Shown here: in pieces, positions 1 to 64,000 of the stretch | How positions within the stretch are numbered: the first letter of the stretch is position 1 | Layout of the letters: every line of letters begins with the position of its first letter | DNA from: Streptomyces californicus | GTDB lineage: Bacteria; Actinomycetota; Actinomycetes; Streptomycetales; Streptomycetaceae | Assembly: GCF_000717645.1 (NCBI RefSeq) | Contig: NZ_JNZZ01000019.1 | Span: forward strand, 124,001 to 188,000 | Length of the DNA stretch: 64,000 nucleotides | Reading direction: 5' to 3' | The notes under the pieces: model-generated | What the model saw: only the letters and a program-made list of their open reading frames with translations | Told to the model about the DNA's origin: nothing | Database searches by the model: none | Translations under genes and position numbers: made by a program

Positions 1-699
1 CGTGCAGTGGCCGAGCACATCGGCCCGGGGATGGCGCACCGCCGCCTCCAGGCGCCGTGTCATCGGCTCCGGGTCCATCCGCAGCTTGGAGTGGACGGAG
101 ACGACCACCACGTCGAGCCGCTCCAGCAGCTCGTCCTCCTGGTCGAGCGACCCGTCCGCGAGGATGTCGCACTCGATGCCGGTGAGCAGCCGGAACGGCG
201 CCCACTCCTCGTTGAGCCGTGCCACCACCGCGAGCTGCTCCCGCAGCCGGTCCGGCGACAGGCCGCGCGCCACCGTCAGCCGGGGTGAATGGTCGGTGAG
301 CACGGCCCACGCATGCCCCAGCTCCGCGGCGGTCCGGCCCATCTCCTCGATCGGGCTGCCCCCGTCCGACCAGTCCGAGTGCAGGTGGCAGTCGCCGGTC
401 AGCCGCCGGTACAGCGCTTCGCCCCCAGCAGGAGGCTCCTCCGCCGCGGCCTCCACCTCCAGCCGCTCCAGGTACCCGGGCGTCCCGCCCGCCAGCGCCT
501 CACGGATCACCTCGGCCGTGCGGGGCCCGATCCCGGGGACGCGCTCCAGCGACTTCGCGGCCACCCGCCCGGCCGCCTCTCCCGGAGCCATCGCGTCCAC
601 GACGGCGGCAGCCGTACGGAACGCCTTCACCCGGTACGTCGCGGCCTGGGAGCGTTCCAGCAGGAAGGCGATCCGCCGCAGGGCGGTGACCGGATCCAT
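1..699 (-). CDS. PHP-domain protein, PolX-like (3' part cut by window)
   Basis: The 233 visible residues hold an N-terminal helix-hairpin-helix region (about residues 1-75, with VPGIGPRTAEVIREALAGG near 53-71), then the start of a PHP metallo-phosphoesterase domain (CHLHSDWSDGG near 104-114; LTDHSPRLTVA near 133-143; TGIECDIL near 169-176). The H-x-H and E/D ligands of a PHP trinuclear metal site are present. This order matches bacterial PolX C-terminal halves and stand-alone PHP proteins, which hydrolyse phosphate esters or DNA 3' ends. The ATG at 699 precedes the conserved helix-hairpin-helix region. The carboxyl end lies beyond base 1, so full length is unknown. Confidence 0.82.
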   Translation of the reverse strand, partial: MDPVTALRRIAFLLERSQAATYRVKAFRTAAAVVDAMAPGEAAGRVAAKSLERVPGIGPRTAEVIREALAGGTPGYLERLEVEAAAEEPPAGGEALYRRLTGDCHLHSDWSDGGSPIEEMGRTAAELGHAWAVLTDHSPRLTVARGLSPDRLREQLAVVARLNEEWAPFRLLTGIECDILADGSLDQEDELLERLDVVVVSVHSKLRMDPEPMTRRLEAAVRHPRADVLGHCT

Positions 700-799
700 C
701 GGCGCCTCCTCCAGGAGCGGCCGCGGCCGCTCCGACCCGCCGCCGCGTGTTCCCCCTCAGGATGGCCGCAAGCGCCCCGCACCGCCTCCGCGCGCCGCC

Positions 800-2233
800 T
801 CAGGCCCCGCTCTCCGCGGCCACCCAGCGGCGGGCGGTCGTGTCGTAGTCGAGCACCTGCCTCCCCCGCACCCCGCCCGTACGGAACGGCCTGCCGCCGT
901 CGTCCAGGCGCACGGTGCCGGACTGTCCGCCGCCGCTCCAGCCCAGCTCCGCGAACCAGTCGCAGTCGCAGCCGACCGTACGGCCGGTGATCAGGAACAC
1001 CTCCGGGTCGGTGACCGAGACGCGGTACGGGAAGGCGACGGCCGCGACGGGCTCGCCCGAGTCGTTGCCGGCGAGGGGGCGGGCGACGGGCCGGGGCGCG
1101 TCGAGGTCCACGTCGAACATCCTCGGCGTGAGGGAGCCGCCGCAGCCAGAGCTCATACGGTAGATCCGGCCCGCGCCCACCGGGCGGCGCTCGACGACCC
1201 GGATGCGCAGGGACTCCAGCACCACCGCACGGTCGTCCCGCCCCTGCACGGTGATCCGGACCCCGGTCTCGCCCGCGTGCACCGCGCCGAGCGCCGACGC
1301 CCAGGGGGCCGCGTCGGCCTCCACCGGGGGCGGCGGCACCGCGTCGGGCGCCCGGTCGACGCGGTAGGCGTGGTCGCAGCCGTTCTTCCAGACGTGGGCG
1401 TCGCCGGTCCAGGTGAACGGCGCGCGACCGGCGGCCGGCCCCGCCGAGGGCGCTGCGGCCCCGGCTCCGGCCCGGCCGCGCGTTCCGGCGCCGGGCGGCG
1501 CGGCCGAACCCGTACCGCCGTCCGACGGCGTGCGGCTCGGGGCCGTACGCGGCGTGGCGGGCGGTGCCGCGGCGGCGGGGGAGCCGGAACGGGAGGGCGC
1601 GGGGCTCTCCACCGGTGGCGGGCCCGGCCACTGCGCCGGGGACCGGCCCCGGTCCGGGCCGGAGGGAGCCGGCGTGCCCAGGGTCGCGGCCAGGGCGACG
1701 ACGAGGGAGGCGGCGGCGAGCCCACCGAGCACCTGCCCGTACCGGCGCGCTCGCCGGGGCCGGTCCTCCGACGGGCGGAGGCCGCCGCCTTCCCGCATCG
1801 GACCCGACGGGCCCCGTGCCTCCGGACCGCGCGCCTCCCGCGCCGGATCGGCCGGGCGCTCGCCCGCCGTCCGGGGGCCTTCGGCCTCCGCCGCGACCTC
1901 ACCGCCGGCCCGCTCGTCCGGCACCGGTCCGCACGCGACCGCGTCCGCCGGAGCTCCCGGCCCCTGCCGGTCCACCCGCCCCCGGTCCGCGAGGAGCCAC
2001 AGCCGGTGCAGCGCCTCCCGGTCGGCGGCCGACGCGCCGCACAGCCGGGCCAGCCGCTCCACCGGGGCGAACTCGGCGGGGACCGTACGCCCCGTGCAGT
2101 ACCGGTGCAGGGTCGAGCCGCTGACCCCGATGCGGCGGGCCAGCGAGGCGTACGTGCGCCCCGATCCCTCCCGCAGCGTGTCCAGCCGCGCCGACAGTGC
2201 CGCCCGCGCCGTGCCCTCGGCGTCCTCCACCAC
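800..2233 (-). CDS. Membrane-anchored helix-turn-helix protein with secreted C-terminal domain
   Basis: About 477 residues. An N-terminal Xre-like HTH (residues about 8-60, ARRIGVSGSTLHRYCTGRTV) is followed by a charged Pro/Ala/Arg linker, one transmembrane segment (about 166-186), a long Pro/Ser-rich stretch and an extracytoplasmic C-terminal domain (about 285-477) containing four or more Cys (NGCDHAY, SSGCGGS, GCDCDW). This one-pass DNA-binding plus outer-domain layout is common in Streptomyces and suggests envelope sensing, but the ligand and targets are unknown. The GTG at 2233 was chosen because GGGGGAGGT lies 7-8 bases upstream. The open frame extends further 5', but that part looks like non-coding shadow. 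Confidence 0.72.
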   Translation of the reverse strand: MVEDAEGTARAALSARLDTLREGSGRTYASLARRIGVSGSTLHRYCTGRTVPAEFAPVERLARLCGASAADREALHRLWLLADRGRVDRQGPGAPADAVACGPVPDERAGGEVAAEAEGPRTAGERPADPAREARGPEARGPSGPMREGGGLRPSEDRPRRARRYGQVLGGLAAASLVVALAATLGTPAPSGPDRGRSPAQWPGPPPVESPAPSRSGSPAAAAPPATPRTAPSRTPSDGGTGSAAPPGAGTRGRAGAGAAAPSAGPAAGRAPFTWTGDAHVWKNGCDHAYRVDRAPDAVPPPPVEADAAPWASALGAVHAGETGVRITVQGRDDRAVVLESLRIRVVERRPVGAGRIYRMSSGCGGSLTPRMFDVDLDAPRPVARPLAGNDSGEPVAAVAFPYRVSVTDPEVFLITGRTVGCDCDWFAELGWSGGGQSGTVRLDDGGRPFRTGGVRGRQVLDYDTTARRWVAAESGA

Positions 2234-2522
2234 CCGCTCGACCTCCCCCACACCGTTCCAGGGCGTTCCAGCCCCCCCGGGAACACCCACGTCACCAGGG
2301 GTGGGACGGTTCCAGCCCGGCGGGAAGCCGTGTCGTGCTTGTCCGGATCCGGTGCTGCGGCCCAACCTGGTCCCCGTCCCCGTACCGCCTCCTGCGAAGC
2401 CGTCGTACGGCCCCGAACCGATCGGGCCCGTCCGACCGGCCGCGCCGGGCCGTACGGCCGACGCGGAGCACCACCGTCCGACCGCACTCTTCGACACACC
2501 GTCCGAAACGGGGAGATCCACC

Positions 2523-3140
2523 ATGCGCACCGTCCGCACCGCACTCCTGACCGTCGCGGCCGCCGGCCTCGCCGTCACCGCTCTGGCCCCGGCGCCCGCC
2601 GCCGCGGCTCCCGCCCCCGCTCCCGCCGCACCGAAGTTCCTGAGCGCGGCCCAGCTCCCCGCCTCCCCCACCCCCTGGACGGCCGGGCCCGTACGCACGG
2701 GGGCGCCCCAGGAAGGGTCCGTGTGCACCGCCGGGATCGCTCCGGCGGCCGGCACCCGGTACCGCGACTTCCGCACCGAGCTGGACACCAACGCCCGCCA
2801 GACCATCACGGTTGCCGCCACCGCCGCCCGGGCCGAGAAGCTCGCCGCCGACCTGCACCACGCCCTGGCGACCTGCCTCGACCGGATGAAGGAGCAGGAC
2901 CCCGGCCTGGAGGGGGAGGCGTTCTACCACGGCAGGATCGGCATCGAGGACGGCGCGCATCTCCACAGCATCGACACCTCCCACCCGGAGGTCGGTTCCA
3001 CCGACATCGGGCTGTACTCCGTGGGCCGCGACGGCCGCGCGGTGACCGTCGTCGAGTGGGGGCAGATGGGCGAGCTGGACGGTGCGCCGCTGGAGGGGTT
3101 CAGGAAGACGACGCGCACCGCCGTCGCCAAGCTGTACTGA
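2523..3140 (+). CDS. Secreted hypothetical protein
   Basis: 205 residues. The first about 30 residues are a classical Sec signal peptide (MRTVRTALLTVAAAGLAV, then Ala/Pro repeats and an AxA cleavage region). The mature part has two Cys (CTAGIAP and ATCLDRM) that could form one disulfide, and a compact alpha/beta pattern resembling PknH-like or sensor-type extracellular domains of actinobacteria; I cannot assign a family. The gene starts at the ATG after GGGGAGATCCACC and is followed 20 bp after its stop by a strong hairpin, so it is probably monocistronic. It is divergent from the membrane HTH gene, which might be its regulator (inference). Confidence 0.7.
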   Translation: MRTVRTALLTVAAAGLAVTALAPAPAAAAPAPAPAAPKFLSAAQLPASPTPWTAGPVRTGAPQEGSVCTAGIAPAAGTRYRDFRTELDTNARQTITVAATAARAEKLAADLHHALATCLDRMKEQDPGLEGEAFYHGRIGIEDGAHLHSIDTSHPEVGSTDIGLYSVGRDGRAVTVVEWGQMGELDGAPLEGFRKTTRTAVAKLY

Positions 3141-3160
3141 CCCCGCCGGGCCCCAGGACC

Positions 3161-3190
3161 GCGACCGGCCGCCGGGGGGCGGCCGGTCGC
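3161..3190 (+). terminator. Hairpin after the secreted-protein gene
   Basis: A 13-bp perfect inverted repeat (3161-3173 with 3178-3190) with a four-G loop, placed 20 bp after the stop codon. There is no T tract, as is usual for GC-rich actinomycete terminators. Confidence 0.6.
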
Positions 3191-3230
3191 CCGATGTGCG
3201 CGGCACCGCCGCCCGGCGCATCCTGACGGT

Positions 3231-5849
3231 GTGACCCGGCACGACACGAACCGGCAGCCCCCGCCCGCCGGACACGGGCGCCCGGCCGGCGCGGACGACG
3301 GCGGCCGGGTACCCGACGAGCTCTCCCTCGTCCTCGCCCAGGCGCTCGTCGGCGCCGTCGAGTCCGGCGGAGGCTTCGCGGGCGGGGTGTACCTGCGCAG
3401 CGGCACGCCCGGGCTCCTGCGCCTCGCGGTGCTGGCCGGACTGCCCGGCCCGCTCTTCCGGCCATGGTGGCGGATGCACGTGAACCGGCCCTTCCCGGTC
3501 TCCGAGGCGTACCGCACGGGGCGGCCCGTGCTGCTGTCCGACGCCGAGGAGGCCATGCGCCGCTTCCCGCAGCTCATGGCCGGGCTGCCGTTCCCGTTCG
3601 GTTCGCTGTGGGTCCCGATCCCCGGCCCCCGGGGGAGCGTGGGCGTCCTGGTGGTCCTGCGGGCCTCCACACCGGGCCGGCCGGTGGCCCCCGCCGACGG
3701 CGACCGGCTGCACCGGCTGGGGCAACGGCTCGGGGACGCGCTCACCGACCTGGAGCGGCAGGGCGTCACCTGCGTGTGGGACGGCGAGCCGGTCCCCGTC
3801 CAACTGCCCGTGGCCACCGCGCCCCCGGTACGGGTCGGCCGCTTCGACTGGGAGCTGCACTCCGGGCGGGTCGCCGCCGACGACGAGCTGTGCGCGATCC
3901 TCGGCTTCGCCCCCGCCGCCTTCCCCGGCACCGTCGACGCCCTCGCCGAACGGCTGGTCCCGGAGGACGTGTACGGGCTGTGGGCGCTGGCCCGGCAGAC
4001 GGTGGAGTCCGCCGAGCCGGTCGTCCGCCGGATGCGGTTGCGCGGCCCGGACGGCCGCTCGCACCTGCTGGAGCTCTCCGGCCGCTGGACCCACCCGGAC
4101 GGCGATGAGCCCGAGGGCCGTCTCACCGGCTTCCTGGTCGACCTCGGCTCGGGTCCCGTGGTGCCGGAGGCCGCCGACCGGCTGCCCCGGGGCATCCTCT
4201 CCCTGGACCGGCTGGGCCGGATCACGTACGCCAACGTCCTCGCCGAGGAACTGCTCGGCCACACCCGCACCGAGCTGGTGGGCCACCCGGTGTGGCAGGC
4301 CCTTCCCTGGTTCGGGCACGAGGCGTACGAGGACCACTACCGGGCCGCCATGATCGCCGACGAACCCGTCCACTTCCTGGCCCGGCGCCCGCCCTCGCGC
4401 TGGCTGTCGGTCTCGCTGTACCCGGACCACGACGGGGTGAGCGTCGTGCTCCAGGACACCGACCGGCCGGCGTACGCCCCCGGCTCGGTCACCGCGCCCG
4501 GGCTGGGCATCGGGTCCACCGCCGACCGTTCCTCCGCCCTGTACCGTCCCGTGGCCCTCGCCATCGCGCTGACCGAGGCGGTCACCGCCCGCCAGGTCTC
4601 GGCGGTGGTCACCGAGGAGCTGCTGCCCGCGTTCGGCGGCCGCCAGATCGCCATCTACCTGCTGAACGACCGCCATCTGCACCTGGCCTGGGAGACCGGG
4701 TTCCCCCAGGGGTTCCTCGACCGGTTCGACGGGGTCGGGCTCGACGTCAGCATCCCCGGCGTGGAGACCCTGACGACGGGCCGCCCGATCTTCTTCGAGT
4801 CCATGCAGCGGCTGGTCGAGGCGTACCCGGGCATCCCGATCGACGCGGACGTCGGAGCGCGGGCGTTCCTCCCGCTGATCGCCTCGGGACGCCCCGTCGG
4901 CTCCTGCATCCTCGGCTTCGACCGGCCGCGCGGCTTCAGCCCCGAGGAGCGCACGGTCCTCACCGCCCTGGCCGGACTCATCGCGCAGGCCCTGCAGCGC
5001 GCCCAGCGCTACGACAACGAGTCGGCCCTCGCCCGCGGACTCCAGGACGCCCTGCTGCCGCACCGGCTGCCCGAGGTGGACGGGGTCGACACCCTCGGGC
5101 GCTACCTCTCCGGCACCCAGGGTATGGACGTGGGCGGCGACTGGTACGACGTCATCGAGACCGGCCGCGAACTCGCCCTGATCATCGGCGACGTCCAGGG
5201 CCACGGGGTCGCCGCCGCCGCGACCATGGGCCAGCTGCGCAGTGCGGTCAGGGCGTTCGCGCTCGACAACTACGACCCCCAGGGGGTGATCAGCGGCACC
5301 AACCGGCTGCTCATCGACCTCGACCCGGGGCAGTTCGCGAGCTGCTGCTACATCGCCCTCGACCCGGAGACGGGCCTCGCCCGCGCCGTACGGGCGGGGC
5401 ACCCGCAACCGGTGCTGCGCCACCCCGACGGCCGGACGGAGGTGCTGGACCTGCCCGGCGGCATCGTCCTCGGGATCGACGGGGACGCGGCCTACCCGGT
5501 CACGGAGCTGCGGCTGGAACCGGGCGCGATGCTGGCCCTGTTCACGGACGGGCTGATCGAACGCCCGGGGACGGACATCGACGAGGGGATCGAACGGCTG
5601 CGCGCCACGGTCGAACGCATCGGCGAGGTCCCGCTGGCCGACCGCGCGGACCAGGTCATCGCGGAGGCACGGGCCGCCACCGACCGCCCGGACGACATCG
5701 CGCTGCTCCTCGCCGCCCGCTGGGCGGGCGGGCCCGCCCGGTCCCGGCGGCCCACGACGGAGCGGGCGGCCGGGCCCGACCTGTGGCGCACGTTCAGGAG
5801 GCCGGATCCGGGGCGCCCGGCGAGCGGCGCCCCGGATCCGGCCTCCTAG
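3231..5849 (+). CDS. PAS/GAF-containing SpoIIE-type serine phosphatase
   Basis: 872 residues. Order of domains: GAF-like (about 30-180), PAS (about 195-300, FDWELHSGRVAADDELCAIL), a second PAS (about 315-410, GILSLDRLGRITYANVLAEE), GAF (about 440-600), then a PP2C/SpoIIE phosphatase domain (about 610-835) with the acidic metal motifs GGDWYDV and GDVQGHG, GHPQPVL, FTDGLIER and DDIALLL. Such proteins dephosphorylate anti-anti-sigma factors in Streptomyces partner-switch networks, with the sensory domains gating activity. No anti-sigma gene is adjacent. The GTG at 3231 has only a weak ribosome site, so the exact start is uncertain; an internal start would cost only the disordered N terminus. Confidence 0.9.
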   Translation: MTRHDTNRQPPPAGHGRPAGADDGGRVPDELSLVLAQALVGAVESGGGFAGGVYLRSGTPGLLRLAVLAGLPGPLFRPWWRMHVNRPFPVSEAYRTGRPVLLSDAEEAMRRFPQLMAGLPFPFGSLWVPIPGPRGSVGVLVVLRASTPGRPVAPADGDRLHRLGQRLGDALTDLERQGVTCVWDGEPVPVQLPVATAPPVRVGRFDWELHSGRVAADDELCAILGFAPAAFPGTVDALAERLVPEDVYGLWALARQTVESAEPVVRRMRLRGPDGRSHLLELSGRWTHPDGDEPEGRLTGFLVDLGSGPVVPEAADRLPRGILSLDRLGRITYANVLAEELLGHTRTELVGHPVWQALPWFGHEAYEDHYRAAMIADEPVHFLARRPPSRWLSVSLYPDHDGVSVVLQDTDRPAYAPGSVTAPGLGIGSTADRSSALYRPVALAIALTEAVTARQVSAVVTEELLPAFGGRQIAIYLLNDRHLHLAWETGFPQGFLDRFDGVGLDVSIPGVETLTTGRPIFFESMQRLVEAYPGIPIDADVGARAFLPLIASGRPVGSCILGFDRPRGFSPEERTVLTALAGLIAQALQRAQRYDNESALARGLQDALLPHRLPEVDGVDTLGRYLSGTQGMDVGGDWYDVIETGRELALIIGDVQGHGVAAAATMGQLRSAVRAFALDNYDPQGVISGTNRLLIDLDPGQFASCCYIALDPETGLARAVRAGHPQPVLRHPDGRTEVLDLPGGIVLGIDGDAAYPVTELRLEPGAMLALFTDGLIERPGTDIDEGIERLRATVERIGEVPLADRADQVIAEARAATDRPDDIALLLAARWAGGPARSRRPTTERAAGPDLWRTFRRPDPGRPASGAPDPAS
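5796..5847. terminator. Bidirectional hairpin embedded in the end of the phosphatase gene
   Basis: A perfect 22-bp inverted repeat (5796-5817 with 5826-5847, 8-nt loop) that includes the last codons and the first base of the TAG stop of the phosphatase gene. It lies 18 bp beyond the stop of the convergent fprA gene, so it can serve both transcripts. Confidence 0.75.
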
Positions 5850-5864
5850 AAACCGTCCTGCCGG

Positions 5865-7256
5865 TCAGACGTCTGCGGGGCGCTCGGCCGGGACGAAGGC
5901 GCCGGAGGCGTCCAGCATGCCGTCGCGCTCCACGACCTTGATCCGCTCACGGCCCTGGGCCGCGCCCAGCGCCTGCTCGTGGGCGTCCAGCTTGTGCCAG
6001 CCCTCCCACGTCGTGTAACGCACGTTGCGGCTCTCCAGGAACGCCTCGACGGCCTCCGGGGCGGGCGTGGCGGGCTCGGCCAGGCGGCCGGCGGCGCGGT
6101 CCTCCAGCAGGCAGGCGACCGTCTCGTTGGCGTCGCCCTTGGTGTGGCCGATCAGTCCGATCGGACCGCGCTTGATCCAGCCGGTGACGTAGACCGAGGC
6201 CATGTGCTCGTCCCCGGCGATGACGCGCCCCGCCTCGTGCGGGACGGTGCCGGAGGCCACGTCGAAGGGGAGCTTCGGCAGCTCCTCCGAGTAGTAGCCG
6301 ACGGCCCGGTAGACGCTCTGCATGTCCCAGTCGGTGAACCGGCCGGTGCCCCGGACGTTGCCGGTGCCGTCCAGCTCGGTGCGCTCCGTGCGCAGCGCCA
6401 CGACCTTGCCGTCCTCACCGAGGATCTCGACCGGGGACTCGAAGAAGTGCAGGAACAGCTTGTGCGGGCGGTCGCCGACATCGCGGATCGCCCAGTTCTC
6501 CAGGGTCTGCGCGACCATGTTGGCCTGCTTGTTCTCCCGGCGGGTGGCGATGGAGCCCTCGTCGTACTCGATGTCCTCGGGGTTGACGATGACCTCGATG
6601 TTGGGGGAGTGGTCCAGCTCCCGCAGCTCCATCGGGCTGAACTTGGCCTGGGCCGGGCCGCGCCGCCCGAACACGTGCACCTCCAGCGCCTTGTTCTGCT
6701 TGAGGCCCTGGTAGACGTTGTCCGGGATCTCGGTGGGCAGCAGCTCGTCCGCCGTCTTGGCCAGGACGCGTGCCACGTCGAGCGCCACGTTGCCGACGCC
6801 GAGCACGGCGACCTTCTCCGCGGTGAGCGGCCAGGTGCGCGGCACCTCGGGGTGGCCGTCGTACCAGGAGACGAACTCGGCCGCCCCGTAGGAGCCGTCC
6901 AGCTCGATGCCGGGGACGTCGAGCGACCGGTCGGCCTCGGCGCCGGTGGAGAAGATCACGGCGTCGTAGAACGAGCGCAGGTCGTCCAGGTCGATGTCGT
7001 CCGGGTAGCTCACATTGCCGAAGAGACGGATCTGCGGCTTGTCCAGCACCTGGTGCAGGGCCTTCACGATGCCCTTGATGCGCGGGTGGTCGGGGGCCAC
7101 TCCGTAACGGATCAGGCCGAAGGGCGCGGGCATCCGCTCGAAGAGGTCGATCGAGACCCCCGGGTCCTGGCAGACCTCGGATTTGAGCAGCGCGTCCGCA
7201 GCGTAGATACCGGCGGGGCCGGCTCCGACAATGGCGACGCGGACGGGGCGTGTCAT
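5865..7256 (-). CDS. fprA: Ferredoxin/adrenodoxin-type NADP+ reductase
   Basis: 463 residues, the usual length for FprA/adrenodoxin-reductase flavoproteins. An N-terminal FAD dinucleotide fold (AIVGAGPAGIYAADALL), the PAPFGLIRYGVAPDHPRIKG segment near residues 45-65, and an NADPH site (VLGVGNVALDVARVL, about 152-166) are clear, as is the C-terminal GWIKRGPIGLIGHTKGDANE segment. It moves electrons from NADPH through FAD to ferredoxins that feed P450s and other iron-sulfur enzymes. The ATG at 7256 directly precedes the FAD motif. It is transcribed alone, convergent with the SpoIIE gene. An iron-box-like dyad lies about 50 bp upstream. Confidence 0.95.
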   Translation of the reverse strand: MTRPVRVAIVGAGPAGIYAADALLKSEVCQDPGVSIDLFERMPAPFGLIRYGVAPDHPRIKGIVKALHQVLDKPQIRLFGNVSYPDDIDLDDLRSFYDAVIFSTGAEADRSLDVPGIELDGSYGAAEFVSWYDGHPEVPRTWPLTAEKVAVLGVGNVALDVARVLAKTADELLPTEIPDNVYQGLKQNKALEVHVFGRRGPAQAKFSPMELRELDHSPNIEVIVNPEDIEYDEGSIATRRENKQANMVAQTLENWAIRDVGDRPHKLFLHFFESPVEILGEDGKVVALRTERTELDGTGNVRGTGRFTDWDMQSVYRAVGYYSEELPKLPFDVASGTVPHEAGRVIAGDEHMASVYVTGWIKRGPIGLIGHTKGDANETVACLLEDRAAGRLAEPATPAPEAVEAFLESRNVRYTTWEGWHKLDAHEQALGAAQGRERIKVVERDGMLDASGAFVPAERPADV

Positions 7257-7688
7257 GGGTGGTGATCCTTCGGGGCGGGCGAACGCGGGCAGGTACAGCG
7301 TACGTCGGAGGTAAGGGTGGGCTTACTAGTCTCCACCCCACACCGTAAGCGATCGACTCGCCGACCGTTCGACCGCCCCCGCCTGGAGTGCCCGATCAAG
7401 CCGTTTTGTCCTGGCGGTATGGGCGATTTGGGTGGTTTGGGCTTTCTGTTGAATAAAGGGGCTTATTGGGCCCACTAAGGCATTTGCTTGGTCGCGTTCT
7501 CGCCATGGGTGTGAAGAAGTGGTGAGCGTCACGTCCATGCGGGCGGACGCAGAAGTGGAACCATCGGTTCCCCTTCTTTCGGGGAAAGTTGACGGTGCGA
7601 CGGCGCGACGCGATGCCCGCATTCCGTTATTCGATCATGCGGAGAAAAGGGAATGCGGAAATCGGGGCTTGTTCGCTCCGATGTTTCT
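7257..7688. other. Divergent intergenic region between fprA and the riboswitch
   Basis: No gene is evident. The stretch 7420-7480 is clearly more AT-rich than its surroundings. Two small hairpins are visible: TTCCCC-n7-GGGGAA (7568-7586) and a 9-bp repeat CCGCATTCC (7617-7625) with GGAATGCGG (7650-7658). The promoter of the riboswitch transcript should lie here; I could not pick a convincing -10/-35 pair. Confidence 0.5.
7307..7325 (-). promoter_or_regulatory. Iron-box-like dyad upstream of fprA
   Basis: The 19 bases match the DmdR/IdeR iron-box consensus TWAGGTWAGSCTWACCTWA at 13 of 19 positions. The core is a perfect dyad GTAAG-n6-CTTAC (7311-7326). The site is weaker than the one at 25612, so iron control of fprA is only a suggestion. 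Confidence 0.35.
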
Positions 7689-7883
7689 CGCCTACGGTCA
7701 CCGTCAATCCGGATGGAACGCCGAATCCTGCCGCCGTCCGGGAATCCGAAACCCACTCACGTACGGCAGGAGCGGGGGACCCAGGTAAGTCGCCGATCCG
7801 TGACCGGAACGGCTTGGGGTGAAGTCGCACGACTGTGCGGCCAGGCATCTCCCGTCTGAACCCGACAGCTCACCTCGTAGGCG
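7689..7883 (+). ncRNA. ydaO-yuaA (c-di-AMP) riboswitch
   Basis: The conserved ydaO blocks occur in order: GCCGAATCCTGCCGCCG, GCGGGGGACCCAGGTAAGTC, TTGGGGTGAAG, GGCATCTCCCGTCTGAACCC and GACAGCTCACCTCGTAGGCG. The closing P1 helix is formed by CGCCTAC (7689-7695) and GTAGGCG (7877-7883). The element ends 18 bp before the ATG of a cell-wall transglycosylase. The family binds cyclic di-AMP, and in actinomycetes it is typically found in front of resuscitation-promoting-factor and other peptidoglycan hydrolase genes, where ligand binding lowers expression. The short gap to the ribosome site (GAGAGGAA) would allow either transcriptional or translational control. Confidence 0.93.
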
Positions 7884-7901
7884 CCGGAGAGGAAATTCCC
7901 C

Positions 7902-8738
7902 ATGCCCGCACAGGGTAAGCACCGTCGTACCCGGACCATCTCGCTGCGCCGCGGCCTCGCCGCCGTGACCACCGGTGGAGCCGTTCTCGCCCTCCCGGTG
8001 ATCGGCGCCACCAGCGCCTTCGCCGCCCCCACGCCGGCCGCCCCGCAGGCGGCCCCCGCCCCCGCCGCCGTGTCGGCGCAGGCGAATTCCGCCGCGCAGG
8101 CCGCGCCCGCCCAGCATTCCGTGAAGGCCGGCGAAACTCTTTCCAAGATCGCTCGCGAGCATTCCGTGAGCGGCGGCTGGGAGAAGCTGTACGAAGGCAA
8201 CCGGAAGATCGTCGGCGAGAATCCCGATCTCATTCACCCGGGAATCAAGCTGACCCTCGGAGCCGCCTCCGCCAAGGCTTCCGACGGCAAGGCCGCTAAG
8301 GCTTCCCCGTCCGCCGCCCGCGGTGCGGCGGCCGACCGGGCCGACCGCTCCGAGCGCATCGCCGCCGCCCCGGTGGCGAACGCCGCCCCGGCCGCCGAGA
8401 AGCAGGCCGTCGCCTACACGAATGACCTCGACGGCTGGATCAAGGAGTCGCTCGCGATCATGGCCGAGCAGGGCATCCCCGGTACCTACGAGGGCATCCA
8501 CCGCAACATCATGCGCGAGTCCTCGGGCAACCCGGCCGCGATCAACAACTGGGACTCCAACGCGGTCAAGGGCACCCCGTCCAAGGGCCTGCTCCAGGTC
8601 ATCGACCCGACGTTCCAGGCGTACCACGTGCCCGGCACCTCGACCGACAGCTACGACCCGGTCGCCAACATCACGGCCGCGTGCAACTACGCCGCCGACC
8701 GGTACGGCTCGATCGACAACGTCTTCGGCGCCTACTGA
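7902..8738 (+). CDS. Secreted LysM / lytic-transglycosylase-like protein
   Basis: 278 residues. A basic, long signal peptide (1-42, RRGLAAVTTGGAVLALPVIG, cleavage after AFA) precedes one LysM domain (about 74-122, HSVKAGETLSKIAREHSVSG), an Ala/Ser/Lys linker, and a C-terminal SLT/Rpf-like lysozyme fold (about 175-278). The likely catalytic Glu sits in IMRESSGNPAAINNWDSNA, followed by SKGLLQVIDPTFQAY. It should bind and cut peptidoglycan glycan strands outside the cell during growth, germination or septation. It is controlled by the c-di-AMP riboswitch directly upstream, and a 15-bp hairpin follows the stop. Confidence 0.92.
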   Translation: MPAQGKHRRTRTISLRRGLAAVTTGGAVLALPVIGATSAFAAPTPAAPQAAPAPAAVSAQANSAAQAAPAQHSVKAGETLSKIAREHSVSGGWEKLYEGNRKIVGENPDLIHPGIKLTLGAASAKASDGKAAKASPSAARGAAADRADRSERIAAAPVANAAPAAEKQAVAYTNDLDGWIKESLAIMAEQGIPGTYEGIHRNIMRESSGNPAAINNWDSNAVKGTPSKGLLQVIDPTFQAYHVPGTSTDSYDPVANITAACNYAADRYGSIDNVFGAY

Positions 8739-8758
8739 TCCACCCGCGCCACCGCCTG

Positions 8759-8801
8759 AAGGGCCCCGGACCGCTGGAACAACCCACGGTCCGGGGCCCT
8801 T
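8759..8801 (+). terminator. Terminator of the LysM transglycosylase gene
   Basis: A 15-bp perfect stem (8759-8773 with 8787-8801) and 13-nt loop starting 20 bp after the stop codon. Confidence 0.8.
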
Positions 8802-8859
8802 CGGCGTACCGGGAAGTTACCCCCCGGTTTCACGTGACTTACCGCGCGATCGGCAGTAG

Positions 8860-10539
<1,680 letters not shown>

Positions 10540-10645
10540 GCGATTCACGAGGAGCCGCGATCCACGGCGAACCGCGATCCCGCGAGGCCGGGACCGAGCG
10601 GAGAGCCCGGGGCCGGGAGTGCCAACCCGGCGGCCCCGGACTCCG

Positions 10646-11125
10646 TCAGTGACCGGGCAGCACGCACACCGCGTCGATGCCCAGCACATGGTTGAGCCGC
10701 CCGAACGCCAGCCACGAGCCGATGCTCATCGTCAGTTCCACGATCTCCCGCTGGCTGTACCGTGCGGTCATCCGCTCCCAGAACGCCTCGTCCAGACCGT
10801 GGTGGTCGAGCGTGTACCGCTCGGCGTACTCCGCCGCGAGCCGGGTCCGCTCGTCGAACAGGTCGGTCGTGCGCCACCGGGCCACCGCGTCGGCGAACTC
10901 CTCCTCGACCTTCGCCCCCTCCCGCTCGGTCCGCCAGTCCAGGCAGAACAGGCAGCCGTTGATCTGCGCCACCCGCAGCCGGGCCGCCTCGAACTCCCGC
11001 AGGCCCAGCGTCGTGTGCTCGTACACGGACATCGAGAACGTGGCGGCGGCCACGCCGATGCCGGGCACCATCTCCCCCCAGACGTAGCCGATGGGCTCCT
11101 GGCCCTCCGGAATATCGATGATCAT
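10646..11125 (-). CDS. Carboxymuconolactone-decarboxylase-family protein
   Basis: 159 residues. The AhpD/CMD pattern is clear: helix-rich, with the redox CxxC in INGCLFCLDWRTE (about 57-69) and a later LTMSIGSWLAFGRLNHVLG segment. Members with CxxC act as thiol peroxidase partners or bind small acyl/aromatic compounds. The ATG at 11125 overlaps the stop of the upstream reductase gene (ATGA), so the two are translationally coupled and likely act on the same substrate, which cannot be named from sequence. Confidence 0.85.
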   Translation of the reverse strand: MIIDIPEGQEPIGYVWGEMVPGIGVAAATFSMSVYEHTTLGLREFEAARLRVAQINGCLFCLDWRTEREGAKVEEEFADAVARWRTTDLFDERTRLAAEYAERYTLDHHGLDEAFWERMTARYSQREIVELTMSIGSWLAFGRLNHVLGIDAVCVLPGH

Positions 11126-12201
11126 GTCGCTCTCCTTCCCAGCCTGCCGACCGCAGGCCGCAGCGGTACGTCGAGTGCGTCGTACAGGCCCGGCTCCGCC
11201 TCCACCAGCCAGTCGATCGCCGAGACGAGCCGCCCGACCGCCGTGGCGTTCCCGCCCGCCGACCGGTTCTCGCCCTCGTCGGACGCCTCGACCGTCACCT
11301 CGATACGGGGCCGCCCCTCGATCACCACGCGGTGGGCGCCCACCCCGTCGGGCGGCGAGGGCCAGTCCGGGGCGCACGAGGCGTGGATACGGGTGATGTG
11401 CTCGATGACGATGCGGGGCTCACCGCCCACGACGCCCTGGACCTCGAACCGCACCGCGCCCTGGGTGCCCGCCGCGAACGCTCCCATCGTGCGGGTGCGC
11501 ACCTCCTCCTCCAGGGCGCGCCGCTCCAGGGTCTCGCGGATATCGTCCAGTTCGACGCCCAGCGCCCGCGCCATCAGCCGGATCTGCCCGCCCCACACCA
11601 TGGTCGGGACCCCCTCCGCCAGCATCAGCGGCTGGTAGTCCATCGGGTGCCCCATCCCGATCAGATGGCGGACCGAATCCTCCTGCTCGTACGTGGAGTA
11701 GTCGAAGATCTCCTGGCAGCGGACCGCCTCCACCTCGGTGCCCAGACCGCTGACCAGCAGCGGCAGCACGTCGTTGCCCCAGCCGGGATCGACCCCGGAG
11801 ACGAAGAGGGAGCCGCCGCCCTCGGCCACGGCCGCCAGGAGCGGGTCCCGCAGCTCCGGCGGGGCGTTGCGCTGGTCGTAGAGCGGATAGAGGGAGGGCG
11901 TGACGACCACCGCGCCCGCCCGGATCGCCCGCCCGATGTCGGCGAGGGCGCCGTCGGGACGGATGTCGCCGGACGCCGCGTAGAACACCGCGCGGGGGCG
12001 GGCGGCCAGAACGGCGGCGATGTCGTCGGTGGCCGCGACCCCGATCGTGCGTCCGGCCCCGCCGAGCTCGCCCGCGTCGCGGCCGACCTTGGCGGGATCG
12101 TGCACGAGGACGGCGGCGAGTTCCAGTGCCGGATGGGCCTCGACGGCGCGGATCGCCGCGCGGCCGACGTTGCCGGTACCCCAGACAACCGTGGGAATCA
12201 T
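11122..12201 (-). CDS. Dihydrodipicolinate-reductase-like NAD(P)-binding protein
   Basis: About 359 residues. The N terminus is a Rossmann fold (TVVWGTGNVGRAAIRAVEAHP, first 25 residues), and the C-terminal half has the conserved GVDPGWGNDVLPLLVSGLG and EIFDYSTYEQEDSVRHLIGMGHP segments. These belong to the DapB-related reductases found in actinobacterial lipid/steroid and 2,4-diaminopentanoate-type enzymes, not to DapB itself. It is transcribed with the CMD-like gene downstream (4-bp overlap). The ATG at 12201 directly precedes the Rossmann strand. The substrate is unknown. Confidence 0.8.
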   Translation of the reverse strand: MIPTVVWGTGNVGRAAIRAVEAHPALELAAVLVHDPAKVGRDAGELGGAGRTIGVAATDDIAAVLAARPRAVFYAASGDIRPDGALADIGRAIRAGAVVVTPSLYPLYDQRNAPPELRDPLLAAVAEGGGSLFVSGVDPGWGNDVLPLLVSGLGTEVEAVRCQEIFDYSTYEQEDSVRHLIGMGHPMDYQPLMLAEGVPTMVWGGQIRLMARALGVELDDIRETLERRALEEEVRTRTMGAFAAGTQGAVRFEVQGVVGGEPRIVIEHITRIHASCAPDWPSPPDGVGAHRVVIEGRPRIEVTVEASDEGENRSAGGNATAVGRLVSAIDWLVEAEPGLYDALDVPLRPAVGRLGRRAT

Positions 12202-12273
12202 GCGCGGAGGGTAGCCCCGCCGCCGTGCACTTCCCAGAGCCGTGACACCACCAAAAGCTCCCCGGAGGACGGG

Positions 12274-12327
12274 GGCCGACGGCCTGGCGGGGACGCGCCG
12301 CACCGGGAGCCGCTCGGGCCGTCGGCC
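12274..12327 (-). repeat. Inverted repeat between UbiA and reductase genes
   Basis: GGCCGACGGCC (12274-12284) pairs with GGCCGTCGGCC (12317-12327) across a 32-nt loop. A second dyad, GTGAC-GCGAC-GTCAC, lies at 12366-12380. These lie in the 200-bp gap after the UbiA gene and could be a terminator or a binding site for the reductase operon. Confidence 0.35.
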
Positions 12328-12402
12328 GCCGCGCGCACCACCCGTCGGGAGGGCACGGGAGCGAGGTGACGCGACGTCACGAGGTGGTTCGCACGCCGCG
12401 CT

Positions 12403-13317
12403 TCAGACCTGTGCCGAGCCCCGGAGCGCCAGCAGCCCCACATCCACCGCCGCAGCGGCCACCGCGCCGCCCAGCGCGGCCTTCCGCCACCGCCGACCGC
12501 AGGCCGGACCCGCCACCGCCGTCGCCCCGGCCAGCACGAGAGCCGCCCCGCCCCCGGCGCCCACCGGCCCCGGCGGGCCGAACGCCAGCACCGCCGCGGC
12601 GGCGAGGAGCGGCAACGGCAGCAGCAGCCGTGTACCCGCGGCGCCCAGCCGGTGGGGGAGTCCGGTGACGCCGGCCGCCCGGTCCGCCGCGATGTCCGGC
12701 AGGGTGTCGGCCAGATGGGCGGCCAGCCCCAGCAGCGCGCCGGCCGCCACCGTCCACCACCGGGGCCACGGCTGGCCCGGCAGGGTGAGCGTCACGGCGG
12801 CGGGGAGCAGCCCGAATCCGCTCACGTACGGCAGCCAGGACAGGGCGGTCGCCTTGAGCCGCAGGTTGTAGAGCCAGGCGACCGCCACCGCGGCGAGGTG
12901 CACCGCACCCGCGAGCCCGCCGCACGCCAGGGAGAGCGGTACGCACAGGGCGAGCGCGATGCCCGCCGCCGCCCACACCGCCCCCGTCCGCACCGTCCCG
13001 TCGGACGCGGGCTTCCCCCGGCGGCCGGCCCGCGCGTCGCGGCGGGCGTCGTACGCGTCGTTGCACCAGCCCACCGAGAGCTGGCCGGTCAGCACCGCCG
13101 CCGTGACGAGTGCGGCGTGGGCGCCGTCGAGCCCGGCGCCGACGGCGAGGGCGCAGGCGAGCGCGGTCACCGCGAGCGCCGGCCCCGGGTGGCACGCCAG
13201 GGCGAGCCCGACGAGCGGCCCCCGCCGCACCGCCCCCGCCGGGCCCGCGACCCTCACGCGCGGGGCGGATTCCGGTGCGGTCGGGCCGGTCGTGCCCACC
13301 CTGTCCGTGGCGTCCAT
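12403..13317 (-). CDS. UbiA-family prenyltransferase
   Basis: 304 residues, mostly membrane-embedded with about eight hydrophobic helices. The two aspartate motifs of UbiA enzymes are intact: NDAYDARRDARAG (about 84-96) and DTLPDIAADRAAG (about 200-212), which bind Mg2+-diphosphate and the aromatic acceptor. The family transfers isoprenyl groups to aromatic or other small acceptors in the membrane. It is divergent (118 bp) from a type III PKS operon, which suggests, but does not prove, that its acceptor is a PKS-derived phenol or quinone. An unstructured N-terminal extension of about 30 residues makes the exact start uncertain. Confidence 0.85.
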   Translation of the reverse strand: MDATDRVGTTGPTAPESAPRVRVAGPAGAVRRGPLVGLALACHPGPALAVTALACALAVGAGLDGAHAALVTAAVLTGQLSVGWCNDAYDARRDARAGRRGKPASDGTVRTGAVWAAAGIALALCVPLSLACGGLAGAVHLAAVAVAWLYNLRLKATALSWLPYVSGFGLLPAAVTLTLPGQPWPRWWTVAAGALLGLAAHLADTLPDIAADRAAGVTGLPHRLGAAGTRLLLPLPLLAAAAVLAFGPPGPVGAGGGAALVLAGATAVAGPACGRRWRKAALGGAVAAAAVDVGLLALRGSAQV

Positions 13318-13435
13318 CGGGCGATCGTAGGAGCCCGCCGACCCGTCAAAGCGGCGACCGGGCGGGTTGTTTGCACTGATTCAGGTTGCTTTGTGGGCAG
13401 GATGGGCGCATGACGCCACCGAAGCAGGAGGCAGG

Positions 13436-14488
13436 ATGACCCGCATCGTCGCGGTCCACGGGGCTCTGCCGCCCCACCGCCACACCCAGCCGGAGATCAC
13501 CGACATGGTGGCCCGCACCTGCCTGCCGCCCGGCGCCGACCGCCGCGTCCTGGACCGCCTGCACGCGAACGCCCGGGTCCGCACCCGGCACACCGTCCTG
13601 CCCCTGGACGGCTACCGCGACCTCGACGGATTCGGCCCCGCCAACGACGTGTTCATCCGGTCCGCCGTCGACCTGGGCGCACGGGCTGTACGCGGCGCCC
13701 TGTCGGCGGCCGGCCTGCGCCCCACCGACGTGGACCTGCTGATGTTCACCTCCGTCACCGGCATCGCGGCCCCCTCCGTGGACGCCCGGCTGGTGGGCCG
13801 CCTCGGCCTGCGGTCCGACGTCAAACGGCTGCCCGTCTTCGGCCTCGGCTGCGTCGCCGGGGCCGCCGGCACGGCCCGGCTGCACGACTACCTGCTCGGC
13901 CACCCGGACGAGGTGGCCGTCCTGCTCTCCGTCGAGCTGTGCTCCCTCACCTTCCAGCGCCACGACGCCTCGCCCGCCAACCTGGTGGCGACCGGCCTGT
14001 TCGGCGACGGCGCGGCGGCGGTGGTCGCCCTCGGCGCGCGCCGGGCCGTCGCGGGACCGGAGATCGTGGCCACCCGCAGCCGGATGTACCCCGACACCGG
14101 GCACGTCATGGGCTGGGACGTCGGCTCCACCGGATTCCGCGTCGTCCTCGACCCGGCCGTCCCCGACGTCGTACGCCGGTATCTCGCCGACGACGTACGG
14201 GAGTTCCTCGACGAGCACGGCCTCAAACCGAAGGACGTGGCGCACTGGGTCTGCCACCCGGGCGGCCCCAAGGTGCTGGAGGCGGTGACCGAGGTGCTCG
14301 ACCTGCGCGAAGGGGCGCTCGACGTCACCTGGCGGTCGCTGGCCGGCATCGGCAACCTCTCCTCGGCCTCGGTGCTCCACGTGCTCCGCGACACCGTCGA
14401 ACACCGCCGGCCGGAGCCGGGGACCCCAGGACTGCTGCTGGCCATGGGCCCCGGATTCTGCTGCGAACTGGTGCTGCTGCGCTGGTAG
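13436..14488 (+). CDS. srsA: Type III polyketide synthase (alkylresorcinol synthase, SrsA-like)
   Basis: 350 residues, usual length for bacterial type III PKS. The catalytic triad is present: Cys139 in FGLGCVAGAAG, His274 in WVCHPGGPKV and Asn307 in AGIGNLSSASV; the GPGFCCELVLLRW end is typical. Such enzymes extend fatty acyl starters with malonyl units and cyclise them to alkylresorcinols. The next two genes match, in order, the methyltransferase and hydroxylase of the S. griseus srsABC operon, so the product is probably a phenolic lipid that is methylated and oxidised. ATG at 13436 follows GCAGGAGGCAGG. The symbol is by analogy. Confidence 0.88.
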   Translation: MTRIVAVHGALPPHRHTQPEITDMVARTCLPPGADRRVLDRLHANARVRTRHTVLPLDGYRDLDGFGPANDVFIRSAVDLGARAVRGALSAAGLRPTDVDLLMFTSVTGIAAPSVDARLVGRLGLRSDVKRLPVFGLGCVAGAAGTARLHDYLLGHPDEVAVLLSVELCSLTFQRHDASPANLVATGLFGDGAAAVVALGARRAVAGPEIVATRSRMYPDTGHVMGWDVGSTGFRVVLDPAVPDVVRRYLADDVREFLDEHGLKPKDVAHWVCHPGGPKVLEAVTEVLDLREGALDVTWRSLAGIGNLSSASVLHVLRDTVEHRRPEPGTPGLLLAMGPGFCCELVLLRW

Positions 14489-14585
14489 CAGGGCCGGAGG
14501 CTCCGAAGCCGACGCACAGGCCCGGACGCCCGCCCGCCCGGCACCGACACCCCCGCCTCCGCGAGCCTTTGGAACGGACGCCCGT

Positions 14586-15113
14586 ATGACCTGGTACACC
14601 CTCCTGGTGCTGGCCGTCGCCGCCGAGCGCCTCGCCGAACTCGTCGTGGCCCGCCGCAACACCCGCTGGAGCCGTGCCCGGGGCGGCGTCGAAGCGGGGA
14701 GCGGACACTACCCGGCGATGGTCGCGCTGCACACGGCGCTGCTCGTCGGCTGCCTGGCGGAGACCGGGTTCGCCGACCGCCCCTTTCCGCCCGTGCTCGG
14801 TTGGGCCATGGTGGCCGTCGTGCTCGCCGCCCAGGGGCTGCGCTGGTGGTGCGTCCGGACGCTCGGCCCCCGCTGGAACACCCGCGTCATCGTCGTCCCC
14901 GGCCTGCCCAGGGTCGCCGGCGGCCCCTACCGGTGGCTGAGCCACCCCAACTACGTCGCCGTCGCCGCCGAGGGGATCGCGCTGCCGCTGGCCCACGGGG
15001 CGTGGCTGACCGCCCTCGTGTTCACCGCCCTGAACGCGGCGCTGCTGACCGTACGGATCCGGTGCGAGGACGGGGCGCTCGCGCACCCGGCGGCCGCGGA
15101 CGCCCGGGCATGA
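14586..15113 (+). CDS. srsB: Isoprenylcysteine carboxyl methyltransferase-family protein (SrsB-like)
   Basis: 175 residues with four to five membrane helices. The ICMT/PEMT signature is visible in the second half: WNTRVIVVPGLPRVAGGPYRWLSHPNY followed by a C-terminal ALLTVRIRCEDGAL, where the RxxHPNY and terminal Arg/Glu residues hold S-adenosylmethionine. In the srs operon this enzyme O-methylates the alkylresorcinol made by the PKS. It lies 97 bp after the PKS stop, and its own TGA overlaps the ATG of the following FAD gene (ATGA). Confidence 0.85.
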   Translation: MTWYTLLVLAVAAERLAELVVARRNTRWSRARGGVEAGSGHYPAMVALHTALLVGCLAETGFADRPFPPVLGWAMVAVVLAAQGLRWWCVRTLGPRWNTRVIVVPGLPRVAGGPYRWLSHPNYVAVAAEGIALPLAHGAWLTALVFTALNAALLTVRIRCEDGALAHPAAADARA

Positions 15114-16126
15114 TCGACGTCCTCGTCGCGGGCGGCGGGCCCGCCGGGCTGGCCGCCGCCATCCGGGCCGCGTCGGCGGGCCTGGAGGCCGTGGTGGTCG
15201 AGCCGCGCGCCACCCCCCTCGACAAGGCGTGCGGCGAGGGCATCATGCCGGGCGGCGTGGCGGCCCTGCGCGCCCTCGGCGTACGGGTCGGCGGCCGGGA
15301 GCTGCGCGGCATCCGCTACACCGACGGCCGGCACAGCGCGGAAGCGGCCTTCCGGGACGGACCCGGCGCGGGCGTGCGGCGCACCGAGCTCCACACCGCC
15401 CTGCGGGAGCGGGCAGCCGCCCTCGGTGTACGCGTCGTCGACGCCAAGGTGCACGGCGTCCGGCAGGACGAGCACGCCGTCACCGCCGCCGGACTCACCG
15501 CGCGCTGGCTCATCGCGGCCGACGGCCTCCACTCGCCGCTGCGCCGCGCCCTGGGCCTGGACCGGCCCGCGTCCGGGCCGGGACGCTACGGACTGCGCCG
15601 GCACTTTCCCGTCGCCCCGTGGACCGACCACGTCGAGGTGCACTGGTCCCCGCACGGCGAGGCGTACGTGACCCCGGTCGGCGACCGCCTGGTGGGCGTG
15701 GCCGTGCTGAGCCGTGACCGCCGCCCCTACGACGGCCACCTGGCGGCCTTTCCCGCTCTCGCCGCCCGGCTCGCGGACGTACCGGGGGCCACCACCGTGC
15801 GCGGGGCCGGACCGCTGCGCCAGTCGGCACACGACCGGCGGGCCGGGCGGGTGCTGCTGGTCGGCGACGCCGCGGGCTACGTGGACGCCCTGACCGGCGA
15901 GGGCATCGCCCTCGCCGTCGCCACCGCGACGGCCGCGGTCGACTGCCTGGCCGCCGGACGGCCCGAGGAATACCCCCGCCGGTGGGCGCGGGTCACCAGG
16001 CGCCACCGGTGGCTCACCGCGGCCCTCGTCGGCGCGGCGGGGCGCCCAGCCGCCGGGCGGATCATCGTCGCCGCGGCCCATCGGGCGCCCGCCGTGTTCC
16101 GCGGCGCCGTGCACGCGCTCCAGTGA
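15110..16126 (+). CDS. srsC: FAD-dependent monooxygenase (SrsC-like hydroxylase)
   Basis: 338 residues. N-terminal FAD motif (DVLVAGGGPAGLAAAIRAA, 3-21), the CGEGIMPGG loop near 41-49, WLIAADGLHSPLRRALG (about 126-142), and the second FAD motif VLLVGDAAGYVDALTGEGIA (about 247-266). This is the geranylgeranyl-reductase/phenol-hydroxylase branch of flavin monooxygenases. In the srs pathway it hydroxylates the phenolic ring, allowing quinone formation. Start ATG overlaps the end of the methyltransferase gene by 4 bp, fixing the start. Confidence 0.87.
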   Translation: MIDVLVAGGGPAGLAAAIRAASAGLEAVVVEPRATPLDKACGEGIMPGGVAALRALGVRVGGRELRGIRYTDGRHSAEAAFRDGPGAGVRRTELHTALRERAAALGVRVVDAKVHGVRQDEHAVTAAGLTARWLIAADGLHSPLRRALGLDRPASGPGRYGLRRHFPVAPWTDHVEVHWSPHGEAYVTPVGDRLVGVAVLSRDRRPYDGHLAAFPALAARLADVPGATTVRGAGPLRQSAHDRRAGRVLLVGDAAGYVDALTGEGIALAVATATAAVDCLAAGRPEEYPRRWARVTRRHRWLTAALVGAAGRPAAGRIIVAAAHRAPAVFRGAVHALQ

Positions 16127-16249
16127 GACGCCGGGCCGGGACGGCCGGCCGTCCGAATGGCGGGGCCCCCGGTTCGGGCATACCGTCGATCGGGTGAGCG
16201 CCCGCGCGTACGCGGCGCACCGCCCCCGGCAGGGAGGACGAACTCCACC

Positions 16250-17866
16250 ATGACGGGCTCCCGCGCGACACCCGCGCCCACGGCCACCGCACACGACCGG
16301 AACCGGGGCGGACTGGCCCTGCTGGTCATCGCCTCCTGCCAGCTGATGGTGGTGCTCGACGTCACCATCGTCAACATCGCGCTGCCGCACATGCAGAAGG
16401 ACCTCGGGTTCTCCACCGAGAACCTGTCCTGGGTCGTCAACGCCTACACGCTGACCTTCGGCGGCCTGCTGCTGCTCGGCGGACGGCTCGGCGACATCCT
16501 CGGCCGCCGCCGGGTCTTCATCTTCGGCGTGCTCCTCTTCGTGTTCGCCTCGCTGCTCGGCGGGCTCTCCCAGGAGGGCTGGCAGTTGCTCGCCGCCCGC
16601 TCCCTCCAGGGCGTCGGCGGCGCGATCGCCTCGCCCACCGCCCTGTCGCTGATCACCACGACCTTCCGCGAGGGCCCCGAACGCAACCGCGCCTTCGGGG
16701 TGTTCGCGGCCGTCTCGGCGGGCGGCAGCGCGATCGGACTGCTCGCCGGCGGGGTGCTGGTGGAGTGGCTGGACTGGCGCTGGGTCCTGTTCGTCAACGT
16801 CCCCATCGGCTTGCTGATCGCCCTCGCCACACCCCGGTTCATCCCTGAATCGGAGCGCCGCCCCGGCCACTTCGACATCGCCGGCGCGCTCACCTCGACG
16901 GCCGGCATGGTGCTGCTCGTCTACGGGTTCATCAGGGCGTCCGAGGAGGGCTGGACCGAGGCGCTGACCCTCGGCTCGTTCGCCGCCGCCGTGGTCCTGC
17001 TCGCCGTGTTCATCCTGGTCGAGCGCGGCTCGAAGCAGCCCATCACCCCCCTGTGGATGTTCCGCGACCGCAACCGCGCCGGGTCGTACGCGATGATGCT
17101 CAGCCTCGCCGCCGCGATGTTCGGAATGTTCTTCTTCCTGACGCTCTTCGTGCAGAACGTCCTCGAGTTCAGCCCGCTCAGGGCCGGGCTCGCCTTCCTG
17201 CCGGTGAGCGCGGTCATCGCCGTGAGCGCCGGGCTGGCCTCGCAACTGCTGCCCAAGTGGGGGCCGAAGCCCTTCATGGTGGTGGGCGCGCTCCTGGCCG
17301 CCGCCGGGCTCGGCTGGCTGACGCTGACCGACGTCCACAGCACCTACCTCGGCTCGATCCTCGGACCGATGCTCGTCTTCGGCTTCGGCATGGGCATGCA
17401 GTTCGTGTCGCTGACCCTGATGGCGGTCTCCGGCGTCGCCCCGAAGGAGGCGGGCGCCGCCTCCGGCGTCCTCAACGCCACCCAGCAGGTCGGCGGTTCC
17501 CTGGGCCTCTCGATCCTGGTCACGACGTTCGGCACGGCGAGCCGCAACGAGGCGTCCGACCAGGTGCCGAAGTTCCTCCGCGAGGGCACCCCCGCCCAGC
17601 TCCTGGAGTTCCGCAGGACCGGCCAACTGCCCTCGCCCTGGGGCGATCAGGTCCTCACCTCGGGTGTCTCCAGCGCCTTCGTCGTCGCCGCCTGCTTCGC
17701 CGTGCTCGCGGCCCTCGTCGCGCTCTTCGTCATCCAGGTGCGCTCCAGCGACCTGGCCCGCCTCCAGGGCGGCGCGACGCCGCTCGCGGGGGAGGGCGCG
17801 GGCGAGGACGCCGAGACCGGGCCGGGCGCCGGCCCCGACACCGACCGACCCGCGAAGGGGCGTTGA
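16250..17866 (+). CDS. DHA2-family MFS efflux transporter
   Basis: 538 residues with about 14 transmembrane helices, as in the EmrB/QacA family. Signatures: LDVTIVNIALPHMQKDLG in helix 1, GGRLGDILGRRRVF (motif A) and RSLQGVGGAIASP (motif B/C region). It should be a proton-driven exporter of lipophilic compounds. It sits 120 bp after the phenolic-lipid operon on the same strand and could export or give resistance to its product (inference). The VOC gene follows after 3 bp, so the two are co-transcribed. Confidence 0.9.
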   Translation: MTGSRATPAPTATAHDRNRGGLALLVIASCQLMVVLDVTIVNIALPHMQKDLGFSTENLSWVVNAYTLTFGGLLLLGGRLGDILGRRRVFIFGVLLFVFASLLGGLSQEGWQLLAARSLQGVGGAIASPTALSLITTTFREGPERNRAFGVFAAVSAGGSAIGLLAGGVLVEWLDWRWVLFVNVPIGLLIALATPRFIPESERRPGHFDIAGALTSTAGMVLLVYGFIRASEEGWTEALTLGSFAAAVVLLAVFILVERGSKQPITPLWMFRDRNRAGSYAMMLSLAAAMFGMFFFLTLFVQNVLEFSPLRAGLAFLPVSAVIAVSAGLASQLLPKWGPKPFMVVGALLAAAGLGWLTLTDVHSTYLGSILGPMLVFGFGMGMQFVSLTLMAVSGVAPKEAGAASGVLNATQQVGGSLGLSILVTTFGTASRNEASDQVPKFLREGTPAQLLEFRRTGQLPSPWGDQVLTSGVSSAFVVAACFAVLAALVALFVIQVRSSDLARLQGGATPLAGEGAGEDAETGPGAGPDTDRPAKGR

Positions 17867-17869
17867 GCC

Positions 17870-18334
17870 ATGGACTGGACCCTCGAAGTGATCGTGCTCC
17901 CCGTGACCGACCTCGACCGCGCCCGGGACTTCTACCGGGACAAGGTCGGCTTCCACGTCGACATCGACGCCGAGGTCATGCCGGGCGCCCGCGTCGTCCA
18001 GCTGACACCGCCCGGGTCCGGCTGTTCGATCGCGCTGACCGACGGTCTGCCCAGCCCGACCGGAACCCCGCGGCCGGGCTCGTACCACGGTCTCCAGCTC
18101 TGCGTCACCGACATCGACGCCGCGTACGCCGAACTCGTCGGCCGGGGCGTCGAGGTGAGCGAGCCGCAGCGGTACTCGCCCGACGACGGCGCCACCTTCC
18201 TGTACTTCACCGACCCGGACGGCAACGGGTGGGCGGTGCAGGAGTACCGGCGGCGCAGGACCGAGCCGCTGCACCGGGTGCTCGCCGCCCTGGCGGCGCG
18301 GAACGCGGACGGCCCGGGGGACACGGTGGGGTGA
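17870..18334 (+). CDS. VOC-superfamily (glyoxalase/bleomycin-resistance-like) protein
   Basis: 154 residues, two beta-alpha-beta-beta-beta modules (EVIVLPVTDLDRARDFYRDK, 5-24; and HGLQLCVTDIDAAYAELVGRG, about 66-86) ending in YFTDPDGNGWAVQEYR. The conserved Glu near the end of each module suggests a metal site. Function in the family ranges from isomerases and dioxygenases to drug binding. The start is 3 bp after the MFS stop, which argues for a joint role in handling the exported compound. Confidence 0.85.
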   Translation: MDWTLEVIVLPVTDLDRARDFYRDKVGFHVDIDAEVMPGARVVQLTPPGSGCSIALTDGLPSPTGTPRPGSYHGLQLCVTDIDAAYAELVGRGVEVSEPQRYSPDDGATFLYFTDPDGNGWAVQEYRRRRTEPLHRVLAALAARNADGPGDTVG

Positions 18335-18429
18335 ACCGGATGCGGAGGTGGATCGCGTCGCGCCGGTTCCACCAGAATGCTCCCCGTAGCGAGTGCAGCG
18401 ATTCATCAGCGCAAGGGAGCGGCATCCAC

Positions 18430-18828
18430 ATGGGCGCCAACGCAGACATGGTGGCCTTCGTCACGGCGCGGCTCGCCGACGAGGAACAGGTCGCACTGGC
18501 CGCCGGCGGGGACCGATGGCGGTGCCCGGCCGACGTGCCGGGCGAGGTCCACGACCGCACCGGCGGCGTGGCGTTCACGGTACGGGGCCGGGGCTTCGAC
18601 CAGCACATCGCGCTGCAGGACCCCGCCCGGACCCTGGAGCGCATCGAGACCAACCGGGTCATGCTCGGCGAGTACGTCGAGGTGGCCGACCTGGACACCG
18701 ACCGCCCGGCCGAGGACTTCCGCTCCGGCCGGGCCGTGGGTCTGGGCTTCGCGGTACGCCAGCTCGCCGCCGAGTACGCGGGCCACCCCGACTACCAGGC
18801 CCGTTGGCTGCCCCGGTTCATCCAGTGA
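18430..18828 (+). CDS. DUF6221-family hypothetical protein
   Basis: 132 residues, cytoplasmic, rich in acidic residues and Ala. The layout (short N-terminal helix MVAFVTARLADEEQVALAAG, central beta part, and C-terminal RQLAAEYAGHPDYQARWLPR helix) matches the DUF6221 proteins common in Streptomyces. The family has no known function, though members are often near mobile or phage-like DNA; none is visible here. The ATG at 18430 has GGGAGCGGCATCCAC upstream. Confidence 0.65.
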   Translation: MGANADMVAFVTARLADEEQVALAAGGDRWRCPADVPGEVHDRTGGVAFTVRGRGFDQHIALQDPARTLERIETNRVMLGEYVEVADLDTDRPAEDFRSGRAVGLGFAVRQLAAEYAGHPDYQARWLPRFIQ

Positions 18829-18893
18829 CGTTCCCGTCCGCCGCCGGGTGATCCGGGGTGCCGATGGGGGTGCGCGGCGGTGCGGAAACCCGT

Positions 18894-18913
18894 AACTTAC
18901 TTGCAGGTAAGTT
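18894..18913 (+). promoter_or_regulatory. Perfect inverted repeat upstream of doxX-like gene
   Basis: AACTTAC (18894-18900), 6-bp spacer TTGCAG, GTAAGTT (18907-18913). The 7-6-7 dyad lies 29 bp upstream of the DoxX-like start, within the likely promoter, and its core TTACTTGCAGGTAA looks like a TetR-family operator. No TetR gene is adjacent. Confidence 0.6.
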
Positions 18914-18941
18914 TTGTTCGGGTCGTCGCACGAGGAGAACC

Positions 18942-19319
18942 ATGTCGCGCCAGAAGCGTTCCGCCGCCCTGCTCGCCGGACTCATGGGGGGAGCGGGCCT
19001 GCTCCACTTCGCGGCCCCGAAGGTCTTCGACCCGACCGTGCCCCGCATCCTGCCCGGCAAGGCGCGGACCTGGACCTATGCCAGCGGAGCGGTCGAACTC
19101 GCCCTGGCCGCGGGGCTCGCCCACCCCCGGACGCGCCCCCTGGCCGCCCGGGCGACCGCGGGCTTCCTCGTCGGTGTGTTTCCGGCCAATGTGCAGATGG
19201 CGGTCGACTGGCGCGACCGCCCCCGCCCCCAACGGCTCGCGGCCTGTGCGCGCCTGCCCCTGCAACTGCCGCTGGTCCTGTGGGCGCGCGGGGTGGCGCG
19301 CGGTTCCGGGCGGCCGTGA
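18942..19319 (+). CDS. DoxX-family small membrane protein
   Basis: 125 residues with four hydrophobic segments. Pattern GLMGGAGLLHFAAPKVFDPTVPRILPG near the N terminus, then TYASGAVELALAAGLA and the FPANVQMAVDW segment, matches DoxX-like proteins. Members form membrane redox complexes with thiosulfate or mycothiol-linked enzymes, or are of unknown role. ATG at 18942 follows CGAGGAGAACC. It appears monocistronic, with a perfect palindrome in its promoter region, so expression is probably switched by a repressor. Confidence 0.78.
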   Translation: MSRQKRSAALLAGLMGGAGLLHFAAPKVFDPTVPRILPGKARTWTYASGAVELALAAGLAHPRTRPLAARATAGFLVGVFPANVQMAVDWRDRPRPQRLAACARLPLQLPLVLWARGVARGSGRP

Positions 19320-19402
19320 ACGGGGTGTCACGGCAGCCGTACGGGCCGGCGACGGGGTGAGTGATCCGCAGCAAAATGGCGTTGCTCTCTGGTGAGGAGT
19401 GA

Positions 19403-19756
<354 letters not shown>

Positions 19757-19772
19757 TCCGGGTGGACCGACT

Positions 19773-19809
19773 CCGGAGCCCCGGGACGCGACGCGTTCCG
19801 GGGCTCCGG
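19773..19809. terminator. Hairpin between cold-shock and MFS genes
   Basis: CCGGAGCCCCGG (19773-19784) pairs with CCGGGGCTCCGG (19798-19809), 13-nt loop. It lies between convergent stops and can serve both directions. Confidence 0.65.
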
Positions 19810-19825
19810 GGCGTCCGGCCCGCCG

Positions 19826-21373
19826 TCAGAGGGGCGGACGCCCCTCGTCGGCGGGGCCGTCCCCGACGTCCTTCCCGGTTCCCTTCGCCGCCTCACCTCG
19901 CCCGCCGCCCGTGCCGCCCTCGCCGGCCACGGCCGACAGGGGCGTGGCGATGTCCTCCAGCGAGCGCTGCTCGGCGGGCACCGCGAAGAAGACCGCCACC
20001 ACACCCGCCGCCACCATCAGCGCCGCCCCGACGCAGAACGCGATGACGGCGTCGGAGACCACACCGCTCTCGGTGAGGCTCGCGAACAGCAGGGGCCCCG
20101 AGATCCCGCCGGCCGCGGTGCCGATGGCGTAGAAGAACGCGATCGACATGGCGCGCGTCTCCATCGGGAAGATCTCGCTGACCGTCAGATAGGCGGAACT
20201 CGCCCCGGCCGAGGCGAAGAAAAGGACCGCGCACCAGCACAGCGTCATGGTGGTGGCGGTCAGCAGCCCCGCCCCGAACAGCCACGCCGTCCCGAACAGC
20301 AGCACCCCGGACAGGATGTACGTCCCCGCGATCATCGGGCGACGCCCCCACGTGTCGAACAGGCGGCCGAGCAGGAGGGGGCCGAGGAAGTTGCCGAACG
20401 CGATGACGGCGAAGAAGTACCCGGTGACCCCGCTGGAGACGTCGAAGAACTTCACCAGGATGGATCCGAACCCGAAGGTGATGGCGTTGTAGAGGAACGC
20501 CTGGCCGACGAAGAGGGCGAAGCCGAGCGTGGCCCGCCGGGGATGGTCCCGGAAGACGCTCCGGCCGATCTCGACGAACCCGACGCTCCTGCGCTGCCGG
20601 ATGGTGATCTCCGAGGCGGCCTCCGGGAGGGGCCGCCCCTTCTCCCGCTCGACCGTGCGCTCCACGTCGTCCACGAGGCGTTCCGCCGCCTCCCCGCGCC
20701 CGTGTATGAACATCCACCGGGGGCTCTCCGGAACGTGGCGGCGGACGAGGAGGATGACCAGGCCGAGGATCACGCCGAGCGCGAACGTGAGCCGCCAGCC
20801 GATGTCCTTCGGGAAGATGTCCGTATTCAGGGCGAGCACCGACAGCAGGGCCCCGCCCATGGCGCCGAACCAGTAGCTGCCGTTGATGATGAGGTCGACC
20901 CGGCCCCGGTACTTGCTGGGGATCAGCTCGTCGATGGCGGAGTTGATGGCCGCGTACTCCCCGCCGATGCCGAACCCGGTGAGGAAGCGGAAGAGGAAGA
21001 ACCACCACGGCGAGAAGGAGACCGCGGTCATCGCGGTCGCCCCGAGGTAGACGGCCAGCGTCACCAGGAACAGCTTCTTGCGGCCGTAGAGGTCGGTGAG
21101 GCGGCCGAAGAACAGCGCCCCGGAACAGGCCCCCGCCACGTACAGCGCGGCCGCGACCCCGGTGACCTGGGCGTCCGTGATGGCCAGGCCGCTGCCGTCC
21201 TCGGACAGGCGGCTCGCGATGTTGCCGACCACGGTGACTTCCAGGCCGTCGAGGATCCACACGGTTCCGAGGCCGATCACGATCATCCAGTGCCATCGCG
21301 ACCAGGGAAGCCGGTCCAGCCGGGCGGGGACCCGGGTGGAGACCGTCCCCAGCACCGGTTCGTCTCTGCTCAT
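19826..21373 (-). CDS. MFS transporter, sugar/aromatic-acid porter type
   Basis: 515 residues with 12 transmembrane helices and a long cytoplasmic C-terminal tail. Features include LDGLEVTVVGNIASRLSED after helix 1, GRLTDLYGRKKLFLVTL (motif A), the RFLTGFGIGGEYAAINSA segment, HVPESPRWMFIHGR (PESPRW of metabolite:H+ symporters) and GRLFDTWGRRPM. It is most like the metabolite:H+ symporters that import sugars, aromatic acids or polyols. Of two in-frame ATGs, the second (21373) has GGAGG at a normal distance; the first (21379) would be only one base away. No regulatory gene is adjacent. Confidence 0.85.
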   Translation of the reverse strand: MSRDEPVLGTVSTRVPARLDRLPWSRWHWMIVIGLGTVWILDGLEVTVVGNIASRLSEDGSGLAITDAQVTGVAAALYVAGACSGALFFGRLTDLYGRKKLFLVTLAVYLGATAMTAVSFSPWWFFLFRFLTGFGIGGEYAAINSAIDELIPSKYRGRVDLIINGSYWFGAMGGALLSVLALNTDIFPKDIGWRLTFALGVILGLVILLVRRHVPESPRWMFIHGRGEAAERLVDDVERTVEREKGRPLPEAASEITIRQRRSVGFVEIGRSVFRDHPRRATLGFALFVGQAFLYNAITFGFGSILVKFFDVSSGVTGYFFAVIAFGNFLGPLLLGRLFDTWGRRPMIAGTYILSGVLLFGTAWLFGAGLLTATTMTLCWCAVLFFASAGASSAYLTVSEIFPMETRAMSIAFFYAIGTAAGGISGPLLFASLTESGVVSDAVIAFCVGAALMVAAGVVAVFFAVPAEQRSLEDIATPLSAVAGEGGTGGGRGEAAKGTGKDVGDGPADEGRPPL

Positions 21374-21637
21374 GCGCATGCCTCCTCAGCCGCGGCGCCC
21401 GGCCTCGCCGTCCGGGCCGGGGCGCGGGTACCCGGAGATGAAACCGGACAAACAGCGGCCGGGGCGGCGGGCCGCGCCGGAAGGACCCTCCTCCCACTCC
21501 CGCCGGTCCCGTCCGCCGCGGTCCCGATCCGACTCCGTCGGCCGTGATCCGATTGGGGCGCGGTGGCATGGGTACGCGGTGGCCCTCGAACCGAACGCCC
21601 CGGGAAGCCTCCGGGAGCGAGAACGGAGGGCCGACCC

Positions 21638-21766
21638 ATGCTGAAGGCCATCGCGGACGTGCTCCGCTCCATCGGGGGAGCCGTCGCCACCGTGGTCACC
21701 CTGCCCTTCCGGGCGGTGGCCAGGCTGTTCTCCGGCGCGTCGAGCAGCGCGCGCGGACACCACTGA
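21638..21766 (+). CDS. LPFR-motif small protein
   Basis: 42 residues, too short for many gene finders. A hydrophobic N-terminal part (IADVLRSIGGAVATVVT) leads into LPFRAVARLFSG and a short polar tail. This matches the small 'LPFR motif' proteins conserved in Streptomyces, whose role is unknown; the amphipathic helix suggests peripheral membrane attachment. A good ribosome site (GGAGGG) lies 6-7 bases upstream of the ATG, and an unusually long hairpin begins 1 bp after the stop, both supporting a real, abundant transcript. Confidence 0.8.
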   Translation: MLKAIADVLRSIGGAVATVVTLPFRAVARLFSGASSSARGHH

Positions 21767-21767
21767 T

Positions 21768-21822
21768 CGCGACGCACGGCTGCCCCGGCCCTTCCGAAGG
21801 GCCGGGGCAGCCGTGCGTCGCG
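21768..21822. terminator. Very long perfect hairpin between convergent small genes
   Basis: 26-bp perfect stem (21768-21793 with 21797-21822) closed by the 3-nt loop CCG. Lies directly after the LPFR gene and 19 bp after the end of the opposite-strand gene. Confidence 0.85.
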
Positions 21823-21841
21823 GGAGTGAGCCGGACGGTCG

Positions 21842-22087
21842 TCAGCCCGTCGACTCGTCCGGGGCCGGGTGCTCCTCCGGGTGCGCGCCCGCGTTGCGGG
21901 GGGCGTCCCGGCCGGCCCCCGCCTCGTCCAGCTCGGGATCGCCCTCGCGGGCCACCCGGTCCGGAACCGGTATGTCGAGAGCGTCCTCACCCTCCTGGGT
22001 CTGCTGGTCCGGCATGTCCGCCGGTACGGGAGGAGGGCTGCCGGCAGCTCCGGTGTAGGCGGTGCCTTCCGGCCTGCGGTCGGTCAT
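21842..22087 (-). CDS. Acidic, low-complexity hypothetical protein
   Basis: 81 residues, rich in Asp, Glu, Pro, Gly and Ala, with no Cys and no hydrophobic segment: almost certainly disordered (for example MPDQQTQEGEDALDIPVPD and RDAPRNAGAHPEEHPAPDES). Similar short acidic proteins are frequent in Streptomyces and unassigned. The ATG at 22087 has GGAAGGAAGCTCTC upstream. Both the ribosome site and the shared terminator support expression, but no function can be given. Confidence 0.6.
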   Translation of the reverse strand: MTDRRPEGTAYTGAAGSPPPVPADMPDQQTQEGEDALDIPVPDRVAREGDPELDEAGAGRDAPRNAGAHPEEHPAPDESTG

Positions 22088-22386
22088 GAGAGCTTCCTTC
22101 CGTGCTGCCCCGGGGGACCGGGGATGGGTGATGCGACCTGGTGGGTACCCGTTCCCGGGCGAACCACTCACCCGCCCCGGTGAGGCGTCGGCCACCCGTC
22201 CGGGGGGCGCGGAGAAGATGCGCGCGTCCCGGCGTACGGCCATATTGGGAGCGCCGGGCCGCCGCCGCGCGGTCGCACCGATCACGCGCCGCACGCCGTG
22301 TGTGGCACGCCGTTGCGCGGGTACCCGTGGCCGTGCCCCACCCGGGCGCACGACGTCACCGATGAATCCGGCGGAAGGAACCCTCC

Positions 22387-22614
22387 ATGCTGATGGCCCA
22401 CCCCACGGTCCTGCGCAACCTCGTCGAGCAGTACGAGGTGCTCCGCGTCCTGCACGCGGACAGCGGCAGTGCGGAGGCGCGTCAGCGCATGGACGACGTG
22501 GCGTACACGCTCTGCGTCTCCACCGGCACGGCGGACGTCGACAGCGCCCTGGTCGCGGCCCGCCACCGCTTGCCCGGCGCCCGGCCCGAGGACGACTCCG
22601 TCCTTTCCGCCTGA
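22387..22614 (+). CDS. DUF5133-domain protein
   Basis: 75 residues. The sequence MAHPTVLRNLVEQYEVLRVL, then RMDDVAYTLCVSTGT and a short C-terminal tail, fits the DUF5133 family, which in Streptomyces often lies near stress or antibiotic genes; biochemical function is unknown. The protein is helical and cytoplasmic. GGAAGGAACCCTCC precedes the ATG. It starts 32 bp before the GCS2-like ligase on the same strand, so the two probably share a transcript. Confidence 0.75.
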   Translation: MLMAHPTVLRNLVEQYEVLRVLHADSGSAEARQRMDDVAYTLCVSTGTADVDSALVAARHRLPGARPEDDSVLSA

Positions 22615-22646
22615 CCACCGCCGACCGGAGACAAGGGGAGGGTGCT

Positions 22647-23777
22647 GTGACCCGTACGGTGGGCGTCGAAGAGGAACTGCTGCTGGTCGACGCGGACAGC
22701 GGGGAGGCGCGGGCGCTCTCCTCGGCGGTGCTGGCGATCGCCGAGCGCAGGGCGGACGGGGAGTCGGCCTTCGAGTCGGAACTGCACCGCCAGCAACTGG
22801 AATTCTCCACGCACCCCTGCGCGGACATGGGAGAGCTCGGGGACTCGGTCCGCCGCTGGCGCGCCGAAGCGGTGCGCCACGCCGAACAGGCCGGCGCGTC
22901 GGTCGCGGCGCTGGCCACCTCGCCGCTCCCGGTCAGCCCCGAGATCGGCGCGGGGGAGCGCTACCGGTGGATGGCCGAGCACTACGGGCTCACCGCCCAG
23001 GAACAGCTGACCTGCGGCTGCCACGTCCACGTCTCGGTGGAGTCCGACGAGGAGGGCGTCGCCGTGCTCGACCGGATGCGCGTCTGGCTGCCGGTCCTGC
23101 TCGCCCTGAGCGCCAATTCCCCGTTCTGGCAGGGCAAGGACACCCGCTACGGCAGCTACCGCAGCCAGGTCTGGGGCCGGTGGCCGTCGGCGGGCCCGGT
23201 GGAGATCCACGGATCGGCCGAGGCGTACCACGCCCGGGTCCGGTCCCTGGTCGCCACCGGCGCGCTCCGGGACGAGGGGATGATCTATTTCGACGCGCGC
23301 CTCTCCCACCGGTACCCCACCGTGGAGGTGAGGGTCGCGGACGTCTGCCTGGACCCGGCCGACACCGTGCTGCTCGCCACGCTGGTGCGCGGCCTGGTGG
23401 AGACGTCCGCACGGGAGTGGCGGGAGGGCCGCCCCGTGCCGGACACCAGCGCCGGCCTGCTGCGGGTCGCCTCCTGGCAGGCGGGCCGCTCGGGCCTGGA
23501 CGACCGGCTGCTCCACCCCCGCACACTGCGGCCGGAGCCCGCGGGCGAGGTCCTGCTGAGCCTGCTGGACCACGTACGGGACGCGCTGAAGGACAGCGGC
23601 GATCTGGAGGCCGTCGAGAAGGCGCTGGCCGAGGTGGACCGGCGGGGGAACGGGGCACGGATCCAGCGCGGGATCCTCGAACGGACCGGGAGCCTGCGTG
23701 AGACGGTCGCCGAATGCGTCCGGATCACGGCGGGCGAACCCCTGACGGAGGGGCCGGCGGGCACGCCCGCCCCATAG
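22647..23777 (+). CDS. Carboxylate-amine ligase, GCS2/YbdK family
   Basis: 376 residues, normal for YbdK. The start TVGVEEELLLVDADSG holds the family's EEE(L) motif; CGCHVHVSVES (about 125-135), YGSYRSQVWGRWPSAG (about 168-183) and HRYPTVEVRVADVC (about 223-236) supply the ATP/Mg and glutamate pockets. Members form a gamma-glutamyl or similar amide bond (weak glutamate-cysteine ligase activity in some). Actinomycetes use mycothiol, so the true substrate is uncertain. GTG at 22647 follows GGGGAGGGTGCT. The first residue is directly before the EEE motif. Confidence 0.88.
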   Translation: MTRTVGVEEELLLVDADSGEARALSSAVLAIAERRADGESAFESELHRQQLEFSTHPCADMGELGDSVRRWRAEAVRHAEQAGASVAALATSPLPVSPEIGAGERYRWMAEHYGLTAQEQLTCGCHVHVSVESDEEGVAVLDRMRVWLPVLLALSANSPFWQGKDTRYGSYRSQVWGRWPSAGPVEIHGSAEAYHARVRSLVATGALRDEGMIYFDARLSHRYPTVEVRVADVCLDPADTVLLATLVRGLVETSAREWREGRPVPDTSAGLLRVASWQAGRSGLDDRLLHPRTLRPEPAGEVLLSLLDHVRDALKDSGDLEAVEKALAEVDRRGNGARIQRGILERTGSLRETVAECVRITAGEPLTEGPAGTPAP

Positions 23778-23797
23778 CGCCCGCAGGCGCGGACCGC

Positions 23798-23825
23798 ATG
23801 AACCACCCCGGATGAACCACCCCGG
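23798..23825 (+). repeat. 14-bp tandem duplication upstream of pfpI-like gene
   Basis: ATGAACCACCCCGG occurs twice head to tail (23798-23811 and 23812-23825), 30 bp upstream of the PfpI-like start. Looks like a recent slippage duplication. Confidence 0.8.
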
Positions 23826-23855
23826 GCGAACGACACCAGAGGAACGGAGCAGACC

Positions 23856-24419
23856 ATGCCCACCAACGCTCTCGGCGACCACCGCATCCTGGCCATCGTC
23901 ACCAACTACGGCGTCGAGCAGGACGAACTCGTCGTCCCCGTGAACCACCTGCGCGACCACGGAGCGCAGGTCAGCGTGGCGGCGGTCTCCACCGACGACA
24001 TCCGCACCCTCGTCGGCGACCGCGATCCCGGCGACACCGTGCGGCCCGACCTCACGCTCGACGGCGTCGACCCCGCCGCGTACGACCTCCTGCTGGTCCC
24101 GGGCGGCACGTTGAACGCCGACTCGCTGCGCCTGGAGGACGCCACCACCCGCATCGTCAGCTCGTTCGCCGCCTCCGGACGGCCGGTGGCCGCCATCTGC
24201 CACGGGCCGTGGGCGCTGATCGAGGGCGGCTACGTCCAGGGCAAGACGCTGACCTCGTACGCCTCGCTGCGCACCGACATCACCAACGCGGGCGGCACCT
24301 GGGTCGACAAGCCGGTGGTCCGCGACGACGCCTCGGGCTGGCCGCTGATCACCTCCCGCAACCCGGGCGACCTGGAGGACTTCCTCGGCGAGATCGACGC
24401 CGTCCTCGCGGAGGAGTGA
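23856..24419 (+). CDS. DJ-1/PfpI-family protein (type 1 glutamine amidotransferase fold)
   Basis: 187 residues. Rossmann-like core with LLLVPGGTLNADSLR (about 73-87) and the nucleophile elbow AAICHGPWALIEGG (about 112-125), whose Cys-His pair is the PfpI/YhbO signature. Relatives act as proteases, glyoxalases or deglycases for damaged proteins and are often stress-induced. Start ATG is preceded by GGAACGGAGCAGACC; a strong hairpin follows the stop, so it forms its own unit or the end of the GCS2 unit. Confidence 0.9.
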   Translation: MPTNALGDHRILAIVTNYGVEQDELVVPVNHLRDHGAQVSVAAVSTDDIRTLVGDRDPGDTVRPDLTLDGVDPAAYDLLLVPGGTLNADSLRLEDATTRIVSSFAASGRPVAAICHGPWALIEGGYVQGKTLTSYASLRTDITNAGGTWVDKPVVRDDASGWPLITSRNPGDLEDFLGEIDAVLAEE

Positions 24420-24432
24420 GCCGTCTTCCCCA

Positions 24433-24490
24433 CGCGGTCACGCGCGACGCCCCCCACGGACGCTCATGGGGGGCGTCGCGCGTGACCGCG
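24433..24490. terminator. Hairpin between pfpI-like and LD-carboxypeptidase genes
   Basis: 23-bp perfect stem (24433-24455 with 24468-24490), 12-nt loop, between convergent genes. Confidence 0.82.
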
Positions 24491-24520
24491 GGGAACCGGG
24501 CCGGGGGCGACCGCCTGTGC

Positions 24521-25549
24521 TCAGTCCAGGGTCTGCGTGAGTTCGCTGTAGGCCGACGTGTGCACGACGCGGGCGCGCGCACCGTTGACCAGGGGGAGGT
24601 ACGGCTGCACATGGCCGCACTCGACATCGGCGACGATCGGCACGCCGAGTGGACCGAGCGCCTCCAGTACGGCCGCGTGCTGGGTGAGTGACGCCGTGTC
24701 CGGGGCCGAGGTCCGGCCGACGAGCACGGCGTTGGCCGCGTCGAAGAACCCGGCCAGCCGCATCCCGTGCAGATTGCGGCAGATCGCGAACGCGTCGTCA
24801 CCGCCCGCCTCCACATACACGAGCAGCCCCTCCGGTGCGTGCGTCCGGGCGAAGGCCGCGGTGTCGAGGTACCGCGTGCCCGCCACGTTCGCCAGCATCT
24901 CGACGCAGCCCCCGACGAGCCGGCCCTCGACGTCCACGTCGCCGCCGCCGTCCAGCCGGGTCCACCGGCCCGGCGTGTCGAGCGTGAACGTGCGGACGTC
25001 CGGGCGCAGCGCGTAGTCGTCGTAGCCGTCGGCCCGGTGCCGCTCCGGCGGAATCTGGGTGAATCGGTGGCCCGGTGGCGCGGCGACGACGTCCAGCCAG
25101 GACGCCAGCCCGTCCGGGGGGCCGTAGGGGGTGTCCATCAGGTTGTTGCCGTGCACGGTCGCGACCCCGGTGAGCAGGGTCAGCGGCGTCATGACGGTCG
25201 ACAGGTCCGAGTAGCCCACCAGCCACGTCGGCTCGGCCGCCCGCAGCCGCTCCCAGTCGAGCAGCGCCAGCAGATCGATCGCGGTCTCCCCGCCCCACGG
25301 CGGGACCACGGCCCGGACGCCCGGGTCCGTCAACAGGTCCATCAGCTCCGCCGCCCGGTCCGCGGCCGGCGCGCTGACGTGCCCGGAGCCGTCCATGCAC
25401 CGGCCCGTCACGACCTCGTACCCCCGCGCCTCCACCGTCCGTACCGCGACGGCGAGCCGCTCGCGCAGCGCGTCGGGCACTCCGCTGGACGGGGAGGTGA
25501 CGCCGACACGGTCACCGGGCCGCAGGGGGCGGGGGTATCTGATGGGCAT
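24521..25549 (-). CDS. S66-family LD-carboxypeptidase / MccF-like peptidase
   Basis: 342 residues. N-terminal LRPGDRVGVTSPSSG and the nucleophile Ser in WLVGYSDLSTV (about 113-123) are typical of S66 enzymes; the catalytic Glu/His are likely in GGCVEMLANVAG and DVECGHVQPYLPL. LD-carboxypeptidases trim tetrapeptides in peptidoglycan recycling, while MccF-like members cleave peptide-nucleotide antibiotics to give immunity. The lack of a signal peptide indicates a cytosolic enzyme. It is transcribed away from the iron-uptake gene; no recycling genes are adjacent, so which activity applies is open. Confidence 0.87.
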   Translation of the reverse strand: MPIRYPRPLRPGDRVGVTSPSSGVPDALRERLAVAVRTVEARGYEVVTGRCMDGSGHVSAPAADRAAELMDLLTDPGVRAVVPPWGGETAIDLLALLDWERLRAAEPTWLVGYSDLSTVMTPLTLLTGVATVHGNNLMDTPYGPPDGLASWLDVVAAPPGHRFTQIPPERHRADGYDDYALRPDVRTFTLDTPGRWTRLDGGGDVDVEGRLVGGCVEMLANVAGTRYLDTAAFARTHAPEGLLVYVEAGGDDAFAICRNLHGMRLAGFFDAANAVLVGRTSAPDTASLTQHAAVLEALGPLGVPIVADVECGHVQPYLPLVNGARARVVHTSAYSELTQTLD

Positions 25550-25611
25550 GCGCAGGAGTGTGGCACGGTGCGGAGGCGGGGGGCCAACGCGCTCTCGAAG
25601 CAGGGGCCGCG

Positions 25612-25630
25612 AAAGGTTAGGCTGGCCTAA
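25612..25630 (+). promoter_or_regulatory. Iron box (DmdR/IdeR-type operator)
   Basis: AAAGGTTAGGCTGGCCTAA matches TTAGGTTAGGCTAACCTAA at 15 of 19 positions, including the core GGTTAGGCT and CCTAA. It lies 70 bp upstream of the siderophore-interacting protein, where DmdR1 binding would repress transcription in high iron. Confidence 0.82.
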
Positions 25631-25700
25631 GTCGATTCGGTTTTCTCGTCCCGGCGGGCGAGGCGTTCAAGCCGACCACGCGTACGAAGGGGCAGTGTCC

Positions 25701-26594
25701 ATGACGATCCACCGAGCCGTCGTCGCCCGAGTGCGACCGCTCACCGCGACCATGACCCGCGTCACCCTCCACGGCGAAGGCGTCAAGGACTTCCGGACCA
25801 CCGGGACCGGCGACGAGTACGTGCGGATCTTCCTCCCGCACGGCCCGGACCGCACCGACGTCTCGCTGCCCCGGACGACCGAGCAGGGCGGCTGGGAGAC
25901 CCCTGAGGGGCAGCCCGTCGCACCGATGCGCACCTACACGATCCGCGAGGTGCGGCCCGAGGCCGGCGAGATCGACATCGACTTCGTCCTGCACGAAGGC
26001 GGGATCGCCTCCACCTGGGCCGCCGGGGCGCGGCCCGGGGACGTCATCGGCCTCAACGACCCCACCGGCCTCTACAGCCCGCCCGACGACCTCGCCTGGC
26101 AGGTGCTGGTCGCCGACCAGACCGGGCTCCCCGCCGTCGCCCGCCTGCTGGAGAACACCCCGGACCACGTCCGGACCCGGGTGGTGCTGGAGGCGCCCGA
26201 TCCCTCCGCCGTACTGCCGCTGCGCGAGCTGCCCGACTCCAAGGTGACCTGGACGTACGGCGGGAACGGCCACGGGCCGAGCCGTCTGGCCGACCTGGTG
26301 GCCGCCGCCGTACCGCCCGGCACGGACCTCGCCGGCGGCTACGTCTGGGTCGCGGGGGAGACCAACGCCCTGCGCGCGGTGCGCCGTTACCTCCGCCGCG
26401 ACCTCGGGCTCCCGGCGGACCGCTTCAAGGTCGTCGGCTACTGGATACCGAACTCCGACACCTGGTCCGAGCGGTACGAGGCGCTGCCCGACTCCGTGCG
26501 CGCCGAGTTGGAGGCCCTGTGGGACGGCCCCGGCGGTGACACCGTGGACGTCACCATCCGCTACGAGGCCCGGCTCAGCGAGTTCGGCCTCTGA
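25701..26594 (+). CDS. Siderophore-interacting protein (ferric-siderophore reductase, ViuB/SIP family)
   Basis: 297 residues. FAD-binding barrel at the N terminus (MRTYTIREVRPEAGEIDIDF, with the R-T/S-Y-T/S flavin motif, about 76-95; HEGGIASTWAAGARPGD, about 98-114), and a C-terminal NAD(P)H part (GGYVWVAGETNALRAVRRYL, about 212-231; VVGYW). It releases iron from imported siderophores by reduction in the cytoplasm. ATG at 25701 follows the iron box; the MbtH gene 156 bp downstream has its own iron-box-like site. No siderophore receptor or synthetase is in the window. Confidence 0.93.
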   Translation: MTIHRAVVARVRPLTATMTRVTLHGEGVKDFRTTGTGDEYVRIFLPHGPDRTDVSLPRTTEQGGWETPEGQPVAPMRTYTIREVRPEAGEIDIDFVLHEGGIASTWAAGARPGDVIGLNDPTGLYSPPDDLAWQVLVADQTGLPAVARLLENTPDHVRTRVVLEAPDPSAVLPLRELPDSKVTWTYGGNGHGPSRLADLVAAAVPPGTDLAGGYVWVAGETNALRAVRRYLRRDLGLPADRFKVVGYWIPNSDTWSERYEALPDSVRAELEALWDGPGGDTVDVTIRYEARLSEFGL

Positions 26595-26714
26595 CCCGGG
26601 AGCCCGGCGGCCCGTCCGCCCCGGGCGGGCGGCGGATTACCGCTTCACTTCTCACCGTTGCCGCGTTCGGTGCGTCAGCCGCTGAGCGGGCGGGTACGCT
26701 GATCGACGATCAGG

Positions 26715-26733
26715 TAACGGTAGCCTTACCTAT
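26715..26733 (+). promoter_or_regulatory. Iron-box-like site upstream of mbtH-like gene
   Basis: Matches the 19-bp iron-box consensus at 13 of 19 positions and holds the dyad GGTA-GCCT-TACC. It ends 17 bp before the MbtH start, over the probable -10 region. Confidence 0.5.
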
Positions 26734-26750
26734 CTTCCCAGGGGGATGAG

Positions 26751-26969
26751 ATGACCAATCCGTTCGACGACGAGGACGGTGCCTTCCTGGTTCTCGTCAA
26801 CGACGAGGGGCAGCACTCCTTGTGGCCGGCCTTCGCAGCGGTGCCTGCGGGCTGGACCGTGGCCCACCCGGAAGACACCCGCCAAGCATGCCTGGACTAC
26901 GTGGAGCAGAACTGGACCGACCTGCGGCCCAGGAGTCTGGCGGAGCGCATGAAGGCCGATCCGCTGTGA
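26751..26969 (+). CDS. MbtH-family protein (orphan)
   Basis: 72 residues. All hallmarks are present: [35 protein letters not shown], the three conserved Trp, and [20 protein letters not shown]. MbtH proteins bind and activate adenylation domains of non-ribosomal peptide synthetases, many of them siderophore synthetases. No NRPS is within this window, so it must work in trans. The iron-box-like site just upstream and the adjacent siderophore-interacting gene point to a role in siderophore production. GGGGGATGAG precedes the ATG. Confidence 0.95.
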
Positions 26970-26997
26970 GAGGGTCCCCGCCACGCGCCGCCCATCT

Positions 26998-27022
26998 GAG
27001 GGCGCCCCGAGGGGGCGCCCTC
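26998..27022 (+). terminator. Terminator after mbtH-like gene
   Basis: GAGGGCGCCCC (26998-27008), loop GAG, GGGGCGCCCTC (27012-27022). A second hairpin, 11 bp with a 5-nt loop, follows at 27114-27140. Confidence 0.75.
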
Positions 27023-27205
27023 GTCGGCATCGCAACAGCACGCTCACGCAGGGCGCATGGCGCCCGCCTCGACGGGAACGCCCTCCTCGCCCACAACTGA
27101 CCCCGATCGCCGAGGGCCCCGCACCCCGGGTGCGGGGCCCGCGTGCTCACGGCAGCGCCTAGGCTGCGACCCGGTAACGCCCGCCGGCCCAGGAGCACAC
27201 CCCGT

Positions 27206-27772
27206 ATGAACCGCCCCGACCGCGACCTCCCCTTCCCCGACGCCCTCCGCCCCGACGCGGCCCCCGCCCCGCACCCCCTGCTCGGCCCGGTCACCGGCTA
27301 CCTCGGCACCTGGCGGGGCACGGGGAGCGGCGGGGATCCGACGCTGGAGGCGGGCTTCACGTACGCCCAGGAGATCACGTTCAGCCACGACGGGCGCCCC
27401 TTCCTCGCCTACGAGGCCCGCGCCTGGCTGCTCGACGCCGACGGGAACCCGCTGCGGCCCTCGGCCCGGGAGACCGGATGGTGGCGGATGCTGCCGGAGG
27501 GGCGGACGGAGGCCCTGATCACCCAGCCGACCGGCATCGCGGAGATCCTGTCCGGCCACGCCCTCGACGGGACCGTCGACCTCGCCACCGAGCAGGTCTC
27601 CCTCGCCCCCACCGCCAAACAGGTCGACGCCACCCGCCGCCGCTACGCGCTGACGGACCCCGACACGCTCGAATTCGTCCACGACCTCGCCGCGGTCGGC
27701 CTGCCGCTCCAGCACCACCTGTCCGCCCGGCTGCGCAGAGAGGACGCCGGCCAGGGGATTCAGTTGCCGTAG
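27206..27772 (+). CDS. Nitrobindin-like heme-binding beta-barrel protein (FABP/DUF1794 family)
   Basis: 188 residues. The family's GxWxGxG motif appears as [12 protein letters not shown] (about 32-43) near the start of an all-beta barrel; [22 protein letters not shown] and the C-terminal [13 protein letters not shown] match actinobacterial nitrobindins, which bind ferric heme and scavenge or isomerise peroxynitrite. ATG at 27206 follows AGGAGCACACCCCGT. It lies between the MbtH gene and a membrane protein, without obvious operon partners. Confidence 0.88.
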
Positions 27773-27849
27773 CGTTACCCGAACGGCGGTTGACGGCCGG
27801 GCCACTGGGCAGGTGCAACGGAATCCAGGAGAACAGGAGCACCGCCCCG

Positions 27850-28278
27850 ATGTCCCTTCCCTCGTACCCGGACGCCTCGTACCCGGGACAGTCCGCCGGC
27901 CACCACGACCCCTACGGCGGGCAGGCGCCCGCGCGGACGAACGGCTTCGCGGTCGCGGCCCTCGTGCTCGGCCTCCTCGCCTGCCTGTTCTTCTGGACCA
28001 TCGTCGGCGGACTGCTGCTCGGCCTGCTCGCGGTGATCTTCGGCATCGTCGCCGCACTCCGCACCCGCCAGGGCCGCGCCCCGCGCCGGGTGATGGCGAT
28101 CGTCGGCACCGTGTTCGGCGCCCTCGGTCTGATCGGCTCCGCGATCGTCCTCGTGGCGGCCATCTCCGTCTTCGACTCCCAGGAGTTCAAGAACTTCGAG
28201 GACTGCGTGGACAAGGCCACCAGCCAGTCGGCCGAGGACCGGTGCACCGAGGACTTCGTCGACGAACTGACCAACTGA
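27850..28278 (+). CDS. DUF4190-domain membrane protein
   Basis: 142 residues. A Tyr/Pro/Ser-rich N-terminal tail (first about 30) is followed by two transmembrane helices (FAVAALVLGLLACLFFWTIV... and VMAIVGTVFGALGLIGSAIV) separated by ALRTRQGRAPRR, then a C-terminal segment with two Cys (EDCVDKA and EDRCTEDF) that may pair outside the cell. This fits DUF4190 proteins, abundant in Streptomyces and of unknown function. ATG at 27850 follows AGGAGAACAGGAGC. Confidence 0.82.
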   Translation: MSLPSYPDASYPGQSAGHHDPYGGQAPARTNGFAVAALVLGLLACLFFWTIVGGLLLGLLAVIFGIVAALRTRQGRAPRRVMAIVGTVFGALGLIGSAIVLVAAISVFDSQEFKNFEDCVDKATSQSAEDRCTEDFVDELTN

Positions 28279-28327
28279 CACCGGTGACACGGCCGCCCCA
28301 CGGGGCGGAAGGCGTACGCTCGGGGCC

Positions 28328-28714
28328 ATGGTGCACGTACTGAGCAGCAGGATTCTGCTCCGACCCACCGACCCCGAGCGTTCGCGCGCCTTCTACGGCG
28401 AAGCCCTGGGCCTCGCCGTGTACCGGGAGTTCGGCACCGGCCCCGAACGCGGCACGGTCTACTTCCTCGGCGGCGGATTCCTGGAACTGTCCGGCAGGAG
28501 CGAGGCCCGGCCCTCGCCCTCCGTACGGATCTGGCTCCAGGTCGACGACGCCGAGGCCGCGCACGAGGAACTGCGGGCGAACGGCGTGACCGTCCTGCGC
28601 CCGCCCCGCCGCGAACCCTGGGGACTGGTCGAGATGTGGATCGAGGACCCCGACGGAGTGCGCATCGCCGTCGTCCAGGTGCCGGACGACCACCCCCTGC
28701 GCTATCGGCCCTGA
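28328..28714 (+). CDS. VOC-superfamily protein
   Basis: 128 residues. The N-terminal module ILLRPTDPERSRAFYGEALG and the C-terminal module WLQVDDAEAAHEELRANGVTVL with the ending IEDPDGVRIAVVQVPDDHP make a typical two-module VOC fold. The likely metal ligands are the N-terminal residues and the Glu of VEMWIED. Catalytic role unknown; relatives include glyoxalases and antibiotic-binding proteins. It starts 49 bp after the DUF4190 gene and may be read from that promoter. Confidence 0.83.
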   Translation: MVHVLSSRILLRPTDPERSRAFYGEALGLAVYREFGTGPERGTVYFLGGGFLELSGRSEARPSPSVRIWLQVDDAEAAHEELRANGVTVLRPPRREPWGLVEMWIEDPDGVRIAVVQVPDDHPLRYRP

Positions 28715-28913
28715 GGACGCGGGGCCGCCCGCCGGGTGCGATGCGCCCGGTGCCCTCCCGCACATCAGTCCACCCCTGCCCGGCCACGGGCCGCCGGTTG
28801 CACACGCCGCGGGGGTTTGCCACGGTGTGGGTGGGTAGGCGGCCCGTTGATCACGGGTGGCACCACCCGCTGGACCGTCCGCAATGGAGCACCGAGCAGA
28901 AAAGGAGGGTTCG

Positions 28914-28991
28914 ATGTCCTCGAAGCGACGTCGTAAGAAGAAGGCCCGCCGCAAGAACGCCGCGAACCACGGCAGCCGGCCGCAGAGCTGA
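28914..28991 (+). CDS. Probable 50S ribosomal protein bL37 (25 residues)
   Basis: 25 residues, nearly half Lys/Arg. The N terminus is a basic cluster (SSKRRRKKKARRK) and the C-terminal ANHGSRPQS strongly resembles the ANHGKRPN ending of the small ribosomal protein bL37 seen in mycobacterial 50S structures. A near-ideal ribosome site, AAAGGAGGG, lies 4-5 bases upstream of the ATG, and a 19-bp terminator follows 5 bp after the stop, so the unit is a stand-alone gene with strong signals. The size puts it below usual annotation limits. Identification rests on remembered similarity, not a search. Confidence 0.72.
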   Translation: MSSKRRRKKKARRKNAANHGSRPQS

Positions 28992-28996
28992 GAACG

Positions 28997-29038
28997 CGCC
29001 GAGGCCCCGACAGGCGACGGCCTGTCGGGGCCTCGGCG
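28997..29038 (+). terminator. Terminator of the bL37-like gene
   Basis: 19-bp perfect stem (28997-29015 with 29020-29038) and a GACG loop. It may also end the convergent sugar-kinase operon. Confidence 0.85.
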
Positions 29039-29107
29039 GTTTCCGTGGGCCGAGGGAGGGCCGTGCGGAACTCGGGTCCACCTCCTGATGCCCGGTGGAC
29101 GCCGGGT

Positions 29108-30043
29108 TCACACCCCGGGCGGCGCCGAGGGTTCCGTTCCCGCCCTGGCGCAGACCGACGCCGCCGTCCCGGCCGCGTACTCCAGCATCGCCTTCGTCGC
29201 CCCGGCGGACAGCTCCGTGTCCCAGCCGGCCGCCGTCCCGAGCCAGGTCAGCATCCCCGCCATGAACGCGTCACCCGCGCCGATGGTGTTCACGACCCGC
29301 ACCGGCCGCGCCGGTACCGAGACCGCGGCGGCGCCGTGGACATAGGCCGTGGCGCCCCGCTCACCCCGGGTCATCACCACCAGCCGCCCCCCTGCCGCCA
29401 GCTCCCGGCAGCTCTCCTCCGGGTCGGCGTCCGGCCACAGCCGCACCAGGTCCTCGTCGCTTGCCTTCACCACCCCCGCCAGCGCGCACAGCTCCCGCAA
29501 CCGCTCCAGGCTCTTCGCCGGGTCCAGGGTCCGGTCCTCGCGCACATTGGGATCCACCGCGAGCAGCCCCGTACGGGCGGCCTCCCGCGCGAGGCCCGCC
29601 ACCACGCCGGCCGCCGGCTCCACGACCGCGGCGAGCCCGCCCGCGTACACGGCGCCGAAGCGCCCCACGTCCGCCGTCCGGTCGGGCAGCGCGAAGGTCG
29701 CCGTGTTCCCGAGGTGGAAGCGGTACGTGTTCCCGTGGGCCCCCGGGTCGGCCACCGCGAGCGCCGTGGGCAGCGCCGGGCGGGCGCTCAGCGACAGATC
29801 GACGCCCGCCCCGGACAGCCACGCCTCGACGCGGTCGCCGAACACGTCGTCCCCGAGCCCGCCCAGGAACGACGGCTGCCCGCCGAGCCGGGCCAGGCCC
29901 ACCGCGACGTTCGCCGGCGCGCCGCCCGGCTGGGCGACCCGGACCCCGGCGTCGTCCCCGGCCGGGACCAGGTCCACCAGCGCCTCGCCGGCCACGAGGA
30001 CCGTGCGCTCCCGCCCGGGACCGTCGGCCGGCACGTCCGTCAC
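29108..30043 (-). CDS. PfkB-family carbohydrate kinase (fructokinase-like)
   Basis: 311 residues. The ribokinase fold signatures are GEALVDLVPAGDD near the start, GGAPANVAVGLARLGG (about 40-55), and the catalytic VVNTIGAGDAFMAGML (about 254-269), whose GAGD Asp is the base. It phosphorylates a furanose-type sugar with ATP. As the last gene of a polyol-type operon, it would phosphorylate the ketose made by the dehydrogenase encoded just upstream. The GTG at 30043 overlaps the dehydrogenase stop (GTGA), fixing the start. Confidence 0.92.
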   Translation of the reverse strand: MTDVPADGPGRERTVLVAGEALVDLVPAGDDAGVRVAQPGGAPANVAVGLARLGGQPSFLGGLGDDVFGDRVEAWLSGAGVDLSLSARPALPTALAVADPGAHGNTYRFHLGNTATFALPDRTADVGRFGAVYAGGLAAVVEPAAGVVAGLAREAARTGLLAVDPNVREDRTLDPAKSLERLRELCALAGVVKASDEDLVRLWPDADPEESCRELAAGGRLVVMTRGERGATAYVHGAAAVSVPARPVRVVNTIGAGDAFMAGMLTWLGTAAGWDTELSAGATKAMLEYAAGTAASVCARAGTEPSAPPGV

Positions 30044-31029
30044 GGCTCCACCACGATCTTGCGGCCGATGCCCGCCTGGAAACGCTCGACGGCCTGCGGG
30101 TACTGCTCCAGCGGCAGCCGGTCGCTGATGAACACCGACGCGTCCAGCACCCCGCTCGCGAAGAGCGCCGCGGCCCGCTCGTAGCTGTGCAGGACCGCCA
30201 TCGACCCGGTGATGGTGATCTCCTGGTTGTAGATCCGGTACGGCTCGATCACCGCCGTCGTGGCGTAGTCCGAGACCCCGAACTGGAGGAACGTACCGCC
30301 CTTGGCGACCCGACCCAGCCCGTCCTGGATCGCCGCCGCGTTGCCCGTCGCGTCGATGACGACGTCCCAGCCGCCCGGCCGGTCCAGCTCGTCGGCGCGG
30401 GCCGCGGCGCCCGTGCACCCCAGGGTCGTCGCGGTCGCCAGCCGCTGGGCGTTGACGTCCAGCACGTCCACCGACGCGGCGCCGGTGCGCTTGGCCAGCT
30501 CCAGCATCATCAGCCCCATCGTCCCCGACCCGTAGATCAGCACCTGGGCCCCGAGGTTGCCGTTGAGGACGTCGTACCCCCGCACCGCGCAGGACAACGG
30601 CTCGATCAGAGCCGCGTCCCGCACGTCGATGTGGTCCGGCAGCCGTACGCAGTTGGCGACGGGCGCCACCGCGAACTCGGCCGCGCCACCGGGCACGGTG
30701 ACACCGATCGCCGCCCAGTTGTCGCACAGGTTGCCGCGCCCCGACCGGCAGTAGCGGCACTCGTGACAGTGCAGCGAAGGGTCCACGGCCACCTTGTCGC
30801 CGACGGACAGCTCGGTGACGTCCCGGCCGAGGCCGACGATCTCCCCGGCGAACTCGTGACCCGGCACGATCGGCAGGGTCGGGGCGAACTCGCCCTGGAG
30901 GATGTGGAGATCGGTCCCGCACAGCCCGCACGAGGCGACCTTCACGACCACGTCGCGGGGTCCGGGCACGGGATCCGGGACGGTGGTCACCGAGACCTTG
31001 CCGACGGCTTCGACGATGGCTGCCCTCAT
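30040..31029 (-). CDS. Zinc-dependent sugar-alcohol/alcohol dehydrogenase
   Basis: 329 residues. Catalytic Zn ligands in CGLCGTDLH (about 34-42) and GHEFAGE (about 57-63), structural Zn cysteines in CHECRYCRSGRGNLC (about 88-102), and NAD site LIYGSGTMGLMMLELAKRTGA (about 156-176). It belongs to the medium-chain family that includes sorbitol and xylitol dehydrogenases. Position between an ABC sugar importer and a ketose kinase indicates polyol to ketose oxidation. Starts overlap in both directions (ATGA with the permease, GTGA with the kinase). Confidence 0.92.
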   Translation of the reverse strand: MRAAIVEAVGKVSVTTVPDPVPGPRDVVVKVASCGLCGTDLHILQGEFAPTLPIVPGHEFAGEIVGLGRDVTELSVGDKVAVDPSLHCHECRYCRSGRGNLCDNWAAIGVTVPGGAAEFAVAPVANCVRLPDHIDVRDAALIEPLSCAVRGYDVLNGNLGAQVLIYGSGTMGLMMLELAKRTGAASVDVLDVNAQRLATATTLGCTGAAARADELDRPGGWDVVIDATGNAAAIQDGLGRVAKGGTFLQFGVSDYATTAVIEPYRIYNQEITITGSMAVLHSYERAAALFASGVLDASVFISDRLPLEQYPQAVERFQAGIGRKIVVEP

Positions 31030-31907
31030 TTGACTGCTCCCAGCGAGAGGCCCTGGACGAGTTTGTCCTGGGCGGCGTAGCCGGCGACGAGCACCGGCAG
31101 GGACACGACCACGGACGCCGCGCACAGCTGGGCGAGGAAGAGCCCCTGGCTGGTGACGAAGGTGGTCAGGTGAACGGGCGCGGTGCCGGCGACCACACCG
31201 GTCAGCACCCGTGCGAACAACAGCTCGTTCCAGCTGAAGATGAAGCAGATCAGAGCGGTCGCGGCGATCCCCGGACCGGCGACGGGCGCGACGACCCGGC
31301 GCAGCACCGTCGGCAGCCGGGCCCCGTCGACCTGCGCCGCCTCGATGATGGAGACGGGCACGTCCGCGAGGAAGGACTGCATCATCCACACCGCGATCGG
31401 CAGGTTCATCGAGGTGTAGAGCAGGACCAGCAGCCAGATGTTGTCCAGCAGCCCCGCGTTCTTCGCGAAGAGGTACACCGGCAGCAGCCCGGCGACCACC
31501 GGGAGCATCTTCGTGGACAGGAAGAAGAACATCACGTCCGTCCACTTGCGCACCCGACGGATGGAGAGCGCGTACGCGGCCGGCAGGGCGAGCAGCAGGA
31601 CCAGGACGGTCGAGAAGAACGACGCCCCCAGCGAGTTGACCAGCGGCGGCCACGGCGTCGGGCCGCCCCCGCCGCCGAAGAAGGTGCGGTAGCCGTCCAG
31701 CGTCAGGGCGGCGGCGACCGACGGCGGGTTGGTCGCCGCGTCCGCCTCCGCGTGGAACGAGGTCAGCACCATCCACAGGGCGGGCAGGCAGAACCCGATG
31801 CCGACGACCCAGGCGGCCACTCCCAGGGCGGCCGAGCGGCGCCGGGCCCTGCGGGTCGTGGCGTCGGCGGACGCGGGGGCGGCTGGTGTCACGGTCGAGG
31901 CGCTCAT
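31026..31907 (-). CDS. Carbohydrate ABC transporter permease, MalG-like
   Basis: 293 residues, six transmembrane helices. The cytoplasmic EAA loop reads EAAQVDGARLPTVLRRVVAPVAGPG (about 200-224, shown here by its first residues EAAQVDGA), which docks on the ATPase. No ATPase is encoded in the operon, so it probably uses a shared MsiK-type ATPase located elsewhere, as is usual in Streptomyces. ATG at 31907 overlaps the stop of the other permease (ATGA). Confidence 0.92.
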   Translation of the reverse strand: MSASTVTPAAPASADATTRRARRRSAALGVAAWVVGIGFCLPALWMVLTSFHAEADAATNPPSVAAALTLDGYRTFFGGGGGPTPWPPLVNSLGASFFSTVLVLLLALPAAYALSIRRVRKWTDVMFFFLSTKMLPVVAGLLPVYLFAKNAGLLDNIWLLVLLYTSMNLPIAVWMMQSFLADVPVSIIEAAQVDGARLPTVLRRVVAPVAGPGIAATALICFIFSWNELLFARVLTGVVAGTAPVHLTTFVTSQGLFLAQLCAASVVVSLPVLVAGYAAQDKLVQGLSLGAVK

Positions 31908-32866
31908 GCGCGGCTCGCCTCCTCACGGAAGAGGGAGGAGACCACCCGCAGCGCGAAGGTGGCGATGATGATCGTGCCGATCACCACGACCACGCCCGCC
32001 GCGGACGCCAGCCCGTACTCGTGGGCCCGGTAGAAGGTCTCGTAGACGGTGTAGGGGAGGTTGGCGGTGCCGAGACCGCCGGAGGTGATGGTGAACACCG
32101 CGTCGAAGTTCTGCACGATGTACACCGACCCGAGCAGGATGCCGAGTTCGAGGTAGCGGCGCAGATGCGGCAGGGTCAGATGGCGGAAGATCTGCCACGG
32201 GCCCGCCCCGTCCAGCCGCGCGGCCTCGATGATCTCGGCGGGGCGGCTCTGCAGCCCGGCGAGCAGGATCAGCATCATGAACGGCGTCCACTGCCACACC
32301 AGTGCCGCCTCGATGGCGATCAGCGGCATCTCGGACGTCCACTCCGGCTGCGCGATCGACTCGATGCCGAACAGGTCGCCGAACCAGGTGAGCGCCCCGT
32401 TGAACAGCCCGTACTCCGGGTTGTAGAGCGCGTGCTTCCACAGCAGCGCCGCCGAGACCGGCACCAGCAGGAACGGGGTGATCAGCAGCGTGCGCACGAA
32501 TCCCCGGCCGAAGAAGGCGCGGTTGAGCAGCAGCGCGAAGGCGAGCCCCAGCACCACGCTGACGATGACGACGGACGCGGTGAGCACGACGGTCGTCACG
32601 ACCGACTCGCGCAGCGCCTCGTCGGTGAAGACCGAGGCGTAGTTGGAGAACCCGGTGAAGTGGCGCTTCTCCGGCTTGAGGGAGTTCCAGTCGAAGAGTG
32701 AGATCACCAGGGTCGCCACGAAGGGCAGTTGGGTGACGGCGATGAGGAAGATCAGGGCGGGCAGCAGGGGAGCGCGGGTCGCCCACGCGCGCCGCCGGGC
32801 GCCGGCCGGCTTCTTCTCCGGTGCCCGGGGAGGCGCGGCGGCCTCCCTTGTCTCGGTGACGGTCAT
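31904..32866 (-). CDS. Carbohydrate ABC transporter permease, MalF-like
   Basis: 320 residues. A hydrophilic N-terminal tail of about 30 residues leads to six membrane helices, with LPALIFLIAVTQLPFVATLV as the first. The EAA loop is EAARLDGAGPWQIFRHLTLP (about 227-246). It forms the heterodimeric channel with the following permease. Its ATG overlaps the stop of the binding-protein gene by 4 bp and its stop overlaps the next start by 4 bp, giving equimolar coupled translation. Confidence 0.92.
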   Translation of the reverse strand: MTVTETREAAAPPRAPEKKPAGARRRAWATRAPLLPALIFLIAVTQLPFVATLVISLFDWNSLKPEKRHFTGFSNYASVFTDEALRESVVTTVVLTASVVIVSVVLGLAFALLLNRAFFGRGFVRTLLITPFLLVPVSAALLWKHALYNPEYGLFNGALTWFGDLFGIESIAQPEWTSEMPLIAIEAALVWQWTPFMMLILLAGLQSRPAEIIEAARLDGAGPWQIFRHLTLPHLRRYLELGILLGSVYIVQNFDAVFTITSGGLGTANLPYTVYETFYRAHEYGLASAAGVVVVIGTIIIATFALRVVSSLFREEASRA

Positions 32867-34227
32867 CGGTACTCCTCCGCGACCTTCTCGGCCAGCTTCT
32901 GGGAGGTGGCGAGCGCGGCGTCCACCGACTGGCGGCCCGCGATAGCGGCGCTGATCTCCTGCGCCACCCTGGTCCCCAGGTCGGTGAACTCCGGTACGCC
33001 GACGAACTGGATGCCCGCCGTGGGGCGGGGCTGGGTGCCCGGGTTCATCGGGTCGGCCTCGGAGATGGCCCGCTCGGTGACGTCGGCGAACGCCCCCGCC
33101 TCCGCCCGGTAGTCGGGATGGGCGTAGGTGGAAGCCCGTTTGCCCGCCGGGACGTTGGACCAGCCGCTGGTGGAACCGACCAGCTCCTCGTACTCCTTGC
33201 CGGAGGCCCAGGAGACGAACTTCCAGGCGTCGTCGGTCTTCTTCGACGCCTTCTGCAGACCCCAGGCCCAGGTGTACAGCCACCCCGAGCTCTTGGTCCG
33301 CTCGACCGGGGCGGGGACGTACCCGATCTTTCCCTTGACGGGGGAGCCCTCGGCCTCCAGGGAGCCGGCGCCCGCGGTGGCGTCGTACCACATGGCGGTC
33401 TTGCCCTGGGTCATGTTGTTCAGGCACTCGGCGTACCCGGACTGCGGGGCGCCCAACTCCCCGTGCTCGCGCACGAGGTCGACGTAGAACTTCGTCGCCT
33501 TCTTGAACTCCGGTGCCGTCAGGCGCGGTTCCCAGTCCTCGGTGAACCAGGTGCCGCCCATGGTGTTGACGACGGTGGTGAGCGGGGCGATGACCTCGCC
33601 CCAGCCCGGCAGCCCGCGCAGGCAGATGCCCTTCATCCCGCGCTCCGCCCCGTCCGCCCGCTCGGCGAGCTTCGCCACCTGTTGCCAGGTCGGCTTCTCG
33701 GGCATGGTGAGGCCCTGCTTCTCGAAGACGTCCTTGCGGTACATGAGGAAGGACGACTCGCCGTAGAACGGCTGGGCGTAGAGCTTGCCGTCCTCAGCCG
33801 TCAACGAGTCCCGCAGCGGCTGGAGGATGTCCTTCTGGTCGAAGGCGGTGTCGGCCTCCACGTACGAGTCGAGGGGACTCAGCCACCCGTTCTCGGCGAA
33901 GAACGGCAGCTCGAAGTTGCTGATGGTGGCGACGTCGTACTGACCGGCCTGGTTGGAGAAGTCCTGGCTGATCTTGTCGCGCACGTCGTTCTCGGGAAGC
34001 ACCGTGAAGTGCACCTTGACGCCGGTCTTCGCGGTGAAGTGCTTCGCGGTCAGCTTCTGCAGCTCGACCATCTGGGGGTTGTTCACCATCAGTACGTTCA
34101 GCGCGTCGCCGCCGCCGAAGGAGGTCCCGCCGGCCCCGGCGCAGCCGGTGGCGAGGAGGGCCAGTGCGGCGGCCGCGGCACAGGCACGGCCACGCAGACG
34201 TGGCCGGTGGCGTCCTGGATGGGGCAT
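32863..34227 (-). CDS. Sugar/polyol-binding lipoprotein of ABC importer
   Basis: 454 residues. A basic N terminus, hydrophobic core (AAAAALALLATGC) and lipobox Cys near residue 29 mark a lipoprotein. The mature part is a family-1 extracellular solute-binding fold (NVLMVNNPQMVELQKLTAKHF; FYGESSFLMYRKDVFEKQG; ATAGAGSLEAEGSPVKGKIG). The best fits known to me are mannitol/sorbitol-type binding proteins, in keeping with the dehydrogenase downstream. ATG at 34227 has AGGAGCCCCC upstream. It heads the five-gene operon; the DeoR regulator gene lies 137 bp further upstream on the same strand. Confidence 0.92.
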   Translation of the reverse strand: MPHPGRHRPRLRGRACAAAAALALLATGCAGAGGTSFGGGDALNVLMVNNPQMVELQKLTAKHFTAKTGVKVHFTVLPENDVRDKISQDFSNQAGQYDVATISNFELPFFAENGWLSPLDSYVEADTAFDQKDILQPLRDSLTAEDGKLYAQPFYGESSFLMYRKDVFEKQGLTMPEKPTWQQVAKLAERADGAERGMKGICLRGLPGWGEVIAPLTTVVNTMGGTWFTEDWEPRLTAPEFKKATKFYVDLVREHGELGAPQSGYAECLNNMTQGKTAMWYDATAGAGSLEAEGSPVKGKIGYVPAPVERTKSSGWLYTWAWGLQKASKKTDDAWKFVSWASGKEYEELVGSTSGWSNVPAGKRASTYAHPDYRAEAGAFADVTERAISEADPMNPGTQPRPTAGIQFVGVPEFTDLGTRVAQEISAAIAGRQSVDAALATSQKLAEKVAEEYR

Positions 34228-34363
34228 GGGGGCTCCTGATCAGTCGTAGCGGCTCGGTGATCGGGCCGTCGCGGGCATGGGCGGGCCACGCCCCGGCGGG
34301 CAGGGGTGTGCGAAGGGTGCGGCGCGTCGGCCGTACGGGCGGGGGAGCGCCCGGGGGATGCGG

Positions 34364-35125
34364 TCAGACGCGGATGACCTGGGGGCCGAGGAGGGAGTAC
34401 CGCTGGGCCTCGGCCGAGGAGAGCCCGGCGTCGGTGACGATCGCCTCGAAGTCGGCCACCCCGGCGAAGCGGCAGAAGCTCACCGCCCCGAACTTGCTGT
34501 GGATCCCGGCGAAGATCCGCCGCCGTGAACTGCGCAGCGCCTGCGCCTTCACCTCGGCGACGGCGGGATCCGGGGTGGTGAGCCCGTACTCGCGGGAGAT
34601 GCCGTTGGCCCCGAGGAACGCGAGGTCGATGACGAAGTCCGCGAGCATCCGGGAGGCCCAGTGATCGACGGTCGCCATCGTCGAACCGCGCACCCGGCCG
34701 CCCAGCAGGAGCACCGAGGTCTTCTCGACCCCGGCGAGGGAGGTGGCGACGGCCAGGGACGCGGTGACCACGGTCAGCGGCCGGTCCTGGGGAAGGGCTT
34801 CGGCGACGAGCTGCGGGGTGAAGCCCTCGTCGACGAAGACCGTCTCGGCGTCGCCGAGCAGATCGGCGGCCGCGGCCGCGATCCGGGACTTCTGGGGGAC
34901 GTTGCGCGTGGTGCGGACCGCGAGCGTCGTCTCGAAGCCGGCCGACTCCACCGGGTAGGCGCCGCCGTGGGTGCGGCGGACGAGCCCGTGCTCCTCCAGG
35001 ACGTGCAGATCGCGCCGGACGGTCTCCTTGGCCACCTGGAACAGTTCGGCGAGGGCGTTCACACCGACGGAGCCCTCCCGCCGGGCGGTGTCAAGAATTC
35101 CCCGACGGCGTTCCTCGGTGTCCAC
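34364..35125 (-). CDS. DeoR/GlpR-family transcriptional regulator
   Basis: 253 residues. N-terminal DeoR HTH (RRRGILDTARREGSVGVNAL, then QVAKETVRRDLHVLEEHGLV, about 5-50) and C-terminal sugar-phosphate sensor domain (TVFVDEGFTPQLVAEAL; LLLGGRVRGSTMATVD; DLAFLGANGIS). It most likely controls the polyol operon that starts 137 bp downstream, responding to a phosphorylated sugar made by the PfkB kinase. GTG at 35125 was preferred over longer starts because it directly precedes the conserved TEERRRGIL segment. A TTGTACAA palindrome at 35197-35204 could be its own operator. Confidence 0.9.
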   Translation of the reverse strand: MDTEERRRGILDTARREGSVGVNALAELFQVAKETVRRDLHVLEEHGLVRRTHGGAYPVESAGFETTLAVRTTRNVPQKSRIAAAAADLLGDAETVFVDEGFTPQLVAEALPQDRPLTVVTASLAVATSLAGVEKTSVLLLGGRVRGSTMATVDHWASRMLADFVIDLAFLGANGISREYGLTTPDPAVAEVKAQALRSSRRRIFAGIHSKFGAVSFCRFAGVADFEAIVTDAGLSSAEAQRYSLLGPQVIRV

Positions 35126-35371
35126 GTCGCACTTCCCCGGTCGCTGCTGGCCCGTTGCGGGCAGAGCCCGCATGTCCGTTCGGGCTCGTGTGTCGTTTGT
35201 ACAAGCAGTGCCGGGGCTACGACCAGCCACCTCACCCTGTCCCCTCGGCCCGTTCCTGCCCGTTTCCCGGGGGCGGCGCTGCTGGTCATGCCCGGTACGG
35301 CCCCCGATCCGGTCCTTCGAACCGCCCGAATAGGCGCGAGGGCTGCCCGAACGGCGCCCGAAGTGCGCGAT

Positions 35372-35395
35372 CCCGGCCTCCGGGAGGAGGCCGGG
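35372..35395 (-). terminator. Terminator of the Rieske oxygenase gene
   Basis: CCCGGCCTCC (35372-35381), 4-nt loop, GGAGGCCGGG (35386-35395), 6 bp past the end of the Rieske gene. Confidence 0.65.
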
Positions 35396-35401
35396 GCCGG
35401 C

Positions 35402-36496
35402 TCAGGAGAGCACGGTGCTGCCCTCGTCCTCGCCGCGACGGCGGCGGGACGCGACGTTCCTGCCGGGCGGCTCGGGATAGAACCGCTCGGCCCAGCGCCG
35501 GAACGGCCCGATCGGCCCGTCCCCGGCGGCCAGCCGGGGCGGCTGCTGGTACTGCTTGTGGTGCCAGATCGGGAAGTCGGCGGCGGTGAACTCGCAACTG
35601 GACCGGAAGACGGGGCGCTCCAGGAGCCGGGCCGCGGTACGGCTGACGATCCGGGCGACCCCCGGCGGCAGCCCGCCCGGCTCGTCGAAAGCGAGGCGGT
35701 TGAGCTGACGGAACTGCATCCGGTTCGGGCCGATCGCGCTCGGCATGACCATCGTGCACATCCGAAGGCCGAAGCGCGGCGTGTGCACATCGGCGTGCAG
35801 GCAGCCCAGTCCGTATCCGGTCACCTTCACGTCGACGGTGAAGTCACCCACCAGGGGCGCTGTCTCGTGGGCCCGCATGGCGACCCGGAACGTCGCGTCG
35901 TCGTAGGCCACGGGCCCGTCGATCTCGGCCTTCGCCCAGCCGTGCAGGGTGGCGAAGTGCCCGAGGTCCACCGCGTTCTCGATGACCTCCTGGACGTTGC
36001 CCGCCAGCTCCCACGCGGCCGTGCGCGCGGGCCGGTGTCCGATCTCGTGCCACCGGGGGACGAACCAGTCCGGCTCCCGGCCCTCGTGGTGTTGCCAGAC
36101 GAAGACGGCTCCGTTGACCTCGTGGACGGGCAGATGCGTCAGCCGGGACCGGGGAGGCTCCGTGCCGTATCCCGTCCGCACACAGGCGCCGTCGGGTCCG
36201 AACGAGAAGAAGTGGAAGGGGCAGGTGAGATCCTCCCCCTCGACCTTCGCCAGACCGAGATGCGCCCCCAGATGCGGGCAGTACGGCCGGACGGCGCGGA
36301 GCCTCCCGTCTTCGGTGCGGTACAGCACCACGTCCTGTCCGGCGAGCGGCCTGGTGAGCACGGCGCCCGGCCGCAGCTCGTGCGAGAAGGCCGTCGCGGA
36401 CCAGCCGCTCGGATACGGCAGGGCGGGAGCGCCCGCCGCGTCGCACGGTGTCGGACCCTCACTGATGGCGCGCCGGTACTCACGTGACACTCCCAT
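35402..36496 (-). CDS. Rieske 2Fe-2S oxygenase, KshA-like
   Basis: 364 residues. Rieske cluster ligands CPHLGAHLG and CPFHFFSF (about 80-105), and the mononuclear iron site NAVDLGHFATLHG (about 175-187), both needed for catalysis, are intact. Layout and length are like the oxygenase subunit of 3-ketosteroid 9-alpha-hydroxylase and related monooxygenases, which need a separate reductase not found nearby. The cholesterol oxidase gene lies 25 kb away, so a steroid substrate is only a guess. ATG at 36496 follows GGAGGGGACGC; longer starts are possible but lack a ribosome site. Confidence 0.88.
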   Translation of the reverse strand: MGVSREYRRAISEGPTPCDAAGAPALPYPSGWSATAFSHELRPGAVLTRPLAGQDVVLYRTEDGRLRAVRPYCPHLGAHLGLAKVEGEDLTCPFHFFSFGPDGACVRTGYGTEPPRSRLTHLPVHEVNGAVFVWQHHEGREPDWFVPRWHEIGHRPARTAAWELAGNVQEVIENAVDLGHFATLHGWAKAEIDGPVAYDDATFRVAMRAHETAPLVGDFTVDVKVTGYGLGCLHADVHTPRFGLRMCTMVMPSAIGPNRMQFRQLNRLAFDEPGGLPPGVARIVSRTAARLLERPVFRSSCEFTAADFPIWHHKQYQQPPRLAAGDGPIGPFRRWAERFYPEPPGRNVASRRRRGEDEGSTVLS

Positions 36497-36638
36497 GCGT
36501 CCCCTCCACGATCGGTCGTACGGAGGCTGCCCAGGGCCCGCCCTCGAACCTCCCGGTACCGCGCGCATCACCCGAAGGGAAGGCGAGGCACGAGGCGTTG
36601 ACGGGGCGGACGGAGCGGGACCGCGTGGGCCCGGGAGT

Positions 36639-37538
36639 TCAGAGGCGGTCGCCGAACGCCTCGGCCAGCGCCCGCCACTCCGCGCGCGGCAGGCCCCCGC
36701 CGCCCTCCTCGGCGGTGAGGACCTGCAGGGCGACGTGGTCCGCCCCGGCGTCCAGGTACTCCTGGGTCCGGCGCACCACCTGCGCGGCGTCGCCCAGGGC
36801 GAAGAGCGCGTCGAGCAGCCGGAGGCTCCCGCCGCCTGCGAAGTCGCCCTCGGTGAACCCCAGGCGCAGCAGGTTGGCGGTGTAGTTCGGCAGTCCGAGG
36901 TACATCTCCAGCATCGTCCGCGCGGTGGTGCGGGCCCGGTCGGGATCGGTGTCCAGCACCACGGTCAGCTCGGGCGCGAGCACCGCGTCGGGGCCGAGCG
37001 CCTCGCGGGCCTCGGCCGTGTGCTCGGCGGTGACGAGGTAGGGGTGCGCCCCCAGCGCCCGGCCGGCGGCGAGCCGGAGCATCTTCGGCCCGAGGGCCGC
37101 CAGGACCCGGTGGCGGGCGCCGGTGGACGGGTCGGCCGCGTCGAGCGCGTCGAGGTACTCCACCATCGCGCTGTACGGCTTCGCGTACTGCGGCACCATC
37201 GGGCCGTGGCTGACCCCCAGACCGAGGACGAAGCGGCGGCGCTCCTGCGGACCGAGCGCCGCGACTACCGCCGCCACCTCCTCCGCCGAGTGGTTCCAGA
37301 TGCTCAGGATGCCGGTGGCGACCGTGAGCGAGCGGGTGGCGGCCACGACGGCGGCGGCGTCGGCGGGCGTCGGACTGCCCCCGATCCAGACGGTGCCGAA
37401 TCCCAGGCCGTCGAGTTCGGCGAGCGCGTCCGTGATCGCCCTCCGTCCCGCGTCGTCCACGCGCGACGCGTGCAGCGCGCCGCTCCAGATCCCCACGCGT
37501 CCGAAGGTCCCGCCCGTTCCCGAAGTCTCAGAAGTCAT
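36639..37538 (-). CDS. LLM-class F420/flavin-dependent oxidoreductase
   Basis: 299 residues, TIM-barrel luciferase-like fold. Clear segments are LDGLGFGTVWIGGSPTP near 43-59, ATGILSIWNHSAEEVAAVV, and FVLGLGVSHGPMVPQYAKPY near 103-122, which match the MSMEG_2256/TIGR03620-like F420-dependent subgroup. These enzymes reduce or oxidise small molecules using F420 or FMN. It is transcribed alone, upstream of the Rieske gene with a 140-bp gap. Substrate unknown. Confidence 0.87.
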   Translation of the reverse strand: MTSETSGTGGTFGRVGIWSGALHASRVDDAGRRAITDALAELDGLGFGTVWIGGSPTPADAAAVVAATRSLTVATGILSIWNHSAEEVAAVVAALGPQERRRFVLGLGVSHGPMVPQYAKPYSAMVEYLDALDAADPSTGARHRVLAALGPKMLRLAAGRALGAHPYLVTAEHTAEAREALGPDAVLAPELTVVLDTDPDRARTTARTMLEMYLGLPNYTANLLRLGFTEGDFAGGGSLRLLDALFALGDAAQVVRRTQEYLDAGADHVALQVLTAEEGGGGLPRAEWRALAEAFGDRL

Positions 37539-37678
37539 GGTGTGATCAACAACGCCCCGCCCCGCCTATTCCTGACCGGGCGGAGAATCACCCGCCCGGT
37601 CGCGCGGCCCGGGCGGTACGGAACCGGCCGGGGGCGGCTCCCCCGGACCGGGGAGCACGCTCGGACCGCGGAACACGC

Positions 37679-38881
37679 TCAGCTCTCCGGTAGGTCCCTC
37701 ATGAACACGACGCCGTCGATCCGGGCCAGATGCGCCGGGTCGAGCGGGGCGTAGCCGAAGTACGGGGAGGTGCGCGGCCCGGGGCCGGGAGAGCCGAGCG
37801 CGGCGGCCAGACCGGCCCCGCCCACCAGGCAGCTCTCCGCCCCGTGCCCGTACAGGGCCCCCTCCAGGGTGTCCGGCGGGGGAGCGCCCACCCCCTGGTG
37901 CCGCAGCGTGCCGAAGGCGGTCGCCAGGAACCCGTACGCCTCGCCCAGCCGGGCGTCGACCAGGGAGCCCGCGCTCCACCACTCCAGCCGCTCCCCGCCC
38001 ATCCGCATCGAGCTGATGTCCCGCTGGAGGTGGGCGTTGTGGGCGTGCGCCAGGACCGGGCCGCGCTCGGCGAGGGCGAGGAGGTTCTCCGCCATCATCA
38101 GGTCGCGCAGCCCCGACAACCGCGCCAGCCGGTTCGGCGACGCGTCGGCCATCCCGTGGTGGTACCGCAGCAGGCCGACGGCGGATCGGGCGTACAGACG
38201 CACCCGGTCGAACGTCTCCCGGGGGACGACGGTGAGCAGGTGCGGCGTCCAGGCGTCGAGCAGCGCCACCGACTCGTCGGCGAGCAGCCGCAGTTCCCGT
38301 GCCTCGGCCGACCGCCCGCACGACGCGGACGGATCCAGCATCGCGGCGGGGTCGGTCCACCGGTCGTCGGGGCCGAGCAGGCGGTCCAGGGTCTCGTCGG
38401 CGCAGGGGAGGAGGCCCGCGTCCACATGGTCGGCGAGGCAGCGGTGGAGCGCGGTGAGGGCCCTGCGGGGGCTCGCGGCGTACGCCATCTCCAGCGGACC
38501 GTCGAAACCGGCGAACCGGACCCGGTCGGACGCGGGGCGGCCGTCGTTGAACGCGCGCATCCAACGCACCAGTTCACGGTTGGCCGCCGAGGCCCCGAGA
38601 CCGTGGCTGAACCCGCGCTCCAGCGCCTCGTCGAGGCTGCCGGCGCCCGTCGTCACGTAGTCGTCCACGAGCAGTCCCGCCACGGCGTCGCTCTCCACGG
38701 CGACGGTCCGGTAGCCGTCCCGCTCGACCAGTTCACGGAAGAGGGCGTTGCGCAGCCGCAGCGGAGCGTCCACCCCATGGGTGGGTTCGCCGAGGGCCAG
38801 GATCCGGGGCGGGGCGGCGAACAGCTCCCTGACGGAGGCCGCCTCGACGGTACGAGCGATGTCCTTGATGTCGTTGGGCAT
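37679..38881 (-). CDS. Erythromycin-esterase-family protein
   Basis: 400 residues. The EreA/B signature positions are present: ILALGEPTHGVDAPLRLRNA near 26-45 with the proposed general-base His, AVESDAVAGLLVDDYV near 60-75, and GPVLAHAHNAHLQRDI near 275-290. Ere enzymes open macrolide lactones hydrolytically; many homologues (succinoglycan biosynthesis-type) have other substrates. Divergent by 58 bp from a tandem-MerR regulator with a perfect palindrome between, an arrangement expected for an inducible detoxification gene. ATG at 38881 chosen since it precedes the conserved part; the upstream in-frame ATG at 38941 would cross the palindrome. Confidence 0.85.
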   Translation of the reverse strand: MPNDIKDIARTVEAASVRELFAAPPRILALGEPTHGVDAPLRLRNALFRELVERDGYRTVAVESDAVAGLLVDDYVTTGAGSLDEALERGFSHGLGASAANRELVRWMRAFNDGRPASDRVRFAGFDGPLEMAYAASPRRALTALHRCLADHVDAGLLPCADETLDRLLGPDDRWTDPAAMLDPSASCGRSAEARELRLLADESVALLDAWTPHLLTVVPRETFDRVRLYARSAVGLLRYHHGMADASPNRLARLSGLRDLMMAENLLALAERGPVLAHAHNAHLQRDISSMRMGGERLEWWSAGSLVDARLGEAYGFLATAFGTLRHQGVGAPPPDTLEGALYGHGAESCLVGGAGLAAALGSPGPGPRTSPYFGYAPLDPAHLARIDGVVFMRDLPES

Positions 38882-38884
38882 GGC

Positions 38885-38902
38885 TTCAACCGTATCGTTG
38901 AA
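38885..38902. promoter_or_regulatory. Perfect dyad between esterase and MerR genes
   Basis: TTCAAC (38885-38890), CGTATC, GTTGAA (38897-38902). The 6-6-6 dyad lies directly upstream of the esterase start and 38 bp from the MerR start; a good candidate for the MerR operator. Confidence 0.65.
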
Positions 38903-38939
38903 CCCTCGGTGGAAACTTTGCCGCGAAAGGCGCGCTGCC

Positions 38940-39704
38940 ATGGGGAAGAACCCTCAAACGACCGGACGGCTCCGGCCCGTCGATCTGGCCCGTCGGCACG
39001 AGCTGTCGACGCAGGCCGTCAGGAACTACGAGGCGGCGGGGATCCTGCCGGAGGCCGGGCGCACGTCCCACGGCTACCGCACCTACACACCGCTGCACGC
39101 GCACGCCCTGGACGCGTTCCTCGCGCTGCTCCCGGGCCATGGGCACGCGACGGCGACGTCGATCATGCGGGCCGTGAACCGGGCCGAACCGGAGGAGGCG
39201 TTCCGTCTCGTCGACGAGAGCCACGCCCAACTCCTCCAGGACCGGCGGACGCTGCGAGCCGTCGAAGACGCCCTGCGCGACCTGGGGTCCACCACTCCGT
39301 CCCCGGCCGACGAAGGAACGGGCCCCGGCGGCGAGGGGATGTTCGTGGGGCCGCTGGCCCGCGAACTCGGGATCAGACCCGCCACCCTCAGGAAGTGGGA
39401 GCGGGCCGGGATCGTGACTCCACGCCGCGACCCGGGCACCGGGTACCGGGTGTACGCGGCGGCCGACGTACGGGACGCACGCCTGGCCCACCAGCTCCGG
39501 CGCGGCGGCTACCGGCTGGACCGGATCGCCCTGCTGACCGCCCACGTGCGGGAGGCCGGCGGTCCGGAGCCGCTGGCCGCCGTCCTGGGCGACTGGCACG
39601 CCCGGCTGACCGCTCGCGGGCGCGCGATGCTGGCCGGTGCCGCCGCGCTGCACGCCTACCTCGACCAGCGCGACGCACCGGACCGGCGGGCGGACACCGG
39701 CTGA
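38940..39704 (+). CDS. Tandem MerR-domain regulator (TioE-like)
   Basis: 254 residues with two MerR HTH units: residues about 12-75 (VDLARRHELSTQAVRNYEAA ... RTYTPLHAHAL) and about 135-195 (GPLARELGIRPATLRKWERA ... RVYAAADVRD). Each has the R-Y/W-E helix-2 signature. A single chain with two MerR heads should bind a dyad as a pseudo-dimer. The family name TioE comes from thiocoraline-type clusters. It is divergent from an erythromycin-esterase-like gene and probably controls it and itself. Confidence 0.88.
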   Translation: MGKNPQTTGRLRPVDLARRHELSTQAVRNYEAAGILPEAGRTSHGYRTYTPLHAHALDAFLALLPGHGHATATSIMRAVNRAEPEEAFRLVDESHAQLLQDRRTLRAVEDALRDLGSTTPSPADEGTGPGGEGMFVGPLARELGIRPATLRKWERAGIVTPRRDPGTGYRVYAAADVRDARLAHQLRRGGYRLDRIALLTAHVREAGGPEPLAAVLGDWHARLTARGRAMLAGAAALHAYLDQRDAPDRRADTG

Positions 39705-39747
39705 GCGGTGCGGCGAGCCGGAGACCGCACAGGAGAGGCCGCACCGC
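39705..39747. terminator. Bidirectional hairpin between MerR and acyl-CoA dehydrogenase genes
   Basis: GCGGTGCGGC (39705-39714) pairs with GCCGCACCGC (39738-39747), 23-nt loop, between convergent stops. Confidence 0.55.
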
Positions 39748-39752
39748 CCCGG

Positions 39753-41411
39753 TCAGACCGGCGTTCGCTCCAACAGAGCGGCGAAGTCCGTGCCCGGCGG
39801 CAGGGTGCCGAAGGCGAGCCCCTGGTCACCGGCGAGACGGGACGCGCAGAACGCGTCGGCCACCGCGTTTGGCGCGTGACGCACCAGGAGCGAGCCCTGG
39901 AGCACGAGGGCGGCCCGCTCGACGACCCGGCGGGCCCGCACCTGCGCGTCCTCCGGGCGGCTCAGCTCCGCCCGCAGCTCCCGCCAGGCCGCGTCGAGCC
40001 GGGCATCCGCTCCGGCGGCCGCCTCGATCTCGGAGCGCAGCGCTTCGAGCGACTCGGGCTCACGCGTCAACGCCCGCAGCATGTCGAGGGCGTTGACGTT
40101 GCCGGAGCCCTCCCAGATGCCGTTGAGCGGAGCCTCGCGGTAGAGCCGGGGCATGCCGGACGCCTCGTCGTACCCGTTGCCGCCCAGGCACTCCAACGCC
40201 TCGGCCACCGCCACGGGCTGACGCTTGCACACCCAGTACTTCCCGATCGCGGTGGCCAGACGCAGGAACGCGCGTTCCCCGGCGTCGCCCCGGTGCGCCC
40301 GGTCGGCGGCCCCCGCCAGGCGCAGCGCCAGCGTCGAGGCCGCCTCCGACTCCAGCGACAGATCCGCCAGGACGTTGCGCATCAGCGGCTGGTCGACGAG
40401 CAGGGCGCCGAACACGGAACGGTGACGGGCGTGGTGCACCGCCTGGGCGAGCGCGGCCCGGATGCCGCCCGCCGAACCGAGCACGCAGTCGAGCCGGGTC
40501 ATCGTCACCATGTCGATGATGGTCCGCACCCCTCTGCCCTCGTCACCGACGAGCCAGGCCACGGTGTCGTCGAACTCGGGCTCGCTGGAGGCGTTGGACC
40601 GGTTGCCGAGCTTGTCCTTGAGCCGCTGGATCCGGAAGGTGTTGCGGCTTCCGTCCGGCAGCACGCGCGGCACGAGGAAGCAGGACAGACCGGCCGGCGA
40701 CTGGGCCAGCACCAGGAACAGATCGTTCATCGGCGCGCTCGTGAACCACTTGTGGCCGCGCAGCCGCCATGTTCCGTCCGGCTGTTCGACCGCGGTCGTC
40801 GTGTTGGCGCGTACATCGGTGCCGCCCTGCTTCTCCGTCATGCCCATCCCGGCGAGCAGCCCCCGCTTGGCGGTCGGCGTCCGCAGTCCCGGCTCGTACA
40901 CCCGGCCGGTCAGCAACGGCTCGTACGTCTTGGCGAGGTCGGGCGACCGGCGCAGCGCCGGGACGACGGCGTACGTCATGGAGACCGGGCACAGGTGCCC
41001 CTGTTCCAGGGCCGTGGCCAGCATGAAGCCGCCGGCCCGGGCGACATGGGCGCCCGGACGCCCGTCGGCCCAGGCCGCGCCCGCGAGCCCGGCCCCGACC
41101 GAGGCGTCCATCAACGCGTGGTAGGCCGGGTGGAACTCGACCTCGTCGACGCGGTGGCCGAAGCGGTCGTGGGTGCGCAGCTCGGGCTCGTGGCGGTTGG
41201 CCTGGTCGGCCCAGCGCTGCGCCTCCTCGCCGCCCGCGTACCGGCCGAAGCGGTGCAGCTCGTCCACGTGCCACCCGGCGCCCTCGCGCCGCACCCCTTC
41301 GAGCAGGACCGCGTCGTCGGCCACGTCGTGGCCGGTGAGCGGGGGCGGCTGGTTCGTCACCTCGTGGGTCACGGCGGTCGGACGGCTGCGCGGCGTTTCG
41401 GGTGCGGTCAT
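39753..41411 (-). CDS. AidB-type acyl-CoA dehydrogenase
   Basis: 552 residues. N-terminal extension followed by the ACAD core: GLLAGMGMTEKQGGTDVRAN near 183-202 (FAD loop), WRLRGHKWFTSAPMNDLFLV near 214-233, and ECLGGNGYDEASGMPRLYRE near 406-425, whose Glu/Arg pattern fits AidB rather than classical beta-oxidation enzymes. AidB protects DNA from alkylation in E. coli; actinobacterial paralogues may act on branched acyl-CoA. It is read from the TetR gene 57 bp upstream on the same strand and is probably its regulatory target. Confidence 0.9.
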   Translation of the reverse strand: MTAPETPRSRPTAVTHEVTNQPPPLTGHDVADDAVLLEGVRREGAGWHVDELHRFGRYAGGEEAQRWADQANRHEPELRTHDRFGHRVDEVEFHPAYHALMDASVGAGLAGAAWADGRPGAHVARAGGFMLATALEQGHLCPVSMTYAVVPALRRSPDLAKTYEPLLTGRVYEPGLRTPTAKRGLLAGMGMTEKQGGTDVRANTTTAVEQPDGTWRLRGHKWFTSAPMNDLFLVLAQSPAGLSCFLVPRVLPDGSRNTFRIQRLKDKLGNRSNASSEPEFDDTVAWLVGDEGRGVRTIIDMVTMTRLDCVLGSAGGIRAALAQAVHHARHRSVFGALLVDQPLMRNVLADLSLESEAASTLALRLAGAADRAHRGDAGERAFLRLATAIGKYWVCKRQPVAVAEALECLGGNGYDEASGMPRLYREAPLNGIWEGSGNVNALDMLRALTREPESLEALRSEIEAAAGADARLDAAWRELRAELSRPEDAQVRARRVVERAALVLQGSLLVRHAPNAVADAFCASRLAGDQGLAFGTLPPGTDFAALLERTPV

Positions 41412-41468
41412 CGGATCTCCTCCGGGGCGGCGGGACGTCGTGCTGCGGACACGCGTGCGGTACGGGTC

Positions 41469-42074
41469 TCAGGGGGTGGCGCCCGCGCAGCGCAGCGCCA
41501 CGGCGGTGAGGCGGGCCACGAGCAGGTCCACGTCGTGCGCGGCCGACGTGCCGAGCGGGTACACGAGGACCTCGCCGACGGCGCCGGTGAGGGCGGCCGC
41601 GGTGGTCTCCGGGTGCTGGGCGGGCAGTACGCCGGCGGTGACGCCCTCCTCGATCACCTCGGCGAAGAGCGTCCGGTAGCGGCGCCGGAAGGCGAGGCGT
41701 TCCGCGCCGACCGCGGGCTCGACGGGGGCGGCGAGCAGGGCGTGGGCCAGACCGTGGTTCTCCAGGGCGCGGCGGGCGAACACGTCCACGCCCCGGCGCA
41801 GCCGCTCGACGGCGTCGCCGTCGCCCGCCAGCACCTCACCCAGCACCTCCACCTCGCGCCGGGCGGCGCGCCGGAAGACCTCGACGGCGAGCGCGGACTT
41901 GGAGGGGAAGTGCTGGTAGACCGAGCCGGCGGCGATCCCGGCCGCGTCGGCGACGGCCGACACGGACGCCTGCGCCCAGCCCGCCTCCGCCACGACCTCG
42001 GTGGCGCGGACGACGAGATGTTCCCGGGCGGCTTCGAGCCGGCGCACCTCGGCCGGGGTCTTGCGGTAGGCCAT
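41469..42074 (-). CDS. TetR/AcrR-family regulator
   Basis: 201 residues. HTH in residues about 20-65 (EVVAEAGWAQASVSAVADAAG, then SVYQHFPSKSALAVEVFRRA). The C-terminal ligand domain is Ala/Leu-rich and variable. Co-directional with, and 57 bp upstream of, the AidB-type gene, so it probably governs that operon. A TGAA-n6-TTCA dyad (42083-42096) begins 8 bp upstream of its start and may be its autoregulatory operator. An in-frame ATG further upstream is possible but would overlap that site. Confidence 0.87.
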   Translation of the reverse strand: MAYRKTPAEVRRLEAAREHLVVRATEVVAEAGWAQASVSAVADAAGIAAGSVYQHFPSKSALAVEVFRRAARREVEVLGEVLAGDGDAVERLRRGVDVFARRALENHGLAHALLAAPVEPAVGAERLAFRRRYRTLFAEVIEEGVTAGVLPAQHPETTAAALTGAVGEVLVYPLGTSAAHDVDLLVARLTAVALRCAGATP

Positions 42075-42128
42075 GCAAGAAGTGAACCACCATTCAGACC
42101 ATCGCGCCATGGTCCCGGCGCGAGGTGA

Positions 42129-42153
42129 CGCCGTGGCCCGTCGGGCCACGGCG
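42129..42153 (-). terminator. Terminator of the dienelactone-hydrolase-like gene
   Basis: CGCCGTGGCCC (42129-42139), loop GTC, GGGCCACGGCG (42143-42153), downstream of the hydrolase stop and upstream of the TetR start. Confidence 0.65.
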
Positions 42154-42226
42154 ACCGGTGGGCGGGCCGGGCCGTGGGGCTGGCGGTCTCCCGCCGGGGC
42201 GGGCCAGGCCCGTGAGCGAGGGGCGA

Positions 42227-43003
42227 TCAGTGCCCTGTGCCGGCGTGTTCGTCCGTGCCGCGCCCCGGGCTCTCGGTCACGGGCAGGCACTCGGCGAGCA
42301 GGTCCACGACATCGCGCCAGGCCCGCCGCGCGTGCCGCGGGTGGTGCCCGACGCCGGCGACCACGGGGTGGTCGACCGGCGGGTGGTGGAAGGCGTGCAG
42401 GGCGCCGCCGTAGACCGTGAGCCGCCAGTCGACGCCCGCCGCCCGCATCTCGGCGGTGAACGCGTCCCGTCGCGCGGGCGGCATGATCGGGTCCTCCGAC
42501 CCGACCCCGGCCCACACCGGGCAGCGGATGCGGGCCGCCTCGCCCGGCCGGCCCGTGGTGGTCGCGTTGACCGTCCCGATCGCGCGCAGGCCGACGCCGG
42601 CGCGCCCGAGTTCCAGGCCGATCGCGCCCCCGGTCCCGTAACCGATGGCGGCGATCCGGTCGGGGTCGGTCCGCGGTTCGGCGCACAGCGCGTCGAGCGC
42701 CGCACCGCCGATCTCCCGCATGCGGTCGGGGTCGTCGAGCAGCGGCAGGCACCGGGCCAGCATCTCCTCGGGGTCGCCCAGATAGCGACCGCCGTGGAGG
42801 TCGAAGGCCAGCGCCACGTACCCCAGTTCGGCGAGCGCCTCGGCCCGGCGGCGTTCCACGTCGCCGAGCCCCATGCCCTCCGGCCCCACCAGTACCGCGG
42901 GCCGGGGGCCGGTACCGGCAGGGAGGGCGAGGTGCCCGACCATCGTCAAACCGTCGGCCGGGTACTCGACCGTGCGTGTGGTCACCGTCGTCATCGTCCT
43001 CAT
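42227..43003 (-). CDS. Dienelactone-hydrolase-family protein lacking the nucleophile Cys
   Basis: 258 residues, alpha/beta-hydrolase fold. Family blocks PAVLVGPEGMGLGDVERRRA and DPDRIAAIGYGTGGAIGLEL are clear. In active dienelactone hydrolases the elbow reads GYCFGG; here residue 123 is Gly (codon GGG) and the next is Thr, so the cysteine nucleophile is absent. The acid (VGSEDPIMPP) and His (YGGALHAFHHPP) remain. It may be inactive, use Thr124, or serve as a binding protein. Divergent from the acetoacetate-decarboxylase-like gene. Two ATGs (43003 and 42994) are possible starts. Confidence 0.82.
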   Translation of the reverse strand: MRTMTTVTTRTVEYPADGLTMVGHLALPAGTGPRPAVLVGPEGMGLGDVERRRAEALAELGYVALAFDLHGGRYLGDPEEMLARCLPLLDDPDRMREIGGAALDALCAEPRTDPDRIAAIGYGTGGAIGLELGRAGVGLRAIGTVNATTTGRPGEAARIRCPVWAGVGSEDPIMPPARRDAFTAEMRAAGVDWRLTVYGGALHAFHHPPVDHPVVAGVGHHPRHARRAWRDVVDLLAECLPVTESPGRGTDEHAGTGH

Positions 43004-43144
43004 GGGGTCGGACTGTAGTGAGCGCCCGGCCCTGCCCGGCTGTCGTTCCGCCACTGGCGGAACGGCGGTGACATCCGGACGGCGGCCCCTGCCCGGGGGC
43101 GGTCGAGGCCCCGCCCCGCTCGCGCCGCCGACGGGACGCCGCCC

Positions 43145-43177
43145 GTTGTTGAGGGTGCTCACATCGCCCTCTATGGT
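43145..43177 (+). promoter_or_regulatory. Promoter with operator motif (copy C) for the adc-like operon
   Basis: -35 TTGAGG (43149-43154), 17-bp spacer, -10 TATGGT (43172-43177). The 18 bases 43145-43162 (ending GGGTGCTCAC) match, at 14 positions, the motif over the -35 of the 48.2-kb promoter. Start of transcription would be near 43184, 32 nt before the ATG. Confidence 0.62.
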
Positions 43178-43215
43178 CATGTGTGCATCGCTTACATGAA
43201 AGTGGGGAATCCGTC

Positions 43216-44142
43216 ATGCCATCGCCGCGGAACAGCAACGACGCCGTCAAGGTCGATCTGGGAGGCCGCGAGGTCCTGGTTCCCGAAGGCGGTCTGTACG
43301 ACCGGTTCCGGATGGCCCCCGATCTCGACGAGATCGCCCGTGACCCGCGCGTCAGCGGCGTGGACTTCTTCCGGCGGCAGCCGAAGACGAGGGTCGACTC
43401 GCCGATCGGGCCGACCCTGACCCCGAACTTCTACTACACGATCTCGACGGCACGACTGACCATGCTGGCGCCCTCGCGCGCGATCCGCGCCCGGCTGCCG
43501 CGGGAGCTGGCGCCGCTGGAAGCGGCGCCGGGGCTGGGCCTGGTGTCGGTGATGTTCTTCCGGTACGACGTCTGCGACATCGACTTCTACACCGAGGCCG
43601 CCGTCGGGATCGCCGTACGCCCGGCCCGGCACGGGAAGCTCGGCTTCCTCGACCTGGTCACCGGGCTCAAGAACGAGCACCTCCACTCGTACGTGCTGTC
43701 GCTGCCGGTCAGCTCGCAGATCGCGCAGGTGCGCGGCCACGACGGCTACGGCTTCCCGAAATGGGTCACCGGCCTGGACGTCGGCATCGACGACCGGCGC
43801 ACCACCGCCCGGGTGGCCGACGACGCCGGCGGCGTGGACCTGGCGCTGTCGGCGCCCACCCCGCCCCAGCGGGCCTACCACAGCGGTGAACGGGTCGGCT
43901 CGCTCACCTCCTACACCACGATCGACGGCGCCTGGCACGCGACGCTGAACCAGACGAACGTGCTCAACGCCGGTACCACCCGCGCCACCCGCGGCATCGC
44001 ACTTCAGCTCGGCGAGGGTCGCATGTCCGACGACCTGCGGTCGCTGAGGCCGAAGCGGACGATCCAGTTCGACGTGATGACCGAGGGGCAGGCGGCGCTG
44101 CACATGCCGGTGCCCACCTCGGTCGACAGCCGCGTCAAGTAA
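43216..44142 (+). CDS. Acetoacetate-decarboxylase-family protein
   Basis: 308 residues. The Schiff-base Lys of the family is in DGYGFPKWVTGLD (about 178-190), and NFYYTISTARLTMLAPSRAIRA and GIAVRPARHGKLGF blocks fit the ADC beta-barrel. Family members decarboxylate or retro-aldol/dehydrate 3-keto acids via the Lys imine. It is 19 bp upstream of an aldehyde dehydrogenase gene, suggesting a two-step catabolic unit. ATG at 43216 has GTGGGGAATCCGTC upstream; a longer start (GTG 43183) would coincide with the predicted transcription start and contain a TTA codon, so it is unlikely. Confidence 0.83.
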   Translation: MPSPRNSNDAVKVDLGGREVLVPEGGLYDRFRMAPDLDEIARDPRVSGVDFFRRQPKTRVDSPIGPTLTPNFYYTISTARLTMLAPSRAIRARLPRELAPLEAAPGLGLVSVMFFRYDVCDIDFYTEAAVGIAVRPARHGKLGFLDLVTGLKNEHLHSYVLSLPVSSQIAQVRGHDGYGFPKWVTGLDVGIDDRRTTARVADDAGGVDLALSAPTPPQRAYHSGERVGSLTSYTTIDGAWHATLNQTNVLNAGTTRATRGIALQLGEGRMSDDLRSLRPKRTIQFDVMTEGQAALHMPVPTSVDSRVK

Positions 44143-44161
44143 GCAGCGAAGGAGCCCCGTC

Positions 44162-45757
44162 ATGGCCACCATCCACGCCGAGAGCAAGGCCGTCCGCGGT
44201 CCGGACCTGCCCGCCACCATCACCCCGGCGCTCCTCGGGCGGCTGGCCGCCCTGGTCGCGGCCGCCCCCGGCGCCGAGCGGACCACCACCACCGCCCCCT
44301 ATACCGGCCTCCCGCTGGCCGACCTCCCCGTCTCCACCCCCGACGACGTGGACGAGGCGTTCGCCCGCGCCCGGGTCGCGCAGCGGGGATGGGCGGCGAC
44401 GCCGGTGCGGGAGCGCAAGCGGATCCTGCTCCGCTACCACGACCTGGTCCTGGCCCGCCGGAACGAGGTCCTGGACCTGATGCAGGCCGAGAACGGCAAG
44501 ACCCGCCGCGACGCCTTCCTCGAAGTCGTCGACATCGGGATCGTCTCCCGCTACTACGCCCGCACCGCCGAGAAGTACCTCCGGCCCAAGCGGCGCCGGG
44601 GCGCGATCCCGCTGCTCACCCGCACCACCGAACTGCGCCACCCGAAGGGCGTCGTCACGGTCGTCTCGCCGTGGAACTACCCGCTCAGCATGGCCGCCAG
44701 TGACACCGTCGCCGCCCTCATGGCCGGCAACGCCGTCGTGCAGAAGCCCGACACCCAGACCGCGCTGACCGCCCTGTGGTCCATGGATCTCCTGCGCGAG
44801 GCCGGACTCCCCGAGGACGTGTGGCAGATGGTGATCGGGCGGGGCAGCTCGATCGGCGGTGCGCTGATGGACAACGCCGACTACATGATGTTCACCGGCT
44901 CCACGGCCACCGGCCGTCACATCGCCGCCGACGCCGGCCGCCGCCTGATCGGGGCCTCCCTCGAACTCGGCGGCAAGAACCCCATGATCGTCCTCGACGA
45001 CGCCGACATCGACGAGGCCGCCGCCGGAGCCGTCGCCGCCTGCTTCCCCTCCGCCGGGCAGCTCTGCGTCTCCGTCGAACGCCTCTACGTCCCCGAGTCC
45101 CTGCGCGACGACTTCATCGCCGCGTTCGTCGCCCGCACCCGGGAACTCGCCATCGGGGGCGCGTACGACTACAGCATGGACGTCGGCAGCCTCACCACCC
45201 CCGCCCAGCTCGCCACTGTCACCGACCACGTGAACGACGCCGTCGCCAAGGGCGCCACGGTTCTCGCCGGAGGCCGTCCGCGTCCCGACCTCGGCCCGCT
45301 CTTCCACGAGCCGACGATCCTCACCGACGTCACGCCCGACATGACGCTCCACTCCCACGAGACCTTCGGCCCCGTCGTCTCCGTCCACACCTACCGGGAC
45401 GACGAGGAGGCCATCGCCCTGGCCGACGCCACCCCGTACGGGCTCAACGCCAGCGTCTGGTCCCGCAGCGGTGCCTGCGGCCGGGCCGTCGCCGCCCGCG
45501 TCCACGCCGGGACCGTCAACGTCAACGAGGCGTTCGCCGCCGCCTGGGGCAGCGTCGACGCGCCCATGGGCGGCATGGGCGACTCCGGCCTCGGCCGCCG
45601 CCACGGCGCCGACGGCATCCTCAAGTACACCGAACCCCAGACCGTCGCCCACCAGCGCCTCCAGGGCTTCACCCCGCCCCCGGGCATCAGCCCCGAGACC
45701 TGGGCCACGCTCCTCACCGGCTCCATCAAGCTCCTGAAAGCCATCGGCGCCCGCTGA
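44162..45757 (+). CDS. NAD(P)+-dependent succinate-semialdehyde dehydrogenase-type enzyme
   Basis: 531 residues. ALDH core with catalytic Glu in SLELGGKNPMIVLDD (about 270-284) and catalytic Cys in SAGQLCVSVERLYV (about 297-310, Cys at 302); cofactor loop VVSPWNYPLSMAASDTVAALMAGN (about 165 on; GNAVVQKPDTQT). Closest in pattern to the GabD2-like succinic semialdehyde dehydrogenases of actinobacteria. The N-terminal extension of about 40 residues is longer than in E. coli GabD. Co-transcribed with the ADC-like gene; the antisense strand of its 3' end is entered by the decayed hydrolase frame. Confidence 0.9.
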   Translation: MATIHAESKAVRGPDLPATITPALLGRLAALVAAAPGAERTTTTAPYTGLPLADLPVSTPDDVDEAFARARVAQRGWAATPVRERKRILLRYHDLVLARRNEVLDLMQAENGKTRRDAFLEVVDIGIVSRYYARTAEKYLRPKRRRGAIPLLTRTTELRHPKGVVTVVSPWNYPLSMAASDTVAALMAGNAVVQKPDTQTALTALWSMDLLREAGLPEDVWQMVIGRGSSIGGALMDNADYMMFTGSTATGRHIAADAGRRLIGASLELGGKNPMIVLDDADIDEAAAGAVAACFPSAGQLCVSVERLYVPESLRDDFIAAFVARTRELAIGGAYDYSMDVGSLTTPAQLATVTDHVNDAVAKGATVLAGGRPRPDLGPLFHEPTILTDVTPDMTLHSHETFGPVVSVHTYRDDEEAIALADATPYGLNASVWSRSGACGRAVAARVHAGTVNVNEAFAAAWGSVDAPMGGMGDSGLGRRHGADGILKYTEPQTVAHQRLQGFTPPPGISPETWATLLTGSIKLLKAIGAR

Positions 45758-45799
45758 ACGACCACCCTCCGGGCCCGCCGGGCGCCCGGCACACGCGGG

Positions 45800-46757
45800 C
45801 CCGGACCTGAGCGCGTCCACGGCGAGGGTCCGCGCCACGTTGGCGGCACGGGTGTCCCGCAGGCTGTCCAGGAGGAGGAAGTCGTGGACCATGCCGGCCA
45901 CCCGCACCGACGTGACGTCCACACCGGCCTCCCGCAGCTTGTTGGCGTACATCTCCCCCTCGTCGCGCAGGACGTCCGCCTCGTCGGTGATGACGAGGGT
46001 GGTGGGCAGCCCCTTCAACTGGTCGAGGGTGGCCCGCAGCGGCGAGGCGTAGACCTCGGTCCGCTGCGCGGGGTCGCTGGTGTAGGCGTCCCAGAACCAC
46101 TTCATGCCGTCGCGGGTGAGGTAGTAGCCCTCGGCGAACTGGAGGTAGGACGGGGTGTCGAAGTCGGCGTCGGCCACCGGGTACAGCAGGACCTGCGCCT
46201 TGAGGTCGATCCCCGCGCGCTCCTTGTTCATGAGGGCGAAGACGGCCGACATGCAGCCGCCGACCGATTCGCCGGTGACGGCGATCCGCGAGGTGTCCAG
46301 GCCGTGTTCCGCGCCGTGTTCGAGGACCCACTGGCCCACGGCGTAGTTCTGCTCGACCTGGGTGGGGTACTTCGCCTCGGGGGCCCGGTCGTAGACCGGG
46401 AAGACCCCGGCCGCGTCCGCGCCGACGGCGAGTTCGCGGAAGAGGCGGTCGTGGGTCTTGTCGTCGCCGAAGACCCAGCCGGCGCCGTGGATGTAGAACA
46501 CCACCGGCAGCGGCCCCGCAGCGCCCTTCGGACGGATGATGCGGGTGGGGACGGTGCCCCAGGCGCCCGCGTCCACGTCGACCCACTCCTCGTCGACCTC
46601 GGGGCGGGGGACACTCGCGTCGCTCTGCAGGCCGAGCAGGATGTCCCGGCCCTTCTCCGGCGGGACCTCGTAGATCCGGGGATGCGGATCCGTCGCCTCG
46701 CACAGCTCTTTCGCCGCGGGTTCCAGATAGGGGGATCGGAGGGGGAAGGTCAGTCAT
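45800..46757 (-). pseudogene. Alpha/beta-hydrolase fold-3 gene broken by a 4-bp duplication
   Basis: A ribosome site (GGGAGCGGAC) and ATG (46757) are followed at once by a tandem 4-bp repeat (GTCAGTCA on the + strand, 46749-46756). Reading from that ATG gives nonsense. Removing one copy joins ATG-ACC to a frame reading FPLRSPYLEPAAKELCEAT, then VVFYIHGAGWVFGDDKTHDR, the nucleophile elbow VTGESVGGCMSA, TDEADVLRDEGEMY and VAGMVHDFLLLDSLRD: a full hormone-sensitive-lipase-type hydrolase. That frame has no stop where the family ends (about 45800) but runs on through antisense of the aldehyde dehydrogenase to 44135. Only a GTG at 46576 could start it, dropping about 60 residues. Confidence 0.75.
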
Positions 46758-47228
46758 GTCCGCTCCCTGTCGCGGGCACACGGGTGCCCGGTTCGCGCGG
46801 CCGGACGGCCGGTCGCCGCCGGTGCGTGCACCTGCCGTACGGACGGACGGTCCGCCCGCGCCGGGCAGGCGCGCCACGCATTCCTCCATCGTTCGAGGCC
46901 GCCCCGTCCTCCGCAACCCGGTCACCGGCCGCCGGCGTCGTTTCGGGAAGCGCCCGGCGGCCTCCGCACCCGGGACGCGCCGCCCGGGGACGGGGCGGTA
47001 CGCCGACGGGTCAGCCGCACGAAGCCGCTGCCGGGCCGGCGCACCCCGCTGCAGCGCCCCGGCTCGCGACGGCCTCCACCCCGTCGGGAGCACGGGGCCT
47101 CACGCGGTCCCGTCCCGGTCGAGGACCGCCTCACCCCGGTACGGTCCACCCGCCCGGCGACCGGCTGCCGGGCCGGTGGAGAGGGAGGCGGGCCGTGGGG
47201 CGCCGCCCGCCCGGAAGCCGCCGAGCGG
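46758..47228. other. Intergenic stretch without recognised gene
   Basis: 471 bp of GC-rich DNA between the broken hydrolase and the symporter gene. Open frames here have the amino-acid composition of shadows (Arg/Pro/Gly-rich) and no ribosome sites. I see no RNA gene, repeat family or clear promoter. Confidence 0.6.
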
Positions 47229-48116
47229 TCAGACGACCGGGGCGGGTTCTTCGGCGGTGCGGGCTCCCCGGGCCATCAGCACCCCCGCCAGCGCCGCCAC
47301 CGGGTACATGAGCACCCCGTAGACGGCGGCGGGCACCGCCAGCCCGACGCTGCCGAGCACGCTGATCGCGAGGGTCATCGCGACGGCGCTGTTGTGCACG
47401 CCGATCTCCATCGAGCAGGCGATCGACTGCTGCTCGCCGAGCTTCAGCAGACGCGGCGCGGCGTACCCGAGGGCGAGGCTCGCCACGCAGAACGCCAGTG
47501 CCGCCGGTCCCACGTCCACGAGATAGCCGACGATGGAGTCCCGCTCGGCCACCAGCGCCCCGAGGATCACGGCGACGAGGACGACGACCGACAGCAGCCG
47601 CACCGGACGGTCCATGCGCCGGGCGAAGACCTCCGAACGGCGGCGCACCGCCATGCCGATCACCACGGGCACGAGCACCAGGGCGAACACCTGGAGCACC
47701 TTCCCGAACTGCAGCCCCAGACCGTCCTGGCCGATGTCCGGCTCGAAGTGCCGCAGGGCGAGGTTGGTGATGACGGGCAGCGTCACGATGGCCAGCACCG
47801 CGTTGACCGCGGTGAGCGTGACGTTCAGCGCCACGTCGCCGCCGAACAGGTGGCTGAAGAGGTTCGCCGTCGTGCCGCCGGGCGACGCGGCCAGCAGCAT
47901 CATGCCGACGGCGAGTACGGGGGAGAGGCCGAAGGCGACGACCAGCCCCAGGCACACGACGGGCAGCAGCAGGAGTTGGCAGACCATGGCCACGACGACG
48001 GCGCGGGGATGACGCCGGACCCGGCAGAAGTCGTCGACGGTCAGGGACAGCCCGAGGCCGAACATGATGACGGCGAGGGCGAGCGGGAGAAAGACGGTGG
48101 TGAGAGGCGTGTCCAT
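47229..48116 (-). CDS. Bile-acid:Na+ symporter (BASS/SBF) family protein
   Basis: 295 residues, about nine to ten transmembrane helices. Family signatures: VIMFGLGLSLTVDDF near 18-32, MMLLAASPGGTTANLFSHLFGGD near 73-95 (the Na+/substrate GGxxxN crossing helix), and SIACSMEIGVHNSAVAMTLA near 232-251. BASS carriers move organic acids (bile acids, pantothenate, pyruvate, 2-keto acids) with Na+. A near-consensus promoter lies 113 nt upstream, overlapped by an operator-like motif shared with the ADC operon, suggesting uptake of a related keto acid. ATG at 48116 lacks a strong ribosome site. Confidence 0.88.
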   Translation of the reverse strand: MDTPLTTVFLPLALAVIMFGLGLSLTVDDFCRVRRHPRAVVVAMVCQLLLLPVVCLGLVVAFGLSPVLAVGMMLLAASPGGTTANLFSHLFGGDVALNVTLTAVNAVLAIVTLPVITNLALRHFEPDIGQDGLGLQFGKVLQVFALVLVPVVIGMAVRRRSEVFARRMDRPVRLLSVVVLVAVILGALVAERDSIVGYLVDVGPAALAFCVASLALGYAAPRLLKLGEQQSIACSMEIGVHNSAVAMTLAISVLGSVGLAVPAAVYGVLMYPVAALAGVLMARGARTAEEPAPVV

Positions 48117-48235
48117 GCGCGGCTTCGTCTCCAGGGGCGGGTGTGGCGCGAAGGGCGGGGCGGAAGGACGGGGGGTGCGGCGCACCGGCGGGGCGGCCGT
48201 ACGGCCCGCGCGGCCGGGCGCCGACCGTTCCGCGC

Positions 48236-48274
48236 ACAGTAGGGGCCCGCGTGAGCACTGTCAACATTGAGGTG
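48236..48274 (-). promoter_or_regulatory. Promoter of the symporter gene with operator motif (copy A)
   Basis: On the minus strand: -35 TTGACA (48264-48259), 17-bp spacer, -10 TACTGT (48241-48236), a near-consensus vegetative promoter. The 24 bases 48251-48274 match copy B at 20 positions; minus-strand core AATGTTGACAGTGCTCAC covers the -35 box. It has weak dyad symmetry (TG-n3-AC-n-GT-n3-CA). Confidence 0.72.
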
Positions 48275-48454
48275 GCGCCTCGCTTCCCGCCGCCTGCGGG
48301 GTCTGTTGGGGGTGGGTGTGTCCGCCACCCTCGCGCGCCGCCGTCGGCCCGTCGCGTCGCCGTGCGTGCGCCGTATGCCGGGGCAACGATGGACGTGCCG
48401 GGACGGCCGGACCCGGGTCGCGTGCATGGTGATCGACGAGGGGGACCTCTCCAT

Positions 48455-48478
48455 GTGAGCATTGCCAACATTCTGGTG
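48455..48478. promoter_or_regulatory. Operator-like motif, copy B
   Basis: Minus-strand core AATGTTGGCAATGCTCAC; 20 of 24 positions equal to copy A, 204 bp away in the same orientation. Followed on the + strand by TACGGT (48479-48484), which could be the -10 of the epimerase promoter with a poor -35 at 48456. Confidence 0.6.
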
Positions 48479-48745
48479 TACGGTGGGTGTCCCGGGCCCC
48501 GTCGGGCAGTGAGAACGGAAGCGGCGGCCGTGAGAGACCTCCGGGCCGACGCCGCTCGCGGGCTCGACGAGGCGGCACGGGAGCGCGACCGGGAGCGGAC
48601 ACGCCGCGTCGCGACAAAAGTCGCTGACGACGGAAGCGGCCGCCCGCCGGACGCCTTCGCGGCCCGGCCCGCGTCGTTCTCGCGGGACCGCGGACCCGTA
48701 CACGCCCCACGGGCGTCAAGCAGACACGAGAGAGTGATACACCCC

Positions 48746-49663
48746 ATGCACACCGTTCTGGGCGCCAACGGGCCGATCGGCGAGGAGCTCGCCAAGGAGC
48801 TGTACCGCACCTTCACGCGGGACATCCGCCTGGTCAGCCGCAACCCCGCGAAGGTCCACGACACCGATCAGCTCGTCAAGGCCGACCTAACGGATCCCGA
48901 GGCCGCCGCACGGGCCGTCGAGGGCAGCGAGGTCGCCTACCTCACCGTGGGCCTGCCCATGGACTCGGAACTGTGGGAGCGGCAGTTCCCCGTGATGATG
49001 CGCAATGTCATCGACGCCTGCGCGACGTACGGCACCAAGCTCGTCTTCTTCGACAACACGTACATGTACCCCGGCACCACCACCCCGCAGACCGAGTCGA
49101 CACGCTTCGAGCCGAACGGCCGCAAGGGCCGGGTGCGCGCGGAGATCGCGAACACGCTGCTGGCCGCGATGGCGGCCGGCACGGTGGACGCCGTGATCTG
49201 CCGCGCGCCGGAGTTCTACGGTCCCGGCAAGACCAAGAGCCTGACGAACTCGCTCGTCTTCGACCGGATCAAGGCGGGCAAGAGGCCCTTCGTCCCCGTC
49301 AGCGCGAAGACCGTCCGATCGCTCATCTGGACGCCCGACGCGAGCCGGGCGATGGCTCTGATCGGTAACACCCCCGACGCCTACGGGCAGACCTGGCACC
49401 TGCCCGTCGACCCCCACCGGCTGACCTACGCCGAACTGATCGGGGTGGCCGAGGAGGTCACCGGCCGCCGGATCCCGTACACGGTGCTGCCCCTGGCTGT
49501 CTTCACCGTCGGAGGCCGCTTCGTCGGACCGCTCGGAGAGGTCGAGGAACTGCTGCCGCGCTACCGGGGCGACAACGTCTTCGACAGCTCCGCGTTCACC
49601 AGGCGCTTTCCGGACTTCGCCGTCACCTCCTACCGCGAGGGCGTCACCGAGATCCTCGCCTGA
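48746..49663 (+). CDS. NAD(P)-dependent epimerase/SDR-like protein
   Basis: 305 residues. An atypical SDR of the NmrA/epimerase type: N-terminal HTVLGANGPIGEELAKELYR supplies the GxxGxxG-like nucleotide loop, and VFFDNTYMYPGTTTPQTEST near 108-127 holds the Tyr-x3-x region; C-terminal WHLPVDPHRLTYAELIGVAEEV is typical of nucleoside-sugar-epimerase relatives. The exact catalytic Lys is not evident. It may act as a reductase/epimerase or as a redox-sensing NADP-binding protein. ATG at 48746; the leader is long if copy B marks its promoter. Confidence 0.82.
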   Translation: MHTVLGANGPIGEELAKELYRTFTRDIRLVSRNPAKVHDTDQLVKADLTDPEAAARAVEGSEVAYLTVGLPMDSELWERQFPVMMRNVIDACATYGTKLVFFDNTYMYPGTTTPQTESTRFEPNGRKGRVRAEIANTLLAAMAAGTVDAVICRAPEFYGPGKTKSLTNSLVFDRIKAGKRPFVPVSAKTVRSLIWTPDASRAMALIGNTPDAYGQTWHLPVDPHRLTYAELIGVAEEVTGRRIPYTVLPLAVFTVGGRFVGPLGEVEELLPRYRGDNVFDSSAFTRRFPDFAVTSYREGVTEILA

Positions 49664-49680
49664 ACTCCACGGCGGAACGC

Positions 49681-49720
49681 GCGGCGGCCCGGCCCCCACA
49701 CGGTGGGACCGGGCCGCCGC
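49681..49720. terminator. Hairpin between epimerase and small membrane gene
   Basis: Near-perfect 18-bp stem (49681-49699 with 49703-49720, one bulge) between convergent stops. Confidence 0.65.
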
Positions 49721-49727
49721 GGGTGTC

Positions 49728-49907
49728 TCAGCGCCTGCGCGACCCGCCGATCCGGGTGCCTGCCCCCACCCCCGCCACGTGCAGGGCGAGAAGCATCAGT
49801 CCGAGCAGCATCACATTGCCGGACGCGAAGACGTCGTTGGTCGAGATGTCGGCCGCGTTGATGAGGAACGCGATGAAGAACAGGACAGCAGCGGCTATAC
49901 CCAACAT
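49728..49907 (-). CDS. Small two-helix membrane protein
   Basis: 59 residues: helix 1 LGIAAAVLFFIAFLINAA (2-19), loop DISTNDVFASGNVM, helix 2 LLGLMLLALHVAGVGAG, then a basic tail (RIGGSRRR), so the C terminus is probably inside. Common in Streptomyces as a hypothetical membrane protein; no function known. A proper ribosome site, AGGAGCAACTCCC, precedes the ATG at 49907, and the shared hairpin at its 3' end supports it as a gene. Confidence 0.75.
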   Translation of the reverse strand: MLGIAAAVLFFIAFLINAADISTNDVFASGNVMLLGLMLLALHVAGVGAGTRIGGSRRR

Positions 49908-50138
49908 GGGAGTTGCTCCTTCCGAGCGGTGCATCCCGTGTGCCCGGCATCGGCGCGCGTAGACCCACGACGCGGACCGGAGCGGCGGCCGCGGGCAGCG
50001 GGCGCCGGGTGCCGCCGCGAAGCGCGGAGTGCCGGGCGCACCGGCGGGCCCCTGCGACCGGGGCCGGGCGCGCGTGGCGGACCCGATGGCGGAACCGGTC
50101 GACGGTGGGGTGAACGCGAGTGTGTAGCGTTCGCCGCC

Positions 50139-50618
50139 ATGAGCGATGACTGGCGGACGGACCGAATCGGAAGCGCGTTGAGAGGGGAGAACCCCGCTGT
50201 CCTGCGGCGCCTGGAAGCAGGCTTCGCCGTGATCGGGGACGTGCAGTTCCTGCCCGGGTACTCGGTCCTGCTCACCGACGACCCGGGGGCGCGGCGTCTC
50301 TCCGATCTGCCGAGGCGGAGACGGTCGGCCTACCTGGCCGACATGGATCGACTGGGGGAGGCCGTCGAGCGGGCGTGCCGACGCCTCGACCCGGCCTTCC
50401 GGCGGGTGAACCTGGAGATCCTCGGCAATACCGACGGCTTTCTCCACGCGCACGTGTGGCCGAGGTACGCGTGGGAGCCGGCCGACCTCGTGTGCATGCC
50501 GGTGTGGCTCTACCCGCGCGAGCGGTGGACCGACGAGCGGTTCGCGCTGAAACCGCGGCACGACGTCGTGCGAGAGGCGATCGGAGAGGAACTGGACCTG
50601 CTGGCCACCGCCGAGTAG
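50139..50618 (+). CDS. HIT-like hydrolase
   Basis: 159 residues. The histidine-triad motif is in DGFLHAHVWPRYAWEP (about 104-119): His-x-His are present, while the third His is replaced (HAHVWP), as in Ap4A phosphorylase/HIT-like variants. N-terminal FAVIGDVQFLPGYSVLLTDD gives the phosphate-binding strands. Likely hydrolyses dinucleoside polyphosphates or nucleotide conjugates; similar Streptomyces proteins are annotated as diadenosine tetraphosphate hydrolases. ATG at 50139 lies near TGTAGCGT, without a strong ribosome site. Confidence 0.82.
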   Translation: MSDDWRTDRIGSALRGENPAVLRRLEAGFAVIGDVQFLPGYSVLLTDDPGARRLSDLPRRRRSAYLADMDRLGEAVERACRRLDPAFRRVNLEILGNTDGFLHAHVWPRYAWEPADLVCMPVWLYPRERWTDERFALKPRHDVVREAIGEELDLLATAE

Positions 50619-50789
50619 CCCCCGACGTCCGGAGACTCCGTCGATCCTCACCGGGCGGGCCGGCGCGGGGCGTTGAGGGAGGCTCGGCGCGGGGCGTTGA
50701 GGCAGGCCGTGCGCTGACGGCACCACGTGCCCCCCGTCTCCGCGTACGACCGTACGGCCTTGTCGGGTTCCCGCGCCGGTCGGGTCTTC

Positions 50790-52226
50790 TCAGACGTCCG
50801 GCGTGCCTTCCGGTGGGCGGGCCCTCCCGAGCAAGGCGGCTATGACGGCGGCGCCGAGCGCGACGAGGACGGCGGCGACGACGAGCGCGAAGGAGAAGCC
50901 TTCCGTCGCGGCGTACTGGGAGCCCTCCACGGTCAGCCCGTCGCGGCGGCGCGTGGCCAGGGCGACGAGCACGGCGACCCCCACGGCGCCGCCGATCTGC
51001 TGAACCGAGCTCAGGACCGCCGAGCCCAGCCCGGCGTTCTCCTCGGTGGTGCCCGTGAGCGCCGCGACGGTCAGGGCGGGCAGACTCAGGCCGCACCCGA
51101 TGCTCGTGACGAGCATGCCGGGCAGGACCCCGGAAGCGTAGCCGTCGTCCGGGGCCACGCCGGACAGCAGCAGCAGCCCGGCCGCGGTGATCAGGAACGA
51201 CATGACCAGCGCCGGCCGCATGCCGAGCCGGGCCACCGCGCGGGAGGAGAGCCACATGCCCGCCAGGATGCCGGCGCCGTACGGCAGGTAGGCGAGTCCG
51301 GCCGCGAGCGGGCGGTACCCCAGCACGGTCTGCAGGTGCACCATCAGCAGGAAGGCCATCGCGTACATGGCGGCGGAGAACAGCAGGGTCGCCCCGTTGG
51401 CGACGGCGCGGAACCGGAAGGAGAGGAACGACAACGGCACCAGCGGCTCGGCGGCGCGCGCTTCGACCGCGACGAAGGCGATGGCCAGGACCACGGCGAG
51501 AACCAGGGGCCCGGCAGCGGTCGCGTCCCCCCAGCTCGACTCACCGGCCCGGAGCAGCCCGTACACCAGGGCCACCAGGGCGCCGGTGCCCAGTACCGCC
51601 CCTGGTACGTCGAGGCGCACCGCGCGCCCGGCCCGGCTCTCGGGTACCAGGCGCGGGAGCAGGACCACAGCCGCCAGGGCCACAGGCAGGTTGATCAGGA
51701 AGATCCAGCGCCAGGACGCGAGGCCGGTCAGGGCGCCTGAGATCACCAGGCCCGTCGTGCCGCCCAGAGCCGCGATCCCGCCCCAGATCCCGAACGCCCT
51801 GGCGCGCTCCGCTGAGCCCGGGAAGAGAAGCGCGATCAGCGCCAGCGCGGCCGGGCTCGCCATCGCCGAGCCCGCCCCCTGGACGAAGCGCCCGGCCACG
51901 AGCTGCCAGGGCTCCTGCGCGAGCCCGCAGACCAGACTCGCCGCGCCGAACAGGGCCACACCGGTCAGGAAGACGCGCCTGCGGCCCAGCAGGTCGGCCA
52001 TGCGGCCGAACAGCAGCAACAGCCCGCCGAAGGCGAGGAAGTAGGCGTTGACGACCCAGGCCAGGCCCGCGGCGCCGAAGCCGAGGTCGTCGCGCATGCT
52101 GGGGAGCGCGACACTCACCACGTTGTCGTCCAGGACGAGCATGAACTGCACGAAACAGAGCACCACCAGGGCCGCCCCGCGGCGGCCGACGGCATCGGCC
52201 CCGGCCGTGGTCGCTACCGACGTCAT
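50790..52226 (-). CDS. DHA2-family MFS efflux pump
   Basis: 478 residues, 14 predicted helices. VLCFVQFMLVLDDNVVSVAL (helix 1, with LDxxVxxVALP), GRMADLLGRRRVFLTG (motif A) and RFVQGAGSAMASPAAL identify an EmrB/QacA exporter. The Asp pair DD in helix 1 is notable, the usual sequence being LD(x)TIVNVALP. Divergent (158 bp) from an AraC regulator with a 10-bp perfect palindrome between, so it is probably inducible by its substrate. ATG at 52226 follows GAAGGGGCGCTCAGC. Confidence 0.9.
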   Translation of the reverse strand: MTSVATTAGADAVGRRGAALVVLCFVQFMLVLDDNVVSVALPSMRDDLGFGAAGLAWVVNAYFLAFGGLLLLFGRMADLLGRRRVFLTGVALFGAASLVCGLAQEPWQLVAGRFVQGAGSAMASPAALALIALLFPGSAERARAFGIWGGIAALGGTTGLVISGALTGLASWRWIFLINLPVALAAVVLLPRLVPESRAGRAVRLDVPGAVLGTGALVALVYGLLRAGESSWGDATAAGPLVLAVVLAIAFVAVEARAAEPLVPLSFLSFRFRAVANGATLLFSAAMYAMAFLLMVHLQTVLGYRPLAAGLAYLPYGAGILAGMWLSSRAVARLGMRPALVMSFLITAAGLLLLSGVAPDDGYASGVLPGMLVTSIGCGLSLPALTVAALTGTTEENAGLGSAVLSSVQQIGGAVGVAVLVALATRRRDGLTVEGSQYAATEGFSFALVVAAVLVALGAAVIAALLGRARPPEGTPDV

Positions 52227-52334
52227 GCTGAGCGCCCCTTCCTCGTGAGCGGTCCGTTCACACTGCGACAGCGCCCGTGGCGCCGGTGGTTGATCGGCAT
52301 GGGACGACGCTATGCACCCGCCGTTCCGGCCGCG

Positions 52335-52363
52335 ATGCGCTACGGGGCCACGTCGTAGCGCAT
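52335..52363. promoter_or_regulatory. Perfect 10-bp dyad between MFS pump and AraC genes
   Basis: ATGCGCTACG (52335-52344), 9-bp spacer, CGTAGCGCAT (52354-52363). It ends 21 bp before the AraC start and lies 109 bp from the pump start; likely the AraC-type operator. Confidence 0.65.
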
Positions 52364-52384
52364 GGGGGACATAGGCTGGGAGCC

Positions 52385-53212
52385 ATGACCGATGCCTTCG
52401 TGGGAGACGTCCCGGCCGGAGTGGGCGCCATCGTCGTCGGCACCTTTCCGTTGGCGTCCGGGCAGTGGTTCGTCCCGCACAGCCACCCGCAGCACCAGTT
52501 GGCCTGGGCGCGGCGCGGTGTCCTCGGCGTCGCCGTCGACGAGTCCTCCTGGGTCCTGCCACGGACACGGGCGCTGTGGCTGCCCGCGGGAGTCGTGCAC
52601 CGAACCGGCGCGACCCGCGACGCGGTGCTGTGCAGCCTCTACTTCGAACCGGACAGGTGCGATCAGGGCTGGACGGAACCCACGCCGGTCGGGGTCGACG
52701 GGCTGTTGGCGCACCTGATCGCCTACCTCGGCCACGAGAACCTCCCCGATGACGCGCGACTACGCGCCGAGGCGGTGGTCCTGGACCTGCTGCGCCCTTT
52801 GCCGGCCACGCCCATCGATGTGCCGAGCCCCGCCGACGACCGCGTACGCGCCGTGGCCGACGCGCTGCTCGCCGACCCCGCCGACTCCCGGAGCCTCGAA
52901 GCACACGCGCGGGGCGTCGGGGTCAGCCGCCGCACGTTGACCCGGCTGTTCGTCCACGACACCGGGATGAACTTCGACCGCTGGCGCACCCATGTGCGGC
53001 TGCGTGCCTCCCTTCCCCTCCTCGCCGAGGGCCAGCCCGTCTCCCGGGTCGCGCACGCCGTGGGATACGCGACTGCGAGCGCCTTCCTCGCGGCGTTCCG
53101 GCGCACCGTGGGCACGTCCCCGGGCCGCTACCTCAACGGCGACGTTCCGCCGGTTCCTTCACCGCCGTCGTGCACGGAGGCGAGCAACCTCGCGTCCCCC
53201 GACGTGACATGA
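52385..53212 (+). CDS. AraC-family regulator with N-terminal cupin
   Basis: 275 residues. Cupin-like sensor (PHSHPQHQLAWARRGVLGVA, about 29-48; ALWLPAGVVHRTGAT) and C-terminal double HTH (LEAHARGVGVSRRTLTRLFV, about 176-195; ISRVAHAVGYATASAFLAAF-type second helix at VSRVAHAVGYATASAFLAAF, with GTSPGRYL). Such small AraC proteins usually repress or activate the adjacent efflux pump on binding a small ligand in the cupin. ATG at 52385 precedes the cupin directly and leaves the palindrome upstream; the longer in-frame start would cover it. Confidence 0.9.
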   Translation: MTDAFVGDVPAGVGAIVVGTFPLASGQWFVPHSHPQHQLAWARRGVLGVAVDESSWVLPRTRALWLPAGVVHRTGATRDAVLCSLYFEPDRCDQGWTEPTPVGVDGLLAHLIAYLGHENLPDDARLRAEAVVLDLLRPLPATPIDVPSPADDRVRAVADALLADPADSRSLEAHARGVGVSRRTLTRLFVHDTGMNFDRWRTHVRLRASLPLLAEGQPVSRVAHAVGYATASAFLAAFRRTVGTSPGRYLNGDVPPVPSPPSCTEASNLASPDVT

Positions 53213-53252
53213 CCGTCGGCCGCGGCCTGGCCCGATGAGGGAGACTGGCGAC

Positions 53253-54506
53253 ATGAGCGACATCGTGTTCACACGCCGGAGCGGCTGGATCCCGAGCGTG
53301 ATCCGTGAGGGCGGTGGGTTCAGGCTGTCGCTCGGAGCGGGAGCCGACGCCAACCACGAGCCCCGTACGTTCACGTTTCCCATCGGGGAAGCCCATCTGG
53401 AGGTGATCCGGGAGGACCTGGCCCGGCACCTCCTGCTGTGGAGCGCGGTACTTCCGCTGTGCGACGCCGCCGGGACCCGGGGACCACTCGACGAGAACGC
53501 CGCCGTCGCACTCCTCGACCCGGTCCTTCTCGGCTCGCCGGCCGACGTCGACGCGTACTTCCGGACCATCAGGTGGAACAGGGGGCAGCTCGTCGCCCAC
53601 GGAGCCGACACGGGCCTCCTCGACCGCGGCGAGGTCTGCGCGGCGATGCGTACGGCGACGGAGACGGCCGACACCGCACGGGCCCAGGAGCACCACGCCG
53701 ACCGCCGCCGTGCCGAACGCGGGGTGGTGCTCGGCCCGCTCGACGCCGCTCTGCTGAAGTACACGGGCCAGTACCTGCACGGGGCGACGATTCCGAAGCG
53801 GACCCCCGGCGACGTCGATCCCGCGCTGCTTCCCGAAGCCATGCGGGTGGTCGCCACCGCCGAACAGGCGTGTGCCGGACTGCGGATCGGCCGCGACCCG
53901 CGACGTGGCAGGCGCGCCACGGACAAGCGTGACTGGCAACGGATGGAGGCGGCCGTCGAAGCGGCTGTGCGCCGGGCGCACCCCGGGCTCGCCGACGACG
54001 CGGTACGCACCGTGAGCTTCCTGATGTGCTCGGAGGCGGCGAACCGCTCCAGGGACGTCCCCATGGACGATGACGACCTCGCGGACGGCGGTTCGCCCGA
54101 GGGCGCGAGGAAGACGGCCCTGACGTTCACCGACGACAGAGGGGCCGAGAAGAAGTGGGTCGCCGCCGCCGGCGGCACCGCCACCGCGGAGTTCTGGGCC
54201 TTCGTCGAGGATCGTTCGCCCGCGGCCGACGAGGTGTTCACCATCGAGGACGAGCAGCGAGGCGAGGGAATCCAGCTCCACTTCTACGCGGACTCCATCG
54301 CCCGGATCACGACGGCGCGCGAAGGAGGGGGCGGGGCGGATCCCGCATACCGGGTCGAATACAGCCTGGTCGACGGGATCGGCGGCTACCGGAAACTGGT
54401 GAGCGCGTTCGTCCGGGGCGGATGCGCGGCGCTCGACCGGCACGAACCCTGGTTCTCGGACGTCGCCGACTTCGAGCGGGCACGCCGGGAACGCCCTGTC
54501 ACCTAG
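53253..54506 (+). CDS. Hypothetical protein, possibly DUF6357 family
   Basis: 417 residues, cytoplasmic, mixed alpha/beta, few Cys. N-terminal IVFTRRSGWIPSVIREGGGF and EVIREDLARHLLLWSAVLPL segments recall a Streptomyces family I know as DUF6357, but I cannot verify this. The C-terminal half (FYADSIARITTAREGGGG; YRVEYSLVDGIGGYRKLVSA) looks like a separate domain. No catalytic motif recognised. ATG at 53253 was preferred to the one at 53235 because GAGGGAG lies upstream of it. It follows the AraC gene by 40 bp on the same strand but need not be functionally linked. Confidence 0.6.
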   Translation: MSDIVFTRRSGWIPSVIREGGGFRLSLGAGADANHEPRTFTFPIGEAHLEVIREDLARHLLLWSAVLPLCDAAGTRGPLDENAAVALLDPVLLGSPADVDAYFRTIRWNRGQLVAHGADTGLLDRGEVCAAMRTATETADTARAQEHHADRRRAERGVVLGPLDAALLKYTGQYLHGATIPKRTPGDVDPALLPEAMRVVATAEQACAGLRIGRDPRRGRRATDKRDWQRMEAAVEAAVRRAHPGLADDAVRTVSFLMCSEAANRSRDVPMDDDDLADGGSPEGARKTALTFTDDRGAEKKWVAAAGGTATAEFWAFVEDRSPAADEVFTIEDEQRGEGIQLHFYADSIARITTAREGGGGADPAYRVEYSLVDGIGGYRKLVSAFVRGGCAALDRHEPWFSDVADFERARRERPVT

Positions 54507-54570
54507 CGCGCGGCAGCTGATGCGAGGCACTCTCGCCGGTGCGCCGGGTCCGCCCGGTGGCTCGCGGCGA

Positions 54571-55155
54571 TCAGCCGGCGGCGGCCACGAGCAGGAGATA
54601 GCGGTCCCAGTCCCAGAGGACGCCGGGGTCGGTGTGGTCGCTGCCCGGCACCTCGTGGTGGCCCACGATGTGCTCGCGGTCCCGGGGGATGCCGTGACGC
54701 GCGCAGATGTCGGCGGTGAGCACGGCGGACCTCCGGTACATGACGTCGGTGAAGAACTCGGGACGGTCCACCCACCCCTCGTGCTCGATGCCGACGCTCC
54801 GGGTGTTCCAGTCCCAGTTGCCGGCGTGCCAGGCTATGTCCTTCTCCCGTACGCACTGGGCGACGAGTCCGTCGCCCGAGCGCACCACGTAGTGCGCGGA
54901 CACCTTCTGGGCCGGGTTGCGGAAGATGCCCGCGGTCGGTGTGAACAACTGCTGGGCGACGTGGATGATCACGCGGTCGACCCGGCGCTCGGAGGGGTGG
55001 GACGGCACGGTGTAGTTGGCGGGGTCGGCCGGGGACCAGAAGGCGCTCGCGTAGTCGGTGGCGCTGTCCGGTGCCGCAACGGTCCGCGCGGAGGACGGAA
55101 GGAGAGCCGCCGTCACTGTCGCGGCGACGCCTTGGACGATCCTTCTGCGATGCAA
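54571..55155 (-). CDS. Secreted N-acetylmuramoyl-L-alanine amidase (Amidase_2)
   Basis: 194 residues. Short signal sequence (RRRIVQGVAATVTAALLPSS, with a twin-Arg, cleavage near AxA 26-28). The amidase fold has the zinc ligands His in VIIHVAQ (about 64) and HHEVPGSDHTDPG (about 165-177), and the general-acid region SVGIEHEGW (about 119-127). It cleaves the lactyl-amide bond of peptidoglycan. The gene starts with TTG at 55155, preceded by GGGAGCGCCG at the right distance; there is no ATG or GTG before the conserved part. Confidence 0.88.
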   Translation of the reverse strand: MHRRRIVQGVAATVTAALLPSSARTVAAPDSATDYASAFWSPADPANYTVPSHPSERRVDRVIIHVAQQLFTPTAGIFRNPAQKVSAHYVVRSGDGLVAQCVREKDIAWHAGNWDWNTRSVGIEHEGWVDRPEFFTDVMYRRSAVLTADICARHGIPRDREHIVGHHEVPGSDHTDPGVLWDWDRYLLLVAAAG

Positions 55156-55402
55156 CGGCGCTCCCGGGGGCGGAGGGTGAGGTGCGGGCCTGCGACGGGG
55201 CCGGGACCGGGGGTGGGGCCCGGTAGGAAGATCACCCCGCCGAGACAGATGACGAGCGCACCGGGGCTCCGGTTCCCGACGCGCACGGCCCCTGCCCCGG
55301 GCAGCGTGCCGCCGGGCGCGCCCGGCCCCCCCCGCACGCCGGGGGCGCCACCCGCCGAACCCTCCGGGCCGGGCCCCGAGCGAGCCGGGCCCGGCCCGGG
55401 CG

Positions 55403-56779
55403 TCAGACCGGCGCCTCCGCCGTGCTCTCGGCCCCCGCCAGCGCCCCCGCCGGGCTGTCGTCCGCCGGCCCGGCCGGAATCCAGCGGCCGCGCTCCCTGC
55501 GGTACGGCCACCACCGCCCGTCCCGGTCCAGCCGGAGCTGCAGGTCGGCCCCCGCCACCGTCCAACGGGCCCGCCCGCTCACCCGCAACGACGGCCGTTC
55601 GCCCGCCTCCCACGCCTCGCCGAGCCGGACGCGGGCCCGCTCCAGGTGTTCCGGGTCAGGTGTCCACTCCTCGTCCAGCACCGCGAGCGCCGCGACCCCG
55701 CCGTACCGCCAGGCGCGCACGGCCGCGTCCAGCTCCGCCGCCGGCCGACCGGAGGCGGCTGCCAGCAGCGCACCGGTCCGCGCCTCGGGCCGGACGTCCG
55801 CCGCCAGCCGCACCGCGTCCTGCGGCGGGGTCAGCTCCACCGGAAGGGGCTGCTCCTCGTGGCCCGGGGCCAGGGCGTCCATCAACAACCGGCGGGCGCG
55901 GACCGCACTGTCGGCGGCCAGCACCTCCAGCGCCGCCGGGTCGACCCCCGCCGGAGGCCGCGTCTCCGTGTCCAGCGACGGCCCGAGCCCCGCCTCGCCG
56001 GGGACCGGCGGGGGAGCGGGAAGCGGCGGCAGGATCCCGGCCGCGGCGAACGCCTCCCCGGCCGGCACCCCCTGGATCTCCCGCCGCGCGTCGTCGGCGG
56101 ACGCCCGTGTTCCGCTGTCGGCCGCCCCCGCCGCACGGGCGGCGCTGCGGACCTGGAGCTCGTCCAGCAGCCGCCGTTCGTCACGCCCCCGCATCAGGAG
56201 CAGGACGAACGGATCGGCGTCCAGCAGGCGCGCCACCTGGTAGCAGAGCGCACCGGAGTGCGGGCAGTGGTCCCAGGCCCCGCAGGTGCACTCCGGCTCC
56301 AGATCCCCGATCCCGGGCAGCAGGTCGACCCCGGCGCCCGCCGCGTCCTCCACCAGATGCGGGGGCATCTCCCGGTCCAGCAGCGCGGCGATGTGCCCGG
56401 CCCGGTCCACGGCCATGTCCAGGAACCGGTCCCAGTCGTCCGCGTCCAGCCGCTGGAGCAGGACGTCGCTGCGGTGGGCCGTGCCGTCGCGGTCCCGGAC
56501 GATCGCGGTGATCCGCCCCGGGCGCACCGATACCGCCCCGACTCCGCCCTGCCGGGCCAACTGGCGTCCCTGCTTGAGCTGCTGGCCGTCCAGCGCCGTG
56601 TCCTCCAGGGCCTGGAGCCACGCCCGGCCCCACCAGGACGTCGCGAACCCCCGGCCCCGCGCCGGAGGGAACGCCGCGAACGTACGCTCAGGTCCGCGAC
56701 GGCCGTCTCCCGCGCCCTCCGCGTCCCCGTCGCCGTACTCCGCCCCGTACCGGCGGTCGTCCTCGTAGTCGTCGCTCAT
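55403..56779 (-). CDS. SWIM zinc-finger protein
   Basis: 458 residues. N-terminal conserved FATSWWGRAWLQALEDTALD near 45-64, then the SWIM metal site CTCGAWDHCPHSGALCY near 163-179 (C-x-C-xn-C-x-H). The C-terminal half is Ala/Pro/Glu-rich with WRYGGVAALAVLDEEW. SWIM proteins partner with SNF2 helicases in actinobacteria; here the helicase gene lies directly upstream with a 4-bp overlap, so they almost surely form a complex acting on DNA or chromatin-like structure. Confidence 0.9.
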   Translation of the reverse strand: MSDDYEDDRRYGAEYGDGDAEGAGDGRRGPERTFAAFPPARGRGFATSWWGRAWLQALEDTALDGQQLKQGRQLARQGGVGAVSVRPGRITAIVRDRDGTAHRSDVLLQRLDADDWDRFLDMAVDRAGHIAALLDREMPPHLVEDAAGAGVDLLPGIGDLEPECTCGAWDHCPHSGALCYQVARLLDADPFVLLLMRGRDERRLLDELQVRSAARAAGAADSGTRASADDARREIQGVPAGEAFAAAGILPPLPAPPPVPGEAGLGPSLDTETRPPAGVDPAALEVLAADSAVRARRLLMDALAPGHEEQPLPVELTPPQDAVRLAADVRPEARTGALLAAASGRPAAELDAAVRAWRYGGVAALAVLDEEWTPDPEHLERARVRLGEAWEAGERPSLRVSGRARWTVAGADLQLRLDRDGRWWPYRRERGRWIPAGPADDSPAGALAGAESTAEAPV

Positions 56780-59724
56780 CGTGCGCCCCCTCGCAGCTCG
56801 ACCAGGTCGGCCAGTTCCGCATCGGTCAGTTCGGTCAGTGCCGCCTCGCCGGAGCCGAGCACCGCGTCCGCGAGCCCCTGCTTACGGGCGAGCATCCCGG
56901 CGATCCGGTCCTCGATCGTGCCCTCGGCGATCAGCCGGTGCACCTGCACCGGCTGTGTCTGCCCGATCCGGTAGGCGCGGTCCGTCGCCTGCGCCTCGAC
57001 CGCCGGGTTCCACCAGCGGTCGAAATGCACGACATGGCCGGCCCGGGTGAGATTGAGCCCGGTCCCCGCCGCCTTGAGGGACAGCAGGAACACCGGAGCC
57101 TCGCCCGCCTGGAAGCGGGCCACCATCTCCTCGCGCCGGGCCACCGGCGTACCGCCGTGCAGGAACTGCGTCTCCACCCCGCGCGCCGCCAGGTGCTCCT
57201 CCAACAGCCGGGCCATCCGCACGTACTGGGTGAACACGAGCACCGAACCCCGTTCGGCGAGGATCGTGTCGAGCAGCTCGTCCAGCAGCTCGACCTTGCC
57301 CGACCGGTCCGCGATCCGCGGCTTCTCCTCCTTGAGGTACTGCGCGGGGTGGTTGCAGATCTGCTTCAGAGCCGTCAGCAGCTTCATCACGAGCCCCCGG
57401 CGCTCGAAACCGTCCGCCGCGGAGATCTCCGCCAGCGTCTCGCGGACCACCGCCTCGTACAGTCCGGTCTGCTCCGGCGTCAGCGACACGGCCCGGTCGG
57501 TCTCGGTCTTCGGAGGCAGCTCCGGCGCGATGCCCGGGTCCGACTTCCGCCGGCGCAGCAGGAACGGCCGCACCAGCGCGGCGAGCCGCTCGGCCGCGGC
57601 CGGATCCTCCCCGCCCTCGACCGCCGTGGCGTACCGCGTACGGAACGTGCCGAGGCGGCCGAGCAGACCGGGCGTCGTCCAGTCCAGGATCGCCCACAGC
57701 TCGGTGAGGTTGTTCTCGACCGGGGTGCCGGTGAGGGCGACACGGGCCCGTGAGGGGATCGTGCGCAACTGCTTGGCCGTCGCCGCGTGCGGGTTCTTGA
57801 CGTGCTGTGCCTCGTCGATGACGACCATGCCCCAGGCCGCGCCGGCGAGCCGGGGCGCGTCGAGCCGCATCGTGCCGTACGTCGTCAGGACGAACTCGCC
57901 GTCCGCCAGGCCCTCCAGCGAACGCGATCCGCCGTGGAAGCGGCGGACGGGGGTGCCCGGCGCGAACTTCTCGATCTCCCGCTGCCAGTTGCCCATCAGG
58001 GACGTCGGGCACACCACCAGCGTCGGTCCCGCCGCCTCGCGGTCGGTCTGCCGGTGCAGGTGCAGTGCGATGAGGGTGATCGTCTTGCCGAGTCCCATGT
58101 CGTCGGCGAGGCAGCCGCCGAGTCCGAGCGACGTCATCGTGTTCAGCCAGTTCAGCCCGCGCAACTGGTAGTCGCGCAGGGTCGCGGTGAGCGCCTCGGG
58201 CTGCCCGATCTCCTGCTGACCGGTGGACTCGGGGTCGGCCAGCCGGTCGCGCAGCCGCCGCAGCAGCCCGGTCGCCTCCACCTCGACGCGCCGGCCGTCC
58301 ACCTCCGTGGAACCGGTCAGCACAGCGCCGAGAGCGTCGATCGGGGTGACCTTGCGGTCCTGGTTCTCCCGCGCCCGGCGCGCCTCCTCCGGGTCGATGA
58401 GCACCCACTGGTCGCGCAGCCGCACGATGGGCCGCTTGGACTCGGCGAGCCGCTCCACCTCCTCGCGGGTCAGCGACCTGTCGCCCAGGGCGAACCGCCA
58501 GTCGAACGAGAGCAGCGCGTCGGCGGAGAGGAACGACGGCAGGCCCGCGGCCGAACGTCCCCGCGCCCCGGCGCCCTCGCCGTCGTGGCCCTCCGCGTAC
58601 CGGCCGTCCGGTCCGATCACGGCACGCGCGGTGAGTTTCCGGGCCAGTTCCTTCGGCCAGTGCACCCGTACGCCGACGGCGGCCAGGGCACGGGAGGCGG
58701 ACCCGAGCAGTTCGGCGATCTCCTCGTCGGCCGGTTCCACCGCATCCGGCACCGCGGCGGAGAGCAGCGGAGCCAGTGGGGGCCAGGCGCGTGCGGCCCG
58801 CCGCAGGGTGAGGAGGGCGTCCATCCGGGCCCCGGGCCCGAAGGCCGCGGCGGTCCGCGAAGCCCCCGCCCACACCTCGGCCGCGTCGGCCACCAGGGAG
58901 GGATCGCTGACGCTGTGGATCTGGAGCACGGCCCGGAACGAAGGCGCGTCCGCCTCCGCACCGGTCCCCACCGCTCCCCGCCCGTCCCCGGGATGCGCGC
59001 CCGCCTCCGCCTCCGTACCGTCGCGCCGGGACCCCACCCCCGACACCTCGATGCGCAACGAGAGCCGCACACCGGCGTCGTGACCGGCCGCCACATCCGC
59101 CGCCCAGTCCCGTGCCTCCGGCAGCCGCCGGGGTTCCCGACCGGCGAACGCGGGCCCGCCGGCGACGATCGCGGCAGCAGGCGTACGGGGCATCGCGTCG
59201 GCCACCGCGTCGAGGAACGCCCGCAACAGCCGCTCCTGCTCGGGCAGCAGCGGCTCGTCGTCGCCGGGGAGGGGCGTCGCGTGGGCGGCCGGCGGCATCG
59301 ACGCCGCCAGCTCGCGGAGCCGTTCCAGGTCGTCGCCGCTCAGCGGCCCGATCCGCCAGGCGTCGTGCTCGGCGCCGCTCAGCCCCGGCAGCAGCAGCCC
59401 GCGTGCGACGAACTGGAGGCCGAGCAGCGCGGCGGCGCCCCAGAACGCGGTGGCGGGGGAGGCGTGGGCGACGACGCGCGCCCGGGTCAGGACCGGCAGG
59501 GCGTCCCGTACGGGAAGCCGCAGTGCCGGAACCGTACGAGGAAGCAGATCGTCCCCGAGTACGGTCAGCTCCGACAGCGCGTCCGGAGCGCCGGGAGGGG
59601 TGCTCCCGTCCGTGTGCCAGAACGCGACACCGCCGGTACGGGCCGGGTCCCCGGGGACGAAGACCGCGGAGCAGCGGGACAGTTCGGCGATCTCGGCAGG
59701 GGTTGCCACAGGGTGTCTGTGCAC
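56776..59724 (-). CDS. SNF2-family DEAD/DEAH helicase
   Basis: About 982 residues. N-terminal about 400 residues are a helicase-associated, bacterial SNF2 domain; then motif I LADDMGLGKTITLIALHLH (near 535-555), motif II VIDEAQHVKNP (near 636-646), TGTPVENNLTELW, and C-terminal helicase motifs VLVFTQYVRMARLLE, FLLSLKAAGTGLNLTRA and RAYRIGQTQPVQVHR. An ATP-driven DNA translocase with probable remodelling or repair role, coupled to the SWIM protein. GTG at 59724 is chosen (GAGGAATTCGACATCGCC upstream); GTG 59709 is an alternative. Confidence 0.92.
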   Translation of the reverse strand: MHRHPVATPAEIAELSRCSAVFVPGDPARTGGVAFWHTDGSTPPGAPDALSELTVLGDDLLPRTVPALRLPVRDALPVLTRARVVAHASPATAFWGAAALLGLQFVARGLLLPGLSGAEHDAWRIGPLSGDDLERLRELAASMPPAAHATPLPGDDEPLLPEQERLLRAFLDAVADAMPRTPAAAIVAGGPAFAGREPRRLPEARDWAADVAAGHDAGVRLSLRIEVSGVGSRRDGTEAEAGAHPGDGRGAVGTGAEADAPSFRAVLQIHSVSDPSLVADAAEVWAGASRTAAAFGPGARMDALLTLRRAARAWPPLAPLLSAAVPDAVEPADEEIAELLGSASRALAAVGVRVHWPKELARKLTARAVIGPDGRYAEGHDGEGAGARGRSAAGLPSFLSADALLSFDWRFALGDRSLTREEVERLAESKRPIVRLRDQWVLIDPEEARRARENQDRKVTPIDALGAVLTGSTEVDGRRVEVEATGLLRRLRDRLADPESTGQQEIGQPEALTATLRDYQLRGLNWLNTMTSLGLGGCLADDMGLGKTITLIALHLHRQTDREAAGPTLVVCPTSLMGNWQREIEKFAPGTPVRRFHGGSRSLEGLADGEFVLTTYGTMRLDAPRLAGAAWGMVVIDEAQHVKNPHAATAKQLRTIPSRARVALTGTPVENNLTELWAILDWTTPGLLGRLGTFRTRYATAVEGGEDPAAAERLAALVRPFLLRRRKSDPGIAPELPPKTETDRAVSLTPEQTGLYEAVVRETLAEISAADGFERRGLVMKLLTALKQICNHPAQYLKEEKPRIADRSGKVELLDELLDTILAERGSVLVFTQYVRMARLLEEHLAARGVETQFLHGGTPVARREEMVARFQAGEAPVFLLSLKAAGTGLNLTRAGHVVHFDRWWNPAVEAQATDRAYRIGQTQPVQVHRLIAEGTIEDRIAGMLARKQGLADAVLGSGEAALTELTDAELADLVELRGGAR

Positions 59725-59917
59725 GGCGATGTCGAATTCCTCAAATTTGACTAGCGGGCGGAGTCGCCGAGGGTACTCCCTTGCGCGCACCCACGGGGCG
59801 CATGGTCGTGTGGTGTGCATCACTTCTCATCGCGCGGAGTGGCCCGGCGGGGAACGCGGACGCGCGGGCGAGCGTTCACAGGACAGAGCGGCGTCGGCCG
59901 CGGAGGAGGCATGGACC

Positions 59918-60100
59918 ATGTCGAACGGTGCGAAGGTCGCCATCGGGGGAGTTCTCGCGGCGGCGATCCTGTGGCCCCTGCTCGGATTCTGGTGGGCGCT
60001 GCTGATCGTGATCGGGGTGCCCGTGGCGGGCTATCTGCTGCTGGACCCGTCCCAGCGGCGCAGGCTCCGCAGGATCAACCGCAAGCAGATCGGGCGCTGA
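59918..60100 (+). CDS. Small membrane protein
   Basis: 60 residues. Two closely spaced hydrophobic helices (VAIGGVLAAAILWPLLGFWW and ALLIVIGVPVAGYLLL) precede a highly basic tail (SQRRRLRRINRKQIGR). The tail would be cytoplasmic and may bind nucleic acid or anionic lipid. ATG at 59918 was picked over the overlapping ATG at 59911 because its frame gives the hydrophobic protein and GGAGGAGGC sits at a normal distance. Function unknown. Confidence 0.75.
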   Translation: MSNGAKVAIGGVLAAAILWPLLGFWWALLIVIGVPVAGYLLLDPSQRRRLRRINRKQIGR

Positions 60101-60118
60101 CCGCCGGGCGTGCTGGCG

Positions 60119-60967
60119 TCACGACGGGTGGACGGCCAGCCCGTCCAGGGCCGCGAGGAGGCCGGGAAGCGCGGCCCCGCGGCCGACGGGTATGACGGTT
60201 CCCGGCTCCTCGTCCAGCAGGAACAGGGCGATGTCGTCCGTCCGCGCCACCATCGACCACCCCGGTCCGTCGACGCGCAGGGTGCGAGCCTCGGCCGAGG
60301 CGTACGAGGAGCGGATCCGCCCGGGCGGCGGGGGAGCCTTCGTGTAGGCGGCCGCCTCCGTCAGGGCCCTGCGCACCCCGGGGTGACGGACCGCGTCGGC
60401 CGCGAGCTCTCCTGCGACGCCGCCCTCGGGCGCCTCCCCGCCGTCCGGCAACACCTGCGCGTCATCGAGCTGCTCGCGCCACACCGGCCACTGCGCGGCG
60501 ATCTCATCCGCCCCGAGCCGCCGCTGCGGCGGCCCCCACGTCCCCGCGTCGGGCGGGGACAGCGGCTCGGGGGCGCCCTCGTCCGGCTCCGGATCGTGCG
60601 GCGCGGGAACGCCGGGCGCCGCGACGGCGAGGTCCATCGGCCAGCCCGGCAGCGCGCACACCACGGAGCGCTCGTCGGGGGAGAGGTCGTGCTCCACGCC
60701 GCAGTCCCACGCGGCGATGGCGACCGCCACCTGGGAGGCGTCCTCGATCACCACGGTCCAACGGGCTCCCCGGCCGTCCTGCCCGAGCACGAGGCCGTAG
60801 CCCTCCTCGTACGGTTCGAGGGCGAGCGCGGCGCATGCGGCCGGATAGTCGTCCCCGAGCACGCCCGGGAACCGCGAGGGCGTCAACAGCATCGCGGTCA
60901 GGACCAGCAGCGCGTCGTCGCCCGCCACGCCGCCCGCACCCGGCACGGTGGCCTCCCCATCGCTCAT
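60119..60967 (-). CDS. Hypothetical cytoplasmic protein, possible YbjN/SseB-like
   Basis: 282 residues, acidic. N-terminal half (LVLTAMLLTPSRFPGVLGDD, then WTVVIEDASQVAVAIAAWDC) and C-terminal half (RTLRVDGPGWSMVARTDDIA, ending PVGRGAALPGLLAALDGLAV) look like two alpha/beta modules reminiscent of ESX-associated or SseB/YbjN-type proteins. I do not recognise it firmly. Central residues 115-150 are Pro/Glu-rich linker. ATG at 60967 has GAGGGGCGAGTGGGCG upstream. It is convergent with the small membrane gene (18 bp gap). Confidence 0.6.
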   Translation of the reverse strand: MSDGEATVPGAGGVAGDDALLVLTAMLLTPSRFPGVLGDDYPAACAALALEPYEEGYGLVLGQDGRGARWTVVIEDASQVAVAIAAWDCGVEHDLSPDERSVVCALPGWPMDLAVAAPGVPAPHDPEPDEGAPEPLSPPDAGTWGPPQRRLGADEIAAQWPVWREQLDDAQVLPDGGEAPEGGVAGELAADAVRHPGVRRALTEAAAYTKAPPPPGRIRSSYASAEARTLRVDGPGWSMVARTDDIALFLLDEEPGTVIPVGRGAALPGLLAALDGLAVHPS

Positions 60968-61171
60968 CGCCCACTCGCCCCTCGTGTCGGTCCGTCCCTC
61001 GGTCTGTCGGCGCACCCTAACTACTCGGTAACCTCGCCGTCGAGGCCCTGACATGAGCCGTCGGTCAGGGGGCGGATCCACTCGTCCGAGTGGGTCCAGG
61101 CCACGCGTCCGGGCGTGCGCGGGCTCCTTGCGTAGGGTTCGAGGCTCCGGCGGAACGAGGGGGACGACAAC

Positions 61172-62074
61172 GTGAATCGGTACGACCGGCTGAAAGAGAT
61201 CCGGGGAATGGACCCGGAGCGCGACTTCCACGAGATCTACCGGATCACCGTCACCCGTGAATTCCCGTGGGACGTCACCCGCGCCCTGGAACTGGCCCTC
61301 TACCGCACCTACGCGGTTCCCAGCATCGGCCGGCTCCTCGACGAGACAGCGGAGCTGACGGGCCGTTCCCAGAAGCGTTACGACGACACCGCCCTGCTCC
61401 TAGATGCGCTGGTGGAGCACGGCTTCGACGCCGAGGAAGGCCGCACGGCCATCCGCCGCATCAACCAGATGCACCGCAGCTACGACATCAGCAACGACGA
61501 CATGCGCTACGTCCTGTGCACCTTCGTCGTCACCCCGAAACGCTGGCTGGACGATTTCGGCTGGCGACGCCTCTGCTGCCACGAACTGCGCGCCTTCGCC
61601 GCCTACTACCGCGCGCTCGGCACCCGGATGGGGATCAAGGACCTGCCGGAGAGCTACGAGGACTTCGAGCGCACCCTCGACGCCTACGAGGACGAACACT
61701 TCGGCTGGGACCCAGGGGCACGCCGGGTCTCCGACGCCACCCTGGGGCTGATGGCTTCCTGGTATCCCGCTCCGCTGGCGCCGCTGGTGCGCGGCGCCAG
61801 CCTCGCGCTGCTGGACGACGCACTGCTGAAGGCGTTCCGCTACCCCCGCCCGGGGCCGGTCGCGCGCGGAGTGACCAGGGGGGCGCTGCGACTGCGGGCC
61901 CGCGCCGTCCGCCTCATGCCACCTCGCCGCAAGCCCCACTACGCGCGCCAGAACCCCGAGATCAAGGGGTACCCGGGCGGGTACGAGCTCCCGGAACTCG
62001 GTACGTGGCCCACGCCCGGCGTCCGCGGCTGCCCCGTCCCCGGCCACCGGTCGTCGCGGACGCCGGCCGACTGA
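61172..62074 (+). CDS. Oxygenase MpaB-family protein (DUF2236)
   Basis: 300 residues, helical. Characteristic segments: YAVPSIGRLLDETAELTGRS near 50-69, RTAIRRINQMHRSYDISNDD near 91-110 and FGWRRLCCHELRAFAAYYRA near 128-147, whose His/Asp/Arg residues coordinate heme b in this family (latex-clearing and MpaB enzymes). In fungi MpaB oxidatively cleaves a farnesyl chain. This bacterial member's substrate is unknown; the polyprenyl chemistry elsewhere in the window is a distant hint only. GTG at 61172 follows GAGGGGGACGACAAC. Confidence 0.85.
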   Translation: MNRYDRLKEIRGMDPERDFHEIYRITVTREFPWDVTRALELALYRTYAVPSIGRLLDETAELTGRSQKRYDDTALLLDALVEHGFDAEEGRTAIRRINQMHRSYDISNDDMRYVLCTFVVTPKRWLDDFGWRRLCCHELRAFAAYYRALGTRMGIKDLPESYEDFERTLDAYEDEHFGWDPGARRVSDATLGLMASWYPAPLAPLVRGASLALLDDALLKAFRYPRPGPVARGVTRGALRLRARAVRLMPPRRKPHYARQNPEIKGYPGGYELPELGTWPTPGVRGCPVPGHRSSRTPAD

Positions 62075-62228
62075 GGCGGCCGCGCCTCCTGGGCGCCGTC
62101 TCCCGCCGCGACCGCACGGCTGCTTCCGCCCCGACCGGGTGCCTGCTCGACCGCGCGGCTGCCCGGGCGTGCGCCTTCCTGAGGGCGCGCCGTTCCGCCC
62201 GGTCCGGCGATGGGGCGGGCCTCAGGCG

Positions 62229-62291
62229 TGTCCGGCGGGTCAGGGCCATGGACCCGGGGGCCTGTCCGGCGGGTCAGGGCCGTGGACCCGG
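62229..62291 (+). repeat. 29-bp imperfect direct repeat and hairpin
   Basis: Two copies (62229-62257 and 62263-62291) of a 29-bp unit, beginning TGTCCGGCGGGTCAGGGCC, differing at one base. The first copy's GGCGTGTCCGGC (62225-62236) can pair with GCCGGACACGCC (62301-62312), so a long stem can form around the repeats. Lies between convergent genes. Confidence 0.75.
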
Positions 62292-62912
62292 TCAAGATCT
62301 GCCGGACACGCCCTGACCCTGCCTGACCGCGAGGGCGAGGAAGCGGTCGTCCTCGTCGGTGTAGGACTCCAGCCGCCACCCCGCGCCGGCCAGGAGAATC
62401 CGCAGCCGGGGCTCGGCCCGCAGGTCGTCGTCGGAGACGGAGCGCCCCTGCCGCGCGGCGAGGGCCGCCCGGCCGATCGGGTGGAACAGGGCCAGCGTGC
62501 CGCCCGGCCGTACGACGCGGGCGAGTTCCGCCACATCCGCCTCGGGCCGGGACAGGTGGGAGATCAGCCCGGCTCCGAAGACGGCGTCCAGAACCCCGTC
62601 GCGCAGCGGGAGCCGCGCGACGTCGGCGCGGAGCAGCGCCCCGCTGCCGTCACGCCCCGCCCGTACGGCTTCCGTGAGCATGGCAGGGGTGAGGTCCGCG
62701 CCCAGGACCGTGCCCTTCGGCCCGACCGCCGCACGCAGCGCGGGCAGCGCGCGCCCCGTACCGCAGCCCGCGTCGAGCACGGCGTCACCGGGGCGCAGGC
62801 CGAGCAGGCCGGCCGCGGCGGCATAGGCGGGGCCGTCGTCGGGGAACCGGCTGTCCCAGCCGGCCGCACGCGGGGTGAAGAAGTCCAGGACTGAAGTGTG
62901 GTCGTCGGTCAT
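62292..62912 (-). CDS. Class I SAM-dependent methyltransferase
   Basis: 206 residues. Motif I VLDAGCGTGRALPALRA (about 46-62), acidic loop GADLTPAMLTEA (about 71-82) and motif VFGAGLISHLSRPE, RVVRPGGTLALFHP (about 133-146). UbiE/methyltransferase-11 type; acceptor unknown. The last codons lie in a hairpin arm shared with the 62.2-kb repeat. ATG at 62912 lacks a clear ribosome site; no other start precedes the conserved SVLDFFTPRAAGWD. Confidence 0.85.
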   Translation of the reverse strand: MTDDHTSVLDFFTPRAAGWDSRFPDDGPAYAAAAGLLGLRPGDAVLDAGCGTGRALPALRAAVGPKGTVLGADLTPAMLTEAVRAGRDGSGALLRADVARLPLRDGVLDAVFGAGLISHLSRPEADVAELARVVRPGGTLALFHPIGRAALAARQGRSVSDDDLRAEPRLRILLAGAGWRLESYTDEDDRFLALAVRQGQGVSGRS

Positions 62913-63039
62913 GAGGACATGGTCGCGCAGCCCGCCGGGACCCGTGCCCCGTGCGCCCCGGCCGGACGCCCGCCCGTGGTGCTCGCGGGCGTCCGATACC
63001 CACCGGCGGCCCCGGTGTCCCGTGGTTGCGGCGTGCTCG

Positions 63040-63615
63040 TCAGACGTTGACGCCGTAATCCGAGGCGATGCCCGCGAGGCCCGAGGCGTACCCCTGGCCG
63101 ACGGCCCGGAACTTCCATTCGGCGCCGTGCCGGTACAGCTCGCCGAAGACCATCGCGGTTTCGGTGGAGGCGTCCTCACTGAGGTCGTAACGGGCGAGTT
63201 CCACGCCGTTCGCGCGGTTCACCACGCGGATGAAAGCGTTGCGCACCTGTCCGAAGCTCTGGCCCCGGCTCTGGGCGTCGTGGATGGAGACGGGGAACAC
63301 GATCTTCGCCACCTCGGCGGGGACCGATGACAGGTCGACCTCGACCGACTCGTCGTCGCCCTCGCCCTCGCCCGTCAGGTTGTCGCCGGTGTGGCGGACG
63401 GAGCCGTCGGGGCTGTTGAGGTTGTTGTAGAAGACGAAATGGCTGTCGGAGAGGACCTTTCCCGCATCGGAACAGAGCAGCGCACTGGCGTCCAGGTCGT
63501 GGTCGGCGCCGGTCGTGGTCCGTACGTCCCAGCCGAGCCCGACCGTCACGGCGGTGAGGCCGGGGGCCTCCTTCGACAGGGAGACGTTGCCGCCCTTCGC
63601 CAGGCTGACACCCAT
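63040..63615 (-). CDS. terD: TerD-family tellurium-resistance/stress protein
   Basis: 191 residues, the usual TerD length. Starts [20 protein letters not shown], then [10 protein letters not shown] and the acidic Ca2+-binding [10 protein letters not shown] and [18 protein letters not shown], ending [23 protein letters not shown]. TerD proteins bind Ca2+ and act at the membrane in tellurite, phage and stress responses. ATG at 63615 follows GGAGGAAATTC, a strong site. No other ter gene is visible, as it is a single copy in this window. Confidence 0.95.
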
Positions 63616-63828
63616 GAATTTCCTCCAGTGTTCCGTCGGTGCGCACCCACGGGGCGGGGGCTCGGCTCGGCCGGGCCCGGGGCCCGTGACCGGTGCTGGT
63701 GTGCTGTCACGCGTGTACCCGCTACCCGTACGAACGCTCCGCACGCCCCTCGGGGTTCCCGGATTGCGCAAGCAGTGAAGTGAGCGTGATCGGGGGAGCG
63801 GGCTGTCCGCCGCTTCGCCCCGGGAGTC

Positions 63829-63993
63829 TCAGGTGGCGTTCTCGTCCTTCATCGCCTTGGCCTCGCTCTTGAGGATGCGCATCGACTTCCCCAGGGCCCG
63901 GGCGGTGTCCGGCAGCTTCTTGGAGCCGAAGACGGCGATCACGACGACCGCCAGGACCAGCAGGTGCCATGGTTCCAGGCCGTTGCGCAGCAT
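63829..63993 (-). CDS. tatA: Short TatA-family Tat translocase protein
   Basis: 54 residues. One N-terminal membrane helix (HLLVLAVVVIAVFG), the invariant FGSKKLPDTARALGKSMR hinge and amphipathic helix, then a brief charged tail (SEAKAMKDENAT). Canonical actinomycete TatA is about 80-100 residues, so this is a compact paralogue. Position 10 region (PWH) lacks the usual polar Gln/Glu of TatA or TatB, so subtype is uncertain. Most tools would miss it because of its size and edge location. The upstream side is cut by the window end. Confidence 0.82.
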   Translation of the reverse strand: MLRNGLEPWHLLVLAVVVIAVFGSKKLPDTARALGKSMRILKSEAKAMKDENAT

Positions 63994-64000
63994 TCCGAAT

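Follow-up and report, generated by a model that had tools for sequence, protein, structure and literature searches.

Predicted inverted-repeat operators at an ADC-ALDH operon and neighbouring promoters of Streptomyces californicus, and their candidate TetR_C_33 repressor

Three copies of one operator-like motif, together with a fourth and weaker one, lie in the 64 000-nucleotide stretch of Streptomyces californicus DNA analysed here (the window), and we read them, with a probability of about 0.85, as operators of a single TetR_C_33 repressor encoded on contig C10. The coordinates of sites, promoters and genes are collected in table 1.

The three copies were found where the original prediction had placed them, with exact 18-bp cores at 43145-43162 (+), 48251-48268 (-) and 48455-48472 (-), and the similarities given for them proved right on re-reading: the two 48-kb copies share 20 of 24 bases, and copy A shares 14 of 18 with the 48.25-kb copy. 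Copy A and the 48.45-kb copy are identical at 12 of 18 bases. Both promoters described for the ADC-like operon and the symporter are also present as claimed, and at other ADC promoters the -35 and the operator stand in the same register. The fourth copy, A2, had been missed; it matches ATGTNNNCRNYGNNNACAT exactly, being one of 3 such places genome-wide. A further window match at 16359 (-) scores 13.9, slightly above A2, and is taken for chance, while A2 is trusted despite its score because of its position. No second arm was detected for B or C at 28, 29 or 33-38 bp on either side.

Table 1. Features of the window and the candidate regulator; scores are from a matrix trained with the window left out.
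Feature	Position	Strand	Remarks
TetR (TetR_C_24 type) of the original prediction	41469..42074	-	C-terminal family differs; judged not to be the regulator
Operator A1 (TTGTTGAGGGTGCTCACAT)	43146..43164	+	over -35 of ADC-ALDH promoter; score 30.8
Promoter of ADC-ALDH operon, TTGAGG-17-TATGGT	43149..43177	+	read in sequence
Operator A2 (ATGTGTGCATCGCTTACAT)	43179..43197	+	second arm 33 bp past A1, just 3' of -10; score 13.6
ADC-like protein (PF06314)	43216..44142	+	Pfam ADC 37.4 bits, cut-off 29.8
Aldehyde dehydrogenase, succinic-semialdehyde type, operon gene 2	44162..45757	+	NF006916 802 bits, above cut-off
SBF/BASS family Na+ symporter-like protein	47229..48116	-	PF01758 119 bits; TIGR00841 below cut-off
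Promoter of SBF-family symporter, TTGACA-17-TACTGT	48236..48264	-	read in sequence
Operator C (ATGTTGACAGTGCTCACGC)	48249..48267	-	on -35 of symporter promoter; score 22.2
Operator B (ATGTGAGCATTGCCAACAT)	48453..48471	+	upstream of epimerase, overlaps likely -35 and spacer; score 27.7
Likely -10 of epimerase promoter, TACGGT	48479..48484	+	same spacing to operator in L174
NAD(P)-binding epimerase/NmrA-like protein	48746..49663	+	PF01370, PF13460, PF05368
Candidate TetR_C_33 regulator	contig C10, about 26.08-26.70 kb	-	orthology and own upstream sites

The matrix search that had been proposed as a check was run with 26 other loci as the training set, and this window-free matrix recovers A, B, C and the second arm at 43179 with the scores of table 1. 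The site takes the form of a 19-bp imperfect inverted repeat. When sites scoring at least 14 within 300 bp upstream of a gene are counted, they are found at 38 of 39 ADC-like genes (12 of the 13 loci outside the training set), 34 of 37 cognate tetR genes, all 19 old-yellow-enzyme (OYE) genes and all six quinone-oxidoreductase (QOR) genes, against 0.19% of control segments (n = 8491); the TetR, OYE, QOR and epimerase counts overlap wherever one divergent region serves two genes. The sole ADC promoter without a site is that of L178 (best 6.3), and the three tetR genes below the threshold are those of L117 (4.8), L131 (13.5) and L186 (5.1). Four of the 30 TetR loci (L203, L211, L212 and L215) have no site of at least 10 beside the TetR, L203 carrying one at its ADC promoter instead, and none of 28 aldehyde dehydrogenase orthologues has a site of its own upstream. 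Among 82 pairs of neighbouring sites at most 120 bp apart, 52 are spaced by 33-34 bp and 15 by 28-29 bp. The motif is kept upstream of orthologues in related genomes, at orthologous and unrelated promoters of several genera, so that the refuting condition attached to the original prediction did not arise, and the sites look like genuine operators conserved across several actinobacterial groups.

The same comparison supports the epimerase as a probable regulon member. Copy B had rightly been assigned to the epimerase side, but the 48.45-kb copy fits a promoter on the plus strand rather than the minus-strand reading first given to it. Upstream of the epimerase orthologue of locus L174 (87%), a site scoring 15.2 stands equally far from the -10, with 12 of 20 bases alike; GGTGTACGGT is identical there at 10 of 10 positions and at an equal distance from the operator, other blocks outside operator and -10 reaching at most 5 of 10. 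When the sequences upstream of the two epimerase genes are aligned locally, the best match (score 57, against a maximum of 48 in shuffles) falls near the gene start, off the operator. No convincing ADC or ALDH remnant was detected between operator B and the epimerase of the window. In L174, a short ALDH-like remnant seems to be present between operator and epimerase.

Very probably, the regulator is a TetR of the TetR_C_33 type and not the TetR at 41.5 kb. The TetR_C_33 gene is present in 24 of 26 relative loci (missing from L109 and L130), where it has the same sites upstream, and among 392 Streptomyces genomes it occurs in 43, including 17 of the 18 with an ADC homologue (p = 3e-17, phylogeny ignored). 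As the gene is unlinked in this genome, its pairing with the operators of S. californicus is drawn from orthology and from the sites that it carries itself, one of them weak: the C10 TetR is 88% identical to the TetR adjoining ADC-ALDH in S. sindenensis, and two sites lie upstream of it (scores 25.9 and 7.9), both among the palindrome-scan matches listed (one mismatch). The cognate TetR carries PF00440 and PF13305 above cut-off, that is, a TetR_N and a TetR-like C-terminal domain, and its structure model is confident (pLDDT 87). One cysteine is invariant in all 26 cognate rows of the alignment (L085 and L112 being one gene) and absent from the single non-cognate row; the same cysteine recurs in 21 of 21 rows of a second alignment. 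By itself, such conservation is no proof of redox or electrophile sensing.

In the mechanism that we propose, the TetR_C_33 repressor would bind the imperfect inverted repeats of 19 bp. The -10 of the ADC-ALDH promoter lies between two sites spaced by 33 bp, so that two bound dimers would cover the start region as well as the -35; at the promoters of the epimerase and the symporter, control would come from one site overlapping the -35, and the repressor would also repress its own gene. The inducer may be an electrophilic or reactive-carbonyl compound, releasing the repressor directly or by modifying the invariant cysteine, upon which enzymes would be made that reduce, oxidise or degrade this compound.

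The electrophile part of this explanation has, in our estimate, about an even chance. QOR passes its NCBIfam cut-off (TIGR02824), and the OYE and DJ-1/PfpI domains are assigned by Pfam; the combination of OYE, a PIG3-type quinone reductase, DJ-1/PfpI and an aldehyde dehydrogenase suggests electrophile defence rather than plain catabolism. Of the catabolic regulon originally put forward, the regulon is supported by the sites, while the word 'catabolic' becomes doubtful, detoxification of electrophiles or reactive carbonyls reading better because the wider regulon holds, by gene name, OYE, quinone oxidoreductase and DJ-1/PfpI. A catabolic role under the same TetR operators, in which the symporter would import one particular carboxylic acid or terpenoid for breakdown and a pathway intermediate would act as inducer in the TetR pocket, is a possible though not a probable alternative. 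Most TetRs indeed respond to small ligands, and an SBF symporter, an ADC-like enzyme, a semialdehyde dehydrogenase and an alpha/beta hydrolase lie close together; however, the general reductases OYE and QOR have sites elsewhere in every case counted, and the symporter site is seen only in this genome. Electrophile defence in its most complete form is itself tentative: this would be an undescribed actinobacterial regulon with a cysteine-switched TetR, operator pairs that bracket the -10 at fixed spacings of 33-34 or 28-29 bp, and an ADC-superfamily enzyme that performs a new reaction and, with the aldehyde dehydrogenase, destroys reactive carbonyls. Among the titles listed in the literature, searched mostly outside subscription journals, we found none that describes the regulon. 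The OYE orthologue, though a frequent partner elsewhere, is missing from this genome (best 32-37% identity) and the PfpI beside the C10 TetR looks frameshifted, so that the regulon may be decaying here.

A single repressor had been predicted to link all the genes around the motif; this is supported for the ADC-ALDH operon and the epimerase, whose orthologues have the motif upstream, but the case for the symporter is weak because seven orthologues (L089-L095, 55-61% identity) and the Actinocorallia one, eight in all, are without a site. Its place in the regulon would rest mainly on its own site in this genome. We consider it rather unlikely, even so, that site C is non-functional and that the regulon here comprises ADC-ALDH and the epimerase only. 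Besides the siteless orthologues, this reading is favoured by the missing second arm of C and by the absence from it of the conserved AT on the 3' side, whereas the score of C, its placement on a good -35 and the occurrence of an SBF gene close to the regulon in Actinocorallia L110 speak for a working site.

The TetR at 41.5 kb had been named as a candidate regulator, and it does lie less than 2 kb from the ADC gene. However, its own 300 bp upstream hold no site (best -17.2), its C-terminal domain differs from TetR_C_33, and the 43 loci compared contain no separate homologue of it at E 1e-12 (one weak partial match, in L086, reaches E 3e-6), whereas most of them contain a TetR_C_33 protein; we therefore reject it as very improbable.

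At no more than three mismatches, the 18-mer is matched twice in the window, by the pair of copies at 48 kb, copy A being too divergent for this search, and GTTGRCARTGCTCAC occurs exactly at these two places only in the 7.78-Mb genome. Chance similarity aided by shared -35 hexamers, for which one could cite the -35 contained in both A and C and the 38 places where GTTGRCARTGCTCAC occurs genome-wide at no more than two mismatches, is ruled out for practical purposes by the shuffles (mean 0.00, n = 100), by the window-free matrix and by the upstream-site counts over several genera. Most of the 38 places are noise, since a reversed-pattern control already gives 14.

QacR and CprB are TetR repressors that place two dimers on each operator region, and a DarR-DNA dimer-of-dimers entry is among the Foldseek matches listed for the TetR model. 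The likeness to these three lies in the inverted-repeat operators and in the several dimers that are likely at each promoter; here, unlike there, the -10 is bracketed by two distinct and complete sites with a spacing of 33-34 or 28-29 bp. The nearest solved structure among the matches listed is PDB 3on2, a member of the TetR family from Rhodococcus sp. RHA1 with 37% identity across the model, an entry without assigned function in which the conserved Cys114 of the cognate TetR is not kept in alignments. As for the ADC-like protein, its low-confidence model (pLDDT 62) matches the fold of the ADC superfamily (3bh2, MppR 4jmc and the S. bingchenggensis aldolase-dehydratase 4zbo) at 12-16% identity, with Foldseek E 1e-8 to acetoacetate decarboxylase 3bgt/3bh2; by sequence, no solved structure was matched. 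In acetoacetate decarboxylase a second Lys follows the active-site lysine, whereas in the ADC-like proteins the lysine of GYGFPKW, invariant in 23 of 23 rows, is followed by Trp.

A further parallel is offered by the electrophile regulon of Escherichia coli, NemR-NemA(-GloA), in which the repressor gene adjoins that of an old yellow enzyme in a self-regulated operon, followed by a glyoxal-handling gene, and the regulator contains cysteines (PMC3739934). The likeness consists in adjoining regulator and OYE genes, predicted self-regulation and a regulator cysteine; the present system differs in its phylum, its TetR_C_33-type regulator, its paired 19-bp operators and its putative targets, namely ADC-ALDH, a quinone reductase and an epimerase. 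TetR and OYE genes are adjacent in 20 of the 30 TetR loci (one OYE being a fragment), though not in the genome of the window, and NemR is neither among the best 50 of the 222 Foldseek matches (E 0.001) to the TetR model nor among the NCBIfam names.

What emerges is an operator defined precisely enough to be tested, a candidate for its regulator, and a set of genes that recurs in Streptomyces, Nocardia, Amycolatopsis, Rhodococcus, Actinocorallia and Actinacidiphila, and asking what induces the regulon could allow a function to be assigned to the ADC-like family. The C10 case shows how operators can persist when the regulator gene becomes separated from its regulon. Two other places of the genome, C14:36102 (score 8.1, inside a restriction-specificity-like gene) and C5:27122 (7.3), were rejected as further operators, both being within reading frames; the weak arm at C10 scores about as these chance-like matches do, and no better.

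The operator-like motif present in three copies around the acetoacetate-decarboxylase-like (ADC; PF06314) gene and the aldehyde dehydrogenase (ALDH) gene of the same operon very probably belongs to the local regulon of a TetR protein with paired predicted operators. The positions and mutual similarities of the three copies were confirmed exactly, and the 18-mer, with up to three mismatches, gave two matches in the 64 kb, the mean for 100 shuffles being 0.00. Genome-wide, the exact 15-mer core occurs at the two 48-kb places only; with up to two mismatches it was found at 38 places versus 14 for a reversed-pattern control, so that the mismatch scan is by itself unconvincing. A 19-bp matrix was trained on the ADC promoters of 26 loci with ADC-like relatives, from named Streptomyces, Nocardia, Amycolatopsis, Rhodococcus, Actinocorallia and Actinacidiphila genomes, the window being left out; the consensus obtained includes ATGTnnnCAnTGnnnACAT, an imperfect inverted repeat. 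This matrix retrieved the three copies together with a second arm that the original prediction had overlooked, and 30 simulated windows of the same dinucleotide frequencies gave a mean of 0.03 matches scoring at least 14. One further site-like match, ATGTTGACGATGGTGACGT, is likely owing to chance; its 19 bases recur identically at C4:141667 of this genome, which suggests a coding match.

Predicted operators and neighbouring features in the window
Feature	Position	Strand	Matrix score
Operator A1	43146	+	30.8
Second arm A2, 33 bp after copy A	43179		13.6
Operator B, epimerase side	48453	+	27.7
Operator C, symporter	48249	-	22.2
Site-like match	16359-16377	-	13.9
ADC-like gene	43216..44142		
ALDH gene	44162..45757		
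Dienelactone-hydrolase-like gene	42227-43006	-	
Alpha/beta hydrolase frame	44135-46576	-	

Sites upstream of genes were then counted across 43 loci in addition to the window (44 checked), a gene being included only when matched as far as the N-terminus with an identity of at least 55%, and being positive with a site scoring at least 14 no more than 300 bp upstream; L183 (DNA identical to L120) was dropped beforehand, and L085 was left out as the same DNA as L112. In these counts, which are partly dependent since TetR/OYE, TetR/epimerase, TetR/QOR and ADC/OYE often have a common divergent region, a site was found upstream of ADC in 38/39 cases (12/13 outside the training set, L178 being the exception), of the cognate TetR in 34/37, of an old yellow enzyme (OYE) in 19/19 and of a quinone oxidoreductase (QOR) in 6/6, and 0.19% of 8491 control segments had one. 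The epimerase was positive in 11/18 (9 of these 11 being regions shared with tetR), the symporter and the short reductase-like gene of L108 in 1/2 each, and the dienelactone hydrolase in 1/1, namely through copy A, common to ADC. Lower counts were obtained for the DJ-1/PfpI protein gene (PfpI; 4/32), the alpha/beta hydrolase (1/20), ALDH (0/28), AraC (0/6) and AidB (0/1). The scarcity of sites at ALDH and PfpI fits the location of ALDH, and in many loci of PfpI, 3' of ADC on the same strand. Orthology and partly common ancestry link the ADC promoters to one another (L109 and L130 come from two strains of a single species); the weight of the test rests on the TetR, OYE and QOR promoters, which are not orthologous to them.

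The idea of a single regulator was right on the computed evidence, and the TetR at 41.5 kb, named as its candidate, was the wrong one. Indeed, the latter has no upstream site (0/1), and a TetR homologous to the L085 or C10 protein occupies the same locus in 24/26 ADC-relative loci (absent from L109 and L130), PF13305 (TetR_C_33) being detected in both locus TetRs that were scanned. The window's genome encodes a single close homologue, on contig C10, with 53% identity to the L085 protein and 88% to its S. sindenensis counterpart; the remaining matches are much weaker (E 1e-6 or worse), and two sites, scoring 25.9 and 7.9, lie upstream of the C10 gene. This TetR (E 1e-40) was found in 43 of 392 Streptomyces genomes; among the 18 with an ADC homologue (E 1e-15) it is present in 17, a co-occurrence with a hypergeometric p of 3e-17, phylogeny being ignored. 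OYE adjoins TetR in 20 of 30 fetched TetR loci (one OYE being a fragment) and, for genomes without ADC, in 12 of 17; a site scoring at least 10 lies between the genes in 11 of these 12, and a pair in 8. The TetR recognition region (S45, A48-H52) is without variation in 21/21 rows from both TetR clades, in line with a single common operator.

Among the 82 pairs of neighbouring sites no more than 120 bp apart, 52 are spaced by 33-34 bp, 15 by 28-29 bp and 15 otherwise. At ADC promoters, the first site covers TTGAC(A/G), followed by a TAnnnT -10 after 17 bp in 16/39 rows and after 18 bp in 5 more, many remaining rows having GATCCT, GACCCT or similar hexamers at this place; the second site, if present, is immediately 3' of it. 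Copy A has the same arrangement (TTGAGG-17-TATGGT, then ATGTGTGCATCGCTTACAT), and no second arm was found at copies B and C. The dienelactone-hydrolase-like gene, divergent from ADC, shares the intergenic region holding A1 and could thus be co-regulated with ADC. The alpha/beta hydrolase frame, an antisense read-through across ALDH, is without its own stop, so the gene end looks frameshifted or lost.

The proposed link to the symporter is supported in the window, where site C, a good match, lies on the TTGACA -35, and does not extend to its orthologues: no site was found at seven of them (55-61% identity), nor at that of Actinocorallia L110 despite its place in a regulon neighbourhood. The symporter is thus probably a recent local member. 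As for the epimerase, three arrangements with the regulon occur: facing TetR (L112 and others), 3' of ADC-ALDH-PfpI on the same strand (L176), or with its own site (the window, and L174, where some 0.5 kb further upstream the contig ends). The L174 site (score 15.2) is in register with operator B, 12/20 bases being alike, and GGTGTACGGT follows each (10/10), other blocks reaching at most 5/10. Site and -10 are accordingly read as conserved between the two promoters, and on this ground operator B was assigned to the + strand epimerase promoter, for which a single comparison is moderate evidence. Between operator and epimerase in L174 (approx. 10059-10127), a short stretch resembles an ALDH remnant (weak tblastn), a hint that the epimerase was formerly 3' of an ADC-ALDH operon.

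The description of the regulon as catabolic is doubtful, as its recurrent members are OYE, PIG3-type QOR (TIGR02824 match above cut-off), DJ-1/PfpI proteins (HchA-like matches, below cut-off), a semialdehyde-type ALDH and the ADC-like protein. This set resembles the Escherichia coli NemR regulon, in which electrophiles inactivate the repressor by way of its cysteines (PMC3739934). By analogy, TetR cysteine 114 is a lead towards a NemR-like electrophile response; it is present in 26/26 cognate rows (chosen by an HHGDLR-like motif, the L117 and L126 TetRs not included, and L085 and L112 being one gene) and missing from one non-cognate row. Foldseek, run with a poor model of the ADC-like protein, assigned it the ADC fold, and the lysine of GYGFPKW is invariant in 23/23 rows.

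The regulon looks prone to loss. In the window's genome, TetR is not linked to ADC-ALDH, an OYE orthologue is absent (best match 32-37% identity), and the C10 PfpI, on the other side of the regulator gene (9080-9771 of L106, the C10 locus), matches in two frames and is apparently frameshifted. ADC exists in pieces only in 6 of the 18 ADC genomes (G033, G075, G214, G293, G372 and G377). ADC is also broken or partly deleted in the Streptomyces loci L087, L088 (an ADC-ALDH fusion), L185, L186 and L187, and sites scoring at least 14 are still upstream of four of these five damaged genes, that of L187 being the exception.
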